Source of the DNA: a virus
Length of the DNA stretch: 44,991 nt
Strand: one strand, 5' to 3'
IMG/VR virus record: IMGVR_UViG_3300013006_000052
Coordinates: 1-44,991 of that record
Within the stretch, counting starts at the first letter, position 1, and each line of letters begins with the position of its first letter. Below are positions 1 through 44,991 of this stretch, one piece after another. The notes under the pieces are model-generated. The model searched no databases. It had not been told where the DNA came from and saw nothing but the letters and a program-made list of their open reading frames with translations. A program made the translations under genes and the position numbers.

Positions 1-204
1 CTCTTTTACGTCTCTTAACAATTCTGAGTCGTATTTACCCCCAAAAATCTCAACCTGATAGGAATGCCATTTAGTAAATCTACTATCGTCTTTTTGTATT
101 GTACGAGGATCTCTTTGTTTGAAGGAATCCTTTAATTTAGAGCCTTCAAACTTCCATATTGTTACCCCACGATATACCCTTTTAGTTTCTTTAGTTGTCC
201 ACAT
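1..204 (-). CDS. Partial hypothetical protein, C-terminus cut by window edge
   Basis: An open frame runs from an ATG at 204 off the left edge without a stop (68 codons). The N-terminus is MWTTKETKRVYRG and the visible part is basic and aromatic-rich. I recognise no family. The start is supported by a host-type promoter directly upstream: TACCTTTG lies at 210-217 on the minus strand, with TTTG 20 bases further up at 238-241. This puts the predicted transcription start at or next to the ATG, so the mRNA may be leaderless. Confidence 0.6.
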   Translation of the reverse strand, partial: MWTTKETKRVYRGVTIWKFEGSKLKDSFKQRDPRTIQKDDSRFTKWHSYQVEIFGGKYDSELLRDVKE

Positions 205-209
205 AGAAA

Positions 210-241
210 CAAAGGTATGAAATTAATTTGAATTAAACAAA
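210..241 (-). promoter_or_regulatory. Bacteroidetes-type promoter TTTG-N20-TACCTTTG
   Basis: The minus strand carries TTTG (238-241) and TACCTTTG (210-217) separated by 20 bases, matching the -33/-7 consensus of the Bacteroidetes primary sigma factor (TTTG, TAnnTTTG). The -7 box ends five bases before the ATG of the gene starting at 204. Confidence 0.6.
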
Positions 242-1474
242 TTATTTTTTGTATTTGTAGGAAGTTTGAATTGGTCTTTTACCATATCTTTTTTCCATAA
301 GTTTCTGGTGTAGGTCCCAATCTAATATAGATTCATTTGTTTGTTCTTTTTCATCTGGTATTAAAGAATAAACTTTTGATATTCTTTTAATTAGTTTTGT
401 TGCAACATAATTAAATCTTTCACACTCGTCTTTGAAAAAGTCCATCTCTCTATCAGCATATTTTGTAACGTGATTTTTATATTTTTTAAGAACTTTTGAT
501 TTATCTTCTGTTGGTTCTTTTCCACCAAAAAGTTGTGATAAAGGACCCATTTTTGAAAACATTTGTTCTTCGTGTGATAATACCATATTTTCAAAAAACC
601 CAACTTTAAGACCTGATAAATTAATATAAACTAACTCTAAAACTATTTTTATATTTTCTTCAGGTGAGTTTTCTTTTGGTTTTTCTCCGGCATGTTCAAG
701 TAATGCAAATATTTTATCCATTTGATCATATAAACCTTGAATCAAGTATTCAAATGAAAAGTTTTGTATTCTTTTTAATTCTTTAATAACATCGTCTTTC
801 ATCAAAAATTCATAAAACTTTTCTCTTGTTACCCCATTTTGTATCATTCTTGATGCAATCTCTGTTGGTCTAACAACATTTTCTTCGTTCTGAATAAAAT
901 AACTATACCTCATAAATTGATTTATAACTGGTATTCCAAAATTTAATTTTCCAGATGCATATGTCTGATAATCGGCGGTATTTCCGGCCAAACCTTTTGA
1001 CTTTTTAGTTCTTCTAAATCTGTGCATTAATTCGTGGGCCATTATAGAAGTATTATGTATTTTGTGTTCTATAAAAACCATATACAAATCAATTGGTTGC
1101 CAACCTTCAGGAACTATAAATTGGATGTGTAAATCTATTGTTGATGTTTCCTTATTTAATTGCATCATTATGCCTTCATCAAAATCAAATTCATTTCCAA
1201 CACCCATTGCTGCGATTATAGGTTCAGAACCATCATAATCTTCTAATTCATCAACTCTAACAATAAAATTTAAATTTGTAAAATTTACATCAGAAACAGT
1301 TAAATCAATTTTAATATTCTTAAACAAATATTCTTCTTTGTCGGTTGAGTTTATTTCCTTTAATTTATCTTTAACAATATTGTATAATACTCTGGCTTCG
1401 TTTAGAATATTTTCTGGAACACCGGTAGCTTCTTTGATTAAATTATATTGAGATTCTGTTATAATGATTTTCAT
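242..1474 (-). CDS. Putative zinc metalloprotease (HELMH), probably virion-packaged
   Basis: This 410-residue protein has a zincin active-site motif HELMH at residues 147-151, where two His would bind zinc and Glu148 would be catalytic. It follows a hydrophobic stretch, as in gluzincin-type helices. The N-terminus MKIIITESQYNLIKEA closely resembles that of the protein at 3787-4797, and ITE fits the (I/L)xE cleavage consensus of T4-type prohead proteases. The likely reading is a packaged, cleaved and injected protease; only the motif is seen, and the delivery is inferred. A TATTTATT motif sits 3 bases before the start (1478-1485), as at other late-looking genes. The rest of the protein matches nothing I recognise. 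The substrate is unknown. Confidence 0.7.
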   Translation of the reverse strand: MKIIITESQYNLIKEATGVPENILNEARVLYNIVKDKLKEINSTDKEEYLFKNIKIDLTVSDVNFTNLNFIVRVDELEDYDGSEPIIAAMGVGNEFDFDEGIMMQLNKETSTIDLHIQFIVPEGWQPIDLYMVFIEHKIHNTSIMAHELMHRFRRTKKSKGLAGNTADYQTYASGKLNFGIPVINQFMRYSYFIQNEENVVRPTEIASRMIQNGVTREKFYEFLMKDDVIKELKRIQNFSFEYLIQGLYDQMDKIFALLEHAGEKPKENSPEENIKIVLELVYINLSGLKVGFFENMVLSHEEQMFSKMGPLSQLFGGKEPTEDKSKVLKKYKNHVTKYADREMDFFKDECERFNYVATKLIKRISKVYSLIPDEKEQTNESILDWDLHQKLMEKRYGKRPIQTSYKYKK

Positions 1475-1477
1475 AAT

Positions 1478-1485
1478 AATAAATA
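1478..1485 (-). promoter_or_regulatory. TATTTATT motif before metalloprotease gene
   Basis: TATTTATT on the minus strand, 3 bases from the ATG. It is one of about ten copies of TATTTAT(A/T) placed just before start codons in this window, and is either a phage late promoter or a translation-start element. Confidence 0.45.
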
Positions 1486-1500
1486 TAATGGAGTTGTGAT

Positions 1501-2154
1501 TTAACCCACAACTCCAATTAAATCATCCAAATGGTGATCTCCAGACATATCTGATCCTACTGATCTTTTATCCATCATTTTAATGATATCGTCAATACTA
1601 TATGGATCCATGCCGTTTCCATCCATCCCAACATCCAATCTTTTTCCGTTACCAAATTTAACTTCTCGTCCAAGATGTACGTGTCCGTGTAAATGGATAA
1701 CACCTTTATTTAGACCGTTCCAACTCTGGAGTGGATAATGACATAATACGAAATCTTTCCCTTCAATATTCACTTCTAAATAGTGTTGAACACTTAAAAA
1801 TCGTCCTTGAATAAAATCTCTATTTTTTTCTATACTTGTATCATGATTTCCTAATATAAGATGAATGTTTTTACACACCAATCTATCAAGGAATAATCCG
1901 ATATTATCAAAACCACCAAATGAAACATCACCTAACATTATTAGTGTGTCGTCTTGACCTACCATATTGTTAATACCGTCAATAAGTCTTTCGTTCATTT
2001 GGTCTATGGTTTCAAAATCCCTCACCGAATCAACTGGTATTTCACCATCCTGGGTTCTCCAGTTTGTCACACCACGAACAATATTTTTATGACCGTAGTG
2101 TGTGTCTGAAGTTATATATACTTTTCCTGTTGTTAATATTTTTTTAAAGTTCAT
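1501..2154 (-). CDS. Calcineurin-like metallophosphoesterase
   Basis: 217 residues with the full set of metallophosphoesterase motifs in order: DTHYGHKN (about 17-24), GDVSFGG (about 75), GNHD (about 102), CHYPLQSW (about 138) and HGHVH (about 156). These residues bind two metal ions and hydrolyse phosphoesters. The length and motif order resemble small stand-alone phosphoesterases found in phages and bacteria, which act on cyclic nucleotides, capped ends or similar small substrates; the substrate here cannot be told. The gene is 12 bases downstream of the next gene in a minus-strand run. It is distinct from the gp47-like nuclease at 34077, which has the SbcD layout. Confidence 0.85.
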   Translation of the reverse strand: MNFKKILTTGKVYITSDTHYGHKNIVRGVTNWRTQDGEIPVDSVRDFETIDQMNERLIDGINNMVGQDDTLIMLGDVSFGGFDNIGLFLDRLVCKNIHLILGNHDTSIEKNRDFIQGRFLSVQHYLEVNIEGKDFVLCHYPLQSWNGLNKGVIHLHGHVHLGREVKFGNGKRLDVGMDGNGMDPYSIDDIIKMMDKRSVGSDMSGDHHLDDLIGVVG

Positions 2155-2166
2155 AATTTTTATTTT

Positions 2167-3120
2167 TTAAGGTAAAACATCACCGGTATAATTAACACTT
2201 ATCCTTGGATAATCACTGATTCTTCTTGTTACTTCATATTCACCTTGGTTTGGTAAATCATCGATTGGTCCTACTCGTTTCATATACTGTTCAGATGTCC
2301 AATTACTATTATAACGATTAAGATCCATTAAACTTCTTATTCTATCAACTACGTTTGAATAGTCACTTGTTCCGCTATTGCCTTGGTGAATATTAATTAT
2401 ATCTGAAATAGAAACTGGTTTATTTCTGGTTTCACCATAAATTAAATCAATGGTTCTTTCATTTTTTTGTAATTCTTTTCTAATCTTTAAAAAGATTCCA
2501 TCCGGAATCCAATCTATAAACATTGGACTAACTTCACTATCGTCTGCGGTCCAAGCTTGGAATTTATCCTCGCCGTAATCTCTTGAAAACGCAACTTTAG
2601 TATCATTTTTTTTATTAATACAATAAACTAACCTATGTGTTTTTAAGTATTTGTCCCAATATCTTTCTTGTGTTGTACACCATTTTGTATTTGATCCGTA
2701 AACCCTTGAGGCATCAAAACTTAAAGGTGTTAATACTAACCAGGTATCATCTTCGTGTATTTTCAAAATTTGTTTTTCAACTTCTTTTTGTTTTTCAATA
2801 TCTTCAGCAATCTTAACTTGTTCGTTTAACTCTTTAAAATTTTTATATTTACTAATGTCTTTTTCTTTTATTCTATTAGCTCTTGAGTGTCTTTCAAATT
2901 CATTTAAAACTTCAATTTCATTTGAACCGAACAAAAATACTCCCAGATAACCTTTAAGTTCATCCAAATTTGGGCTATAATATTGGTTATCCCTTTTAAA
3001 ATTTTTAATTAAAAACTCGGTATACTTGTAAGTGCCAGTCGGATCTAATGATGTTATGATGTCAATTAATGATACATTTAAATCCGGATGTTGTTCTTTA
3101 AGTTTGTCTAATCTACTCAT
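2167..3120 (-). CDS. Hypothetical protein with WCT-type domain
   Basis: 317 residues, no confident family. Residues about 125-195 contain SNTKWCTT followed by a tyrosine-rich segment, VYCINKK and a short beta-rich stretch ending near AWTADDSEV. The large protein at 14171-16153 has the same arrangement (RRWCTS, then YYIINK, then a charged turn), so the two share a domain. I recall similar WCT segments in proteins of other large phages but know no function. A charged helix lies at about 85-120. The start codon overlaps the stop of the upstream kinase-like gene (ATGA), suggesting coupled translation. Confidence 0.65.
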   Translation of the reverse strand: MSRLDKLKEQHPDLNVSLIDIITSLDPTGTYKYTEFLIKNFKRDNQYYSPNLDELKGYLGVFLFGSNEIEVLNEFERHSRANRIKEKDISKYKNFKELNEQVKIAEDIEKQKEVEKQILKIHEDDTWLVLTPLSFDASRVYGSNTKWCTTQERYWDKYLKTHRLVYCINKKNDTKVAFSRDYGEDKFQAWTADDSEVSPMFIDWIPDGIFLKIRKELQKNERTIDLIYGETRNKPVSISDIINIHQGNSGTSDYSNVVDRIRSLMDLNRYNSNWTSEQYMKRVGPIDDLPNQGEYEVTRRISDYPRISVNYTGDVLP

Positions 3121-3527
3121 AATTTTAATTCAAAACGGGTTTTCATTTGTTCTATTTTATCTTCTGGAACATTGTGTTGATTTACACCTCCGTGTCTATT
3201 TTCAACAATTACAGTAAAAACTTTATATCCATATTTCTTTGCTAATTCAAAGTATGGTTCCATTTCCCACTCCTGGGTAAAGGTGTTTGAAACAACAATT
3301 TTATCTGCATTAACTTGGGTTCCGTCGGTTTTCATCCAAGCTTCGGTTTGTGTTCTACAATATTCGTGAGCCAATTTTATTTTACTACCATCAAAATTGT
3401 AATTACCGTCACCATCAACAAAGTATTGGTCAGCCTCAATGTGTATTCCTCCTAAAGTTTTTGCAAATGTAGACTTACCACTTCCTGGTATTCCTCTTAC
3501 GATATATAATATTTTTTCCATAGTCAT
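3117..3527 (-). CDS. P-loop kinase-like ATPase (AAA_33/polynucleotide-kinase type)
   Basis: 136 residues starting MTMEKILYIVRGIPGSGKST. The Walker A motif GIPGSGKST lies near the N-terminus and is preceded by a hydrophobic strand. The segment HIEADQYFVDGDG resembles the substrate-binding strand of the small kinases related to N4BP2 and polynucleotide kinase. The length fits a single P-loop domain of this group. A nucleic-acid 5' end or nucleotide is the likely phosphate acceptor, but this is inferred. The start overlaps the previous stop as TAATG; an alternative ATG lies two codons in. It sits in one short operon with the 70-residue gene upstream and the WCT gene downstream. Confidence 0.8.
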   Translation of the reverse strand: MTMEKILYIVRGIPGSGKSTFAKTLGGIHIEADQYFVDGDGNYNFDGSKIKLAHEYCRTQTEAWMKTDGTQVNADKIVVSNTFTQEWEMEPYFELAKKYGYKVFTVIVENRHGGVNQHNVPEDKIEQMKTRFELKL

Positions 3528-3739
3528 TATGCTTTAATCCAACTTGCCCAGTTTTCTGGATTTACTTTAATTAAACCTTTTTTAATCAAATCATAAGCAA
3601 TATAAGAAGTTTTATAATAAAAATATTTATCATAACCTTTTTTATCTTTTGTTAAAAACTCAATTAGGTCAAAATCCCATACTACACCTTCTTTTTCAAG
3701 TTTGTCCAAAAATAACTGTTCTTTCTTTGTGATTTTCAT
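3527..3739 (-). CDS. Small hypothetical protein (70 aa)
   Basis: A 70-residue, lysine-rich protein (MKITKKEQLFLDKLEKEG) with predicted helices and a final strand-like segment (LIKKGLIKVNPENW). The overall pattern could be a winged-helix-like fold, but this is weak. It is the first gene of a three-gene operon followed by the P-loop kinase-like gene (TAATG overlap). A host-type promoter ends only four bases before its ATG, so it is probably expressed early from a very short or absent leader. Confidence 0.65.
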   Translation of the reverse strand: MKITKKEQLFLDKLEKEGVVWDFDLIEFLTKDKKGYDKYFYYKTSYIAYDLIKKGLIKVNPENWASWIKA

Positions 3740-3743
3740 AATA

Positions 3744-3775
3744 CAAAGATATATATTTTTTTTTAATCTTACAAG
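3744..3775 (-). promoter_or_regulatory. Bacteroidetes-type promoter CTTG-N20-TATCTTTG
   Basis: On the minus strand TATCTTTG (3744-3751) is preceded by CTTG (3772-3775) at 20 bases. TATT then ATG follows directly. The same TAnnTTTG-TATT-ATG block occurs before the genes starting at 5584 and 30389. Confidence 0.65.
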
Positions 3776-3787
3776 TATTTATTTATA
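3776..3787 (+). promoter_or_regulatory. Overlapping TATTTATT/TATTTATA motif before sigma-fusion gene
   Basis: Two overlapping TATTTAT(A/T) units run into the start codon at 3787. The divergent minus-strand promoter (3744-3775) lies back to back with them, so early-type and late-type signals diverge from one 47-base gap. Confidence 0.4.
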
Positions 3788-4797
3788 TGAAAATTATAAT
3801 TTCTGAATCACAATATAAAAAATTAAATTCGTACAATAATCACGGAGTTAATTTAATAATTAATGAAGTTGCCGGTAAAAGACTTGAGCCTTTGAGTGAA
3901 GGTTGGTTAAATACTCTGGCAGACATTGTTGGTATTTTTGATCCAACAGGTCTTGTTGATATTGGAAATGCTATTTCGTACTGGTCTCAAGGTAAAAACA
4001 CGTTTGCTCTTTTAACATTAGTTTCTGCAATACCTGGTGTTGATTGGGCAACAAAACCTTTTATTTTGGGTAGTAAAATTGTTGCTGGTGCTTCAGAAAC
4101 AAAAATACTTGGTTGGTTAGTAAGAACACTTAACAAATGGATTGGTAAAGTATTAGACAAAATAGATAAAATGTTACTTTCTAAAATACCAATAGTAAAA
4201 AACTTTGCAAACGCAATGAGAACATTTATTAATGGTATTAAAAAAGATTCTGAAATGAAATTAAACGAGTCTAAACTTTATAAGATATTAACCGAAAATG
4301 TTGATTTTGATAAAGTTTATCGTGAACTTTTTCCAAAAATATATAAATCTGTTTGTTTAAGATATGCAAAAGGTGATGGTGAAAAAGCACAAGATTTTTG
4401 TCAGGATGGTTTTATAAAAGCATATAATAAATTAAGTCAGTTTAGAGGTGATAATCTAAATGGTTGGGTTGCTATGATTGTAAGAAACAATATTATTGAT
4501 GAATTAAGAAAAGAAAAAGGTTCAAAAATTCAAGATTTTGATTTTGGTAGATATGATGCAAAACAAGAAGAATATGATGATTTATTTATGGGTAGATATA
4601 GTGAAAAAGATATCCAAGATGCGATAAATAAGCTTTCACCACAATTTCAAAAAGTTTTCAGAATGTATTATTTTGATGGAATGAAACACCAAGAAATTGC
4701 AAAAAAATTAGGTATTTCCGATAGTACATCAAAAACAAACTTACTTAGAGGAAAAGCAAAAGTTAAAGATTTCCTAGAAAATTTAAAGGAGGCATAA
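3787..4797 (+). CDS. Fusion: packaging-type peptide, hydrophobic pretoxin-like domain, ECF sigma factor
   Basis: 336 residues in three parts. Residues 1-16 (MKIIISESQYKKLN) match the N-terminus of the 242-1474 protease. Residues about 40-150 hold IVGIFDPTGLVDIGNA and long apolar helices, resembling the pre-toxin or membrane-active domains seen in polymorphic toxins and large phages. From Met157 a second start-like peptide (MKLNESKLYKILTEN) leads into a sigma-70 ECF module: region 2 at about 172-245 (FCQDGFIKAYNKLSQF, WVAMIVRNNIIDELRK) and region 4 at about 273-330 with a helix-turn-helix (HQEIAKKLGISDSTSK). Both peptides contain (I/L)xE sites. An internal ATG at 4255 could give a free 180-residue sigma factor. 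The sigma role is well supported; packaging and processing are inferred. Confidence 0.8.
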   Translation: MKIIISESQYKKLNSYNNHGVNLIINEVAGKRLEPLSEGWLNTLADIVGIFDPTGLVDIGNAISYWSQGKNTFALLTLVSAIPGVDWATKPFILGSKIVAGASETKILGWLVRTLNKWIGKVLDKIDKMLLSKIPIVKNFANAMRTFINGIKKDSEMKLNESKLYKILTENVDFDKVYRELFPKIYKSVCLRYAKGDGEKAQDFCQDGFIKAYNKLSQFRGDNLNGWVAMIVRNNIIDELRKEKGSKIQDFDFGRYDAKQEEYDDLFMGRYSEKDIQDAINKLSPQFQKVFRMYYFDGMKHQEIAKKLGISDSTSKTNLLRGKAKVKDFLENLKEA

Positions 4798-4861
4798 GCC
4801 CCCTTCAAATTGGGTCGACATTGAATGTCAACTCTCCACCACCTTGTTTTATTAAACAAGG
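4787..4861. other. Structured convergent gap with three hairpins
   Basis: Between the convergent genes ending at 4797 and 4867 are an imperfect hairpin at 4787-4806 (AAGGAGGC/GCCCCCTT), a short one at 4817-4829 (GACAT/ATGTC) and a perfect 8-bp stem at 4842-4861 (CCTTGTTT/AAACAAGG, loop TATT). No U-run follows on either strand, so these are not classical terminators, although transcript ends probably fall here. Confidence 0.35.
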
Positions 4862-4866
4862 AAAAA

Positions 4867-5307
4867 TCATTGCCTTGTCATCCAGAAGTAATAGTTCGTA
4901 CCATTACCAGATCCCATTGTTATATCTGTAAATTTTAATCCATTTATAACACCCATATTTAAATTACCCTGGTATATTGTTCCACTTAAATTCCCAAACG
5001 GTGTAAAATTAAGTGTTAAGTTGTATGCCGATGCTGTAGTATAAAATGAATACGGAGCTTCAATTCCATTATAAGTATAGGTGTTTAAATCTAAAAAAAC
5101 AATAGTATCACTTAAAGGTATTAAATTTCCAAACTCACCAACTCTATATTGATTTATAACCCAAACTTGTCCAACCAAATTATAACTAGAATCGATTGTT
5201 GTTGAATCTGTGATTATCGGTTGTGGTGGATTTGGCGGTCCAATATCTTCTTTAACACAAGATGTTAAACCTAAAAAAACTAAAAATAAAAATGTTATAT
5301 ATTTCAT
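4867..5307 (-). CDS. Phage-encoded surface lipoprotein
   Basis: 146 residues. A signal peptide of about 16 residues (MKYITFLFLVFLGLTS) ends in the lipobox LTSC. After the Cys come V-K-E-D, which fits the K-(D/E)2 lipoprotein export signal that sends lipoproteins to the cell surface in Bacteroidetes such as Capnocytophaga. The mature part begins with a Pro/Thr/Ser-rich tether and continues as a beta-rich domain of about 100 residues (VWVINQYRV, TIVFLDLNTYTYNG, NYYFWMTRQ), similar in style to lipocalin-like host lipoproteins. Phage lipoproteins are often superinfection-exclusion factors; that role here is inferred. It lies two bases downstream of the 91-residue gene and probably shares its promoter. 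Confidence 0.75.
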   Translation of the reverse strand: MKYITFLFLVFLGLTSCVKEDIGPPNPPQPIITDSTTIDSSYNLVGQVWVINQYRVGEFGNLIPLSDTIVFLDLNTYTYNGIEAPYSFYTTASAYNLTLNFTPFGNLSGTIYQGNLNMGVINGLKFTDITMGSGNGTNYYFWMTRQ

Positions 5308-5308
5308 A

Positions 5309-5584
5309 CTACTTTGTTACTAATGCTTCAATTTTACTTTTTACTTGTTCCGTTATTGAAACTTCTCTAACAGATGTAATCACAACAGACTCATTTAATA
5401 CTTTAGACGGAATGTGAACCAAAAAAGTATCACCATCAAAAAATGATAAATTATTATTTAATTCAATGCAACCGTGAACCATTTTTAAAAACAATTTAAA
5501 TTGTATATGGTCCATAAAAGTTTCATTTACTAATTCACCCATTTTTTCGTGAGTAATTCTAATGTTGTATCCTTGTTTATTCAT
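5309..5584 (-). CDS. Hypothetical protein (91 aa)
   Basis: A 91-residue soluble protein with no recognised domain, mixed alpha/beta by eye, ending in a charged helix (EQVKSKIEALVTK). It is the first gene behind a strong host-type promoter and is followed after one base by the surface lipoprotein gene, so the two are probably co-expressed early. The start at 5584 lies four bases after the -7 box. Confidence 0.65.
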   Translation of the reverse strand: MNKQGYNIRITHEKMGELVNETFMDHIQFKLFLKMVHGCIELNNNLSFFDGDTFLVHIPSKVLNESVVITSVREVSITEQVKSKIEALVTK

Positions 5585-5588
5585 AATA

Positions 5589-5620
5589 CAAATATATAGA
5601 TAATTTTTAATATAAACAAA
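5589..5620 (-). promoter_or_regulatory. Bacteroidetes-type promoter TTTG-N20-TATATTTG
   Basis: On the minus strand TATATTTG (5589-5596) and TTTG (5617-5620) are 20 bases apart, an exact consensus match. The -33 TTTG overlaps the U-run of the terminator of the upstream NUDIX gene. The spacer to the ATG is TATT. Confidence 0.7.
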
Positions 5621-5658
5621 AAACCCACAAATATTTTTTTACAAACTTTGCGGGTTTT
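5617..5658 (-). terminator. Rho-independent terminator after NUDIX gene
   Basis: On the minus strand the arms AAAACCCGCAAA (5647-5658) and TTTGTGGGTTTT (5620-5631) pair over 12 bp with one G-U pair and are followed by further Ts. The stem lies 85 bases past the stop of the NUDIX gene; the stretch 5659-5742 between them holds no gene I can see. Confidence 0.75.
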
Positions 5659-5742
5659 AAATCTAAACCATTATTTTTTAAGAAGAAGGCGGATTAGGTT
5701 TTTTGTAAATTATAAATATATTGATTTTATTAAAAAGTCAAA

Positions 5743-6162
5743 TTATTTTAATACTTTTTGAATTAATTTTAATAATTGGTCGTTTTCTTTAGTAATATCT
5801 ATATTTTTTTCTAAAAAATACTGGCATTTTGTATGTTCGTGACCATCTTTAGCTTTTTCAAGATTTGGTGTTAATTCTTTTTTTGATTCATAAAAAAACA
5901 CATACATCATGCCTTTTTTTGTGACTCCGTCTTTTTGATATTTGTTTATAAAACCAATCAAATCTAATTTACTTCGTAGCTTAATATCTGTTTCTTCTTT
6001 GAACTCTCTAACGGCGGCATCCATTGGTGATTCTTTCCCTTCAATATGTCCAGAAGGTATTGACCATTGATTTGGTAATGATTCTTCTGGAGATCTTTTA
6101 CAAAGTAAAACCTCATCTTTATGTTTTAAAATAACCCCGGAATATCTTTTAAATTCTTTCAT
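5743..6162 (-). CDS. NUDIX hydrolase
   Basis: 139 residues with a NUDIX box at 38-60: Gly38, Glu44, then REFKEET at 52-58, matching GX5EX7REUXEEXGU except for Asp in place of the last Gly. The Glu cluster binds Mg2+ and the enzyme cleaves a nucleoside diphosphate linked to another group. The substrate is unknown; phage NUDIX proteins act on dinucleoside polyphosphates, mutagenic NTPs or RNA caps. The segment RSPEESLPNQWSIPSGH is typical of MutT/ADP-ribose-type members. It is monocistronic, with its own terminator, and is transcribed away from the DUF192 gene through a shared palindromic TATTTATAAATA. Confidence 0.9.
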   Translation of the reverse strand: MKEFKRYSGVILKHKDEVLLCKRSPEESLPNQWSIPSGHIEGKESPMDAAVREFKEETDIKLRSKLDLIGFINKYQKDGVTKKGMMYVFFYESKKELTPNLEKAKDGHEHTKCQYFLEKNIDITKENDQLLKLIQKVLK

Positions 6163-6168
6163 AATACT

Positions 6169-6182
6169 ATATTTATAAATAT
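6169..6182. promoter_or_regulatory. Palindromic ATATTTATAAATAT between divergent genes
   Basis: A perfect 14-base palindrome fills most of the 18-base gap between the NUDIX gene (start 6162) and the DUF192 gene (start 6181). It presents TATTTATA to both strands, 3 bases before the plus start and 11 before the minus start, so one element could serve both genes. Confidence 0.5.
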
Positions 6183-6531
6183 GAATGAAGTAAAAATAAA
6201 TAATAACTTATTTAATGTCATAACAGTTTTAACTGAAAAAGACATCCAAGAGGGTATGATGGGTAAAAAATTTAACGATAAGTTCAATGGAATGTTATTT
6301 GTTATGGAGCCAAATCAACATTCTTTTTGGATGAAAAACTGCGAAGTCTCATTGGACATAATTTTTATTAAAGATATGAAAGTTTCTGTTATTCATAAAA
6401 ACTGTCCGCCTTGTAGGGATGAGAAATGTCCTAACTACTCTGGTGAGGGTGATTTGATTTTAGAAATTGCTGGTGGTGATTGTGATAAGTACGATATAAA
6501 AGAAGGTGATTCTGTTTATATTGAAGCTTAG
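6181..6531 (+). CDS. DUF192 family protein
   Basis: 116 residues with the DUF192 signature: GMLFVMEPNQHSFWMKNCEVSLDIIFI at about 37-63, written here in pieces as MLFV, HSFWMKN and LDIIFI, followed by a C-terminal ILEIAGGDCDKYDIKEGD segment. DUF192 proteins are small beta-barrel-like proteins of unknown function. An insert with CPPCRDEKC is unusual and could bind a metal. Its 3' end overlaps the convergent methyltransferase-DUF3310 gene by four bases. Start choice: the first ATG follows TATTTATA. Confidence 0.8.
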   Translation: MNEVKINNNLFNVITVLTEKDIQEGMMGKKFNDKFNGMLFVMEPNQHSFWMKNCEVSLDIIFIKDMKVSVIHKNCPPCRDEKCPNYSGEGDLILEIAGGDCDKYDIKEGDSVYIEA

Positions 6532-7364
6532 TTTTCTAACTTACTGATATGGTGTTGTAAATACCACATAGCCTTTTTCAAATCCTCAAGTTCTTTACTT
6601 GGGTCTTTCTTTCCGGCTCTAGAAATATATTTAACCGTATTACCCAAAGCAAATCCTAATTGCCAAGCATCAATAACTTTTATAGCTTCATAAATGTTTT
6701 CTTCACCACCATAATGTAATGGGTGGTCAACAACTTCATATGGTCTTAAAATATCTTCTAGTGTATAAATGTTTGGTTGTTTTTTTTCAGCCCAGAACGC
6801 GCCATCAATGTAATACGTATTAAAATTAGACCAATCTAAAGAATCAACGCTGTTATCCACATCTGAAATATTAACGTTTGAAGAGTTATAATCGTCAATA
6901 TATACAACACCACCAGGTAATAATCTTGGTAATGTGTTTTGTACGTCTTTTACTAAGCAATCAAATGTGTGGCAACCATCTATCTCAATAAAATCAAACG
7001 TCAATTCATTTGATTGCATAAATCTTGGTACTGTTTCCAAAGAAGATCCGGGAATCAAATTTAAATATATTTCGTATTTTTTTGCTTCTTCAGCTAAAAT
7101 TTCAAAATTAGGTACGGTGCATTCGTGTTCACACAAATCAAAAACATTAATTGTTACTGGTTTATTTGGGTATTCGCCAGAATTTTTCATCGAAGCTATA
7201 ACATCACAAATAAGTAAGGCCGAATGACCCATATTAAACCCTATTTGAATTAAGGATTGTGGTTTATACTTAGTGATTAAGTCATTTAAAGTTTTTTGTC
7301 TTTCAGGGAACCAACTAATGTTTCCTTCTTGACAATCGTTTCTCATTCCTTCTAATAACTTCAT
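6528..7364 (-). CDS. Fusion of class I SAM methyltransferase and DUF3310 domain
   Basis: 278 residues. Residues 1-195 form a class I methyltransferase-like fold: SLIQIGFNMGHSALL is the SAM-binding loop region (about 37-51), FDFIEIDGCHTF the DxxH segment (about 125-136), then LLPGGVVYIDDY, as in Methyltransf_24 proteins. Residues about 210-278 (VDHPLHYGG, YEAIKVIDAW, NTVKYISRAGKKD, EDLKKAMWYLQHHI) match DUF3310, usually a stand-alone 60-80 residue phage protein. The SAM motif lacks the full GxGxG, so catalysis is not certain. A 44-residue gene is coupled directly upstream (TAATG). Confidence 0.8.
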   Translation of the reverse strand: MKLLEGMRNDCQEGNISWFPERQKTLNDLITKYKPQSLIQIGFNMGHSALLICDVIASMKNSGEYPNKPVTINVFDLCEHECTVPNFEILAEEAKKYEIYLNLIPGSSLETVPRFMQSNELTFDFIEIDGCHTFDCLVKDVQNTLPRLLPGGVVYIDDYNSSNVNISDVDNSVDSLDWSNFNTYYIDGAFWAEKKQPNIYTLEDILRPYEVVDHPLHYGGEENIYEAIKVIDAWQLGFALGNTVKYISRAGKKDPSKELEDLKKAMWYLQHHISKLEN

Positions 7365-7498
7365 TATTTTTTAATCTTTTCTTTTTTATTTTCTACTTGG
7401 ATTTTATTTATGAAGCTTCTGATTTTTTTTCCTAAGTCCATGTCATTTGGAGATTCCTTAACGAATCTCTTAATTGTTTCTACTAAAATTGTTTCCAT
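7364..7498 (-). CDS. Small hypothetical protein (44 aa)
   Basis: A frame of 45 codons starting at ATG 7498, beginning METILVETIKRFVKE, lysine-rich and helical. It fills the gap between two genes exactly: the upstream stop is 2 bases away and its own TAA overlaps the next ATG (TAATG). Exact packing, not homology, is the evidence that it is real. It could be a helical adaptor; no function is proposed. Confidence 0.6.
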   Translation of the reverse strand: METILVETIKRFVKESPNDMDLGKKIRSFINKIQVENKKEKIKK

Positions 7499-7500
7499 AA

Positions 7501-8277
7501 TTAAATTTTTTGTTCTTCTTTAGATTTTTTATAATTTTCAATCATTTGTTTTTGTCCAACATAAGCAATTAGTTTCCTTTTAAACATTGGTAGTAGTGTT
7601 TGATCTATTGGAAAGTCGCCTCTACTTATCATTTCAATTACTGGAAGTTTTTTCTTATCTTCTGTTGTCCACTGACTAAAATTATTAATAATCTTTGGGA
7701 TTGTCAAATTTTTTTTCTCTTCGGAATATATGAGATTTGTAACAACCTTACTTTCTGGTGAACCTTTTGCTGCTGGTTTTTTTTCATATTCCCAAATGTT
7801 TATCATATCACCAATTATAAAATAAAAATACCCTTTATTTTCTAAAATATTTTTGTTGTTCTTTTTTACTTTAAGATGTATACTATCATAAACTAATTCC
7901 CAAACTGATTTTGCCATACCAAAATATTCATATATTCTTGGTGCGGAATAAGATAGTATTTTTATAAATTCTTCATATTCGTCTTGAGACATTTCAGGGA
8001 CATCCTTGATTTTTAAATCTTTAACAAGTAGTTCATCATCCACAGATGTGAATCTTTTGTTTGTGTATAAAACTTTTTTGTCTTTAACTAATGTCTGGAC
8101 ATTTGCTAGGTGTAATGATAATTCTATAAACCCTGGGTATAACTCTAAATTATCTAGTTTTTCACCCATCTTTTGGAAATATGATAAAAGTTTGTATTCT
8201 TTGTGTTCTCTGTCAATTGGTTTTTCAAACATCCAGTCGGTGTTCATTAAAAATTCTATTTTCTTTTTTCTTGCCAT
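7501..8277 (-). CDS. Hypothetical protein (258 aa)
   Basis: 258 residues, N-terminus MARKKKIEFLMNTDWMFEKP, lysine-rich and soluble, with no domain I recognise. The middle part holds YFYFIIGDMINIWEYEKK, and the C-terminus ends in a charged helix. It heads a minus-strand run with the 44-residue and methyltransferase-DUF3310 genes (gaps of 2 and -3 bases). The 38-base upstream gap has no clear promoter. It is probably a virion or morphogenesis protein by position, but that is a guess. Confidence 0.6.
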   Translation of the reverse strand: MARKKKIEFLMNTDWMFEKPIDREHKEYKLLSYFQKMGEKLDNLELYPGFIELSLHLANVQTLVKDKKVLYTNKRFTSVDDELLVKDLKIKDVPEMSQDEYEEFIKILSYSAPRIYEYFGMAKSVWELVYDSIHLKVKKNNKNILENKGYFYFIIGDMINIWEYEKKPAAKGSPESKVVTNLIYSEEKKNLTIPKIINNFSQWTTEDKKKLPVIEMISRGDFPIDQTLLPMFKRKLIAYVGQKQMIENYKKSKEEQKI

Positions 8278-8315
8278 TTGACATAATAATAGTCATTTAA
8301 TATTACCTGTAAATA

Positions 8316-9860
8316 TTAATCAATCCTCATAACAATATAATCCGTCCCATTAATTGTTATTTCTTCATAAGTACCGTTGTAACCATTTAGTACTTCACCA
8401 TAGTCGGCTTCATTAACTAAATCATTTTTAATTTCATCAAGGTCAAGAAAATCCGAAAAATCTGTATAACCCATATCTTCTAAAAATCCAAGTGGATCAC
8501 GTTCTATGTTATACAAATAATCTTCAACAGCTTCTTCAATAGAATCTTCGTTTGGTTCGCCGTCTGGGTCATCTTTTATTTCTTGTATTTCATATTCAAT
8601 ATCTGAAATTCTACTTTCACGTTCGTCTTTGTGGTCTTGTGTATCTTCATCATCATATATTTTATGTGGAGAAACAACAGCACCATCTTTATATAAAACC
8701 CAATGACTTTCACTTTTATATAAAGATGAGTCTACACTCGTATTTCTATATTGAAATCTATTACCTTCCGCGTCTTCAAAATCAAACACATCATTATCTT
8801 CTCTTGTTGGTTCAGCTATTGGGGCTCTTACGCCTTCATTTTCATAAACCCATTTTTCCATTTGTAGTAACCAAATTTCTTCTTCTTGGTCATCACTTAA
8901 TTCTTTCTCAACATTCCAAGATTCTGGTTCATCTCTTACCATTTCTTCTGTAGAATCTCTAAAAGATTCTTTTACTTTTTCACCATCTATGTAATTAGAC
9001 AAATATTCTTTACTAAAATATTGTTTTGGGTCATCCAACATTTCTTCGTAGTACTGTTCAACTGATTCATCGGCTTCAGAATTTGTCCCAACAGCATAGT
9101 TTATACCGGTAGATAAAGACTCAAAAGAATCCATAGAATAATGACTACCGTTTGGATATAAATCATAGACATCAACAACATTATCACCACTTAAATCATC
9201 TATTTCTTCTTGTATCTCATCTATTTCTTCTTGTATCTCATCATATTTGTCACTGTAGTCATATTCATCGGTATCTATACTTAAGTTTTCCTGTTCTTCT
9301 TCTTTATTTTTTAATCTTGTTTTAAGATTCTGTAATCTTTCTTTTTCTTCATCATCTAATTCTCTTAAATCACCGTCTTGAACAGCTAGTTGAAAGGCCG
9401 CATTTGCTTTTTCTCCTTCCTCGTCAGTATCATTTAAATCCCAATCATTGTCTTCTCTTTTTGAATCTTGTTCTGCATATTTTTTTTGCTGGTTTCTTCT
9501 AGTTATAACAACATCATATGGTGTACTCCAAAATCTTTTAGTTCCAGTTGTTTCAACATCATCTAATGATTTAATTTTTGTATAACTAATATCAATACTA
9601 CCATTAACTTTAATATTTCCTAAGTCTGTAAGGTGTATTTCATCTTTAAATGGTTTAAAATCTAAACTACCATCAATTACAAGTTTTTTTCCTCTAAATG
9701 GTCTTAGTCTTGGAATTGCGTGTGCTTGATAATAAACATTTTTTAAAAGGGTATAATATTCTTCTGGTGAAATTATAACTTCTTCTTCACCTTGTTCTTT
9801 TATAATATTTTTAATCAACGTAATTAAATTTGATTCTGTAAGTTTTAAAACTTTTTTCAT
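8316..9860 (-). CDS. Large acidic protein with packaging-type N-terminus
   Basis: 514 residues from the ATG at 9860; an upstream in-frame ATG at 9878 would add six residues but lies beyond the TATTTATT motif at 9866-9873. The N-terminus MKKVLKLTESNLITLIKN has an LTE site like other proposed packaged proteins. Residues about 55-105 form a short leucine-rich-like ladder (NIKVNGSIDISYTKIKSLDD). The rest is extremely rich in Asp and Glu with coiled-coil segments, including a tandem IQEEIDE repeat. Strong acidity would suit a capsid-core or DNA-mimic role, which is speculation. No catalytic motif was seen. Confidence 0.65.
   Translation of the reverse strand: MKKVLKLTESNLITLIKNIIKEQGEEEVIISPEEYYTLLKNVYYQAHAIPRLRPFRGKKLVIDGSLDFKPFKDEIHLTDLGNIKVNGSIDISYTKIKSLDDVETTGTKRFWSTPYDVVITRRNQQKKYAEQDSKREDNDWDLNDTDEEGEKANAAFQLAVQDGDLRELDDEEKERLQNLKTRLKNKEEEQENLSIDTDEYDYSDKYDEIQEEIDEIQEEIDDLSGDNVVDVYDLYPNGSHYSMDSFESLSTGINYAVGTNSEADESVEQYYEEMLDDPKQYFSKEYLSNYIDGEKVKESFRDSTEEMVRDEPESWNVEKELSDDQEEEIWLLQMEKWVYENEGVRAPIAEPTREDNDVFDFEDAEGNRFQYRNTSVDSSLYKSESHWVLYKDGAVVSPHKIYDDEDTQDHKDERESRISDIEYEIQEIKDDPDGEPNEDSIEEAVEDYLYNIERDPLGFLEDMGYTDFSDFLDLDEIKNDLVNEADYGEVLNGYNGTYEEITINGTDYIVMRID
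9196..9237. repeat. Two perfect 21-base tandem repeats
   Basis: The 21-base unit occurs twice in a row inside the acidic protein gene and encodes EIQEEID twice. The length keeps frame, so copy number could change without breaking the gene. Confidence 0.8.
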
Positions 9861-9942
9861 ACAATAATAAATACCCAAAACTTTACAAATATGAATGTTT
9901 GAGGATATTTATTGTCAAATAAACCTTATAAAAACAATTAAC

Positions 9943-10092
9943 ATGGGTTGCGGATGTAAGAACAAAGGAAACCAAGCGGCAGCGCCTCAACAAGCAGCAA
10001 GACCTGAATCGGCGCCAAGACCAGCTGTTCAGAATCAAACTGTACAAGAGTCTGTTAAAAAAGTAATCGAAAAGTATTACAATAAAAAATAA
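9943..10092 (+). CDS. Small Gly/Cys N-terminal, Ala/Pro-rich protein (49 aa)
   Basis: 49 residues starting MGCGCKNKGNQ, then an Ala/Pro/Gln-rich disordered linker and a basic C-terminal helix (VKKVIEKYYNKK). An in-frame ATG at 9895 exists but lies next to the divergent gene and would add unrelated residues, so 9943 is preferred. The two N-terminal Cys could bind metal or be modified. It is followed 23 bases later by a strong terminator, so it is a single-gene unit. Confidence 0.65.
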   Translation: MGCGCKNKGNQAAAPQQAARPESAPRPAVQNQTVQESVKKVIEKYYNKK

Positions 10093-10096
10093 TTTC

Positions 10097-10108
10097 CTTT
10101 GGCCAAAG
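10097..10108. other. Perfect 12-base palindrome CTTTGGCCAAAG
   Basis: A GC-rich-centred palindrome in an AT-rich gap, between the stop at 10092 and the terminator at 10116. It could be a protein-binding site or an RNA element. Confidence 0.35.
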
Positions 10109-10115
10109 AAAAATT

Positions 10116-10145
10116 AAAGGTGGAAGTAATTTTCCACCTTTTTTT
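10116..10145 (+). terminator. Rho-independent terminator
   Basis: The arms AAAGGTGGAA and TTCCACCTTT form a 10-bp stem with a 6-base loop, followed by an uninterrupted T-run. It ends the 49-residue gene's transcript and separates it from the gene at 10159. Confidence 0.85.
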
Positions 10146-10146
10146 G

Positions 10147-10154
10147 TATTTATA
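10147..10154 (+). promoter_or_regulatory. TATTTATA motif before gene at 10159
   Basis: TATTTATA lies 4 bases before the ATG and directly after a terminator, so transcription of the next gene must start here or read through. This placement argues that the motif is part of a promoter. Confidence 0.5.
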
Positions 10155-10158
10155 AAAT

Positions 10159-11280
10159 ATGGGAAAGTTAGATCAATTTCTTGAGTGGTTTCACGATGGT
10201 AGAGAATCAGAATATGATAAAATACTAAAAGTCTTTCAAACTACAAGAAAATTTTTACAAACGGTAATCAAATATGGTGAAAAGGATCAAATAGATATTG
10301 CATATATTCCAGATAAAGAATGGAGAAATGATGATGAATTATTTGACTTTATTGCTGAAAATGGTTTTTTAGATGATGTTGGGTATGACGATTTGGAAGA
10401 CACTATAAAGAACTATTATCTTCAGTGGATGATGAATAAAGATACAAACTCAGCATTAAAATATATATGTGATAATATTTTAACAGACGTTGAAATTAGA
10501 GATGATGGTTACTGGTTAAGATTAAGGGATAGGGACGAGCTTGCGGGGTTTTTTAAAAGTAGTAGTAGAAGAAGTGATTATGACTTACAAGAAATTGCAA
10601 AACAGGTATTAGGTGATGGTCTTGATTATGAATATTATTCTGACACAACATATGATGTATATAATGATGTGATTAAAGAACTGAATGAAAAAAATATTCA
10701 AATCCTTGCAGATTACATTTTAAAAAATATCGGAAATCAAGATTTAAATATTGAGGACTACGAATCTGATTTTTTTGAGGAATTAAAAGAAATACAAGCT
10801 CGTGATGGTATATTTCAAATAACCCAGGATAATGTAATGTCTTTAATAGATGATAAAGAAGCAATGGAAGAACTAATGAATGGTGACTTATCTGATTTGA
10901 AGAGTGAACTATACTCAATTCATAGTAATGCTTATAATGGTGCGTATGAAAATATGATATATAAAGAAGTTATGGAAGGTCTTAAAGAATATTTTTCATC
11001 TCCTATTGAAGAAGTTGCAAAACAAGTTGGTGAAAAAACAAAATATACCCCATACATCAAGATTCGTGATTTTTATTCTAATGTTATGAATTTTATCAAC
11101 TCTAATCTTGGTGGTGGTTATAGTGATAGTGTTTTAGAATATTACGGATCTTACACTAGTATGATGTCACAACTATTTAATGATGGTACATACGATGCAA
11201 TTGATTTTAGGGTCGATGATTACCCAGATTATAGAGAAGTTGATGAAGCAATAAATGATTACTTTGGTGACTATATTTAA
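10159..11280 (+). CDS. Hypothetical acidic protein (373 aa)
   Basis: 373 residues, strongly acidic and tyrosine-rich, mostly helical by eye, with no recognised domain. The N-terminus is MGKLDQFLEWFHDG; FLE is a possible but weak prohead-type site. It follows a terminator and a TATTTATA motif and is followed by a 52-base gap with another TATTTATA (11285-11292) before the next plus-strand gene. Its composition resembles the 8316-9860 protein, suggesting a shared class, possibly virion-internal. Confidence 0.6.
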   Translation: MGKLDQFLEWFHDGRESEYDKILKVFQTTRKFLQTVIKYGEKDQIDIAYIPDKEWRNDDELFDFIAENGFLDDVGYDDLEDTIKNYYLQWMMNKDTNSALKYICDNILTDVEIRDDGYWLRLRDRDELAGFFKSSSRRSDYDLQEIAKQVLGDGLDYEYYSDTTYDVYNDVIKELNEKNIQILADYILKNIGNQDLNIEDYESDFFEELKEIQARDGIFQITQDNVMSLIDDKEAMEELMNGDLSDLKSELYSIHSNAYNGAYENMIYKEVMEGLKEYFSSPIEEVAKQVGEKTKYTPYIKIRDFYSNVMNFINSNLGGGYSDSVLEYYGSYTSMMSQLFNDGTYDAIDFRVDDYPDYREVDEAINDYFGDYI

Positions 11281-11332
11281 CAACTATTTATAAATTAATT
11301 TAATACTTGTATTCATTATAAAAAAATGGAAT

Positions 11333-12028
11333 ATGAGAAAAATTAACAAAAATTCAAAAAGAGGTATTGTAAACCTATTTGCCGATTTTATTCTTACAAG
11401 AATAGATAAAAAAGAAAACTCCATCATCCAGGTAACAGATTGTGAATCATTTATGGTTATCCACGGGCAAACAACATCAAAAGACGTATTGGATTTAGAT
11501 AAAGTTAAAGCTGACTTTTTTGTGTGGTTTAAAGATATTTTAGATGAGGTTGGGATAAAACAAATTAATACTTTAGACATTATTCGTTATGGTGAAGAAA
11601 TAACTAATATTGATAAAGGTTGGGTTAACGTAAACAAAGAAGTGTTTACTGAAGAAGAGGAACCGGTACACCAACTTTCTATTTCAAGTGAATTTCCTTA
11701 TGGTTACAGTCTTAACTGTGGTAGACTTATGACTTACTACTCACACTACATTTTTAATCATATGTATAGTCTTATGGGTACTGATGAGGTTAAATTTTAC
11801 TTCACAAAAGAAGAAGATGAAAATGAGGATTTAAAAATAAAGATTGTTTCTGAATCCAGATATAACCAGGACATTGTTAAGTCTTTAGTTCTTGATGTAT
11901 TTTCCTTTGATTTAGAAGAGTTTAAAGAATATGTTAAGGATTATGACCTATTACAGGATATACTCTTTCCTGGTAAAGATAAACCATACACAAAACAAGA
12001 CAAGTTAGAACACATAATAGTATTCTAA
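11333..12028 (+). CDS. Hypothetical protein (231 aa)
   Basis: 231 residues, basic start (MRKINKNSKRG), then mixed alpha/beta. No family recognised. The segment FPYGYSLNCGRLMTYYSHY is distinctive. A mini-ORF of six codons (ATG at 11326) overlaps its start in another frame and may affect initiation. It ends 5 bases before a bidirectional terminator shared with the convergent glutaredoxin gene. Confidence 0.65.
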   Translation: MRKINKNSKRGIVNLFADFILTRIDKKENSIIQVTDCESFMVIHGQTTSKDVLDLDKVKADFFVWFKDILDEVGIKQINTLDIIRYGEEITNIDKGWVNVNKEVFTEEEEPVHQLSISSEFPYGYSLNCGRLMTYYSHYIFNHMYSLMGTDEVKFYFTKEEDENEDLKIKIVSESRYNQDIVKSLVLDVFSFDLEEFKEYVKDYDLLQDILFPGKDKPYTKQDKLEHIIVF

Positions 12029-12032
12029 AAAG

Positions 12033-12060
12033 AAACCCCACTTTATAGGTGGGGTTTTTT
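12033..12060. terminator. Bidirectional terminator between convergent genes
   Basis: The arms AAACCCCAC and GTGGGGTTT form a 9-bp stem. On the plus strand TTTTTT follows; on the minus strand TTTCTTTTT follows. It serves the 11333-12028 gene and the glutaredoxin operon. Confidence 0.85.
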
Positions 12061-12061
12061 A

Positions 12062-12346
12062 TTATCCGTTTATAAATCCTTTTATTAATTCAAAGCCTTC
12101 GTTGATATCATCAAAATCTCTGTCAGGTGCAAATAGTTCTGTATTTGGGTTGTCTTCTGGGGACTCGATTAACATAAAGGCTGGTACATATTCATTTTCT
12201 GTGACTTCAACAAATAATTCATACTCTTCTTCATATTCGTGAATGTCTCGATCAACGTATGGGATATTTTCTTTATCCAACATTTCTTTTAGTTCTACAC
12301 AAAAAGGACATCCTTTCATTGTAAATAAAACAGCTAACTTATCCAT
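12062..12346 (-). CDS. Glutaredoxin-like protein
   Basis: 94 residues with the redox motif CPFC at 13-16 after a beta strand (LAVLFTMKG), and a cis-Pro region YVPAFMLIE at about 63-71. An acidic insert (SPEDNPNTELFAPDRDFDD) replaces part of the usual glutathione site, so the partner may be something other than glutathione. Glutaredoxins reduce disulfides, for example in ribonucleotide reductase. The gene overlaps the thioredoxin gene by 8 bases, so the two are translated together. Confidence 0.85.
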   Translation of the reverse strand: MDKLAVLFTMKGCPFCVELKEMLDKENIPYVDRDIHEYEEEYELFVEVTENEYVPAFMLIESPEDNPNTELFAPDRDFDDINEGFELIKGFING

Positions 12347-12653
12347 TTATTAATTCTGTTACTAATCCGTTTATTTGTCCTTCACTTAACATCCCAACTT
12401 TTGTTTCAATAACTTGTCCCATATTAAAAATTTTAATGGCTGGTATACTTCTGATCCCAAGTGCAGCGCCAATCTCTCTATTCATATCGACATTCATAGT
12501 ATACATTTTGACATCTGAAGTATTTTCTTTCGCAACTTTTTCAAAGGCTGGTTTCATCATGCGACAAGGACCACACCATTCAGCCCAAAATTCAACAATA
12601 ATTTTATCACCATTATTAATTCTCTCTTGTAACTCAACACTATTAATTTCCAT
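12339..12653 (-). CDS. Thioredoxin
   Basis: 104 residues, normal thioredoxin length, with the canonical active site WCGPC at 26-30, the conserved IRSIPAIKIF cis-proline segment at about 71-80, and a Gly before the last helix. The two Cys cycle between dithiol and disulfide. It lies between a hypothetical gene (11-base overlap) and the glutaredoxin-like gene (8-base overlap), forming a redox module that may support a phage ribonucleotide reductase encoded elsewhere. Confidence 0.95.
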   Translation of the reverse strand: MEINSVELQERINNGDKIIVEFWAEWCGPCRMMKPAFEKVAKENTSDVKMYTMNVDMNREIGAALGIRSIPAIKIFNMGQVIETKVGMLSEGQINGLVTELING

Positions 12654-12996
12654 CGTTTTCTTTTAATTTTAATAAGTTTTTTATGAAGAACTTTGTTTCT
12701 TCTATTTTATCTGGTTCAAAATAAACCTTAATCTGATAGTATGTTTCCATACCATCCTTTCTTGATAAATACACAAACATTCCCGATTTGTTTTTAAAAA
12801 TTGCGTCTGTAAATACCAAACCATCTTCGTACATATTAATATCACAATATTCTAAAGTAAATTTTTTTTCTATTAAAATTTCTGGTGATATGTTAACTCT
12901 GGCAAATATACGACTTTTTGAATATAACTTACCTTCTTTATCGTAAAGTAATTTTAAAAATTCGTCTTCCTTTTCAAAAAATTTTTTAGATTCCAT
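12643..12996 (-). CDS. Hypothetical protein, first gene of redox operon
   Basis: 117 residues, mixed alpha/beta, ending in a charged helix. No recognised family. A beta-rich middle (GLVFTDAIFKNKSGMFVYLSRK) and C-terminal YYQIKVYFEPDKIEETKFF are visible. Its 3' end overlaps the thioredoxin start by 11 bases, which suggests coupled expression; a role in redox is not otherwise supported. Confidence 0.65.
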   Translation of the reverse strand: MESKKFFEKEDEFLKLLYDKEGKLYSKSRIFARVNISPEILIEKKFTLEYCDINMYEDGLVFTDAIFKNKSGMFVYLSRKDGMETYYQIKVYFEPDKIEETKFFIKNLLKLKENDGN

Positions 12997-13012
12997 ATTT
13001 CATATATTAAAA

Positions 13013-13038
13013 TAAAGTGGTGAAAAGTCACCACTTTA
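13013..13038 (-). terminator. Terminator after DUF932 gene
   Basis: A perfect 11-bp stem (TAAAGTGGTGA/TCACCACTTTA) with a 4-base loop just after the DUF932 stop at 13042. The U-run on the minus strand is short (ATTTTA), so termination may be partial. Confidence 0.65.
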
Positions 13039-13041
13039 ATA

Positions 13042-13797
13042 TCAAATCATTGTTTCTGCTAATTCCCAAAGTTTTGTATTGATGTTGTTTTGAGAAATAA
13101 TATTCTCAATACTTTTCATTTTGGTTGCTTTACCACGGTTGTTTAATACTTTAACGCCACCACGGATAAATTTTTCTTGCACAACATTAAATACTTTCCA
13201 CATATCGTCACCTTCATCTTCTTTGCGGTTTGGTGCTAATAACCCTAAAATTTCCAAATCATTTAAAGTTTTTTCCGTGTTGAATCTTATTTTTGCCGAC
13301 TCTCTGACAAAATCAATCTTCTCATCGGTTGTTAGCTCGCGGTCCATCATACGACCAACTGATTGCTCAATCATTGGTAATTTTTTAGAAAATGAATCTG
13401 CTAATTGTTTTACATCGTCCAACTGAAAATGATTGTGTCTCATTGTAAATTTTTCAGCTACAGCTGTGGGTACTGTTAACCCGTTTGAACATACCAATCT
13501 GAAAAGTCCTGCTCCCATAGAAAATGCTGCGGTCCCGTTATGTGAATTTCTAACTACAGCTTCAACCAGAGTGTCTCCAACTTTTGGTAACTCACCATTA
13601 CGAAATTTAATCTCGTGAAGACTATGGATTCCTTTACCTGTTTGTTTTACTGATGAAACTTGCCAACCTTCACGATCAAAAAATTCGATTACTTGTTCTG
13701 TTGGTACAAATGTGTATCTACCAGTCATTTTTGGTGATGCTGATGTTGCAAATACTGATGGAGCTGTAGATTTAATAATTTCTGTTGTGTATAACAT
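13042..13797 (-). CDS. DUF932 family phage/plasmid protein
   Basis: 251 residues matching the DUF932 (phage/plasmid-like) pattern: an N-terminal region about a helical YTFVPTEQVIEFF, a central VVRNSHNGTAAFSMGAGLFRLVCSNGL region at about 82-109 (quoted here as RNSHNG and RLVCSNGL), and long C-terminal helices. Members are common in large phages and plasmids; their function is not settled, with nucleic-acid-related roles proposed. The gene is monocistronic, with its own host-type promoter and terminator, which suggests early expression. Confidence 0.85.
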   Translation of the reverse strand: MLYTTEIIKSTAPSVFATSASPKMTGRYTFVPTEQVIEFFDREGWQVSSVKQTGKGIHSLHEIKFRNGELPKVGDTLVEAVVRNSHNGTAAFSMGAGLFRLVCSNGLTVPTAVAEKFTMRHNHFQLDDVKQLADSFSKKLPMIEQSVGRMMDRELTTDEKIDFVRESAKIRFNTEKTLNDLEILGLLAPNRKEDEGDDMWKVFNVVQEKFIRGGVKVLNNRGKATKMKSIENIISQNNINTKLWELAETMI

Positions 13798-13820
13798 ATT
13801 TTAGATTTTTAATTACAATA

Positions 13821-13850
13821 CAAATTTAGTAATTTTTTTTTAATTACAAA
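13821..13850 (-). promoter_or_regulatory. Bacteroidetes-type promoter TTTG-N18-TAAATTTG
   Basis: On the minus strand TAAATTTG (13821-13828) is preceded by TTTG (13847-13850) at 18 bases. The ATG of the DUF932 gene is 23 bases beyond the -7 box, giving a leader of roughly 15-20 bases. Confidence 0.65.
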
Positions 13851-13863
13851 ATTTTATATGAAA

Positions 13864-14154
13864 TTAATTTAAAATAATATCACCAAAACTTGTTTTTTGA
13901 ACTATTTTATCTAAATATTTTTGTTTTTGTTTTGTAATCTCAGGAATTTTTAATTCAACAACCACACTTACAATTTGATCCTTTGATAAAACAATATCTT
14001 TTCCTTCTTCCAGATTTTTTTCACACCTTTCTCTTAACTTTTTGTAGAAGTCATCTTTTTGTAAATCACCAATCAAAGTCATTAAATCATTTGGGTTATT
14101 CTCAAAGAAATTTATCAGTTGCGTTAAATAAATTTCAACATCTACATTTTTCAT
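13864..14154 (-). CDS. Hypothetical protein (96 aa)
   Basis: A 96-residue helical protein (MKNVDVEIYLTQLINFFENN) with a charged middle and VVVELKIPEITKQKQKYLDK. No family recognised. It follows the large 14171-16153 gene by 16 bases and probably shares its transcript. Confidence 0.6.
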   Translation of the reverse strand: MKNVDVEIYLTQLINFFENNPNDLMTLIGDLQKDDFYKKLRERCEKNLEEGKDIVLSKDQIVSVVVELKIPEITKQKQKYLDKIVQKTSFGDIILN

Positions 14155-14170
14155 AAGTTTTTAATTAATT

Positions 14171-16153
14171 TTATGGTGCCGTTTGTTCTGCTTCATCACA
14201 TAAATCAAAATATTCATCAGGTCTATTGGTGTCCCAAAGTGTTGATCCTGGTGAAATATCAAAAAAGGTTTTAACTTTTTCTGGTAAGTTTTCAGTACTA
14301 TTAATCAATTGTTCTGTTCCTAAAACCGAAATAAAATCTAAACAATAAATTTCAGTAATCGACTCAGGAAGTGTACTAAGTTTTTTGTTGTTTGTCAAAT
14401 TAAGGAATGACAATCTTTTCATATTACCAATTTCTTTTGGAAGCTCATCTATAATATTTTCAAAGACTAACGTTCTTACATTTGTAAATTCACCAATACT
14501 TGCTGGAATTTTTAATATAATATCATCTTTAGATTTATTTTCAATCTGTAAAAATCTTGTGTCTTTCGGTATTGCTTCAAATAACTCTTCTAAACCAAAC
14601 ATTCTTGCATATTTTGCATTTTTATCACTAGGATATGTAATTCCAACAAAGTTAGGTTTAAAGTCGGTTGAAAGTTCGGATCTATACTTTTGTTTAAGGC
14701 TTTTTAAGTATGGTCTCATTTCTTTACTCAACACAACTTCAATATCATTTTCTGATAGATCACCTAAAGATTTTTGTAGAAGTTTTTCCTTTTTCTTTGA
14801 AACATAATAAGACATCCCAGATGGGCTTAGTCCTCTAACCATCCCAGCACTTAATTCATTACCTAAACCAATATATTTTTTTTGTAATTCATCTGGAAGA
14901 TTACTAAATATTTCATCACCCATTGACATACTTTTAAAATCAGGACTTCTTAATTCCATCCACAATTCTACCTCTTCCTCACTTCCAAGTTCTGCTAATG
15001 GATCGGTTGTCCTTAAATTGTACTGTTTATATCTATTTAATTTAGCTTGATCTTCATCTGTATAAGGTTTTGCTTCTAGATATTGTTTTTTACCATCTAA
15101 AACTGGTACTTTTTTAAGTATTTCATTCCAAGGAATAACGGTAGAACCAGCATATTTTCCTGAATTTGATCCGTCAGCAAGTCTCATTTCACCGTATCTA
15201 TCAACCAAAATTACAGACGCATAATTTAAATCTGAAGATGGTAAGTTTTTATTTATAATGTAATATAACGTTAAGTTTTGGTTCAATCGATAGTTGTAGT
15301 AGTAATTTGATGAACCTTCCCAGGATGTACACCATCTTCTATCCGGTGCGTGTTTTTTTCTAATGTTAATACATTTGTGTTTTTGGTCTGGTGCAAAGAT
15401 TAAAATATCATCATCCTCATATGGTATTTCAACATCACTTGTATCAATTTCTGGTACAGTATATTCACTTTCTTCCATTGGTGTATATCCATCAACAATA
15501 TGTTCAAATTCATCAAAAGTCATAAACTTACTCAACTTTGAGTTAAGTGGTATTAGTTCAAAGTGTTTAACAAATCTTTTTGCCCTTGGGAGAAAGGTTG
15601 TCATAGGATCTTCTTCTGGATTCTCGTCGTGAAATTTTTGTGTTATCGCAGCAACAAGTTCATTTATACCTTGGTTATTAAATTTTGAAAAGTATCTTGC
15701 TACTAACTCATTAAGTTGTGATGGGTTGTAATCTAACACAGCTCTTTTAAACTCTTTTATTTGTGGGAAATGTGTTTTAACTTCAAAAAACTTTTTAATA
15801 TTAAGTTTTGTTAATTGTAAATCAACTTGTACTTTACCTCTCCAGTTTTCAAGATAATCTTGGACCATTCCCTCAAGGTCTTTTTTACTTTTTTGTTTTG
15901 TTGACTTATCTGCAATTAAAGTTTTAACTTTATTATAGTCGTGTTTGAAGATATCTTTGTCTTCGTTATCAAATGCTGCTTTAAATCTTTCAAAATCGGC
16001 AATTGTTTTTCTTATAACTTCTTCAGTTTCATCTGTTTGTTTAGAAAACTTATCTACAAGTTTTTTAACCGTAGATTCCGGGTATTCTAATAGTATTTTT
16101 TTTGTTGTTATATTTTCTTTTACAACTTTAGATAAAAGGTCAAGTAATTCCAT
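14171..16153 (-). CDS. Large WCT-domain protein with leucine-rich repeats
   Basis: 660 residues. The N-terminus MELLDLLSKVVKENITTKKILLEYPES contains LLE in a helical leader like other proposed packaged proteins (T4 Alt begins MELITELF and is cut after ITE). A helical region spans about 30-220. A WCT-type domain lies at about 248-335 (RRWCTS at 272-277, YYIINK at 297-302), shared with the 2167-3120 protein. Residues about 500-625 form leucine-rich repeats (IPASIGEFTNVRTLVFE, LPKEIGNMKRLSFLNLTNN, LSTLPESI). This looks like an injected effector or virion protein; the function is unknown. A TATTTATAAATA palindrome lies 9-13 bases upstream. Confidence 0.7.
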   Translation of the reverse strand: MELLDLLSKVVKENITTKKILLEYPESTVKKLVDKFSKQTDETEEVIRKTIADFERFKAAFDNEDKDIFKHDYNKVKTLIADKSTKQKSKKDLEGMVQDYLENWRGKVQVDLQLTKLNIKKFFEVKTHFPQIKEFKRAVLDYNPSQLNELVARYFSKFNNQGINELVAAITQKFHDENPEEDPMTTFLPRAKRFVKHFELIPLNSKLSKFMTFDEFEHIVDGYTPMEESEYTVPEIDTSDVEIPYEDDDILIFAPDQKHKCINIRKKHAPDRRWCTSWEGSSNYYYNYRLNQNLTLYYIINKNLPSSDLNYASVILVDRYGEMRLADGSNSGKYAGSTVIPWNEILKKVPVLDGKKQYLEAKPYTDEDQAKLNRYKQYNLRTTDPLAELGSEEEVELWMELRSPDFKSMSMGDEIFSNLPDELQKKYIGLGNELSAGMVRGLSPSGMSYYVSKKKEKLLQKSLGDLSENDIEVVLSKEMRPYLKSLKQKYRSELSTDFKPNFVGITYPSDKNAKYARMFGLEELFEAIPKDTRFLQIENKSKDDIILKIPASIGEFTNVRTLVFENIIDELPKEIGNMKRLSFLNLTNNKKLSTLPESITEIYCLDFISVLGTEQLINSTENLPEKVKTFFDISPGSTLWDTNRPDEYFDLCDEAEQTAP

Positions 16154-16162
16154 AGATTATTT

Positions 16163-16174
16163 TATTTATAAATA
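16163..16174. promoter_or_regulatory. TATTTATAAATA palindrome upstream of WCT/LRR gene
   Basis: A perfect palindromic 12-mer giving TATTTATA on both strands. It lies 9 bases before the minus-strand ATG at 16153. Two further TATTTAT(A/T) copies on the plus strand (16198-16205, 16205-16212) precede the small gene at 16250. Confidence 0.4.
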
Positions 16175-16249
16175 TTATAAAACATTAAAAAATTAAATAT
16201 TTATTATTTATATGTCAATTAGTATTAGTTATTTTTTAAAATAAAAGGG

Positions 16250-16411
16250 ATGGAAAATAAAGAAGCAACAAAAGTAGGATGTCAAGCTTGTAAAACAAAC
16301 AAAGGTGTTATTAGAGCACAAAGATTAGTTTTTACGTTAGGAACTATTATATCAATATTAGCTGTTTACGGTGGAATAAGATTAGTCCAGGATATAAATT
16401 CTTTATTTTAG
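16250..16411 (+). CDS. Small membrane protein with CxxC (53 aa)
   Basis: 53 residues: a polar N-terminus with CQAC (about 11-14), then one transmembrane helix at about 27-45 (FTLGTIISILAVYGGI) and a short polar tail. The start follows AAAAGGG, one of the few purine-rich sites here. A ten-codon leader ORF (16212-16244) ends 5 bases earlier and itself starts on a TATTTATATG. The 3' end overlaps the convergent dnaJ-like gene by four bases. The role is unknown; membrane placement is inferred from sequence. Confidence 0.65.
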   Translation: MENKEATKVGCQACKTNKGVIRAQRLVFTLGTIISILAVYGGIRLVQDINSLF

Positions 16412-17334
16412 TCCCTATGAAATTTTACAAATTGGTTTATTATTAAATCACCAATTGTGTCGAGCTTGAATCCTTTTGATTTTACTCTTAATGGTTTTGA
16501 AGAATCGAATTGTTTCGGAAATTTAACTGTTAAAGGTCCATCTGGGTGTTGGATTTCAAATGATTCATTCTTTAAATCTTCTAAATCAAAAAATGCATCA
16601 TAAACTAAATTATTTCCGTATTTAATAAAATTGTCTTCTTTTTCTAACTGAATCCTTAAAATCAAATCACCATAAATTCCATTTCTAAAATCGCCCATAG
16701 ATTGAAGTCTTAAAAATTGTCCGTCATCCAATCCATGTGGAATTTTTATTTCAACACTTTTAATTTCATCTTTAGTACCTGTACCAGCACAAACAAAACA
16801 AGGGTTAACTAAAACTGATCCCGTACCACCACAACCATTACACTGTGTTGCCACCATTTGAATAAACATCCCATTACCCATTTGTCTTAATATTTGGCCA
16901 GCACCATTGCATGTTGAGCAAACCCTTTTATCTCCGCCTGTTCCAGTGCATGTGTCACAACTTGCTTTTCTTTTAAATGATATATTTTTCTTGTCACCTC
17001 TATAAGATTCTAACGTTCCAAGTTTTATTGTTACATTGGTTGTATGAGCTCTAGCTTGTTGTCTTTGATTAAACATATTATTAAACATTTCCTGAAAAGA
17101 TGCACTCATTTCGCCACCCATTCCGGCAAAAGGATTTTTTCTTTCAATATTATATCTCTGTCTTTTTTCTTCATCACCAATAACGTCATAGGCAACTGAA
17201 ATTTGTTTAAATAATTCTTCATCCCCACCTTTATCTGGATGGTTTTCTTTAGCTAAAGCTCTGTACGCTTTTTTTATTTCGTCTTGTGTTGCAGTTTCTT
17301 CAACACCCAATATAGAATAATAATCAGTATTCAT
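16408..17334 (-). CDS. dnaJ: DnaJ (Hsp40) co-chaperone homologue
   Basis: 308 residues. J domain at 1-70 with HPD at 32-34; Gly/Phe-type linker (NPFAGMGGE); four zinc-binding CxxCxGxG repeats (CDTCTGTG, CSTCNGAG, CNGCGGTG, CFVCAGTG) at about 130-190; then the C-terminal substrate domain with PHGLDDGQFLRLQSMGD. It would stimulate ATP hydrolysis by a DnaK, presumably the host's, since no DnaK is seen here. It is shorter than the bacterial protein (about 370), mainly in the linker and C-terminus, where the dimerisation segment seems reduced. A possible TATATTTG box at 17362-17369 lies upstream but has no good -33 element. Confidence 0.95.
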   Translation of the reverse strand: MNTDYYSILGVEETATQDEIKKAYRALAKENHPDKGGDEELFKQISVAYDVIGDEEKRQRYNIERKNPFAGMGGEMSASFQEMFNNMFNQRQQARAHTTNVTIKLGTLESYRGDKKNISFKRKASCDTCTGTGGDKRVCSTCNGAGQILRQMGNGMFIQMVATQCNGCGGTGSVLVNPCFVCAGTGTKDEIKSVEIKIPHGLDDGQFLRLQSMGDFRNGIYGDLILRIQLEKEDNFIKYGNNLVYDAFFDLEDLKNESFEIQHPDGPLTVKFPKQFDSSKPLRVKSKGFKLDTIGDLIINQFVKFHRD

Positions 17335-17380
17335 TTATTTTTTATTTTTGATATTTTTATACAAATATACAAAATATTTT

Positions 17381-18019
17381 ATGAAATATCTAATAGTTTT
17401 ATTTAAAAATAAAGAAAGAAAAAAAATAATAAAAAAATTTAAAACTTATAAAAGAGCAAAAGAATTTTTTGATAATCAAATTAAGAACAACAAAGTGGTT
17501 TTTGACAAAGAAATTGAGAATGGAAAATCTTGTAGGTTTGAAATTGGTTTTTTAGAAAAAGATTCCACTAATTTTGAGTCCTACTTTATTAAAGATGATT
17601 TAGGTAGACAAGTAAAAGTTGATATTGATGATCCTAACTATAAAGTTCTCCAAATTTCAAAATACCCAATAGAAGAATTAATATATGATATCTCAAAAAA
17701 TAAAAAAATATCTATTGATAAATTTATTTCTGAATACTTAAAAAGGGGATCAATTAAACTAATTTCAAAATTAAATAATAAAATTGTTGTCCAGGATGAT
17801 GATAAATTTAGTTTATTTTCATTAAAAAGTGATGAAGATTGTTTTCGTTTTACTCAAGTTTTACAAAAATATTTAACAGAAAAAAATAGGGTGGATTGTA
17901 TCATTGTTTTGGATTCATCATTACCGCAAAAAAAATACCTCTATTCTCTTTTAGAGTCTAAAGGTATTTCAAAATCAATATTATATAAAAAATCAACTAC
18001 TTTTTTTACTGGTGAATAA
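17381..18019 (+). CDS. Hypothetical protein (212 aa)
   Basis: From the ATG at 17381 (MKYLIVLFKNKERKKIIKKF) the protein has about 212 residues; an upstream TTG at 17348 is unlikely. The first 20 residues are hydrophobic then very basic. The rest is lysine-rich with a serine-rich C-terminus. No family recognised. Its end overlaps the convergent gene at 17993-18325 by 27 bases. Confidence 0.65.
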   Translation: MKYLIVLFKNKERKKIIKKFKTYKRAKEFFDNQIKNNKVVFDKEIENGKSCRFEIGFLEKDSTNFESYFIKDDLGRQVKVDIDDPNYKVLQISKYPIEELIYDISKNKKISIDKFISEYLKRGSIKLISKLNNKIVVQDDDKFSLFSLKSDEDCFRFTQVLQKYLTEKNRVDCIIVLDSSLPQKKYLYSLLESKGISKSILYKKSTTFFTGE

Positions 18020-18325
18020 ATTTTTTAGTTTAGAAGAAAAAGTTTCTTTAATTTCTTCTTCTTCTTTTTTTTCTTCTTCAACAATAGTTTCTTCTTTGTA
18101 TGAATTTTCTAATATAAAAACAATTTCAGTTCCAGATATGTCAATTTTAATTTGAGTGTCGTCAATTTTTAAATTTCTAAAGTTTGATCTTACATAATTA
18201 AAATCATCTTGATTAAGTTCATATATTAAAACCGACTTACTTCTTGGGAATAACTTTTGTGCACCATCAACAATTAACGCTAAATTTGTTAACGAATCTT
18301 CAAAACTGTTTTTATTCTCTTCCAT
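17993..18325 (-). CDS. Hypothetical acidic-tailed protein (110 aa)
   Basis: 110 residues: an alpha/beta N-terminal domain (FPRSKSVLIYELNQDDFNYV, KIDISGTEIVFIL) and a Glu/Lys-rich tail (EEEKKEEEEIKE) ending in a basic patch (KLKNLFTSKKSS). No family recognised. Its start lies inside the upstream 63-residue gene (37-base overlap in another frame). Confidence 0.6.
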   Translation of the reverse strand: MEENKNSFEDSLTNLALIVDGAQKLFPRSKSVLIYELNQDDFNYVRSNFRNLKIDDTQIKIDISGTEIVFILENSYKEETIVEEEKKEEEEIKETFSSKLKNLFTSKKSS

Positions 18326-18480
18326 AATGAAATTTTTTCTTTTTTAATTGGTAGTAGCTCTTCTTTTTTTAGGTTTTTAATCTGTTGGATGAAAGCTAGT
18401 TTTTCTTTTTCTAAACTTTCTTGGTCTTTTTTAACCTCATTCTGCAACCACTCCATCTGGTTTTCCTGTTTCGTCTTCAT
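18289..18480 (-). CDS. Small coiled-coil protein (63 aa)
   Basis: 63 residues, highly charged coiled coil (WLQNEVKKDQESLEKEK) with a basic C-terminus (ISLWKRIKTVLKIR) that could touch membrane or nucleic acid. It overlaps neighbours on both sides (44 and 37 bases), which is unusual even here, so its reality rests on gene order and coding composition. Confidence 0.5.
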   Translation of the reverse strand: MKTKQENQMEWLQNEVKKDQESLEKEKLAFIQQIKNLKKEELLPIKKEKISLWKRIKTVLKIR

Positions 18481-18865
18481 CTTCCAATTGTAAATTAAAT
18501 TCTTTTATATCAAATTTCAAACTTTGTAATTTATTCAAATCTTGTTTTTCAAAAATTTTCTTTAATTCTTCAACTTTATTAACAAATAAAACTTCTTTTT
18601 CTTCTAGTTCTCTATTGTAATCAATTATTGACTTTATGTTATTTACTGTAATCGATAATTCTTTTTCATTAAATTCTGAAACAAAAGAAATAAGTCTCAT
18701 ATTAGGTTGTGAATTTTCCTGTTCAACAACTTTACCATCTATTGTAAATTTTTTAGGTATTTTCCAATTTTGTGATATTTCCACATCAATTGATAGGTAA
18801 CCTTTTAATTTTCTAATCGATTTAAGGTATGGGAATATTTTTTCTAATTCTTTAAAAAATGTCAT
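18437..18865 (-). CDS. Hypothetical protein (142 aa)
   Basis: 142 residues with a beta-rich N-terminal half (YLKSIRKLKGYLSIDVEIS, KKFTIDGKVVEQEN) and a long C-terminal coiled coil (about 85-130). No family recognised. It lies 5 bases after the small membrane protein gene in the same run. Confidence 0.6.
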   Translation of the reverse strand: MTFFKELEKIFPYLKSIRKLKGYLSIDVEISQNWKIPKKFTIDGKVVEQENSQPNMRLISFVSEFNEKELSITVNNIKSIIDYNRELEEKEVLFVNKVEELKKIFEKQDLNKLQSLKFDIKEFNLQLEDEDETGKPDGVVAE

Positions 18866-18870
18866 AATTT

Positions 18871-19056
18871 TTATTTTAATAGATAAGTTATTATATAAGA
18901 AAGAAAAATACCAAAAGTAATAATTTCAATCTTAGAAAGTGTTAATTGAGTTGGTGGGTCGTTAAAAAGTGATAAAACAAACATAACGCTCACTCTTAGC
19001 ACGCCTAATGTTGAAAACACAAAAAGGAATAAAAAAATACTATCTGTGCCAAACAT
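18871..19056 (-). CDS. Small two-helix membrane protein (61 aa)
   Basis: 61 residues with two predicted transmembrane helices, about 7-30 (IFLFLFVFSTLGVLRVSVMF) and about 42-60 (IEIITFGIFLSYIITYLL), joined by NDPPTQLTLSK. Size and topology would fit a holin or other small phage membrane protein, but the amidase gene is 4.5 kb away, so this is only a possibility. It starts 2 bases after the Hc1-like gene. Confidence 0.6.
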   Translation of the reverse strand: MFGTDSIFLFLFVFSTLGVLRVSVMFVLSLFNDPPTQLTLSKIEIITFGIFLSYIITYLLK

Positions 19057-19058
19057 AG

Positions 19059-19235
19059 TTAATTTTTTCTAATTTCTAGAACTTCTTTTCTCAAGACTTG
19101 CATTAAGTCTTTTAATTCTTGTGCTGTCTTTCTAACTCTTGTGCCAGCAGTTTTGTTTCCTTTTTCAAATTTGTCGTAATCAAAACTCAATGATTCTACA
19201 AGATTTTTAACTTTTTGAATTGTTGTCTCTTCCAT
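19059..19235 (-). CDS. Hc1-type histone H1-like DNA-binding protein (58 aa)
   Basis: 58 residues starting METTIQKV-style (MEETTIQKVKNLVESL). The C-terminal half, with EKGNKTAGTRVRKTAQELKD followed by LRKEV, closely follows the Bacteroidetes/Chlamydia Hc1 (histone H1-like) family, whose core reads GNKAAGTR-RK--Q-LK followed by RKEV. Family members are small basic helical proteins that bind and compact DNA. The length fits the shorter Bacteroidetes form without the Lys/Ala tail. It lies exactly between neighbours (2-base gap downstream). In a phage it could shape host or phage nucleoid; that role is inferred. The family call is by remembered consensus. Confidence 0.8.
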   Translation of the reverse strand: MEETTIQKVKNLVESLSFDYDKFEKGNKTAGTRVRKTAQELKDLMQVLRKEVLEIRKN

Positions 19236-19290
19236 TTTTTTTATTATAAAAGTTTATTATTAATATAATTTAATATTGTTTTATGGTATG

Positions 19291-19764
19291 TCAATAGATA
19301 ATCGCCATATTACTATCTATAGATCGATATATAGTTAATATAACATCTAAATCTGATTTTGTAAAAGGTTTTTTTCTGTCAAACATTTCCACAAAAAAAT
19401 TCGGTATTGATTTTTTTACTTTTTCTTCTGGGTGATTATAAAATATTTCTTTAAAAAAATCTCTAAAATATTCATAGTGTTCACCATCTTCATTAATTAA
19501 AATGTTTTCTTTTTCAAAAGTTTCGATTGTTTTTTTCCAACACCAATTAAAATGATTAATGTTGTCATCATCAGACATTTCTATTTTACTTTCTTTTTCT
19601 TCACTACTACCACCTAGGTAAGTATCGTAAAGTATTGTTACGAGTGTAAATGTAAAATCGTAAAATAAGTCCATCTTTTCAAAAACAATATTATTTGTCT
19701 TGAACCAGATGTCTACTTCGCTATGTTCTAATGGTTGTGTTAGGTAGTTAAAAAAATTCTCCAT
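19291..19764 (-). CDS. Hypothetical protein (157 aa)
   Basis: 157 residues, acidic and aromatic-rich, helical by eye; MENFFNYLTQPLEHSEVDIWF at the start (quoted here as two parts, MENFFNYL and EVDIWF). No family recognised. Its start codon lies inside the 3' arm of a strong terminator-like hairpin (19756-19786), so its translation is likely controlled by RNA structure or by where transcription begins. The 55-base gap after it (19236-19290) is AT-rich with no clear signal. Confidence 0.6.
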   Translation of the reverse strand: MENFFNYLTQPLEHSEVDIWFKTNNIVFEKMDLFYDFTFTLVTILYDTYLGGSSEEKESKIEMSDDDNINHFNWCWKKTIETFEKENILINEDGEHYEYFRDFFKEIFYNHPEEKVKKSIPNFFVEMFDRKKPFTKSDLDVILTIYRSIDSNMAIIY

Positions 19765-19786
19765 AAGATTAGTTCTTATGGAGAAT
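19751..19786 (-). terminator. Terminator hairpin overlapping next gene's start codon
   Basis: A perfect 12-bp inverted repeat (ATTCTCCATAAG at 19756-19767, CTTATGGAGAAT at 19775-19786, loop 7) is followed on the minus strand by TTTTTT. The ATG of the gene at 19764 and its first codons (ATG GAG AAT TTT TTT) form the 3' arm and U-run. It can end transcription from the gene at 19814-21268 and, if read through, would hide the start codon. Confidence 0.8.
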
Positions 19787-19813
19787 AATAAGTTTAATTA
19801 TGGATTTTGTAAA

Positions 19814-21268
19814 TTATTGTGTCTTTTGGTTATAACCCATTAAAGATTTAATTCTATCAAATTCTTCTTTTATTGTTTTACTTTTTTTGTTACTTTTACC
19901 ACTTTTTCCGTTTTCTGTTACTTCATCATAAACTGGAGATGGTACTCTTTTGTACGATTGATCTTTCCATGTTGATAATTGGTCGTTTTCAAAATATTTG
20001 GCAAATTTATCATTAACACCTGTGTTTTCTGCATTTGCCCAATCTTGGTTATTACCATTAGTTGAACTTCCCTTAATTTGGTTTTCAATATATTCTTTTT
20101 TTGGTTTTACATCATCATAATCAGGTATATTTAATCCTGAAACTTCCATATTATAATCAATACCTTCTTCATCAATTTCATACGCTTTTTTATCCATCTT
20201 AGCTAACTGACCATTACCTTTAGGAAAATGTTTAGGGTTTGTTTCATATTTACCTTTAGAACCATCCTTAATATAGTCTATCATCTTTTTTGCAACAGAT
20301 TTTAAGTAATCTTCATTTTCTTTTCCTGATTCTTTATGAATTTTTTCATACTTACCAAGTCCTTTTGGTGTCGCCCCTTTTTTAATGTTGTCCTTTTCTT
20401 CGTTAACAATTTTTTCAATAATATCAATAACTTCATTTTCTGTAAATAACGCACTATTACCACCATCAACTAATCTATATAGTGTTTCTTCTAAATTAGA
20501 GGTATCTTTATATTTTTTACCGTTAAATTCAAATTCTTCACCTTTATTAGTTTTAGCTAAAGCACCGGTAAAAGCATTTCCTTCTTCCATTTCTTCATCA
20601 ACATCAACTTTACCTTTACCTGGCCATCCTTTTTTAGATCTTTTAGCAAAATATAATTCAGACATTTTTTCTTTTAATTTCTTTGGTACTCTTTCTCCTT
20701 TGTCTTGATAGCTTTGACTTAAATCTTTTAAGGCTTTAATTTTTGAGTCGATATCTGAAATTGATTTTCCAGCGTGTTCACCAGTTTTTTTAACTTTAAC
20801 ATCACCTTTCCATTTTTCTTCTAATTCCATACCACCAGTACCATACTGATTAGAACCATATTCTAAAATATCACCTTTCATATTACCACACTCCATACAC
20901 ATACCTTCTTCTAATTGTGATCCACATTGTTCACACGTTTCACCTTCCATAAAATCACCTTCTTTCATATCGCCTCTCAACATTTTAAAATCTTGTCGGT
21001 CTAATCTTCCGTTTTTATTCTTATCTAATTTACGTTGTCCTCCGTGAAGTTTTTCAAGCATTTCAGCACCACCTTTCATTGTGCCACATTCAACACATTC
21101 TCCTTCGAACATTTCAGCACCGCCACATTTTTCACAAGTTTCCCCTTCAGCAACATAATCAAATGAATCTGATTTTATCTTTTCAATAACTTGATTGGCC
21201 TTATCTTCTAAGGTTTCAAGAATTATTTTATTTGCTAGTCTTTTCAAATATTCTTTAGAGTTTCTCAT
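19814..21268 (-). CDS. Zinc-ribbon and EF-hand-containing protein, possibly virion core
   Basis: 484 residues. N-terminus MRNSKEYLKRLANKIILETL, with IILE as a possible prohead-type cleavage site. Two zinc-ribbon pairs (CEKCGG...CVECG at about 45-62; CEQCGS...CMECG at about 112-128) flank DKNKNGRLDRQDF (about 82-94), a good EF-hand calcium loop (D-x-N-x-N-G-x-L-D-x-x-D/E). The rest is Lys/Gly/Glu-rich and largely disordered, ending in EEFDRIKSLMGY, a C-terminal motif I recall from other large-phage proteins. Multiple (I/L)xE sites would suit a processed core or internal protein. TATTTATA lies 13 bases upstream. Confidence 0.65.
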   Translation of the reverse strand: MRNSKEYLKRLANKIILETLEDKANQVIEKIKSDSFDYVAEGETCEKCGGAEMFEGECVECGTMKGGAEMLEKLHGGQRKLDKNKNGRLDRQDFKMLRGDMKEGDFMEGETCEQCGSQLEEGMCMECGNMKGDILEYGSNQYGTGGMELEEKWKGDVKVKKTGEHAGKSISDIDSKIKALKDLSQSYQDKGERVPKKLKEKMSELYFAKRSKKGWPGKGKVDVDEEMEEGNAFTGALAKTNKGEEFEFNGKKYKDTSNLEETLYRLVDGGNSALFTENEVIDIIEKIVNEEKDNIKKGATPKGLGKYEKIHKESGKENEDYLKSVAKKMIDYIKDGSKGKYETNPKHFPKGNGQLAKMDKKAYEIDEEGIDYNMEVSGLNIPDYDDVKPKKEYIENQIKGSSTNGNNQDWANAENTGVNDKFAKYFENDQLSTWKDQSYKRVPSPVYDEVTENGKSGKSNKKSKTIKEEFDRIKSLMGYNQKTQ

Positions 21269-21281
21269 TTTGTTTTTTTAT

Positions 21282-21289
21282 TATAAATA
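21282..21289 (-). promoter_or_regulatory. TATTTATA motif before gene at 19814-21268
   Basis: TATTTATA on the minus strand, 13 bases before the ATG at 21268, in the 22-base gap between two genes; the longer spacing matches that of the WCT/LRR gene. Confidence 0.4.
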
Positions 21290-21290
21290 T

Positions 21291-21986
21291 TTAGTACTTT
21301 GGATTTGAGTTAAATTCCTTGGATATAATTTCTCTAATCTGATTTTCAGTCAACCCGTATTTTTTTGACATATGTTCAATAACCTTTTCAACTGTTGACT
21401 CATTCCAAATTTTAAGAGCCTTAATATCCCCTTGATTACAGTAAGGAAATCTTTTGCATTTTTCTTTAACCTGGACAAATTTTCCTCCTGGTAATTGTGT
21501 TTTACGCCATGATCTACCTTTTCCTTTTGTTGTACTACCTTTCATTTTAACGTCTTGGAAACTATTCGCGTCGTATTGTCCCATAGAACTAGAAGATGTT
21601 GCTTCTTTAAATTCTTTTTTTGAGAATAGTGGTGTGTTGTCTAATGCGGCGTACCCACCTCCGGTTGACATTGCTTCTTTATTTTCTTCTTTTTTACCTC
21701 TACTATTTAAAATTGATTGTAAAAATTCTTTCAATTCTTCCGGATTTTTAAGAAATTCTTTAATTCCAGATTTTATTTTATTTGCAGAAAGTTTTTTATT
21801 TTTTGCTAACAAATAAATTTTTTTCATATCATCAGGATTAATTAAATAATCTTTTGGTGAATTTTTTTCAGTTTTTTCTTCAGTAAATTCTTTTTTCATA
21901 TTAGAAACATCAGAACCTCTTAAACCAAGGTCGTTTGCTCGTCTTCCAAGTTCAGATATAAACATATCTTTAAGTGAATTACTCAT
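21291..21986 (-). CDS. Hypothetical virion-type protein (231 aa)
   Basis: 231 residues in parts: a helical N-terminus (MSNSLKDMFISELGRRAND), a Lys/Glu-rich middle, a Ser/Gly-rich segment (SSSSMGQYDANSFQD), then LPGGKFVQVKEKCKRFPYCNQGD, a segment I recall from other large-phage genomes next to structural genes, and a C-terminal helix-turn-helix-like KKYGLTENQIREIISKE. The paired Cys in KCKRFPYC may bind metal or form a disulfide. It overlaps the next upstream gene by 4 bases (ATGA). Confidence 0.6.
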   Translation of the reverse strand: MSNSLKDMFISELGRRANDLGLRGSDVSNMKKEFTEEKTEKNSPKDYLINPDDMKKIYLLAKNKKLSANKIKSGIKEFLKNPEELKEFLQSILNSRGKKEENKEAMSTGGGYAALDNTPLFSKKEFKEATSSSSMGQYDANSFQDVKMKGSTTKGKGRSWRKTQLPGGKFVQVKEKCKRFPYCNQGDIKALKIWNESTVEKVIEHMSKKYGLTENQIREIISKEFNSNPKY

Positions 21987-22231
21987 AGTCCTTTGAATTT
22001 AGATTCCCAGAAACTCCTTTGTTGATACATAATTGTATAGAACTCCCTGAAAGATTTTATTATTAAGTCTTTTACTTCTCCATTTAGTTTACCATTTTTT
22101 TTCATTTCTTTGGTAATTCTTTCAACCAATTTGTCTTCAAACTGTTTTGCAGTATTTGACCCTAAAAAGTCTTTTATTTCTTTTTTAATTAAAGATTCTA
22201 TTTCTCTTTTATCTGCTTGACTTATTGCCAT
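21983..22231 (-). CDS. Small helical hypothetical protein (82 aa)
   Basis: 82 residues, nearly all helix, with alternating acidic and basic faces (KREIESLIKKEIKDFLG) and an aromatic C-terminus (YQQRSFWESKFKGL). No family recognised. It joins both neighbours by overlapping start/stop codons (one and four bases), so it is translated with the lysis-type genes upstream. Confidence 0.65.
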   Translation of the reverse strand: MAISQADKREIESLIKKEIKDFLGSNTAKQFEDKLVERITKEMKKNGKLNGEVKDLIIKSFREFYTIMYQQRSFWESKFKGL

Positions 22232-22641
22232 TATTTAAATAATTGAATGTAGGTTATGGTTGAAAAGATGACTGCTGAAACAATTTCTATTATATTGTTT
22301 TTAATTTTAACATTTTTAATCTCCTGTCTTAAATCATTATTATCTTCTTCTAATAATTTATATTTTTCTTCCGCACTTTTTACAAGTACTTCATTGGTCT
22401 TGTCCTTTTGTTCAAGTTTTGAAATTATTGAGTCTTGGTCTTTAACTTTTTTTTCAAACTCACCTATTTCTTTTTTATCTAAAATATTTGTTTTTTTTAA
22501 TTTATCTAATTCATTTAAATCTTTAAGTATTTCTTTTGCCGTTTCTGTTGGAAAACAAACAACTGATGTGTCCACAATTGTTTTCTGACTAAAGCCAAAT
22601 AAATAAAAATTAAAAAAAACAAAAAATAATAAACTTTTCAT
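22231..22641 (-). CDS. Secreted coiled-coil protein with C-terminal membrane anchor, spanin-like
   Basis: 136 residues from ATG 22641 (a TTG two codons upstream is less likely). A signal peptide (MKSLLFFVFFNFYLFGFSQ) is followed by a long coiled coil (about 40-110) and a C-terminal hydrophobic helix (IIEIVSAVIFSTITYIQLF). Paired with the following protein, which has an N-terminal anchor and coiled coil, it could form the envelope-spanning disruption complex of phage lysis. No lipobox is present, so it is not a classical o-spanin. The assignment rests on topology and on nearness to the amidase gene. Confidence 0.5.
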   Translation of the reverse strand: MKSLLFFVFFNFYLFGFSQKTIVDTSVVCFPTETAKEILKDLNELDKLKKTNILDKKEIGEFEKKVKDQDSIISKLEQKDKTNEVLVKSAEEKYKLLEEDNNDLRQEIKNVKIKNNIIEIVSAVIFSTITYIQLFK

Positions 22642-22643
22642 AA

Positions 22644-22997
22644 TCAATATTTGTATCTTTTTCTAAAAGCGCTATCAACTTGTTTATTGGTCCATTTGGG
22701 TATTTCCCTTTCTTTTATTTCATAATAATTATTTATTGTGTTTTTTTGGTACCTAATATCTTTGATGTTTTCGTTAATTAATTCAATATTTTTTTTATAC
22801 ACGATTATTGAATCGTCTAATTGTTTTTGTTTGTTCTTTAAATTCAAAATCTTTTGATCTAACTGTTCAAGTTTATACTTTAATAAATCACTTTTATCTG
22901 GTGCTGGTGTGTAAACTTTAATTAATAAAAAAATAACAACACCAATTAGTATTACTAATAATATTTCCCTAAAATATTTGATAAAAAATTCTTTCAT
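22644..22997 (-). CDS. Membrane-anchored coiled-coil protein, i-spanin (Rz)-like
   Basis: 117 residues with one N-terminal transmembrane helix (about 11-27, ILLVILIGVVIFLLIKVY), then a periplasmic coiled coil (about 35-95) and a basic C-terminus (RYKY). Size and topology are those of Rz-type inner-membrane spanins. It lies 2 bases before the secreted coiled-coil gene and one gene after the amidase. Other small anchored phage proteins share this topology, so it remains a likely call rather than a certain one. Confidence 0.55.
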   Translation of the reverse strand: MKEFFIKYFREILLVILIGVVIFLLIKVYTPAPDKSDLLKYKLEQLDQKILNLKNKQKQLDDSIIVYKKNIELINENIKDIRYQKNTINNYYEIKEREIPKWTNKQVDSAFRKRYKY

Positions 22998-23638
22998 TAT
23001 TCTTTTGTTTTCTTTCTTACTGCAACAACTTTAGACCATTTGGTTTTAAATTTTTCATAATAGCTCTTAAGTTTATTCATCATTTTTAAAAATTCTTCAT
23101 CAACTTGCATCATTGTTCCGTTGATGTAAACACCATTGGTTTCCCCTATTGAAAAGAAAAATTCCAAATCATATTCAGTAATCTTTCCGGACCATTCTAC
23201 ATTATTTGGATATAAATTAAGTTTATTGAAGTCCACAATCTCAGCAACTTCATTTACAAACTCATCCATACTTTCTTGAAACGCGGTTTTATCGTCAGTT
23301 GTTAATTGTAAATCTTTTTCGTTCATTCCGTGAATATAAATAATACCACCAGAAATTCTATAACCTTTTTTCTTATTTGGTTTTTTTTCTTCTTTATCGT
23401 CACCTAGTTCACCTTCATCGGCAGTTTCATATTCAATGTCTTTTTTAATACTATCCATTGGATTATCTCTTTGGGTTATATTGTTTGGTTCATCTATTTT
23501 TCCAGCTTCGGTTCCTGGTTGTTCCAAAATTAGTCCATATCTTTTTTTAATCTCAAAAGATTCTTTAACCATTTTTTCACCACCAAGCATTGTTCTTGAT
23601 GCTTTTAATAAATTTCTAATTTCTTCGTAATTATTCAT
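22997..23638 (-). CDS. Hypothetical virion-type protein (213 aa)
   Basis: 213 residues. The N-terminal third is helical with GLILEQPGTEAG (about 35-46), containing ILE, a possible prohead-type site. An acidic, Lys-rich linker (about 70-90) follows, then a globular alpha/beta domain (YRISGGIIYIHGMNEKDLQ, NVEWSGKITEYDLEFFFSIG) ending in a basic helix. I do not recognise the family. It overlaps the amidase gene by 8 bases and is joined to the i-spanin-like gene by TAATG. Confidence 0.6.
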   Translation of the reverse strand: MNNYEEIRNLLKASRTMLGGEKMVKESFEIKKRYGLILEQPGTEAGKIDEPNNITQRDNPMDSIKKDIEYETADEGELGDDKEEKKPNKKKGYRISGGIIYIHGMNEKDLQLTTDDKTAFQESMDEFVNEVAEIVDFNKLNLYPNNVEWSGKITEYDLEFFFSIGETNGVYINGTMMQVDEEFLKMMNKLKSYYEKFKTKWSKVVAVRKKTKE

Positions 23639-24227
23639 TGTCTAATTGTTTTATAAAATATTCAAAATCAAAAGCTGGACTCAAATCTGTGGACTCTTCA
23701 TCAATGTTTGATTTTGTAATGATACCACTAAATGTTTCTAATCTATTTGTTTTTGTGTTATGTCCAATACAAATTGGTTCTATTTTGAATTTTTCAGACA
23801 ACTTAATACACAATTCAGCTGTTTTATCCAATTGTATTTGTGTATATGGTTCCCAAAAAAAATAATCTCTCCATTTCTTACTGAACACTTTCTCTTTATA
23901 AATACTTCCCAACCAGTTAATGTGATGATTTTTTAATGGTTGTTTTTCTAACCACCCAAGATTTTCTAAAGAAATGATAATTGACTGTTTATCATATATA
24001 GAATTGTTTAACATTTCACCATAGTTTTCATCATCCATTGTTTGTAAAATGATACCTTCTCTTGTTATAATATAGTGTGGTAATTTGTTATATTTTTTAT
24101 TATATCTGTTTCTTAATGCTATTAAATATTCATCAGCATTTCTAGCTGTATGTGTTAAAACAATTTGAATTTTGTTTTTTTCAACACCTAAATGATTATT
24201 AATTTTTTTATCCAAGATTTCAGACAT
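23631..24227 (-). CDS. N-acetylmuramoyl-L-alanine amidase (endolysin)
   Basis: 198 residues matching the Amidase_2/PGRP zinc amidase fold: the first strand VLTHTARN with the likely zinc ligand His26, YIITREGIILQ (about 52-62), SIIISLENLGWL (about 82-93), PYTQIQLDKTAELCIKLSEK, then CIGHN with His156 and a final DLSPAFDF with Asp181 as probable third ligand. It would cut the bond between MurNAc and L-Ala in peptidoglycan. There is no signal peptide, so release to the wall needs a holin or another route. It overlaps the upstream membrane-protein gene by 8 bases and precedes the spanin-like pair. Confidence 0.8.
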   Translation of the reverse strand: MSEILDKKINNHLGVEKNKIQIVLTHTARNADEYLIALRNRYNKKYNKLPHYIITREGIILQTMDDENYGEMLNNSIYDKQSIIISLENLGWLEKQPLKNHHINWLGSIYKEKVFSKKWRDYFFWEPYTQIQLDKTAELCIKLSEKFKIEPICIGHNTKTNRLETFSGIITKSNIDEESTDLSPAFDFEYFIKQLDNE

Positions 24228-25215
24228 TTTTAGTGTATGTTAATCTTTTTATATTACCAATGTCACTTATTGTTGTGGTTGTTGTTTCTACTGGATCATC
24301 AATCCAGTAATCAATTTCTTCAAATAAAGGTTCTTCTACTTGGTTAGTACTTGGTCGGTACTTGGTCGGTACTTGGTCGGTAGCTTGGGGGATCACTTGG
24401 GGGATAGCTTCTTCTTTTCTTTTTCCTTTAAACGCTTGGTTTGTCGCAATTACTAATGTAATTGCCAACGGATCAAACACAAATATTAATATCAAAATAA
24501 AAAGATTTGCCGTTTTTTTAACATTCCAATCTAATAATTCACTAATATATTTAATAGCGCCGAGTTCACTTCCGGATATTTCCTGGGATTGCATATCAAG
24601 TATCTGAACATCAAGTTTTGTAATGCTATCATTAAAAGAATCAATTTTTTTTGATATTGTATCTCTTCTAACTTGAATTTCTTTTAATTGTCCCTCAAAA
24701 GATTTTCTATTTGCGTTATTAGCTTTGGTGATTAACTGACCTGTTTTTTGATCTACAGTTTGTGTTGTTGTATTGGTTGATAAACCATCCCTTAATTTTG
24801 TAATATCACCATCAAGAGTTGTTTTTTCTTTTGTTAATTCAAGTTTTATTTCCTCAAATCTTTTCTTTTTAACTTCAACATTCTTTACTTGTTTTTCACC
24901 TATTTCAAGTTTTGCAATATTCCCTTGGAACCCAGTGCTCAATAAACCGTAAATACCGAGTGATGTAATGATTGATAAAGTAATTAGTGCTATTGTTAAA
25001 TATACTTTTAACACTCCGTATGTTTCTTTCCATTTGTCGTGTAGATAGGTCGCTATTGCGATTTTTGATATTTCAAGGAATGTTCCCATTATAATAACTG
25101 GGATTGCTACACCAACAAATACTATGGATAATCCAATAACACTATAATAAGCAGCTGTTCCGGATAATCCTAAAGCACAAAATAATAAAAACCAGGGTAA
25201 AAATTTTTCTTTCAT
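24220..25215 (-). CDS. Four-helix membrane protein with coiled coil
   Basis: 331 residues. Three transmembrane helices lie within the first 95 residues (FLPWFLLFCALGLSG; VFVGVAIPVIIMG; VYLTIALITLSIITSLGIYG), then a coiled-coil ectodomain (about 100-215), a fourth helix (ANLFILILIFVFDPLAITLV) and a Gln/Pro/Thr-rich cytoplasmic tail. Proteins with this layout are frequent in large phages; function unknown, with a holin or membrane-sensor role possible because the amidase gene follows directly. The tail is encoded over an 11-base tandem repeat whose copy number would shift frame. Confidence 0.65.
   Translation of the reverse strand: MKEKFLPWFLLFCALGLSGTAAYYSVIGLSIVFVGVAIPVIIMGTFLEISKIAIATYLHDKWKETYGVLKVYLTIALITLSIITSLGIYGLLSTGFQGNIAKLEIGEKQVKNVEVKKKRFEEIKLELTKEKTTLDGDITKLRDGLSTNTTTQTVDQKTGQLITKANNANRKSFEGQLKEIQVRRDTISKKIDSFNDSITKLDVQILDMQSQEISGSELGAIKYISELLDWNVKKTANLFILILIFVFDPLAITLVIATNQAFKGKRKEEAIPQVIPQATDQVPTKYRPSTNQVEEPLFEEIDYWIDDPVETTTTTISDIGNIKRLTYTKNV
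24337..24380. repeat. 11-base tandem repeat, three perfect copies plus one diverged
   Basis: The unit TACTTGGTCGG occurs three times exactly (24348-24380), with a diverged copy (TACTTGGTTAG) at 24337-24347. Just beyond are two near-copies of CTTGGGGGAT (24384-24405). Because 11 is not a multiple of 3, gain or loss of one unit would change the frame of the membrane protein's C-terminal tail. Confidence 0.85.
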
Positions 25216-25263
25216 AATACTTAAACTATAATTAATAAATACTTATAATAAAGTTTAATCAAT

Positions 25264-25683
25264 ATGTCATTAATAAGAGAATCAATAAAAAAACATTTGT
25301 TATTAGAAGAAGTAATTGCAAATTTAAAAAGTAATATTACAATAGATTTTCAAATATCAAAACACGATACTGGTGTTCACTTAAATAAAAGACAAGCTAG
25401 ACACGATGAATATATCTATCGTGAAAAGATTGAGGACCTAATAGAGGATGCTATTGATGAAATTGCAACACAAATTGTTCAGCATAATATAAGACATAAG
25501 AGAAGATTTGTTATAAGTAGAGATGGTGGTGACTATTTGAATGTTGTAATTGAGCCTAGTATTGCTGGTAAGGATTCTTGGAATTTGGCTGTTGTAACCG
25601 TTATGATGGAACCAGATTTTGATGTAAAAACTGGGCAACTTAGGTTTTTCGTTCCTGCAAATGAAGACGAAGATTATGATTAA
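25264..25683 (+). CDS. Hypothetical protein with packaging-type N-terminus (139 aa)
   Basis: 139 residues beginning MSLIRESIKKHLLLEEVIAN, with LLLE in a short basic helix, the same style as other proposed packaged proteins. The body is alpha/beta (ITIDFQISKHDTGVHLNKRQ; a long helix EDLIEDAIDEIATQIVQH; KRRFVISRDGGDYLNVVIE) with an acidic end. No family recognised. It is an isolated plus-strand gene among minus-strand operons. The small-RNA candidate on the other strand ends at its stop codon. Confidence 0.65.
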   Translation: MSLIRESIKKHLLLEEVIANLKSNITIDFQISKHDTGVHLNKRQARHDEYIYREKIEDLIEDAIDEIATQIVQHNIRHKRRFVISRDGGDYLNVVIEPSIAGKDSWNLAVVTVMMEPDFDVKTGQLRFFVPANEDEDYD

Positions 25684-25712
25684 AAAAAAACCACACCGCT
25701 TTGAGTGTGGTT
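25682..25712 (-). terminator. Rho-independent terminator (methyltransferase operon and small RNA)
   Basis: The arms AACCACAC and GTGTGGTT (25689-25696, 25705-25712) with an 8-base loop, followed on the minus strand by nine Ts (25682-25690). On the plus strand no T-run follows, so it acts only leftward. Confidence 0.85.
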
Positions 25713-25750
25713 GCCTAAGTGTATGATGACAAATAGGTCTTTTTAAATAA
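25682..25750 (-). ncRNA. Candidate small RNA of about 70 bases
   Basis: A complete promoter and a complete terminator face the same way with no gene between: TTTG-N19-TATCTTTG at 25786-25756, then about 69 bases, then an 8-bp GC-containing hairpin and nine Ts. No start codon with a useful frame was found. The ends are predicted, not measured. Alternatively the terminator only serves the methyltransferase operon and the promoter match is chance. Confidence 0.5.
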
Positions 25751-25755
25751 CTATA

Positions 25756-25786
25756 CAAAGATATAAATATTTTTTAATCTACCAAA
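25756..25786 (-). promoter_or_regulatory. Bacteroidetes-type promoter TTTG-N19-TATCTTTG
   Basis: An exact -33/-7 match with optimal spacing (TTTG 25783-25786, TATCTTTG 25756-25763 on the minus strand). The -33 element overlaps the last codons of the methyltransferase remnant. Transcription would start near 25750. Confidence 0.65.
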
Positions 25787-26676
25787 ATTTCTTGTTTAAT
25801 ATTTTTAAAAATATGTGCAATCACATCCACTGTCCAACCATTACCAATCATATTTTTTCTTTGATTAAGAGATGCTAATGATGTATAACCGTCTGGAAGT
25901 GTTTGTAGTCTTTCATATTCTGTTATATTCAACTCACGCAGATTACCATTAACAACAACACCATAGTTACAGGCGGTGTTTAATGTGTTTGTTTTACCGT
26001 TACTTACTCTACCTCTTCTATTTTGACTCTTCGGAAATTCTAAATTAACACAATCACCCTCTTTTGCATATAAGTAACCAGTTTTAGTTCCGTTCTTGAT
26101 TTTAAAACCTTCTTCATTTATATCAAGTACAAGTATATGATCATTAATTATTTTTTCTTCACCAGTTGGTATAAGGATGTCCAATATATGAATATTCTTA
26201 TCCTCAATGTTTTTATCTAATGGAATGTTTGTCCAATAAAGTCTTTGTCTTTTTTGTGCTGAAAAAAATTTACTATCAATCATTACTGGTTCAAAACCAA
26301 TAGCTTCTGTTATAATATTTCCCCATTCCTTTTTCATTACAACATTTTCAAGTAAAAAATAGGTTGGTTTAACCTCATTTAATATTCTAACATATTCCCA
26401 AAATAAACCACTCTTACCATCAAAACCAGTATTGTCTCCAGATCTACTAAAAGACTGACAAGGTGACCCTCCAATTAACATATCAATTTTTGGTAATGTT
26501 GATGTGTCTAACCCAACTACACTACCTAATTGAATCGTATTGGGGAAATGGTGTTGTGTTACCTGGATTGCGTGTTTGTCAATTTCTGAAGCATAATAAT
26601 TATTTACTTAAATGCCGGCTCTTTGTAATGCTAATTGACCACAAGATAATCCATCAAATAGACTCAATACATTCAT
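25774..26676 (-). pseudogene. Cytosine C5 DNA methyltransferase with in-frame stop at codon 23
   Basis: The full frame of 301 codons starts at ATG 26676 (MNVLSLFDGLSCGQLALQ) and ends at 25774. Codon 23 (26608-26610) is TAA where the neighbouring paralogue has AAA (Lys) in an otherwise matching context. Homology resumes at once (VNNYYASEI), so a single A-to-T change is the simplest cause. Downstream it keeps motif IV GGSPCQSFS, the ENV motif, QKRQRLYW and GNGWTVDVI. An internal ATG at 26481 would give a 235-residue protein without the SAM-binding motif I, probably inactive. It is either a fresh pseudogene, a suppressed stop or a sequencing error. The target-recognition region is unlike those of its two neighbours. 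Confidence 0.85.
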
Positions 26677-27523
26677 ATTCCATATTTTTAAATATATGTG
26701 CAATCACATCAACAGTCCACCCATTACCAAGCATAGCATATCTGTGTGTGTCAGAAATACCAATATTCGTATAGTCAATTGGTACTGTTTGTAATTTCTC
26801 ATATTCATTTGGCGTTAATTTTCTCAATTTTCCATTTTGATAAAACCTTAAAGAATTATGATGTGGCAATGTTAATGTTGGTGATTTTCTATCTGTTTTA
26901 AATTTTTTATTATAAACATCAATACAACATAAATTTGGTGCGTTTAATAAATCTACTTTATTTCTTAATAGTTCTGAATTTTTTTTAGCTAACCAATATT
27001 TTTCATCAAAACTTTCATCTAAAATATCTTCAATAAAAATATTTTTATTTATTGGTTTTTCAATATTTGGGATGTTTGTCCAATATAATCTTTCTCGATT
27101 TTGCGCCGAAACAAGATTACTATTTATAAGAATTGGTTCTATATTTAATGCCTTAGATATTATTTTTTGCCATTCTTTTTTCATTTTGACATTTTCTAAC
27201 AAAAAATATTTTGGTTTACACTCATCTAAAAGTCTGACAAACTCCCAAAATAAACCACTTTTACCATCAAATCCTTCACCTTTTCCTGCGTTTGAGAACG
27301 ATTGACAAGGACTACCACCAATAAGTAAATCAATTTTTGGTAAATCGGAACTTCTAACTTGTGTTACGTCGCCAATCTGGGTTGTTTTGGGATAATTATG
27401 TTGTGTTACTTTTATTGCGTGTTCTTCAATTTCAGAGGCATAATAATTATCTACTTTAACACCAGCTCTTTGTAATGCTAATTGACCACAAGATAATCCA
27501 TCAAATAGACTTAATACATTCAT
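26654..27523 (-). CDS. Dnmt3-like cytosine C5 DNA methyltransferase, second copy
   Basis: 289 residues from ATG 27523; an in-frame ATG ten codons upstream is inside the previous gene and lacks support. Motif I is LSLFDGLSCGQ (4-14), motif IV GGSPCQSFS with catalytic Cys73, motif VI ENVKMKK, motif VIII AQNRERLYW and motif X GNGWTVDVIAHIF. The pattern SLFDG...ASEI...GGSPC...LFWEFVRLL...ENV...RxRxYWTNIP resembles eukaryotic Dnmt3 and its bacterial and phage relatives more than Dcm. It transfers a methyl group from SAM to cytosine C5. The recognition region (about 190-240) differs from the neighbours, so the target site probably differs. Both ends overlap neighbours by 23 bases. Confidence 0.9.
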   Translation of the reverse strand: MNVLSLFDGLSCGQLALQRAGVKVDNYYASEIEEHAIKVTQHNYPKTTQIGDVTQVRSSDLPKIDLLIGGSPCQSFSNAGKGEGFDGKSGLFWEFVRLLDECKPKYFLLENVKMKKEWQKIISKALNIEPILINSNLVSAQNRERLYWTNIPNIEKPINKNIFIEDILDESFDEKYWLAKKNSELLRNKVDLLNAPNLCCIDVYNKKFKTDRKSPTLTLPHHNSLRFYQNGKLRKLTPNEYEKLQTVPIDYTNIGISDTHRYAMLGNGWTVDVIAHIFKNMEYECIESI

Positions 27524-28358
27524 AGTTTTTAATTTCTTTAAATATATGTGCAATCACATCAACAGTCCACCCATTACCTAATAAATTAAATCTTTGTGTG
27601 TTTGAAACTATTGATGAATAATTGTCTGGTACTGTTTGTAGTCTTTCACATTCAAGTGGTGAAAATAATCGATCTTCTCCTGTTATAGCTTTTATTTCAA
27701 CATAGCATTTTGGTGTTATATTTTTACCCCATCCGTGAGCTAACTCACGAGTAAGTGTTGGTGCTTTGCCGGTTGCTTTATAATTTTTAGCGTAATAAAG
27801 TTGTGCTTGGATTGTTTTTGGTGGGAGTATCTTATGTTCTCCAGAATAATCAATAATATCTTTAACTAAAATTCCTTTATCTTCCGGTTGTCCAATACCT
27901 GGTATATTTGTCCAGTATAGCCTTTCTCTACTTTGAGCTGAAACTAAATTACTATTTATTCTTATTGGTTCTACACCCATATGTTCCGTGATTACTTGTT
28001 CGTGTTCTTTTTTCATTTTAACATTTTCAAGTAAAAAATATTTTGGGTTTAACTCATCTCGTAATCTTACAAATTCAAAAAACAACTTACTTCTTGGGTC
28101 CTCAAAATTTAACCTTTTGCCGGCAAATGAAAATCCTTGACAAGGTGACCCACCAAACATTAAATCAATTTGTGGTAGGTCACTTCCTCTTACGTTTAAT
28201 ACATCTCCAATTTGGATTGTTTCTGGGTAATTATGTTGAGTTACCTGGATGGCATATTTATCAATTTCTGATGCAAAATACTTATCATATTTAATACCTA
28301 ATCGGTTTAGAGCAATCTGTCCACAGGACATTCCATCAAATAAACTTAATACATTCAT
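27501..28358 (-). CDS. Dnmt3-like cytosine C5 DNA methyltransferase, first copy
   Basis: 285 residues, all motifs intact: LSLFDGMSCGQ (4-14), FGGSPCQGFS with Cys73, ENVKMKK (111-117), AQSRERLYWTNIPG (141-154) and GNGWTVDVIAHIF near the C-terminus. The recognition region includes GKAPTLTRELAHGWGKN. It lies 3 bases after the sigma factor gene and overlaps the second copy by 23 bases, so it belongs to the sigma operon. Phage methyltransferases usually protect the genome from host restriction; no cognate nuclease is certain here, although the 29721 gene is a weak candidate. Confidence 0.92.
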   Translation of the reverse strand: MNVLSLFDGMSCGQIALNRLGIKYDKYFASEIDKYAIQVTQHNYPETIQIGDVLNVRGSDLPQIDLMFGGSPCQGFSFAGKRLNFEDPRSKLFFEFVRLRDELNPKYFLLENVKMKKEHEQVITEHMGVEPIRINSNLVSAQSRERLYWTNIPGIGQPEDKGILVKDIIDYSGEHKILPPKTIQAQLYYAKNYKATGKAPTLTRELAHGWGKNITPKCYVEIKAITGEDRLFSPLECERLQTVPDNYSSIVSNTQRFNLLGNGWTVDVIAHIFKEIKNYECIKSI

Positions 28359-28361
28359 AAC

Positions 28362-29162
28362 TTATAAATAATCAAATAGTTCAGCCGAATCGTTTCTTAA
28401 TCTACGAAGAGCTTTTTCTTTTATCTGTCGGACTCTTTCTTTTGTTAAATTAAAATCAGATCCAATATCTTCTAAAGTTCTTGGTGTTCCGGTAAGACCA
28501 AAGTAATCACCTATGATAGATTTTTCACGGTCATCTAAAACATTTAACAACGATAATAACTTATCTTTTAAAATGTCTTTTGTATCAAATCCAGCGTCTG
28601 GCGCAACAGCATCCGGATTTTCAATTAGGTCAATAAGTGTATCGCCTTCCTCATTGATATTCATATCAAGATTGATGATTGAAGGTAGTGATGTGAACTT
28701 ATCGTCAAGTTTTTTTCCGGATTGCTCGACTTCTTTTTTGGCTTTATGTAAATCCTGGACAACATTAACCGGTAGTCTAATTGTTCTGGCATTGTCATTT
28801 AGTGACTGAATAATTGATTGTTTAACCCACCACACGGCATAAGATATAAACCTCAAATCCTTATTCCAATCAAAGTTTTTAATTGCTTTCATTAAACCAA
28901 AATTTCCTTCGGCAATTAAATCTGATAAATCAAGACCTTGATTTTGATACTGTTTTGCAACAGTAATTACAAATCTTAAATTACCTTCAAGTAATTCTTC
29001 TTCTATTTTCTTTCTTTCTCTTTCAGAAATCTCATCAGACTTCATTTTTATAGCCAATTCTTTTTCACGATCAGGTGTCATAACCTTAATCTTTCTAATA
29101 TCTTTTAGGTAGTGATAAATCTCTTCCTGGTTGATTGGGGCACCTGTGTTTTTTTCTTTCAT
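28362..29162 (-). CDS. RpoD-family RNA polymerase sigma factor
   Basis: 266 residues. Region 1.2-like start (EEIYHYLKDIRKIKVMTPDREKE, quoted as EEIYHYLKDI), region 2 from about 60 to 130 with GNLRFVITVAKQYQNQGLDL, LIAEGNFGLMKAIKNFD and RFISYAVWWVKQSI, region 3, and region 4 with the helix-turn-helix TLEDIGSDFNLTKERVRQIK (about 228-247). It resembles host primary sigma factors in miniature and lacks a long region 1.1. It could redirect host RNA polymerase to phage promoters, taking the place of T4 gp55; the TATTTAT(A/T) motif is a plausible target. It is transcribed after the 29167-29685 gene and before the methyltransferases. Confidence 0.95.
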   Translation of the reverse strand: MKEKNTGAPINQEEIYHYLKDIRKIKVMTPDREKELAIKMKSDEISERERKKIEEELLEGNLRFVITVAKQYQNQGLDLSDLIAEGNFGLMKAIKNFDWNKDLRFISYAVWWVKQSIIQSLNDNARTIRLPVNVVQDLHKAKKEVEQSGKKLDDKFTSLPSIINLDMNINEEGDTLIDLIENPDAVAPDAGFDTKDILKDKLLSLLNVLDDREKSIIGDYFGLTGTPRTLEDIGSDFNLTKERVRQIKEKALRRLRNDSAELFDYL

Positions 29163-29166
29163 ATAT

Positions 29167-29685
29167 TTACGCTTGTTTTGAATATTCGTCTAATTTATCT
29201 TTTTCCGCTCTTGTTAAGGAATCCATACCAGTTTGTAAAATTTTATCCAAAATTTCATCCAAAGTCAAATCACAAACATTATTTTTTAAAAAATCGTCAA
29301 CTTTTTTTCTGTGCTCATCAAGAAATGCTGCAACATCAAAATTAGGTTTTGGTGTTTGATTTACCACTTTAGGTTTTCTTCCTCTTTTTTTCTTTCCCAT
29401 AAGATGTTCAAAGTTGGTTTTATCCATATCGGATGAAACGCTCTTTGCGTTTTGTACAAGAACAAACATAAATCCCGGAACATCATCTTTTATAAGATCA
29501 ACATATCCTTCAACTTCACTTTGTGACATATCGCTTTCAAAATTGAAGATTGTATGACTTTCACCATAAACAAATTTAAGTTTTTCATCTTTGATGATCT
29601 GAACAAGTTCTTGTGCAAATTTTTGGTTTGATTCGGTTTCATCCCAGTTATCATCACAGGGGTAGACAAATAATAAGTATTTCAT
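29167..29685 (-). CDS. Hypothetical protein with AT-hook-like motif, upstream of sigma gene
   Basis: 172 residues from ATG 29685 (MKYLLFVYPCDDNWDET); a longer frame start upstream lies beyond the promoter and is rejected. A globular N-terminal alpha/beta part is followed by KKKRGRKPK at about 93-101, an AT-hook-like core (RGRKP), then a helical acidic C-terminus (FLDEHRKKVDDFLKNN). Placement directly before a sigma factor could mean a transcription accessory role similar to T4 gp33, but no similarity to gp33 is visible. Confidence 0.65.
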   Translation of the reverse strand: MKYLLFVYPCDDNWDETESNQKFAQELVQIIKDEKLKFVYGESHTIFNFESDMSQSEVEGYVDLIKDDVPGFMFVLVQNAKSVSSDMDKTNFEHLMGKKKRGRKPKVVNQTPKPNFDVAAFLDEHRKKVDDFLKNNVCDLTLDEILDKILQTGMDSLTRAEKDKLDEYSKQA

Positions 29686-29693
29686 AGAGTTTT

Positions 29694-29734
29694 TATTTAT
29701 ACGACAAAGATAAGAAAAAATTAAATAATACAAT
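29694..29734 (-). promoter_or_regulatory. Host-type promoter plus TATAAATA before sigma operon
   Basis: On the minus strand TATCTTTG (29705-29712) has ATTG 18 bases upstream (29731-29734), and TATAAATA (29694-29701, the T4 late-promoter -10 sequence) lies between it and the ATG at 29685. The sigma/methyltransferase operon may thus have both an early and a late start. Confidence 0.5.
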
Positions 29735-30389
29735 CAATTATTCTATGTAAATTAGAATGAAATAGTATTTTTTTATGGTGACTTTTACCTTTTCTTAATT
29801 CCATCACAAATAATATTAAATTTTTTTTACCACCAGATATAACTAAACTACCACTTTTAGTGTAATAAACATTTTTTATTTCTTTTTCTATTTTTTTTGA
29901 GAAGTCTGACATTTCAATCGTTAACCATTCGTTATTTCTACTATCAAGTATCGATAAAAAATCAACTTGATTTTTACCGCAAAAATAATTAACTAGTTTC
30001 ATTGGTTGATTAACAAATTCATTAAACAATTCAATTACTTTTACATTTTTTTTATAAAGTATTCTATTTTTTTCCCATTCTTCTTTACTATCTGGTATAA
30101 AATTTACCCACTCTATAAATTTTTCATATTGTATTTTTGAGAAAGTATTATCTGAAATAATTCGATTAAGTGTGTATAATGCAAATTGAGATTTTTTACC
30201 ACCTTTAACACTTTCAAAAAGTCCATCTGGTCTTGTTAAGTCTGGTTTTGTAACTCCAGTTAATATAATTGTTTCTGGTCCTAAAATTTCAGCTCTTAAT
30301 TTTTCTCTATTGTGACCATCCTTCTTTTTTTCTGATGCTTGTTCTGAAGACATTCCGTGTTTAGATAATTTATTTTGTGTTGTTTTCAT
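29721..30389 (-). CDS. Hypothetical protein, possible restriction-endonuclease-like
   Basis: 222 residues. The segment GHNREKLRAEI, then TKPDLTRPDGLFESVKGGKK (about 47-66), contains PD...ExxK, reminiscent of the PD-(D/E)xK nuclease core, though spacing is not canonical. A C-terminal MELRKGKSHHKKILFHSN is also distinctive. The call as a nuclease is weak. It is monocistronic with a very good host-type promoter four bases before its ATG, between the methyltransferase/sigma operon and the gp46 gene. The 3' end contains no clear terminator. Confidence 0.6.
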   Translation of the reverse strand: MKTTQNKLSKHGMSSEQASEKKKDGHNREKLRAEILGPETIILTGVTKPDLTRPDGLFESVKGGKKSQFALYTLNRIISDNTFSKIQYEKFIEWVNFIPDSKEEWEKNRILYKKNVKVIELFNEFVNQPMKLVNYFCGKNQVDFLSILDSRNNEWLTIEMSDFSKKIEKEIKNVYYTKSGSLVISGGKKNLILFVMELRKGKSHHKKILFHSNLHRIIDCII

Positions 30390-30393
30390 AATA

Positions 30394-30427
30394 CAAATAT
30401 ACGAATTAATTTGATATTTGTTACAAA
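30394..30427 (-). promoter_or_regulatory. Bacteroidetes-type promoter TTTG-N22-TATATTTG
   Basis: TATATTTG (30394-30401) and TTTG (30424-30427) on the minus strand, 22 bases apart; the -33 element overlaps the stop codon region of the gp46-like gene. TATT then ATG follows. Confidence 0.6.
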
Positions 30428-32793
30428 ACTTTTGAAATATTATTTTCTTTTGTAATCCTAACTACCGTGTCGGCCCACTGACTAATCATCGGATTATGCA
30501 CAATAATGAATACTTTATCAAAATAATCTTTAATCTTCATAAAAAATTCGGATACCATTTCTAGGTTGTCATTACTAATTTTTCCAAATACTTCATCAAA
30601 CAAAATAACATTTGGTTTTGGTAATGAACACACTTTACTTAATACTGAACGCAATGCTAATGATGCTATAGTTTTTTCAAAACCGGATCCACTTACCATT
30701 AATTTCTCAATTCCGGTATTATTATCTAACTGAACAAATTCAACTTCAGATTTATCGTTAATTCTAATTTCTAATTTGAAGTAACAGGAATCTTCCATTA
30801 ATCTTTGTAATTCAGAATTAATTAGAGGCATCATAGTTCTCATAATAATCTTACTAACACCATTCTTACCATAACTTTCAAGATACATTTTATAAATCTT
30901 ATCCTTACTTTCTTCTTCTTTTATTTTTACAATCAAGTTTTTGTTGTTTGTTATTTTTTCTTTATTCGAAGAAATACTATACTCATTAGTTGCTATCTGT
31001 GAATTTTTTTCTTTCAATAGTCTATCATAACTTTCAAGTTTCAAGTCAGCCTTAATTAACATTGAATCTATTTGATCATTTGTTTTAATTTTATCCTGGA
31101 CCTCATCCCACCTTTTTAACTTGTCTTCCAGACCGGTTATTTTGAGGTCACAACTTTCAATACTCAAATCATATTTTTCTTTGATGAGTTTGTTTTTTTC
31201 ATACTCATCAAATTGTCTTTTGGTATCAACAAATTCTTTTTCTTTGACTGATAACTCACCCATTAATTTTTCAACGACCTTTTTTTGAACAACGAGACCA
31301 TCAAGGTCTGAAATTTTTTGTTGTGTGATTGCAGCATTCATAAGTTCAATACCACAATGTTCACACTTAATACCACCTTTTACTGATGACTGTAATTTTT
31401 CAACTTCAGAAATCTTTGTATCAAGTTCAATTTTTGATTGGAATTTATTTTGATATTCTTCTTTTACCTTGTCATGTTTATCTTCTTCGTAGTATTGTTC
31501 TGGTTCAACAACTTTTAGTGTTGAGAGTAGGTCAACGTAAGTTTGTCTTTCTTTTTTTAAAGTCCCTACCTGTTCTTTTGTTTTTTCTGGATTAAGTAAA
31601 GCAATTTCTTTATCAATGTCTGAATGTTTCTTTTTTAACATTGAATCTCTAAAGTCTTTTCCTTTTGCAATACCTTCTTCAATTTCACTTACTTCACCTT
31701 TAAAAGTTTTGATTTGTTCATCTAATTCAACAATCTTATTTTCAAAAGATCCAATATCTTGTTTTAACTCTTCAGAGTTATAGATATTTGATAACTTTGA
31801 TTTACTAAATGAAGAATATATTTCTTTTGCAACTTCATCTTTCTTTTTCAAAAACTCTAGACCCATAAATCTTGAAAGGACCTGTCCTCTGGCTGTTGGT
31901 TTTGATTCCAACAATTCTTCTAGGTTTGTTGCTGTTGTAAGAATCGTCATTAAGAAATCCTCTTTGGTTCCAATAGAGTTTTTAATGAATGCTTCAGTCT
32001 CCCTTCTTTGTTCTCCGGTAAAATTCTGAAGACTACCATCGTGTAGTTTCTTAAAAAAATCTAGTTCTGTTTTAACATTCCATTCACCTTTCTTTGATTT
32101 TTTCCTTTCAATGTTTCTTACAATAATATAATCTTCACCATCTATTGTAATTTCACCTTTTACAACTACCGAGTCTTTATCGGTAAATCGGTTAAACACT
32201 TCTTCAGCTTTTGATGTCTTTGTTGTTTCATTAAAAAATAAAAACATAAGTAAATCCACCGTAAGTACTGTCTTTCCTCCAAAGTTTGGTGGATCTGATT
32301 CAACAACAACAATACCATTTAACTTATCAAAATCTAATCTTTGGTTTTCACCATATGATAAAAAGTTGGAGAACTCGATGTTTCTAATATACCACTTTTT
32401 GAATTGTGTTGTTTCAGCATCGTCTTCTTTCATTTTATTCTCAACCATTTTATTTAGTTCAAGAATTTCAGTAAGATGTTCTCCATAGCCTTTGGATTCC
32501 AAGAATTTTTTAAGCAAGTCAAGCTGGTAGTTAACGTCTGTAATGTTCATCGACACATCTACTGTTTGCATAGTATCAGTATCAACGTTTTTTACTTTTG
32601 TAACGACATTAACATTTGTGGTGTTATACTTCTTTTGAAAGTAATGTTTAACACTCTTCATCTTATCTTGTGTAAAATTTTCTTGTAGGTCTTCCCACAC
32701 CACCTGGATAGATGGGTTTTCAAACTTTGAGAAATCCAAGTCTTTTATCATAATATTGTAGTTGTATAATCTTGGTGGATTAAATAAATCCAT
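30421..32793 (-). CDS. 46: SbcC/Rad50-like recombination nuclease subunit (T4 gp46 type)
   Basis: 790 residues. After an unusual N-terminal extension of about 130 residues comes the ATPase head: FSNFLSYGEN, then a variant Walker A DPPNFGGKT (167-175) in which the first Gly of GxxxxGKT is Pro. Two coiled-coil arms surround a zinc hook CEHC (about 478-481). The C-terminal half head has the signature VSGSGFEK (about 701), Walker B NVILFDEVFG (about 729) and a switch His in IIVHNP. With the gp47-like partner at 34077 it would process DNA ends for recombination-dependent replication. The start at 32793 is 3 bases after the previous stop; Met15 is an alternative. Confidence 0.93.
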   Translation of the reverse strand: MDLFNPPRLYNYNIMIKDLDFSKFENPSIQVVWEDLQENFTQDKMKSVKHYFQKKYNTTNVNVVTKVKNVDTDTMQTVDVSMNITDVNYQLDLLKKFLESKGYGEHLTEILELNKMVENKMKEDDAETTQFKKWYIRNIEFSNFLSYGENQRLDFDKLNGIVVVESDPPNFGGKTVLTVDLLMFLFFNETTKTSKAEEVFNRFTDKDSVVVKGEITIDGEDYIIVRNIERKKSKKGEWNVKTELDFFKKLHDGSLQNFTGEQRRETEAFIKNSIGTKEDFLMTILTTATNLEELLESKPTARGQVLSRFMGLEFLKKKDEVAKEIYSSFSKSKLSNIYNSEELKQDIGSFENKIVELDEQIKTFKGEVSEIEEGIAKGKDFRDSMLKKKHSDIDKEIALLNPEKTKEQVGTLKKERQTYVDLLSTLKVVEPEQYYEEDKHDKVKEEYQNKFQSKIELDTKISEVEKLQSSVKGGIKCEHCGIELMNAAITQQKISDLDGLVVQKKVVEKLMGELSVKEKEFVDTKRQFDEYEKNKLIKEKYDLSIESCDLKITGLEDKLKRWDEVQDKIKTNDQIDSMLIKADLKLESYDRLLKEKNSQIATNEYSISSNKEKITNNKNLIVKIKEEESKDKIYKMYLESYGKNGVSKIIMRTMMPLINSELQRLMEDSCYFKLEIRINDKSEVEFVQLDNNTGIEKLMVSGSGFEKTIASLALRSVLSKVCSLPKPNVILFDEVFGKISNDNLEMVSEFFMKIKDYFDKVFIIVHNPMISQWADTVVRITKENNISKVL

Positions 32794-32796
32794 TTT

Positions 32797-33075
32797 TTAT
32801 TTTTCTAATTCTGAAATTTGGCCTTCAGCTTGTGGTTCAAACATTTGTCCATTTTGTTCCTTGAACTCAACAATAGAATTTAATTCTGCTTCATCCACAA
32901 CACTAAACGGAACTTCCTGTTCGCCAACTGTAACATTCAGTTTTTCAACTTCTTGTTGTTCGGCCATTTGTTTCATTAATTTGTTTAAAGCATTTTGCAT
33001 TGCGTATTTTTCGTTTGAAACTTTTTTGTTTCTTTTTTCAATTTTTGCTCTATGAGCTTTTGCTGTTTTTCCCAT
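32797..33075 (-). CDS. Hypothetical protein (92 aa)
   Basis: 92 residues: a very basic N-terminus (MGKTAKAHRAKIEKRNKK), a helix rich in Met/Gln (MQNALNKLMKQMAEQQ) and an acidic C-terminus. No family recognised. It lies between the DUF1360-like and gp46-like genes with gaps of 11 and 3 bases. TATAAATA (33079-33086) is 3 bases before its ATG. Confidence 0.65.
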   Translation of the reverse strand: MGKTAKAHRAKIEKRNKKVSNEKYAMQNALNKLMKQMAEQQEVEKLNVTVGEQEVPFSVVDEAELNSIVEFKEQNGQMFEPQAEGQISELEK

Positions 33076-33086
33076 TTTTATTTATA

Positions 33087-33497
33087 TTAATCGTTTAAAA
33101 TTTCTTGTTCATCATCCTGTGGAATAATATATGTTGTCTCAACTTTTTGTTTTGATAATCTATTTTCTTCAAACCATTCAACTATTGCATTAATTGCCCA
33201 TACTGAACCGGCGGATAACATACCATCAAAGAATACTGAAAAATATTCGTTAAGTCCAATAATAGTGTGAACTGGTGAGAACATTGTTAATGATAAAAAG
33301 AATCCAACCCAGGTACTAGTACAAAGTGGGCAGACAATAAGTTCTGATAGAAAACTAAAAATTGGTCTTAATAATTTAAAACCTTCTTCTGAACTTTGTT
33401 TATGAATAAAATTTCTTATACCATTAAATATGGATCCATAAACTAATATGGTTGTCATGCCGTAAGCTGCTAACATAAAAATCACTAAACTTGTCAT
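33087..33497 (-). CDS. Membrane protein, DUF1360-like
   Basis: 136 residues with three hydrophobic segments (about 2-22, 46-76, 88-108). The middle one contains CPLCTSTWVGFFLSL, the CPxCxxxWVG pattern of DUF1360 phage membrane proteins. The C-terminus is charged and cytoplasmic by the positive-inside rule. Its role is unknown. It overlaps the coiled-coil gene upstream by 4 bases (ATGA), so it is co-translated within the recombination operon. Confidence 0.7.
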   Translation of the reverse strand: MTSLVIFMLAAYGMTTILVYGSIFNGIRNFIHKQSSEEGFKLLRPIFSFLSELIVCPLCTSTWVGFFLSLTMFSPVHTIIGLNEYFSVFFDGMLSAGSVWAINAIVEWFEENRLSKQKVETTYIIPQDDEQEILND

Positions 33498-34120
33498 ACT
33501 GTATCATTTAAATTTGACCCCCTCATAAAAATAGCTTTTAAAGGATTTTTCGTATTTTGGAGGTCTTGGTTTATTTTTTCTAAATTTTTTATTTTTTCAT
33601 TTTTTTCTGTGAGTTCTTTTCTCAACTTTTGTAGGGTCTCTTGAAGCATTTTTTCGTTTGTTTTGTCTAAACTTATGTCTAAATTACGGCTAACTTCGTC
33701 TAATTCTTTATCCTTTTTAGAAATTTCATTTTCAAAGTATTTGATTTTTTCAAGTAGTTCAGTTTCACCCGTCTTGTCACTAATATATTCTACTTTTGTG
33801 ACAACTTTTTCTACTGGAACTTCTTTTATAATCACCTTCTCAACAATGACTTCCTTAATAACCTCAACTGGTACTTCCACCCGTATTTCACGGATTACCT
33901 CAATTTCTACCTGTTTTTCACCAACAATACCCGTTTTTAAGTCTTTTTCACCATCATTAAGTGTTTTCCCCAAAAGACCATACTTCTCAATGTTAAACCC
34001 ACTGTCAAAACATTTCTTAATGAAACCATCAACATCTTCAATGTTATTTAGGTTACAATAACTTTCAACACTTTTACTAAAAATTTTTGAGTACTTCGGT
34101 TCCATTTTCAATATCTTCAA
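33494..34120 (-). CDS. Coiled-coil protein with Val/Glu/Lys repeat region
   Basis: 208 residues. A small N-terminal domain (about 10-55, YCNLNNIEDVDGFIKKCFDSG) is followed by a low-complexity strand-like repeat of VEV, KEV and VEKV units (about 70-112), then a long coiled coil (about 120-190) and a short tail. No family recognised. The start lies 44 bases inside the gp47-like gene, an unusually long overlap; Met6 at 34105 is an alternative. By position between the gp47 and gp46 genes it may join that complex, which is inference. Confidence 0.65.
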   Translation of the reverse strand: MKILKMEPKYSKIFSKSVESYCNLNNIEDVDGFIKKCFDSGFNIEKYGLLGKTLNDGEKDLKTGIVGEKQVEIEVIREIRVEVPVEVIKEVIVEKVIIKEVPVEKVVTKVEYISDKTGETELLEKIKYFENEISKKDKELDEVSRNLDISLDKTNEKMLQETLQKLRKELTEKNEKIKNLEKINQDLQNTKNPLKAIFMRGSNLNDTV

Positions 34121-34856
34121 AAGATTTTATTGCGAACTTCAAAAACGGTTTTGGGTTTTCAAGGTCTGTATAGGTATATTCTTTAGTTCCGAAATCATAA
34201 GTTCCGAAACCGTGGTTTCTGATGCTCTCTCCAATGTTCTGTTGAATTGGTGATCCAATCATATATCCTTTACCAGTTTTAAACTTAAATTCCTGTCTTT
34301 TATGGATATCTCCACATAATACAATATCAAGTCCGTTAAACTTTTCAACATCATATGCTTCTTCACCAAAGTCAAAACCAAGATCTGTTTTCATCCCTTG
34401 GATTGGTCCGTGAAATAAACCAACTTTAATTCCGGTTGCAACATTCAAATCTGGTGGTATGTTTCCTTGGTATTGTGAGTAAACACACCAACTAACATTA
34501 TCATCCTCATAAACACCACGGTCCTTGTAATAAACAATGTTTTTGTTATTTAATGAATCAATAATCGGAGATAAAGCGTCTAACCTATCAGTATTATTCA
34601 CAAGGAAATCGTGGTTACCAGGAATAATAATTGTTTTTGCAATATATGAACATTCAGTTAATAACCATCTAACCATTTCTATCAATTCTGGTGTTAGTTG
34701 ATTTTTTGAATGGACAAGGTCTCCAGTAAAAACGATTCTATCCGGTTTAATTTCTTTCCATTGGTTAATGGCATTTTCCATTATAGATCTATATAGATCG
34801 TGGTCTTTAAATAATCTGATGTGTAAATCAGAAAAGTGTACAAGTTTTTTTATCAT
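34077..34856 (-). CDS. 47: SbcD/Mre11-like nuclease subunit (T4 gp47 type)
   Basis: 259 residues, with the five phosphoesterase motifs of the Mre11/SbcD nucleases in order: SDLHIR (about 9-14), TGDLVHS (about 44), GNHDF (about 80), FHGPIQG (about 149) and CGDIHKRQ (about 181). Metal ions bound by these residues drive 3'-5' exonuclease or endonuclease activity on DNA ends. It is compact compared with T4 gp47 (339 residues), lacking much of the C-terminal region. It is separated from the gp46 gene by three small genes instead of being adjacent. Confidence 0.93.
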   Translation of the reverse strand: MIKKLVHFSDLHIRLFKDHDLYRSIMENAINQWKEIKPDRIVFTGDLVHSKNQLTPELIEMVRWLLTECSYIAKTIIIPGNHDFLVNNTDRLDALSPIIDSLNNKNIVYYKDRGVYEDDNVSWCVYSQYQGNIPPDLNVATGIKVGLFHGPIQGMKTDLGFDFGEEAYDVEKFNGLDIVLCGDIHKRQEFKFKTGKGYMIGSPIQQNIGESIRNHGFGTYDFGTKEYTYTDLENPKPFLKFAIKSFEDIENGTEVLKNF

Positions 34857-35095
34857 TACATTACAATTTTTGGGGGTGTTCCTAAATCATCATACCCATC
34901 ATCTTTGAATGGGTTCGATGGTACGGGTACTGGTTCGAATCTATGTGGTACTATTGTTGATGGATTGGGAAAAAATGGGTCAACATCTTTAACTTCATTC
35001 ATTTTTTCAACAATTGGTGTTATTGGGATGTGTTTATCCTCTAACCTACCATATAGGTATCCTTCTAACCAAATATAAAATTCTTTGTGTGTCAT
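34856..35095 (-). CDS. Hypothetical protein (79 aa)
   Basis: 79 residues: a helical N-terminus (HKEFYIWLEGYLYGRLEDK) and a Pro-rich C-terminal half (FFPNPSTIVPHRFEPVPVP). No family recognised. It is linked on both sides by overlapping start/stop codons (ATGA with the 48-residue gene, TAATG with the gp47 gene), so it is part of the recombination operon. Confidence 0.65.
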   Translation of the reverse strand: MTHKEFYIWLEGYLYGRLEDKHIPITPIVEKMNEVKDVDPFFPNPSTIVPHRFEPVPVPSNPFKDDGYDDLGTPPKIVM

Positions 35096-35238
35096 ACTAA
35101 TTCTCGATTATATAAATTTGCTAATATTATTCTTGCAAACTTAAATTCTTTTGCCTTATTTAATTTTAACCCATATGCGTTTGCAATAACTTTGAGGTGT
35201 GGGTAAGCCTCACTGATTGTCATTTTACCAATTTCCAT
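35092..35238 (-). CDS. Small hypothetical protein (48 aa)
   Basis: 49 codons from ATG 35238, starting MEIGKMTISEAYPHLKV and rich in Ala, Leu and Lys; it looks helical. It starts 2 bases after the zinc-ribbon gene and its TGA overlaps the next ATG. Exact fit in an otherwise empty gap is the main evidence. An alternative ATG lies five codons in. Confidence 0.65.
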   Translation of the reverse strand: MEIGKMTISEAYPHLKVIANAYGLKLNKAKEFKFARIILANLYNRELV

Positions 35239-35240
35239 AA

Positions 35241-35456
35241 TTAATCAATAAAAAGTTCAAAATCTTTATTTACGTGTCCACAATCATTACACATATAAGT
35301 TGGGAATGGTACAATTGTATCTTCAGAGCTGCCAGTCAAAAGTTTTGGAACTTTTTTAATCATTGTGACTTCTTTAAAGAATTTTGATTCACACTTTTCA
35401 CATTTAACAGTTTCCTGTTGTTTTAAATCGATTCTAGGTTTAATAATGTCTTCCAT
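35241..35456 (-). CDS. Small zinc-ribbon protein (71 aa)
   Basis: 71 residues with CEKC (about 19-22) and CNDC (about 55-58), the two halves of a zinc ribbon, joined by a beta-rich segment of about 32 residues. Such proteins often bind nucleic acid or another protein in replication or transcription complexes. It lies between the nuclease and recombination genes (gaps of 6 and 2 bases). No specific family recognised. Confidence 0.75.
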   Translation of the reverse strand: MEDIIKPRIDLKQQETVKCEKCESKFFKEVTMIKKVPKLLTGSSEDTIVPFPTYMCNDCGHVNKDFELFID

Positions 35457-35462
35457 TTTATA

Positions 35463-36326
35463 TTATTTTTTAAGTTTATTCAACATTGGTTTTATATTCA
35501 TATCAAGTATAGTATTTATTGTGGATTTATCAACTCTGTATTCCACATATTCACGGTTTTCTGTGAGTCTTACAATGATACAACCTAACAATTTTATATC
35601 TTCGTACTTGGATCCTTCGAGCATTTTAAGAAGTAGTTTACCATATAATGGTAATTGAGTATTGTAATGGCCTAATGCGTTATTAGGTAGATATTGAAAT
35701 GGGTATCTCATTGGTTTTGTATACCACTGTTTAATAAAATTTTTCTCTTGGTTACTTTTCCAATCTGTTATTAAAATACCGATTTCATTATTTTTACTTA
35801 AGACCAACCACGCTTTATCTGGTTGGCCTACATAGCCAAATTCTGGATGACCTAAAACAATCTCCGTATCAATTAAAACACATCCCCGTTCTTTTAATAA
35901 TTCAATATAATTTTTACCACCTACAATCATTGAATCGCTCACAACAATTTGTTTCGCATCACATTCAAATATTGGTTTTCTAACTTCTTTATCTATATTA
36001 AATTCTTTTAAGGTGTGTTCTTCCAAATAATAATGAACTCTTGATCCCATATTTGTGGATTTTGTTCCTTTTTCAGCCCATTCCGCTAATAATCTTTCGG
36101 TTTCATCTGGATTTCCCCCAGACATTTCATACGCTTTTTTTTCTGTCGGAAATTCATCATAAAATAATTTCATTACTTTTGATACAGATGGAAAATCTGA
36201 TCTTAATGTTCCGTCTACATCCAACATTGTGTATTTATGCTCATCTTCTTCAAAGGTTAATTGAAACTCTTTTTGTCTTTCAGATAAGATATTTCTTATT
36301 TCCTCCGCTACTTTATTTAAATCCAT
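35463..36326 (-). CDS. RecB/Cas4-like PD-(D/E)xK nuclease
   Basis: 287 residues. The core GYVGQPDKAW (about 165-174), ILITDWKSN (about 185-193, with D-W-K as the ExK-type element) and HYNTQLPLYGKLL (about 221-233) is the motif II-III-QhxxY pattern of RecB/Cas4-type exonucleases. An N-terminal domain (FEEDEHKYTMLDVDG, PSVSKVMKLF) is like that of related phage exonucleases. A role in DNA-end resection or repair next to the gp46/gp47 homologues is likely. The gene is joined to the primase gene by an overlapping junction (one base). Confidence 0.85.
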   Translation of the reverse strand: MDLNKVAEEIRNILSERQKEFQLTFEEDEHKYTMLDVDGTLRSDFPSVSKVMKLFYDEFPTEKKAYEMSGGNPDETERLLAEWAEKGTKSTNMGSRVHYYLEEHTLKEFNIDKEVRKPIFECDAKQIVVSDSMIVGGKNYIELLKERGCVLIDTEIVLGHPEFGYVGQPDKAWLVLSKNNEIGILITDWKSNQEKNFIKQWYTKPMRYPFQYLPNNALGHYNTQLPLYGKLLLKMLEGSKYEDIKLLGCIIVRLTENREYVEYRVDKSTINTILDMNIKPMLNKLKK

Positions 36327-37228
36327 TAGTCTCTTATTTCAATATAATAATCATTTATTTGTCCTTTTAAATCACAGACATCTCTATCATCCGGAAGTCT
36401 AACAATCTTAACCCTACCCCACAGTTCACCTCCATTTAATTCGTGATATAATTTAACAGCGTTATTCCAAGCATCACCATCCAAACAAATTATAACATTT
36501 CCTTTTGCATTATTGTAGATTGTTTCAAAAAGGAGTTCCGACATATGTTTTCCAAGCATTACAACTGGATTATCTAAAAACATTCCATCAAATGCACCCT
36601 CAACTAAGTATATATCTTTGTTCCAATCAATTAAATTTTCCCAAAATATAATTTGGTCTTTTTCTGCTTCTGGATTTCTATATTTGGCCCTACTATTAAC
36701 GTCCCAACTTCTACCGACATAATAGTTTAAATCACCTTTTGCGTTGTATGATGGTATAATAATTCTACCCATATGACTTCCTTTATCGCAAAAACCAATT
36801 CCAAACCTTTCGATTATTTCATCATTTATTCCTCTGCTTTTAAGGTAATTGTAAGCTTGTTTTCTAACCGGATATACTGGGTGTGAGTCTTTGAATAATG
36901 TAAAGCTATCAGGAAGTACAACTTTTGATTTTTTTACTTTTACAACTTTTTCGGTTTCATCTGGTCTTAAAATATTATAAAGTTTTTTTAACTTTCTATT
37001 ACCAAACTTATCAAAAAGTTTTCCTAAATTACCGTGAGTTCCTTCACTGTCGCCACAAGCCCAACATTTATAAACACCATCAAAGTAATTTACTTCAAGG
37101 TTGTGTTTGTTTCTTTCATCATCACACACTGGACAGTTAAATGAGATTTGACCACGATTAGCATAGTGTAATCCGTGGTCACCCAAAACTTCTTCTAATA
37201 ATTCTACGATTGCTTCTTGTTCATCCAT
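36326..37228 (-). CDS. DNA primase with zinc finger and TOPRIM domain
   Basis: 300 residues. A CHC2-type zinc finger with CPVC (32-35) and CWAC (55-58) reads DNA; a linker precedes the TOPRIM catalytic core: YLVEGAFDGM (about 202-211, conserved Glu) and NVIICLDGDAW (about 237-247, conserved DxD). It makes RNA primers for lagging-strand synthesis, presumably with a replicative helicase encoded elsewhere. The length is close to T4 gp61 (342), but the motif set is of the general DnaG/TOPRIM kind. An inverted repeat covers the start codon. Confidence 0.88.
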   Translation of the reverse strand: MDEQEAIVELLEEVLGDHGLHYANRGQISFNCPVCDDERNKHNLEVNYFDGVYKCWACGDSEGTHGNLGKLFDKFGNRKLKKLYNILRPDETEKVVKVKKSKVVLPDSFTLFKDSHPVYPVRKQAYNYLKSRGINDEIIERFGIGFCDKGSHMGRIIIPSYNAKGDLNYYVGRSWDVNSRAKYRNPEAEKDQIIFWENLIDWNKDIYLVEGAFDGMFLDNPVVMLGKHMSELLFETIYNNAKGNVIICLDGDAWNNAVKLYHELNGGELWGRVKIVRLPDDRDVCDLKGQINDYYIEIRD

Positions 37229-37248
37229 TCACTATAATATAAGTGAAT
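37226..37248 (-). promoter_or_regulatory. Inverted repeat over the primase start codon
   Basis: ATTCACT (37227-37233) and AGTGAAT (37242-37248) form a 7-bp inverted repeat with an 8-base AT spacer. On the mRNA the 3' arm runs into the ATG, so a hairpin or a bound repressor could limit primase translation. Confidence 0.45.
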
Positions 37249-37256
37249 TTTTTAAC

Positions 37257-37781
37257 TTAATCAAATATTAATTTTTTTCCATTTCTTTTTGATTCATATA
37301 AATCAGAAACATTGATATAGTGTTTTAGAAATCTTTTTTCGTCAATTGAATTTGCATCAATTTTAATATTTTCGTCTTTGTGCTCGCACTTTGAGACCTG
37401 GATTGTAGACCAAACCCATAAATTTTCATATAACCAGGTATTAACCATATAATCATAATCCCAATTATTTTTTTCACACTCTTTATGGATATGTCTTCCA
37501 ATTTCTACGGTACCAATTACATGATCACCAAGTTTTTCTCTTTTTTCAATTGATTTTTCAGTTCTTATCGCAAGACTTAAACCGCCTTGTGTTCCAATAC
37601 CCATATAACCTAAACCACGGTATGAATCAAGTTTCAAATCAGCTTCTGGTGTATTTAAATTTATTGCATTTTTTAAATCTATTAGTTTTCTGTAGAAATA
37701 CCTTTGGTACTTTTCTTTGTTTTCATTCCAATAATGGTCTCTTCTATACTCATTAAAATATTTTTTTACGTCTATGCCCAT
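37257..37781 (-). CDS. Hypothetical protein (174 aa)
   Basis: 174 residues, aromatic and charged. The central part GDHVIGTVEIGRHIHKEC, followed by WDYDYMVNTWLYENLWVWS, is distinctive, with several His and Trp, but matches no motif I can name; a DHV core occurs in some HNH nucleases, though no second half is seen. It is the first gene of the replication block, with a host-type promoter upstream and a 28-base gap before the primase gene. Confidence 0.65.
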   Translation of the reverse strand: MGIDVKKYFNEYRRDHYWNENKEKYQRYFYRKLIDLKNAINLNTPEADLKLDSYRGLGYMGIGTQGGLSLAIRTEKSIEKREKLGDHVIGTVEIGRHIHKECEKNNWDYDYMVNTWLYENLWVWSTIQVSKCEHKDENIKIDANSIDEKRFLKHYINVSDLYESKRNGKKLIFD

Positions 37782-37801
37782 ACTGAAATTATATTATTCT
37801 A

Positions 37802-37833
37802 CAAAGATAAGTAAAATATTTTAATTAAACAAC
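37802..37833 (-). promoter_or_regulatory. Bacteroidetes-type promoter GTTG-N20-TATCTTTG
   Basis: TATCTTTG (37802-37809) with GTTG (37830-37833) 20 bases upstream on the minus strand, 20 bases before the ATG at 37781. It probably drives the primase/nuclease/recombination genes as an early operon. Confidence 0.6.
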
Positions 37834-37857
37834 TTCAAAAGATTTTTTTATTTTCTA

Positions 37858-37865
37858 TATTTATA
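37858..37865 (+). promoter_or_regulatory. TATTTATA motif before structural-type gene
   Basis: TATTTATA 5 bases before the ATG at 37871, facing away from the early-type promoter 25 bases to the left: again an early and a late signal back to back. Confidence 0.5.
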
Positions 37866-37870
37866 TCTAT

Positions 37871-38092
37871 ATGCCTATAGACATAACAATTAACGATATT
37901 TCTGGTCAAACACCATTTGATGTTTACGTATGTAACACCGGACAGACATATTGTGTTTATTCGGCGACAATAACATCTGGTAACTTACCTTACACTTTTG
38001 AAGTTCCAATTTCTTTTCTAAACTCTGAAAGTGTTAATTTAAGAATTATTGATGATAATGACTGTCAAATAAATCAAATACTCATAATATAA
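37871..38092 (+). CDS. Small beta-rich virion-type protein (73 aa)
   Basis: 73 residues, almost all beta by eye (PIDITINDISGQTPFDVYVC, YTFEVPISFLNSESVNLRI) with three Cys. The pattern of short strands resembles the first domain of tail or adhesin proteins in this region. Its stop overlaps the next ATG (TAATG), so it is made together with the poly-Thr adhesin-like protein. Confidence 0.6.
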   Translation: MPIDITINDISGQTPFDVYVCNTGQTYCVYSATITSGNLPYTFEVPISFLNSESVNLRIIDDNDCQINQILII

Positions 38093-39168
38093 TGGCTTGT
38101 ACTGAAATAAATTTTTGTGTAGATTCTGGTGGTAACCTTTATGATGGTGAATACTCAACAGATACCAGTACATATAATGGGTTTACTTCTTATACTGGTG
38201 ATAGTGTACCATTTTTTATTTACTATTCATTAACTGAAGATAGATGGTGTTTATCTACAAGTTTGGGTGGTTCTTGTTTACAATTTGGTCCGGTTGGTAT
38301 TGTTAGTGATTGTCCTGATTTTGATGAAAGTTTTTTTATAACTGGAATTTGCATTACAACCACAACAACAACTTCTCCTTGTGATGTTTTTGATTTTGAG
38401 GCGATTTTTGATTGTTTGGTCCCAACGACTACCACAACAACCACGGTAGTTCCAACAACAACTACAACAACTACAATCCCTTTTGATCCTTGTACTGGAG
38501 TGTCGGTAAATGCCTCAATAACTGCTTATACAACGACAACAACAACAATACCTGTTACAACCACAACAACAACAGAAATTATAAGACCTTGTAATTTTGA
38601 TGGTATTGTAACATTTAATACATTTGATGAATATATGAGATGTGGTAATAGTAAGAAATTTAGAGATTGTTTAACGGGTCTTGAATATTTTTCAAATGAA
38701 TTAGTATTTAACGAATCTGGTGATACTTTAATTCAAAATTGGGTTTATAAATCAACAATAAATGGTGTGTCGACTTGTGTTACGTTTATGGGTCTGGTTG
38801 ATAACATTAGTGGTTCAGATTTGGTTGTAATAAATGAAACTTTAGGTTCCGAATTACAAGGTGCTTGCTTAGAGTGTGTTCCGGATCAAACAACTACAAC
38901 AACCACAACGGTCGCACCAACAACAACCACCACAACAACTGCTGGTTGTCAAATAATTCAATATATTGTGCAAAATAATGGAATTACTATTCAAGAGCTT
39001 AAATATTTTGATTGTGATGGTAATACAATAAATTGTATAATTGGTACTGGTATTAATTCAACTAGAAAAATATGTTCAAGTAATCTTCCGATTGTATTAC
39101 CTAATTCCAATGTTTTGGTATATCCAGTTGTTCCACAAACATTTTGTAGTTCTGTAACAATTTGTTAA
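38092..39168 (+). CDS. Cys-rich adhesin-like protein with poly-threonine linkers
   Basis: 358 residues made of short Cys-rich beta modules (SDCPDFDESFFITGIC, CDVFDFEAIFDC, CNFDGIVTFNTF and a C-terminal CQIIQYIVQNNGITIQ) separated by linkers of six or seven Thr, often flanked by Pro or Val. The linkers lie at 38353-38379, 38421-38479, 38530-38574 and 38889-38940. The same linker style is found in the minus-strand proteins at 39910 and 42634, so all three are probably exposed virion (tail/fibre/head decoration) proteins, and the Thr runs may be glycosylated, as in mucin-like linkers. No Pfam-level match is claimed. Confidence 0.7.
   Translation: MACTEINFCVDSGGNLYDGEYSTDTSTYNGFTSYTGDSVPFFIYYSLTEDRWCLSTSLGGSCLQFGPVGIVSDCPDFDESFFITGICITTTTTTSPCDVFDFEAIFDCLVPTTTTTTTVVPTTTTTTTIPFDPCTGVSVNASITAYTTTTTTIPVTTTTTTEIIRPCNFDGIVTFNTFDEYMRCGNSKKFRDCLTGLEYFSNELVFNESGDTLIQNWVYKSTINGVSTCVTFMGLVDNISGSDLVVINETLGSELQGACLECVPDQTTTTTTTVAPTTTTTTTAGCQIIQYIVQNNGITIQELKYFDCDGNTINCIIGTGINSTRKICSSNLPIVLPNSNVLVYPVVPQTFCSSVTIC
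38421..38574. repeat. ACN triplet repeat tracts encoding poly-Thr
   Basis: Imperfect ACA/ACC/ACT/ACG triplet runs. Codons are mixed, so the Thr run is kept at protein level rather than by simple slippage. Related tracts lie on the other strand at 40460-40512, 40710-40730, 41917-42050 and 43684-43711. Confidence 0.8.
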
Positions 39169-39174
39169 AAAAAA

Positions 39175-39196
39175 ATATCGTCTAAAAAGACGATAT
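39175..39196 (-). terminator. Terminator after RuvC-like gene, also near end of plus-strand gene
   Basis: A perfect 9-bp stem (ATATCGTCT/AGACGATAT, loop AAAA) followed on the minus strand by nine Ts. It also lies six bases after the plus-strand stop at 39168, where the following T-run is weak. Confidence 0.8.
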
Positions 39197-39202
39197 CTAA
39201 TT

Positions 39203-39252
39203 TTATATGTGTTTTAACATATAATTTTAATTATATGTGATTTATCATATAT
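39203..39252. repeat. Cluster of mutually pairing TTATATGT/ACATATAA arms
   Basis: TTATATGT (39203-39210), ACATATAATT (39217-39226) and AATTATATGT (39229-39238) can pair in two exclusive ways, and CATATA follows at 39246-39251. The stretch lies between the terminator and the RuvC-like stop codon. Confidence 0.55.
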
Positions 39253-39860
39253 TACTTCCAAATTTCTTTTAACCTCATAAACCCTAAAACACAAGTATAG
39301 GCATCTGTTTGGTCAAAATTTTCTTTTTTAAGTGTATTGTTTTTTGTATAACCCCAAGTTATTTGTGGTTCACGTTTTGCAACCCTTTCCCAAATTAACA
39401 TTTTTTTATCAATATCTTTTGGTAAACCACCAAATAAAACATATTTACCCTTATCATTTTCTTTAACAAATTCTGGCCAAGCGTATTTTCTTGAGTTATA
39501 AGTTGATATAAATTCCGGAACAATACCTAAAATATTATATATTTCTTTACAAACAAAACTATTAAATCTTAATAGGGTTTGGATTGTATATACATTATTT
39601 GAATTTAACAATGGTTCTTCGATAATTACCTTAACAATTCCCAAATTAACATATTGTTTTAGTTTTTCGGCAAAAATCTCCGATTTTAAAATTAATTCTT
39701 TTAATTTATCATCATCACCCTTAACAATTTTTGGTCTTGGTGAAATATGTGTTAATTCCAATAATTCTTGGTTTTGTACGTCAAATAAAGCCCAACCAAT
39801 TGTACGGGTTGAGATATCTAATCCCAATACTTTTGGTGAATTTTTAATTTGTTTTCCCAT
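39252..39860 (-). CDS. RuvC-like Holliday-junction resolvase
   Basis: 202 residues with the RNase H-fold pattern of RuvC: LGLDISTRTIGWALFD (about 13-28, first catalytic Asp), VIIEEPLL (about 78-85, Glu) and the C-terminal DQTDAYTCVLGF (about 184-195, last acidic pair). It would cut four-way DNA junctions or branched replication products before packaging, the job of T4 gp49 by a different fold. It is a single gene between virion-type genes, with its own terminator. An 8-bp hairpin (39862-39883) ends two bases before the ATG and may restrain translation. Confidence 0.88.
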   Translation of the reverse strand: MGKQIKNSPKVLGLDISTRTIGWALFDVQNQELLELTHISPRPKIVKGDDDKLKELILKSEIFAEKLKQYVNLGIVKVIIEEPLLNSNNVYTIQTLLRFNSFVCKEIYNILGIVPEFISTYNSRKYAWPEFVKENDKGKYVLFGGLPKDIDKKMLIWERVAKREPQITWGYTKNNTLKKENFDQTDAYTCVLGFMRLKEIWK

Positions 39861-39861
39861 A

Positions 39862-39883
39862 ATAATCTTTTTATTAAGATTAT
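39862..39883 (-). promoter_or_regulatory. Hairpin just upstream of RuvC-like start
   Basis: ATAATCTT (39862-39869) and AAGATTAT (39876-39883) form an 8-bp stem with a 6-base loop, directly before the ATG at 39860, with no U-run. Confidence 0.4.
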
Positions 39884-39909
39884 AACTTAAAAGGTATAAA
39901 ACTAAATAA

Positions 39910-42615
39910 TTAGATATCTATCTTAACTACGTATTGTTGGATGCCTTGTCTTAATGTTGGTGATTGTAACTTTGACATTACAAGAATATCCTTATTATCA
40001 TCAAGTAATGCAATTTCAGTTACATATGATTTCGTACCTGGAGTCCAAGATGGATTTGTTGATACCTGGAACTCACTAGAACTTAAATTTATTTTATATT
40101 TCATTTCATAAATTGTTGCCATTATGTCTGTTTCAAATGAACCATAGAAATAATATTCATCACCAAAATTTAATGATTGTCCTGTATATCCAACTGGTGT
40201 TAAGTTAACATAATCATTTAAATTGTAGAATGGTGCCGAATTGTAGTTGTCTGGAGAAATAATAAACGTTGTTCCAGTTAATGAGCTTTGGGTTATAAAA
40301 CCATCTATAAAACTATTTTGAATTTGTGTTGTAAAATCTATTTTTTTCCACATTGCAGGATTTGGTCTTTGTCCTGTTGGTACTTTTTGTACTAAAATTT
40401 CAAATTCGTCACCAAAAAAACCATTTGGTGTAATACAAGGTGAACAATTTGGTAAATAATTTGTTGTTGTAGTTGTTGTTATTGGAAATATGGTTGTTGT
40501 TGTCGTAGTACATCCACTACAACCATCAACCAAATCAATAATTAAATCACCTTTTGATTGGATACCAGAACTTGAACAGACTACAGTTCCAGTATTTCCT
40601 GGTAATGTAAGCGGTGATGTTTTTGTTTCATCACAACAAGGTGTAAATATAATATTTGTACTTCCAGTAAGTTCTGTATTTGTAATTTGATATCTACCAC
40701 AGAACGGATTAGTTGTTGTTGTCGTAGTAATAGGTTGCAAACTATATGGTTGTATTAAACAATTAAAATCACCACCAAATCTTACTGCAACATTTTTTGA
40801 AACGTCTGGGCTACACTCATTATTATTACCTTTAATCGACGAATAATAATTACAATGTAATGAATTTGTAAAACAATAAGTGTTATTAATTCTATATGTC
40901 ACAAATAAAGTTTGTGAATCACCAGTTAATATACCTTGTGATGATGTTGTTGTATCGCAAGTATTTGGTGTTATTAGAGAAACTTGTGGTGCCGGTAATG
41001 TCCAGTTTCTATTTGACTTATACGACATAGCCGCAATAATTTCTTCATCATCAATAATAACTAACTTACTATCTGGAAAAACCTTACCAATCCTATTTGG
41101 TAATCCATCTGAATTAGGGTTTGTGTCCCACAAATGATAATATCTAATACCAGGTTGATTCATTCCTTCATTTTTTGTGGATTGAATGTAATATGGTGTA
41201 AACAACTCTTTACCATCAAATCCTGGAGGATCTACCCAGAAAGTTTGACCATTACAACAATTTGGGTTTTTATGCCACATTAACCAAGGAATATGTAGCT
41301 TAAAGTTTCTTGCTTGTCCAGTTGTATCATCTGGATTGGTTGGGTCATATGGTTCTAACGCAAATTTTTCACCATAGAAGAAATCAATTGTTTGGTTTGT
41401 ATAATGAATTATTGCGATTGCTTTTTGTTCTTCTGGTTTTACTGGAACAATTTCACCAAAAGAATTATAATAAAAAGTATAACTTGTATCTGTTTGTCCT
41501 AAACTAGAATTATACCCAAAATATTCTTTACTACCAATATAATCTATTGATCCAAATTGTGTGTAGTCTTTAAATTGACTTGGGATCAAGCCTGCTGGGT
41601 TTTCGGTCCAAGGAATATTCATATTCCATACTTTAACATCAAATTGATCTGTATCACAAATAGATTCAAAATCAATAACTTGTTCACTCCAATGTGGCAT
41701 AGGTGTTATACTATCGTATAATTGTGTCATACTAGAAGGGTATATAATTACCCTAGAATAACAATTTACAGGATAACAAGTATAATTTGGTATATTTCTA
41801 TCAACAGTTATTGTGTCCAAACAAACATCAACAATTTTATATGTTAACATAATTGTGCAGCTCTGTACTGGCATAAAACATTCCGGTGCTGGAGGTAATG
41901 GGCATTGTGGACTAGGTGTTGGTGTTAAACACGGAGTCTTTGACGGTGTTGGGGTTGGTGTTGGTGATAAACAAGGTAGAATAGTTGTTGTTGTCGTTGT
42001 AGATGTTGTTGTCGTTGTTCCAGTAGGTGTTGGGGTTGGTGTTGGTAAATTTATACACAAACAATTACAATCCGCTTGTCCATCATAAAAAATTGTTATA
42101 ATATCACCAATTTGTGGTTTTACGGTGTTTGGTGTGTTACATCCAGAATAAATAAGTGTGATTTGGTTTGACCCGTCTAATGTTGACATATCAACAACAT
42201 AATTACCGGTTAAAGCATATTGATTACCCGTCAAAACTTCCCAATTTACTGTAGATGCTGTTGTGATTCCACCAAAAAATCCTCTTAATGGGGCTCGATT
42301 AAAAACTGGATCAATAATAGAATCCATAAATGGAATACCATAAGTGTTACTTTGGTTGGTATCGGCATAATAAGGATATTTAACATATTGTCTATTTGAT
42401 TGTGGAACACCAACAGTATTTTGACTATTGAATCCAGGTTCTAACACAAAACTATTAGATTGGTTGTAGGTTTGGGGTAATTTATCATATGATACTTCAC
42501 TATCTCCAACTTGGAAATAAGATATTTTGAAATTACCTTGTGATAATTTTTGTCGTCCTGCGTCTGTAATTCTTGTGTTTACTAGACCTGCGGTATTTTT
42601 AATTATGTATGCCAT
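39910..42615 (-). CDS. Large virion protein with Thr/Pro-rich linkers (tail or baseplate type)
   Basis: 901 residues. The N-terminus MAYIIKNTAGLVNTRITDAG, followed by RQKLSQGNFKISYFQVGDSE, is typical of tail-associated proteins of large phages, in my recollection. The body has beta-rich modules with many Cys, a Pro/Thr linker (PTPTPTPTG then STTTTTT, about 190-235) and further TTTTTT linkers. The C-terminal 110 residues (YEMKYKINLSSSEFQVS, KSYVTEIALLDDNKDILVM) look like a separate structural domain. The likely role is tail fibre or baseplate periphery. It follows the SprB-repeat gene by 18 bases, and TATTTATT is 5 bases before its ATG. Confidence 0.75.
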   Translation of the reverse strand: MAYIIKNTAGLVNTRITDAGRQKLSQGNFKISYFQVGDSEVSYDKLPQTYNQSNSFVLEPGFNSQNTVGVPQSNRQYVKYPYYADTNQSNTYGIPFMDSIIDPVFNRAPLRGFFGGITTASTVNWEVLTGNQYALTGNYVVDMSTLDGSNQITLIYSGCNTPNTVKPQIGDIITIFYDGQADCNCLCINLPTPTPTPTGTTTTTSTTTTTTILPCLSPTPTPTPSKTPCLTPTPSPQCPLPPAPECFMPVQSCTIMLTYKIVDVCLDTITVDRNIPNYTCYPVNCYSRVIIYPSSMTQLYDSITPMPHWSEQVIDFESICDTDQFDVKVWNMNIPWTENPAGLIPSQFKDYTQFGSIDYIGSKEYFGYNSSLGQTDTSYTFYYNSFGEIVPVKPEEQKAIAIIHYTNQTIDFFYGEKFALEPYDPTNPDDTTGQARNFKLHIPWLMWHKNPNCCNGQTFWVDPPGFDGKELFTPYYIQSTKNEGMNQPGIRYYHLWDTNPNSDGLPNRIGKVFPDSKLVIIDDEEIIAAMSYKSNRNWTLPAPQVSLITPNTCDTTTSSQGILTGDSQTLFVTYRINNTYCFTNSLHCNYYSSIKGNNNECSPDVSKNVAVRFGGDFNCLIQPYSLQPITTTTTTNPFCGRYQITNTELTGSTNIIFTPCCDETKTSPLTLPGNTGTVVCSSSGIQSKGDLIIDLVDGCSGCTTTTTTIFPITTTTTTNYLPNCSPCITPNGFFGDEFEILVQKVPTGQRPNPAMWKKIDFTTQIQNSFIDGFITQSSLTGTTFIISPDNYNSAPFYNLNDYVNLTPVGYTGQSLNFGDEYYFYGSFETDIMATIYEMKYKINLSSSEFQVSTNPSWTPGTKSYVTEIALLDDNKDILVMSKLQSPTLRQGIQQYVVKIDI

Positions 42616-42620
42616 TATCC

Positions 42621-42628
42621 AATAAATA
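42621..42628 (-). promoter_or_regulatory. TATTTATT motif before large virion gene
   Basis: TATTTATT on the minus strand, 5 bases before the ATG at 42615, inside the 18-base gap to the preceding gene. Confidence 0.45.
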
Positions 42629-42633
42629 TGCTT

Positions 42634-44712
42634 TTATATTTTTTGTGCTGCAATTTCAGCAGGTGGGTTTACAACTTGTACATCACAACATATACAATTA
42701 TTGACTGTTGGGTTTCCAACAAGATATAAACTAAATGTTCTATTTGCGCCACGACATAAACCTAGTGGTAAATTATTTATAATATCAGTATACGAACCGG
42801 TTATTGTTTGTCCACCACTTATTGTTAATTGTTTTGTATAATTCTTTATTTGTTGATTCTGCGTTATTGGAAGAACAGAGCAATTAAGACTCAAAACACT
42901 TTGACTATTATTTATAGACGGAATACCCATATCACCTAAACCACCGTCAAATGTAACAACATTATCTAATGTTGGGGCTGGTGTAATGCTTGCTGGATAG
43001 TAATTAAGTTGAGAATATTGTTCGATAGAAAAAGTAATTGTCTGATTTGGTGTAAGATTATTAGATGGTTGTATCTGGAATGTATTTAAATTATCGTCAA
43101 TTGTTAATGTTAAAACAAAAGTTTGTGGATTTGTTTGTGTTAATGTAACAAAATTAGGTGTTGATTGATTACCTAAACTATCTTTTACTACAACAATGTA
43201 GTTTCCAGCGTTTAAATTAGAGAATGTTGATAATGTACTAAAAGTTGTTCCGTTGTTTATTGAATATTGATACGGCGGAACGCCTCCATACCCCTGTATT
43301 GTTATACTACCTTTTGTTTCACAAATTAAATCGTTTTGTGTTATGTTTGCAGTAACTTCTTTATAACTTACACAAGTGCCTGTTGTTACGGTAATGTCTA
43401 TAATATTAGGGTTACCAAGTCCTTGCCAACCAATTAAAGGTGGTGTTGCTGGATTGTTATTTATAATACTACCAAAAATTGAGCTTCCAGATACAACCCA
43501 CTGATTTGTCGTTCCGGTATTAAAATACATAAACGATATGTTATCATCTGATAACCAACTTTGATTACCGTTAGTTATACCATAGGGTTCAAACTGAATT
43601 TGATCTAAAATTACATATTCTACTCTTGTTCCACTTCTTCTTCTAATTGTCATACACAAATCACCATATACTGGTAGTGGTTTTATTGTTGTGGTTGTTG
43701 TGGTTGTTGGTGTTTCAGCGGTTAAAACACAAGTTGTGTTGGTGGTAAAATCACCATAGAAATCAATAACAGTTGCATTGTAATTTCCAGCGTTAAGATT
43801 ATAAATTAATGGTGTAATACTTCCGGTACTCCAAATTATTGTATAGGGTGATGTTCCACCAGTTATTATTAATGTTGCTGCACCATCAAATGAATTATAA
43901 GTTGATGGATGTGTTACTAAACACTCAACTTCCATCGGGAATATTGTTAAGACATCACATTCATTTCTTGGTTGTATTGTAATTGGTACAGAACAAGAAC
44001 ATCCTTCTTCTTGGTTAATTTCAAATCCATAAGTTTCAACACAGCTTTGTACTCCAATGTATTTTACTTCGTAACATTTTTCTGGTATTGGTATAGGGTC
44101 TGTTATAGTGATTAATAATGAATTATTTACATATCCAGAAAAAATTGGATTTGCACTAGTGAATGTTGGCACAGTTCCATCACAAGAAGATATTTCATAA
44201 CAATCTGTATCGCAAGGGTGGTTTTCAACGCAGCTTGGGCAACCTAAGTCACCAAAAACTTCTGGGTTTTTAAATATTGGATAATAATTTGGTTGTAAAC
44301 CAAATTTTATTGTTTTTTTATCGTAAACATAAAAACATCCATCATATGTTTCACCGCTAGGTGATGAAGGAACATAATTATCGCAGTACACAGAATCGTC
44401 AAGATTCAAATAATCATCATTTGCAAGAATTGTTATATATTGATTATCAATACAACAAGAACTTAAAAAATAAATTGAATTTGGTGTTACAAATGGGTCA
44501 CGTTCAAAATTACTTGTGTTACCGGTTATTGGGAATAAAGAACAAAAATTTATTATAGCACTTTCTTGTGGTTCAAAACTATCAGAAACTGTATTTCCAG
44601 AACAATCAATAAACGTTAATGTTTCAGTTGTTGTTCCGGTATTAACAATACTAGTGACTTTACAAGTTGTAAAACAATTTAGAACTAATGGTGGGAATTG
44701 GATTTTAGCCAT
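42634..44712 (-). CDS. Virion-type adhesin with SprB-like repeats
   Basis: 692 residues. Residues 1-260 are Cys-rich beta modules. Residues about 264-320 (YNSFDGAATLIITGGTSPY, IIWSTGSITP, NLNAGNYNATVID) match the SprB repeat: Gly-rich strand, GGxxPYxxxWSxG, then LxAGxYxVxVxD. A second copy lies at about 462-515 (CETKGSITIQGYGGVPPYQY, NLNAGNYIVVVKD). A TTTTTTT linker (about 336-342) joins the halves. SprB is the mobile surface adhesin of Flavobacterium gliding, and these repeats are typical of Bacteroidetes surface proteins. A host-contact role on the virion is likely but inferred. TATTTATT lies 3 bases before the ATG. Confidence 0.78.
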   Translation of the reverse strand: MAKIQFPPLVLNCFTTCKVTSIVNTGTTTETLTFIDCSGNTVSDSFEPQESAIINFCSLFPITGNTSNFERDPFVTPNSIYFLSSCCIDNQYITILANDDYLNLDDSVYCDNYVPSSPSGETYDGCFYVYDKKTIKFGLQPNYYPIFKNPEVFGDLGCPSCVENHPCDTDCYEISSCDGTVPTFTSANPIFSGYVNNSLLITITDPIPIPEKCYEVKYIGVQSCVETYGFEINQEEGCSCSVPITIQPRNECDVLTIFPMEVECLVTHPSTYNSFDGAATLIITGGTSPYTIIWSTGSITPLIYNLNAGNYNATVIDFYGDFTTNTTCVLTAETPTTTTTTTIKPLPVYGDLCMTIRRRSGTRVEYVILDQIQFEPYGITNGNQSWLSDDNISFMYFNTGTTNQWVVSGSSIFGSIINNNPATPPLIGWQGLGNPNIIDITVTTGTCVSYKEVTANITQNDLICETKGSITIQGYGGVPPYQYSINNGTTFSTLSTFSNLNAGNYIVVVKDSLGNQSTPNFVTLTQTNPQTFVLTLTIDDNLNTFQIQPSNNLTPNQTITFSIEQYSQLNYYPASITPAPTLDNVVTFDGGLGDMGIPSINNSQSVLSLNCSVLPITQNQQIKNYTKQLTISGGQTITGSYTDIINNLPLGLCRGANRTFSLYLVGNPTVNNCICCDVQVVNPPAEIAAQKI

Positions 44713-44715
44713 ACT

Positions 44716-44723
44716 AATAAATA
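44716..44723 (-). promoter_or_regulatory. TATTTATT motif before SprB-repeat gene
   Basis: TATTTATT on the minus strand, 3 bases before the ATG at 44712, in the 12-base gap behind the gene that enters from the right edge. Confidence 0.45.
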
Positions 44724-44724
44724 A

Positions 44725-44991
44725 TTAGTTTTTTGTTTTTTCAATATAAGATTTCATAACCTCAATATATTTTATTGTTGTGCTATTAGAATCTATATAA
44801 TCGAAATGATTTTCATTTTCACGAAGTTTTTCTATTGGGTCAACATTTATGTAATCACCTTTATAAAATTTTGTAGATTTAAGGGTGTCGGTTACACCTG
44901 CCATATGAAGAATAGGCATTTTTTCATATTTTTCTACGTTATCTGTGGCCCAAGAAAAATCAAGTTCATTTGTAATTTCAGTTTTATAGTC
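44725..44991 (-). CDS. Partial hypothetical protein, N-terminus cut by window edge
   Basis: The frame is open to the right edge (88 codons plus stop are visible); an internal Met at 44919 is not a credible start, because coding-like sequence (FSWATDNVEKYEKMPILHM) continues upstream of it. The visible part includes PILHMAGVTDTLKST and a charged helical end. The HMAGVT segment reminds me of the C-terminal part of some phage glycosyltransferase-like proteins, but this is too weak to name it. Confidence 0.6.
   Translation of the reverse strand, partial: DYKTEITNELDFSWATDNVEKYEKMPILHMAGVTDTLKSTKFYKGDYINVDPIEKLRENENHFDYIDSNSTTIKYIEVMKSYIEKTKN

Follow-up and report, generated by a model that had tools for sequence, protein, structure and literature searches.

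A probable adsorption fibre with SprB-type Ig-like domains, encoded beside a near-constant partner gene in uncultured T4-like phages

Introduction

Ig-like domains have long been known from the surface of virions, as in T4 Hoc (PMC10385173) and the T5 capsid decoration protein pb10 (PMC5292684); the domain by which Hoc binds the capsid lies at its C-terminus and has an alpha/beta structure (PMC10385173). On the bacterial side, the Ig-like repeat described by the Pfam family PF13573 (SprB repeat) recurs in Flavobacterium SprB and other T9SS adhesins, and Ig-like domains also make up part of GhpA, the very long grappling-hook surface protein of the Bacteroidota member Aureispira. The occurrence of SprB repeats in phage proteins is itself already known from UniProt, in which several proteins of uncultured Caudovirales (A0A6J5LDA4, A0A6J5LD72 and A0A6J5MUM3) are annotated as 'SprB repeat'; these are annotated entries only, for which the open-licence papers searched gave no function, family analysis or genomic module.

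Here we consider a 692-aa protein, P0001, encoded by the virus record IMGVR_UViG_3300013006_000052, the whole of which (positions 1 to 44,991; 44,991 bases) constitutes the window of this analysis. P0001 has its phage origin and SprB annotation in common with the UniProt entries, which also supply its best viral structural matches, and its Ig-like repeat in common with the T9SS adhesins. Unlike the latter, it carries just two repeats, is encoded by a phage within a tail module and has no T9SS sorting domain. GhpA offers the closest solved fold, but is a bacterial protein of thousands of residues, and the likeness is one of fold, with low whole-chain TM-scores. Full-text searches of open-licence papers returned no published description of the P0001 family, and as a defined, paired and widespread family it appears to be new.

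Results

Identification and domain architecture of the P0001 family

A first-pass annotation of the window had noted two SprB-type repeats in P0001 and had proposed a profile search to check them. In a Pfam search PF13573 indeed matches two stretches of the protein (whole-protein E 9.9e-6), with a whole-protein score of 25.5 bits that lies slightly below the curated cut-off of 28 bits; close orthologues score at or over that cut-off (27.9-36.1 bits). A six-frame search of the record placed both matches in the P0001 frame (Table 1) and found no further PF13573 place in the window. A chance match is untenable, because divergent members of the family are matched as well: the profile recognises 33 of the 39 aligned relatives, which span 26-87% identity to P0001, with a best E of 1e-11.

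NCBIfam gave no match to P0001 at E up to 1, so the T9SS C-terminal sorting domain (TIGR04183, TIGR04131) was not found; PADLOC likewise returned no match, and tblastn of P0001 and of its partner P0002 (see below) against cultured phages yielded none for either protein. A PDB sequence search with P0001 alone gave nothing beyond chance hits, which were set aside. No signal peptide is seen by eye at the N-terminus (MAKIQFPPLVLNCFTTCKV). The protein is rich in cysteine (4.05%, vs 1.38% for the contig).

The family core comprises, in order, a first SprB-type domain (Ig1), a threonine linker, a variable beta domain (X), a second SprB-type domain (Ig2) and a Cys-rich all-beta C-terminal domain (C), to which N-terminal modules may be added (Table 1). 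Ig2 is covered in all 39 aligned relatives and Ig1 in 30, a canonical Ig1 being absent from some members. The two SprB-type domains are the most conserved parts of the core, with mean pairwise identities across the family of 0.55 (Ig1) and 0.43 (Ig2), vs 0.35 for X and 0.30 for C, the most divergent of all; among close orthologues, too, the SprB domains belong to the least-changed stretches. Runs of at least five threonines are not peculiar to P0001, which has one: the tail sheath has two, P0002 five and a 358-aa ORF (38092-39168, + strand) seven.

Table 1. Positions in the window of P0001, its domains and the adjoining genes
Feature	Position	Strand	Remarks
P0001	42634..44712	-	692 aa; predicted fibre protein of the virion; two Ig-like domains of SprB type
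N-terminal Cys-rich modules	43993..44685	-	residues 10-240; optional; no more than 7-10 of the 39 aligned relatives have them
Ig1	43714..43986	-	first SprB-type domain, residues 243-333; PF13573 22.6 bits at 43819-43896
Poly-Thr linker	43687..43707	-	residues 336-342; other T/S/P-rich stretches instead in relatives
X domain	43363..43677	-	residues 346-450; all-beta, divergent
Ig2	43129..43359	-	second SprB-type domain, residues 452-528; PF13573 29.7 bits at 43243-43344
C-terminal domain	42664..43128	-	residues 529-683; all-beta; invariant C611, C653, C675, C676
P0002	39910..42615	-	901-aa partner, 18 nt downstream of P0001
RuvC-like resolvase	39252..39860	-	closes the conserved P0001-P0002-RuvC cassette
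326-aa protein, C-terminal part	44725..44991	-	phrog_4417 (unknown function); directly upstream of P0001, cut by the window end

Predicted structure and relationships of the SprB-type domains

An AlphaFold model of P0001 built with 39 sequences displays Ig1 and Ig2 as Ig-like beta sandwiches and both X and C as all-beta domains. Core pLDDT is about 90 and the global pTM only 0.39; the individual domain folds in this model are thus reliable, and the arrangement of the domains relative to one another is not. Among solved structures, Foldseek retrieved as best folds the grappling-hook Ig domains of Aureispira (9flp and others; E 2.7e-6), and among viral proteins a 'SprB repeat' protein of an uncultured phage (E 2.1e-17), with tail and Hoc proteins scoring weaker; query-normalised whole-chain TM-scores of the fold matches are low (0.07-0.16). 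At the sequence level, the family profile finds its best PDB match in the T5 pb10 Ig domain (5lxk; E 5.8e-5) and also hits the neck whiskers gp24 (9occ; E 0.0028). The Ig-like nature of these domains is therefore supported by the model, the fold matches and the sequence matches alike.

The phage repeats align to the SprB repeats of one Bacteroidota genome at 43-51% identity, the bacterial repeats having among themselves a median best identity of 53%. On this alignment, the SprB-type domains of P0001 probably share common ancestry with the domains found in surface adhesins of Bacteroidota. The same identities, drawn from the repeats of that one genome, show no sign of recent capture from a host adhesin. 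In one comparison phage repeats came out closer to bacterial repeats than to other phage repeats; as it set 34 bacterial repeats (some duplicated) against three from phages, this result was not used.

The phage and the gene neighbourhood

The window overlaps a 115-kb IMG/VR contig, IMGVR_UViG_3300013014_000020, by 12,226 bp with 4 mismatches. This contig encodes a tail sheath (phrog_23), a tail tube (phrog_4542), two baseplate wedge subunits and a DNA polymerase, and its phage is a large, contractile-tailed, T4-like one. Judged by sheath and wedge, it comes closest, among named phages, to Microcystis phage Mel-JY01 and Flavobacterium phage immuto, and likewise to an uncultured 484-kb phage, all at 26-34% identity. 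A search of genome collections gave a single match, to a contig binned as Bacteroidota (27% identity), which is suggestive only as a clue to the host. Together with the Flavobacterium phage relative and the adhesin domain itself, it indicates that the host is probably a member of the Bacteroidota. In the tail sheath (L020:945-4601, - strand), the best match of its 1218 aa to known sheaths is limited to about the last 300 residues, and the remainder contains Thr runs.

The first-pass annotation had placed the P0001 gene next to those of tail-like proteins, and the overlapping contig confirms this, with the gene at the end of a baseplate/tail gene run. Downstream of the wedge genes there follow on one strand several large ORFs and then genes for 1001-aa, 732-aa, 100-aa, 564-aa and 326-aa proteins, P0001, P0002 and the RuvC-like resolvase, after which comes a primase-like gene, so named after its immuto relative. 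The 732-aa neighbour carries SprB repeats as well (E 5.5e-8), the 115-kb contig having five SprB places in all, and it matches phrog_26672, a 'virion structural protein'. In immuto, the interval from wedge to primase holds genes annotated as tail fiber and tail spike, and the P0001 gene, lying between baseplate wedge and primase, occupies the same slot. As no SprB repeats were found in the nearest cultured phages, immuto and Mel-JY01, this correspondence is one of position and not of homology of P0001.

P0002 belongs to no named family in Pfam, NCBIfam or the phrog profiles. Its own profile matches a 337-aa protein in the wedge-primase interval of immuto (E 2.5e-6); a further match, to PDB 8zvk, was discounted since it falls in a Pro/Thr-rich linker region. 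The AlphaFold model of P0002 is poor (mean pLDDT 48.6), and its length varies between orthologues (901 vs 975 aa) through an insertion in the linker region.

Two other neighbours may be mentioned in their own right. The 326-aa protein (complete at L001:7008-7988), found directly before P0001 in many relatives and encoded in 43 of the 66 layouts described below, has an HDAD motif that by eye gives it a glycosyltransferase-like appearance, and the Thr-rich linkers could be its targets; its matches in the PDB are weak and partial, without clear meaning. Repeats resembling by eye those of trimeric-autotransporter heads occur in the 564-aa protein and in proteins of 1093 and 1258 aa (L001:5279-6973; contig 98486-105610).

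Distribution of the family and constancy of the pairing

Searching IMG/VR with one conserved pattern gave 197 P0001 relatives, and P0002 has 210 relatives there. For the best 80 of these 210, which comprise 55 non-redundant cases, the gene directly before P0002 belongs to the P0001 family in 54; conversely, when the search starts from P0001, P0002 is paired with it in 78 of 80 loci, the two without it being short, at 3.7 and 4.0 kb. The gene set from the 1001-aa protein and the SprB-bearing 732-aa protein through P0001 and P0002 to RuvC is kept across 66 distinct layouts. Many relatives (L062, L072, L078, L091, L094-L099 and others) have the P0001-P0002-RuvC block in inverted orientation with respect to the block of 302-aa, 1001-aa and 732-aa genes, and some relatives have two P0001-family genes. 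A distant relative, L118, a contig in a Bacteroidota genome bin, has the 302-aa, 1001-aa, P0002 and RuvC genes in that order in the absence of both P0001 and the 732-aa gene. Hence the P0001 fibre is accessory there, and it looks as though an older tail module had either acquired the SprB-type fibres at a later stage or lost them.

Discussion

P0001 as a probable virion fibre

The domain identity, family conservation and predicted fold of P0001, along with its pairing with P0002 and location in a tail module, lead us to favour a reading in which it is a fibre on the surface of a large, T4-like phage with a contractile tail and its SprB-type Ig domains are structural spacers; to this reading we give a probability of roughly 0.7. 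It is gene order that points to the presence of the protein in virions, most likely as part of the tail or adsorption apparatus. Under this reading, the two Ig-like domains would act as rigid spacers holding the divergent X domain, and the N-terminal modules where they exist, away from the particle; the Cys-rich C-terminal domain, with P0002, would anchor the fibre, and the outer domains would let the virus reach and hold the cell surface, with X as the candidate receptor-facing domain. The polarity of such a fibre, the anchoring role of P0002 and binding by X are accordingly to be taken as predictions. The first-pass annotation had allowed that the repeats may be just a convenient stalk, and this suggestion gains support from their Ig-like sandwich folds, their standing as the most conserved part of a family whose X and C domains diverge, and their virion-surface counterparts in T5 pb10 and the neck whiskers.

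Alternative interpretations

Ig-like domains can also project from a head, and in a Hoc-like or pb10-like arrangement the C-terminal domain of P0001 would bind the capsid with the Ig domains directed outwards. This agrees with the T5 decoration protein heading the PDB sequence matches of the family profile, and with matches of phrog_2973 ('Hoc-like head decoration') to 6 of 39 family members (best E 9.3e-7) and of phrog_26672, which is filed under 'head and packaging', to 4 family members as well as the 732-aa neighbour. However, the phrog_2973 match in P0001 is confined to the Ig stretch 472-529, and the putative anchor is predicted to be all-beta and is Cys-rich, unlike the alpha/beta capsid-binding domain of Hoc. 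Since, moreover, the gene sits in a run of tail genes with a dedicated partner, we consider capsid decoration unlikely. An intracellular or secreted role, for instance in superinfection exclusion or as a surface factor, would accommodate the variable N-terminus and conserved core, an architecture equally fitting for modular effectors, and the neighbourhoods of Bacteroidota TANFOR toxins are enriched in SprB repeats (PMC7073777). Yet P0001 matches no defence or toxin family (PADLOC, Pfam, NCBIfam), and its tail-module location, the near-constant pairing with P0002 and the N-terminus without a visible signal peptide make a non-virion protein a very unlikely prospect.

The first-pass annotation had further proposed mimicry, by which the repeats would let virions dock to, or ride on, the gliding or adhesin surface machinery of the host. 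The identity of the phage repeats to bacterial ones, little below the bacterial median, is compatible with this, and gliding adhesins have been implicated in phage adsorption (PMC7345892, PMC13288928). The asserted link between SprB or gliding and phage sensitivity thus stands in the literature as far as possible receptors are concerned, but the cited work does not treat gliding proteins as something that virions imitate. In a sample of 61 Bacteroidota genomes, strong SprB repeats occur in 11, every one of which encodes the T9SS protein SprA; as SprA is present in 47 of the 61, such a result would arise in a chance draw at about 4%, and it says only that T9SS users have such adhesins. Against mimicry, P0001 lacks the sorting domain, the repeat is generic (145 copies over many ORFs in one Bacteroidota genome), and secretion and propulsion are, as a title listed in PMC7073777 has it (Kulkarni et al. 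2019), facilitated by the carboxy-terminal region of SprB, not the repeats. For these reasons the proposal finds no support here; it is weaker still than capsid decoration, and we regard it as highly improbable. The same low standing is given to a functional variant, in which P0001 and the 732-aa protein would owe their SprB-type domains to Bacteroidota adhesins, and virions would use them to bind the partners of those adhesins, be it surface polysaccharide or the T9SS/gliding surface, and would thereby profit from the moving surface of the host.

Implications

Were mimicry nevertheless true, it would provide a direct link between phage adsorption and gliding motility. On the favoured reading of P0001 as a virion fibre, the family represents a widespread group of proteins that likely serve uncultured T4-like phages as adsorption fibres; they have recognisable modules and a near-constant partner gene. 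These modules are targets for the prediction of receptors and hosts, and the SprB-type repeat would be an adhesin domain type common to the surfaces of Bacteroidota and, probably, to the particles of phages.
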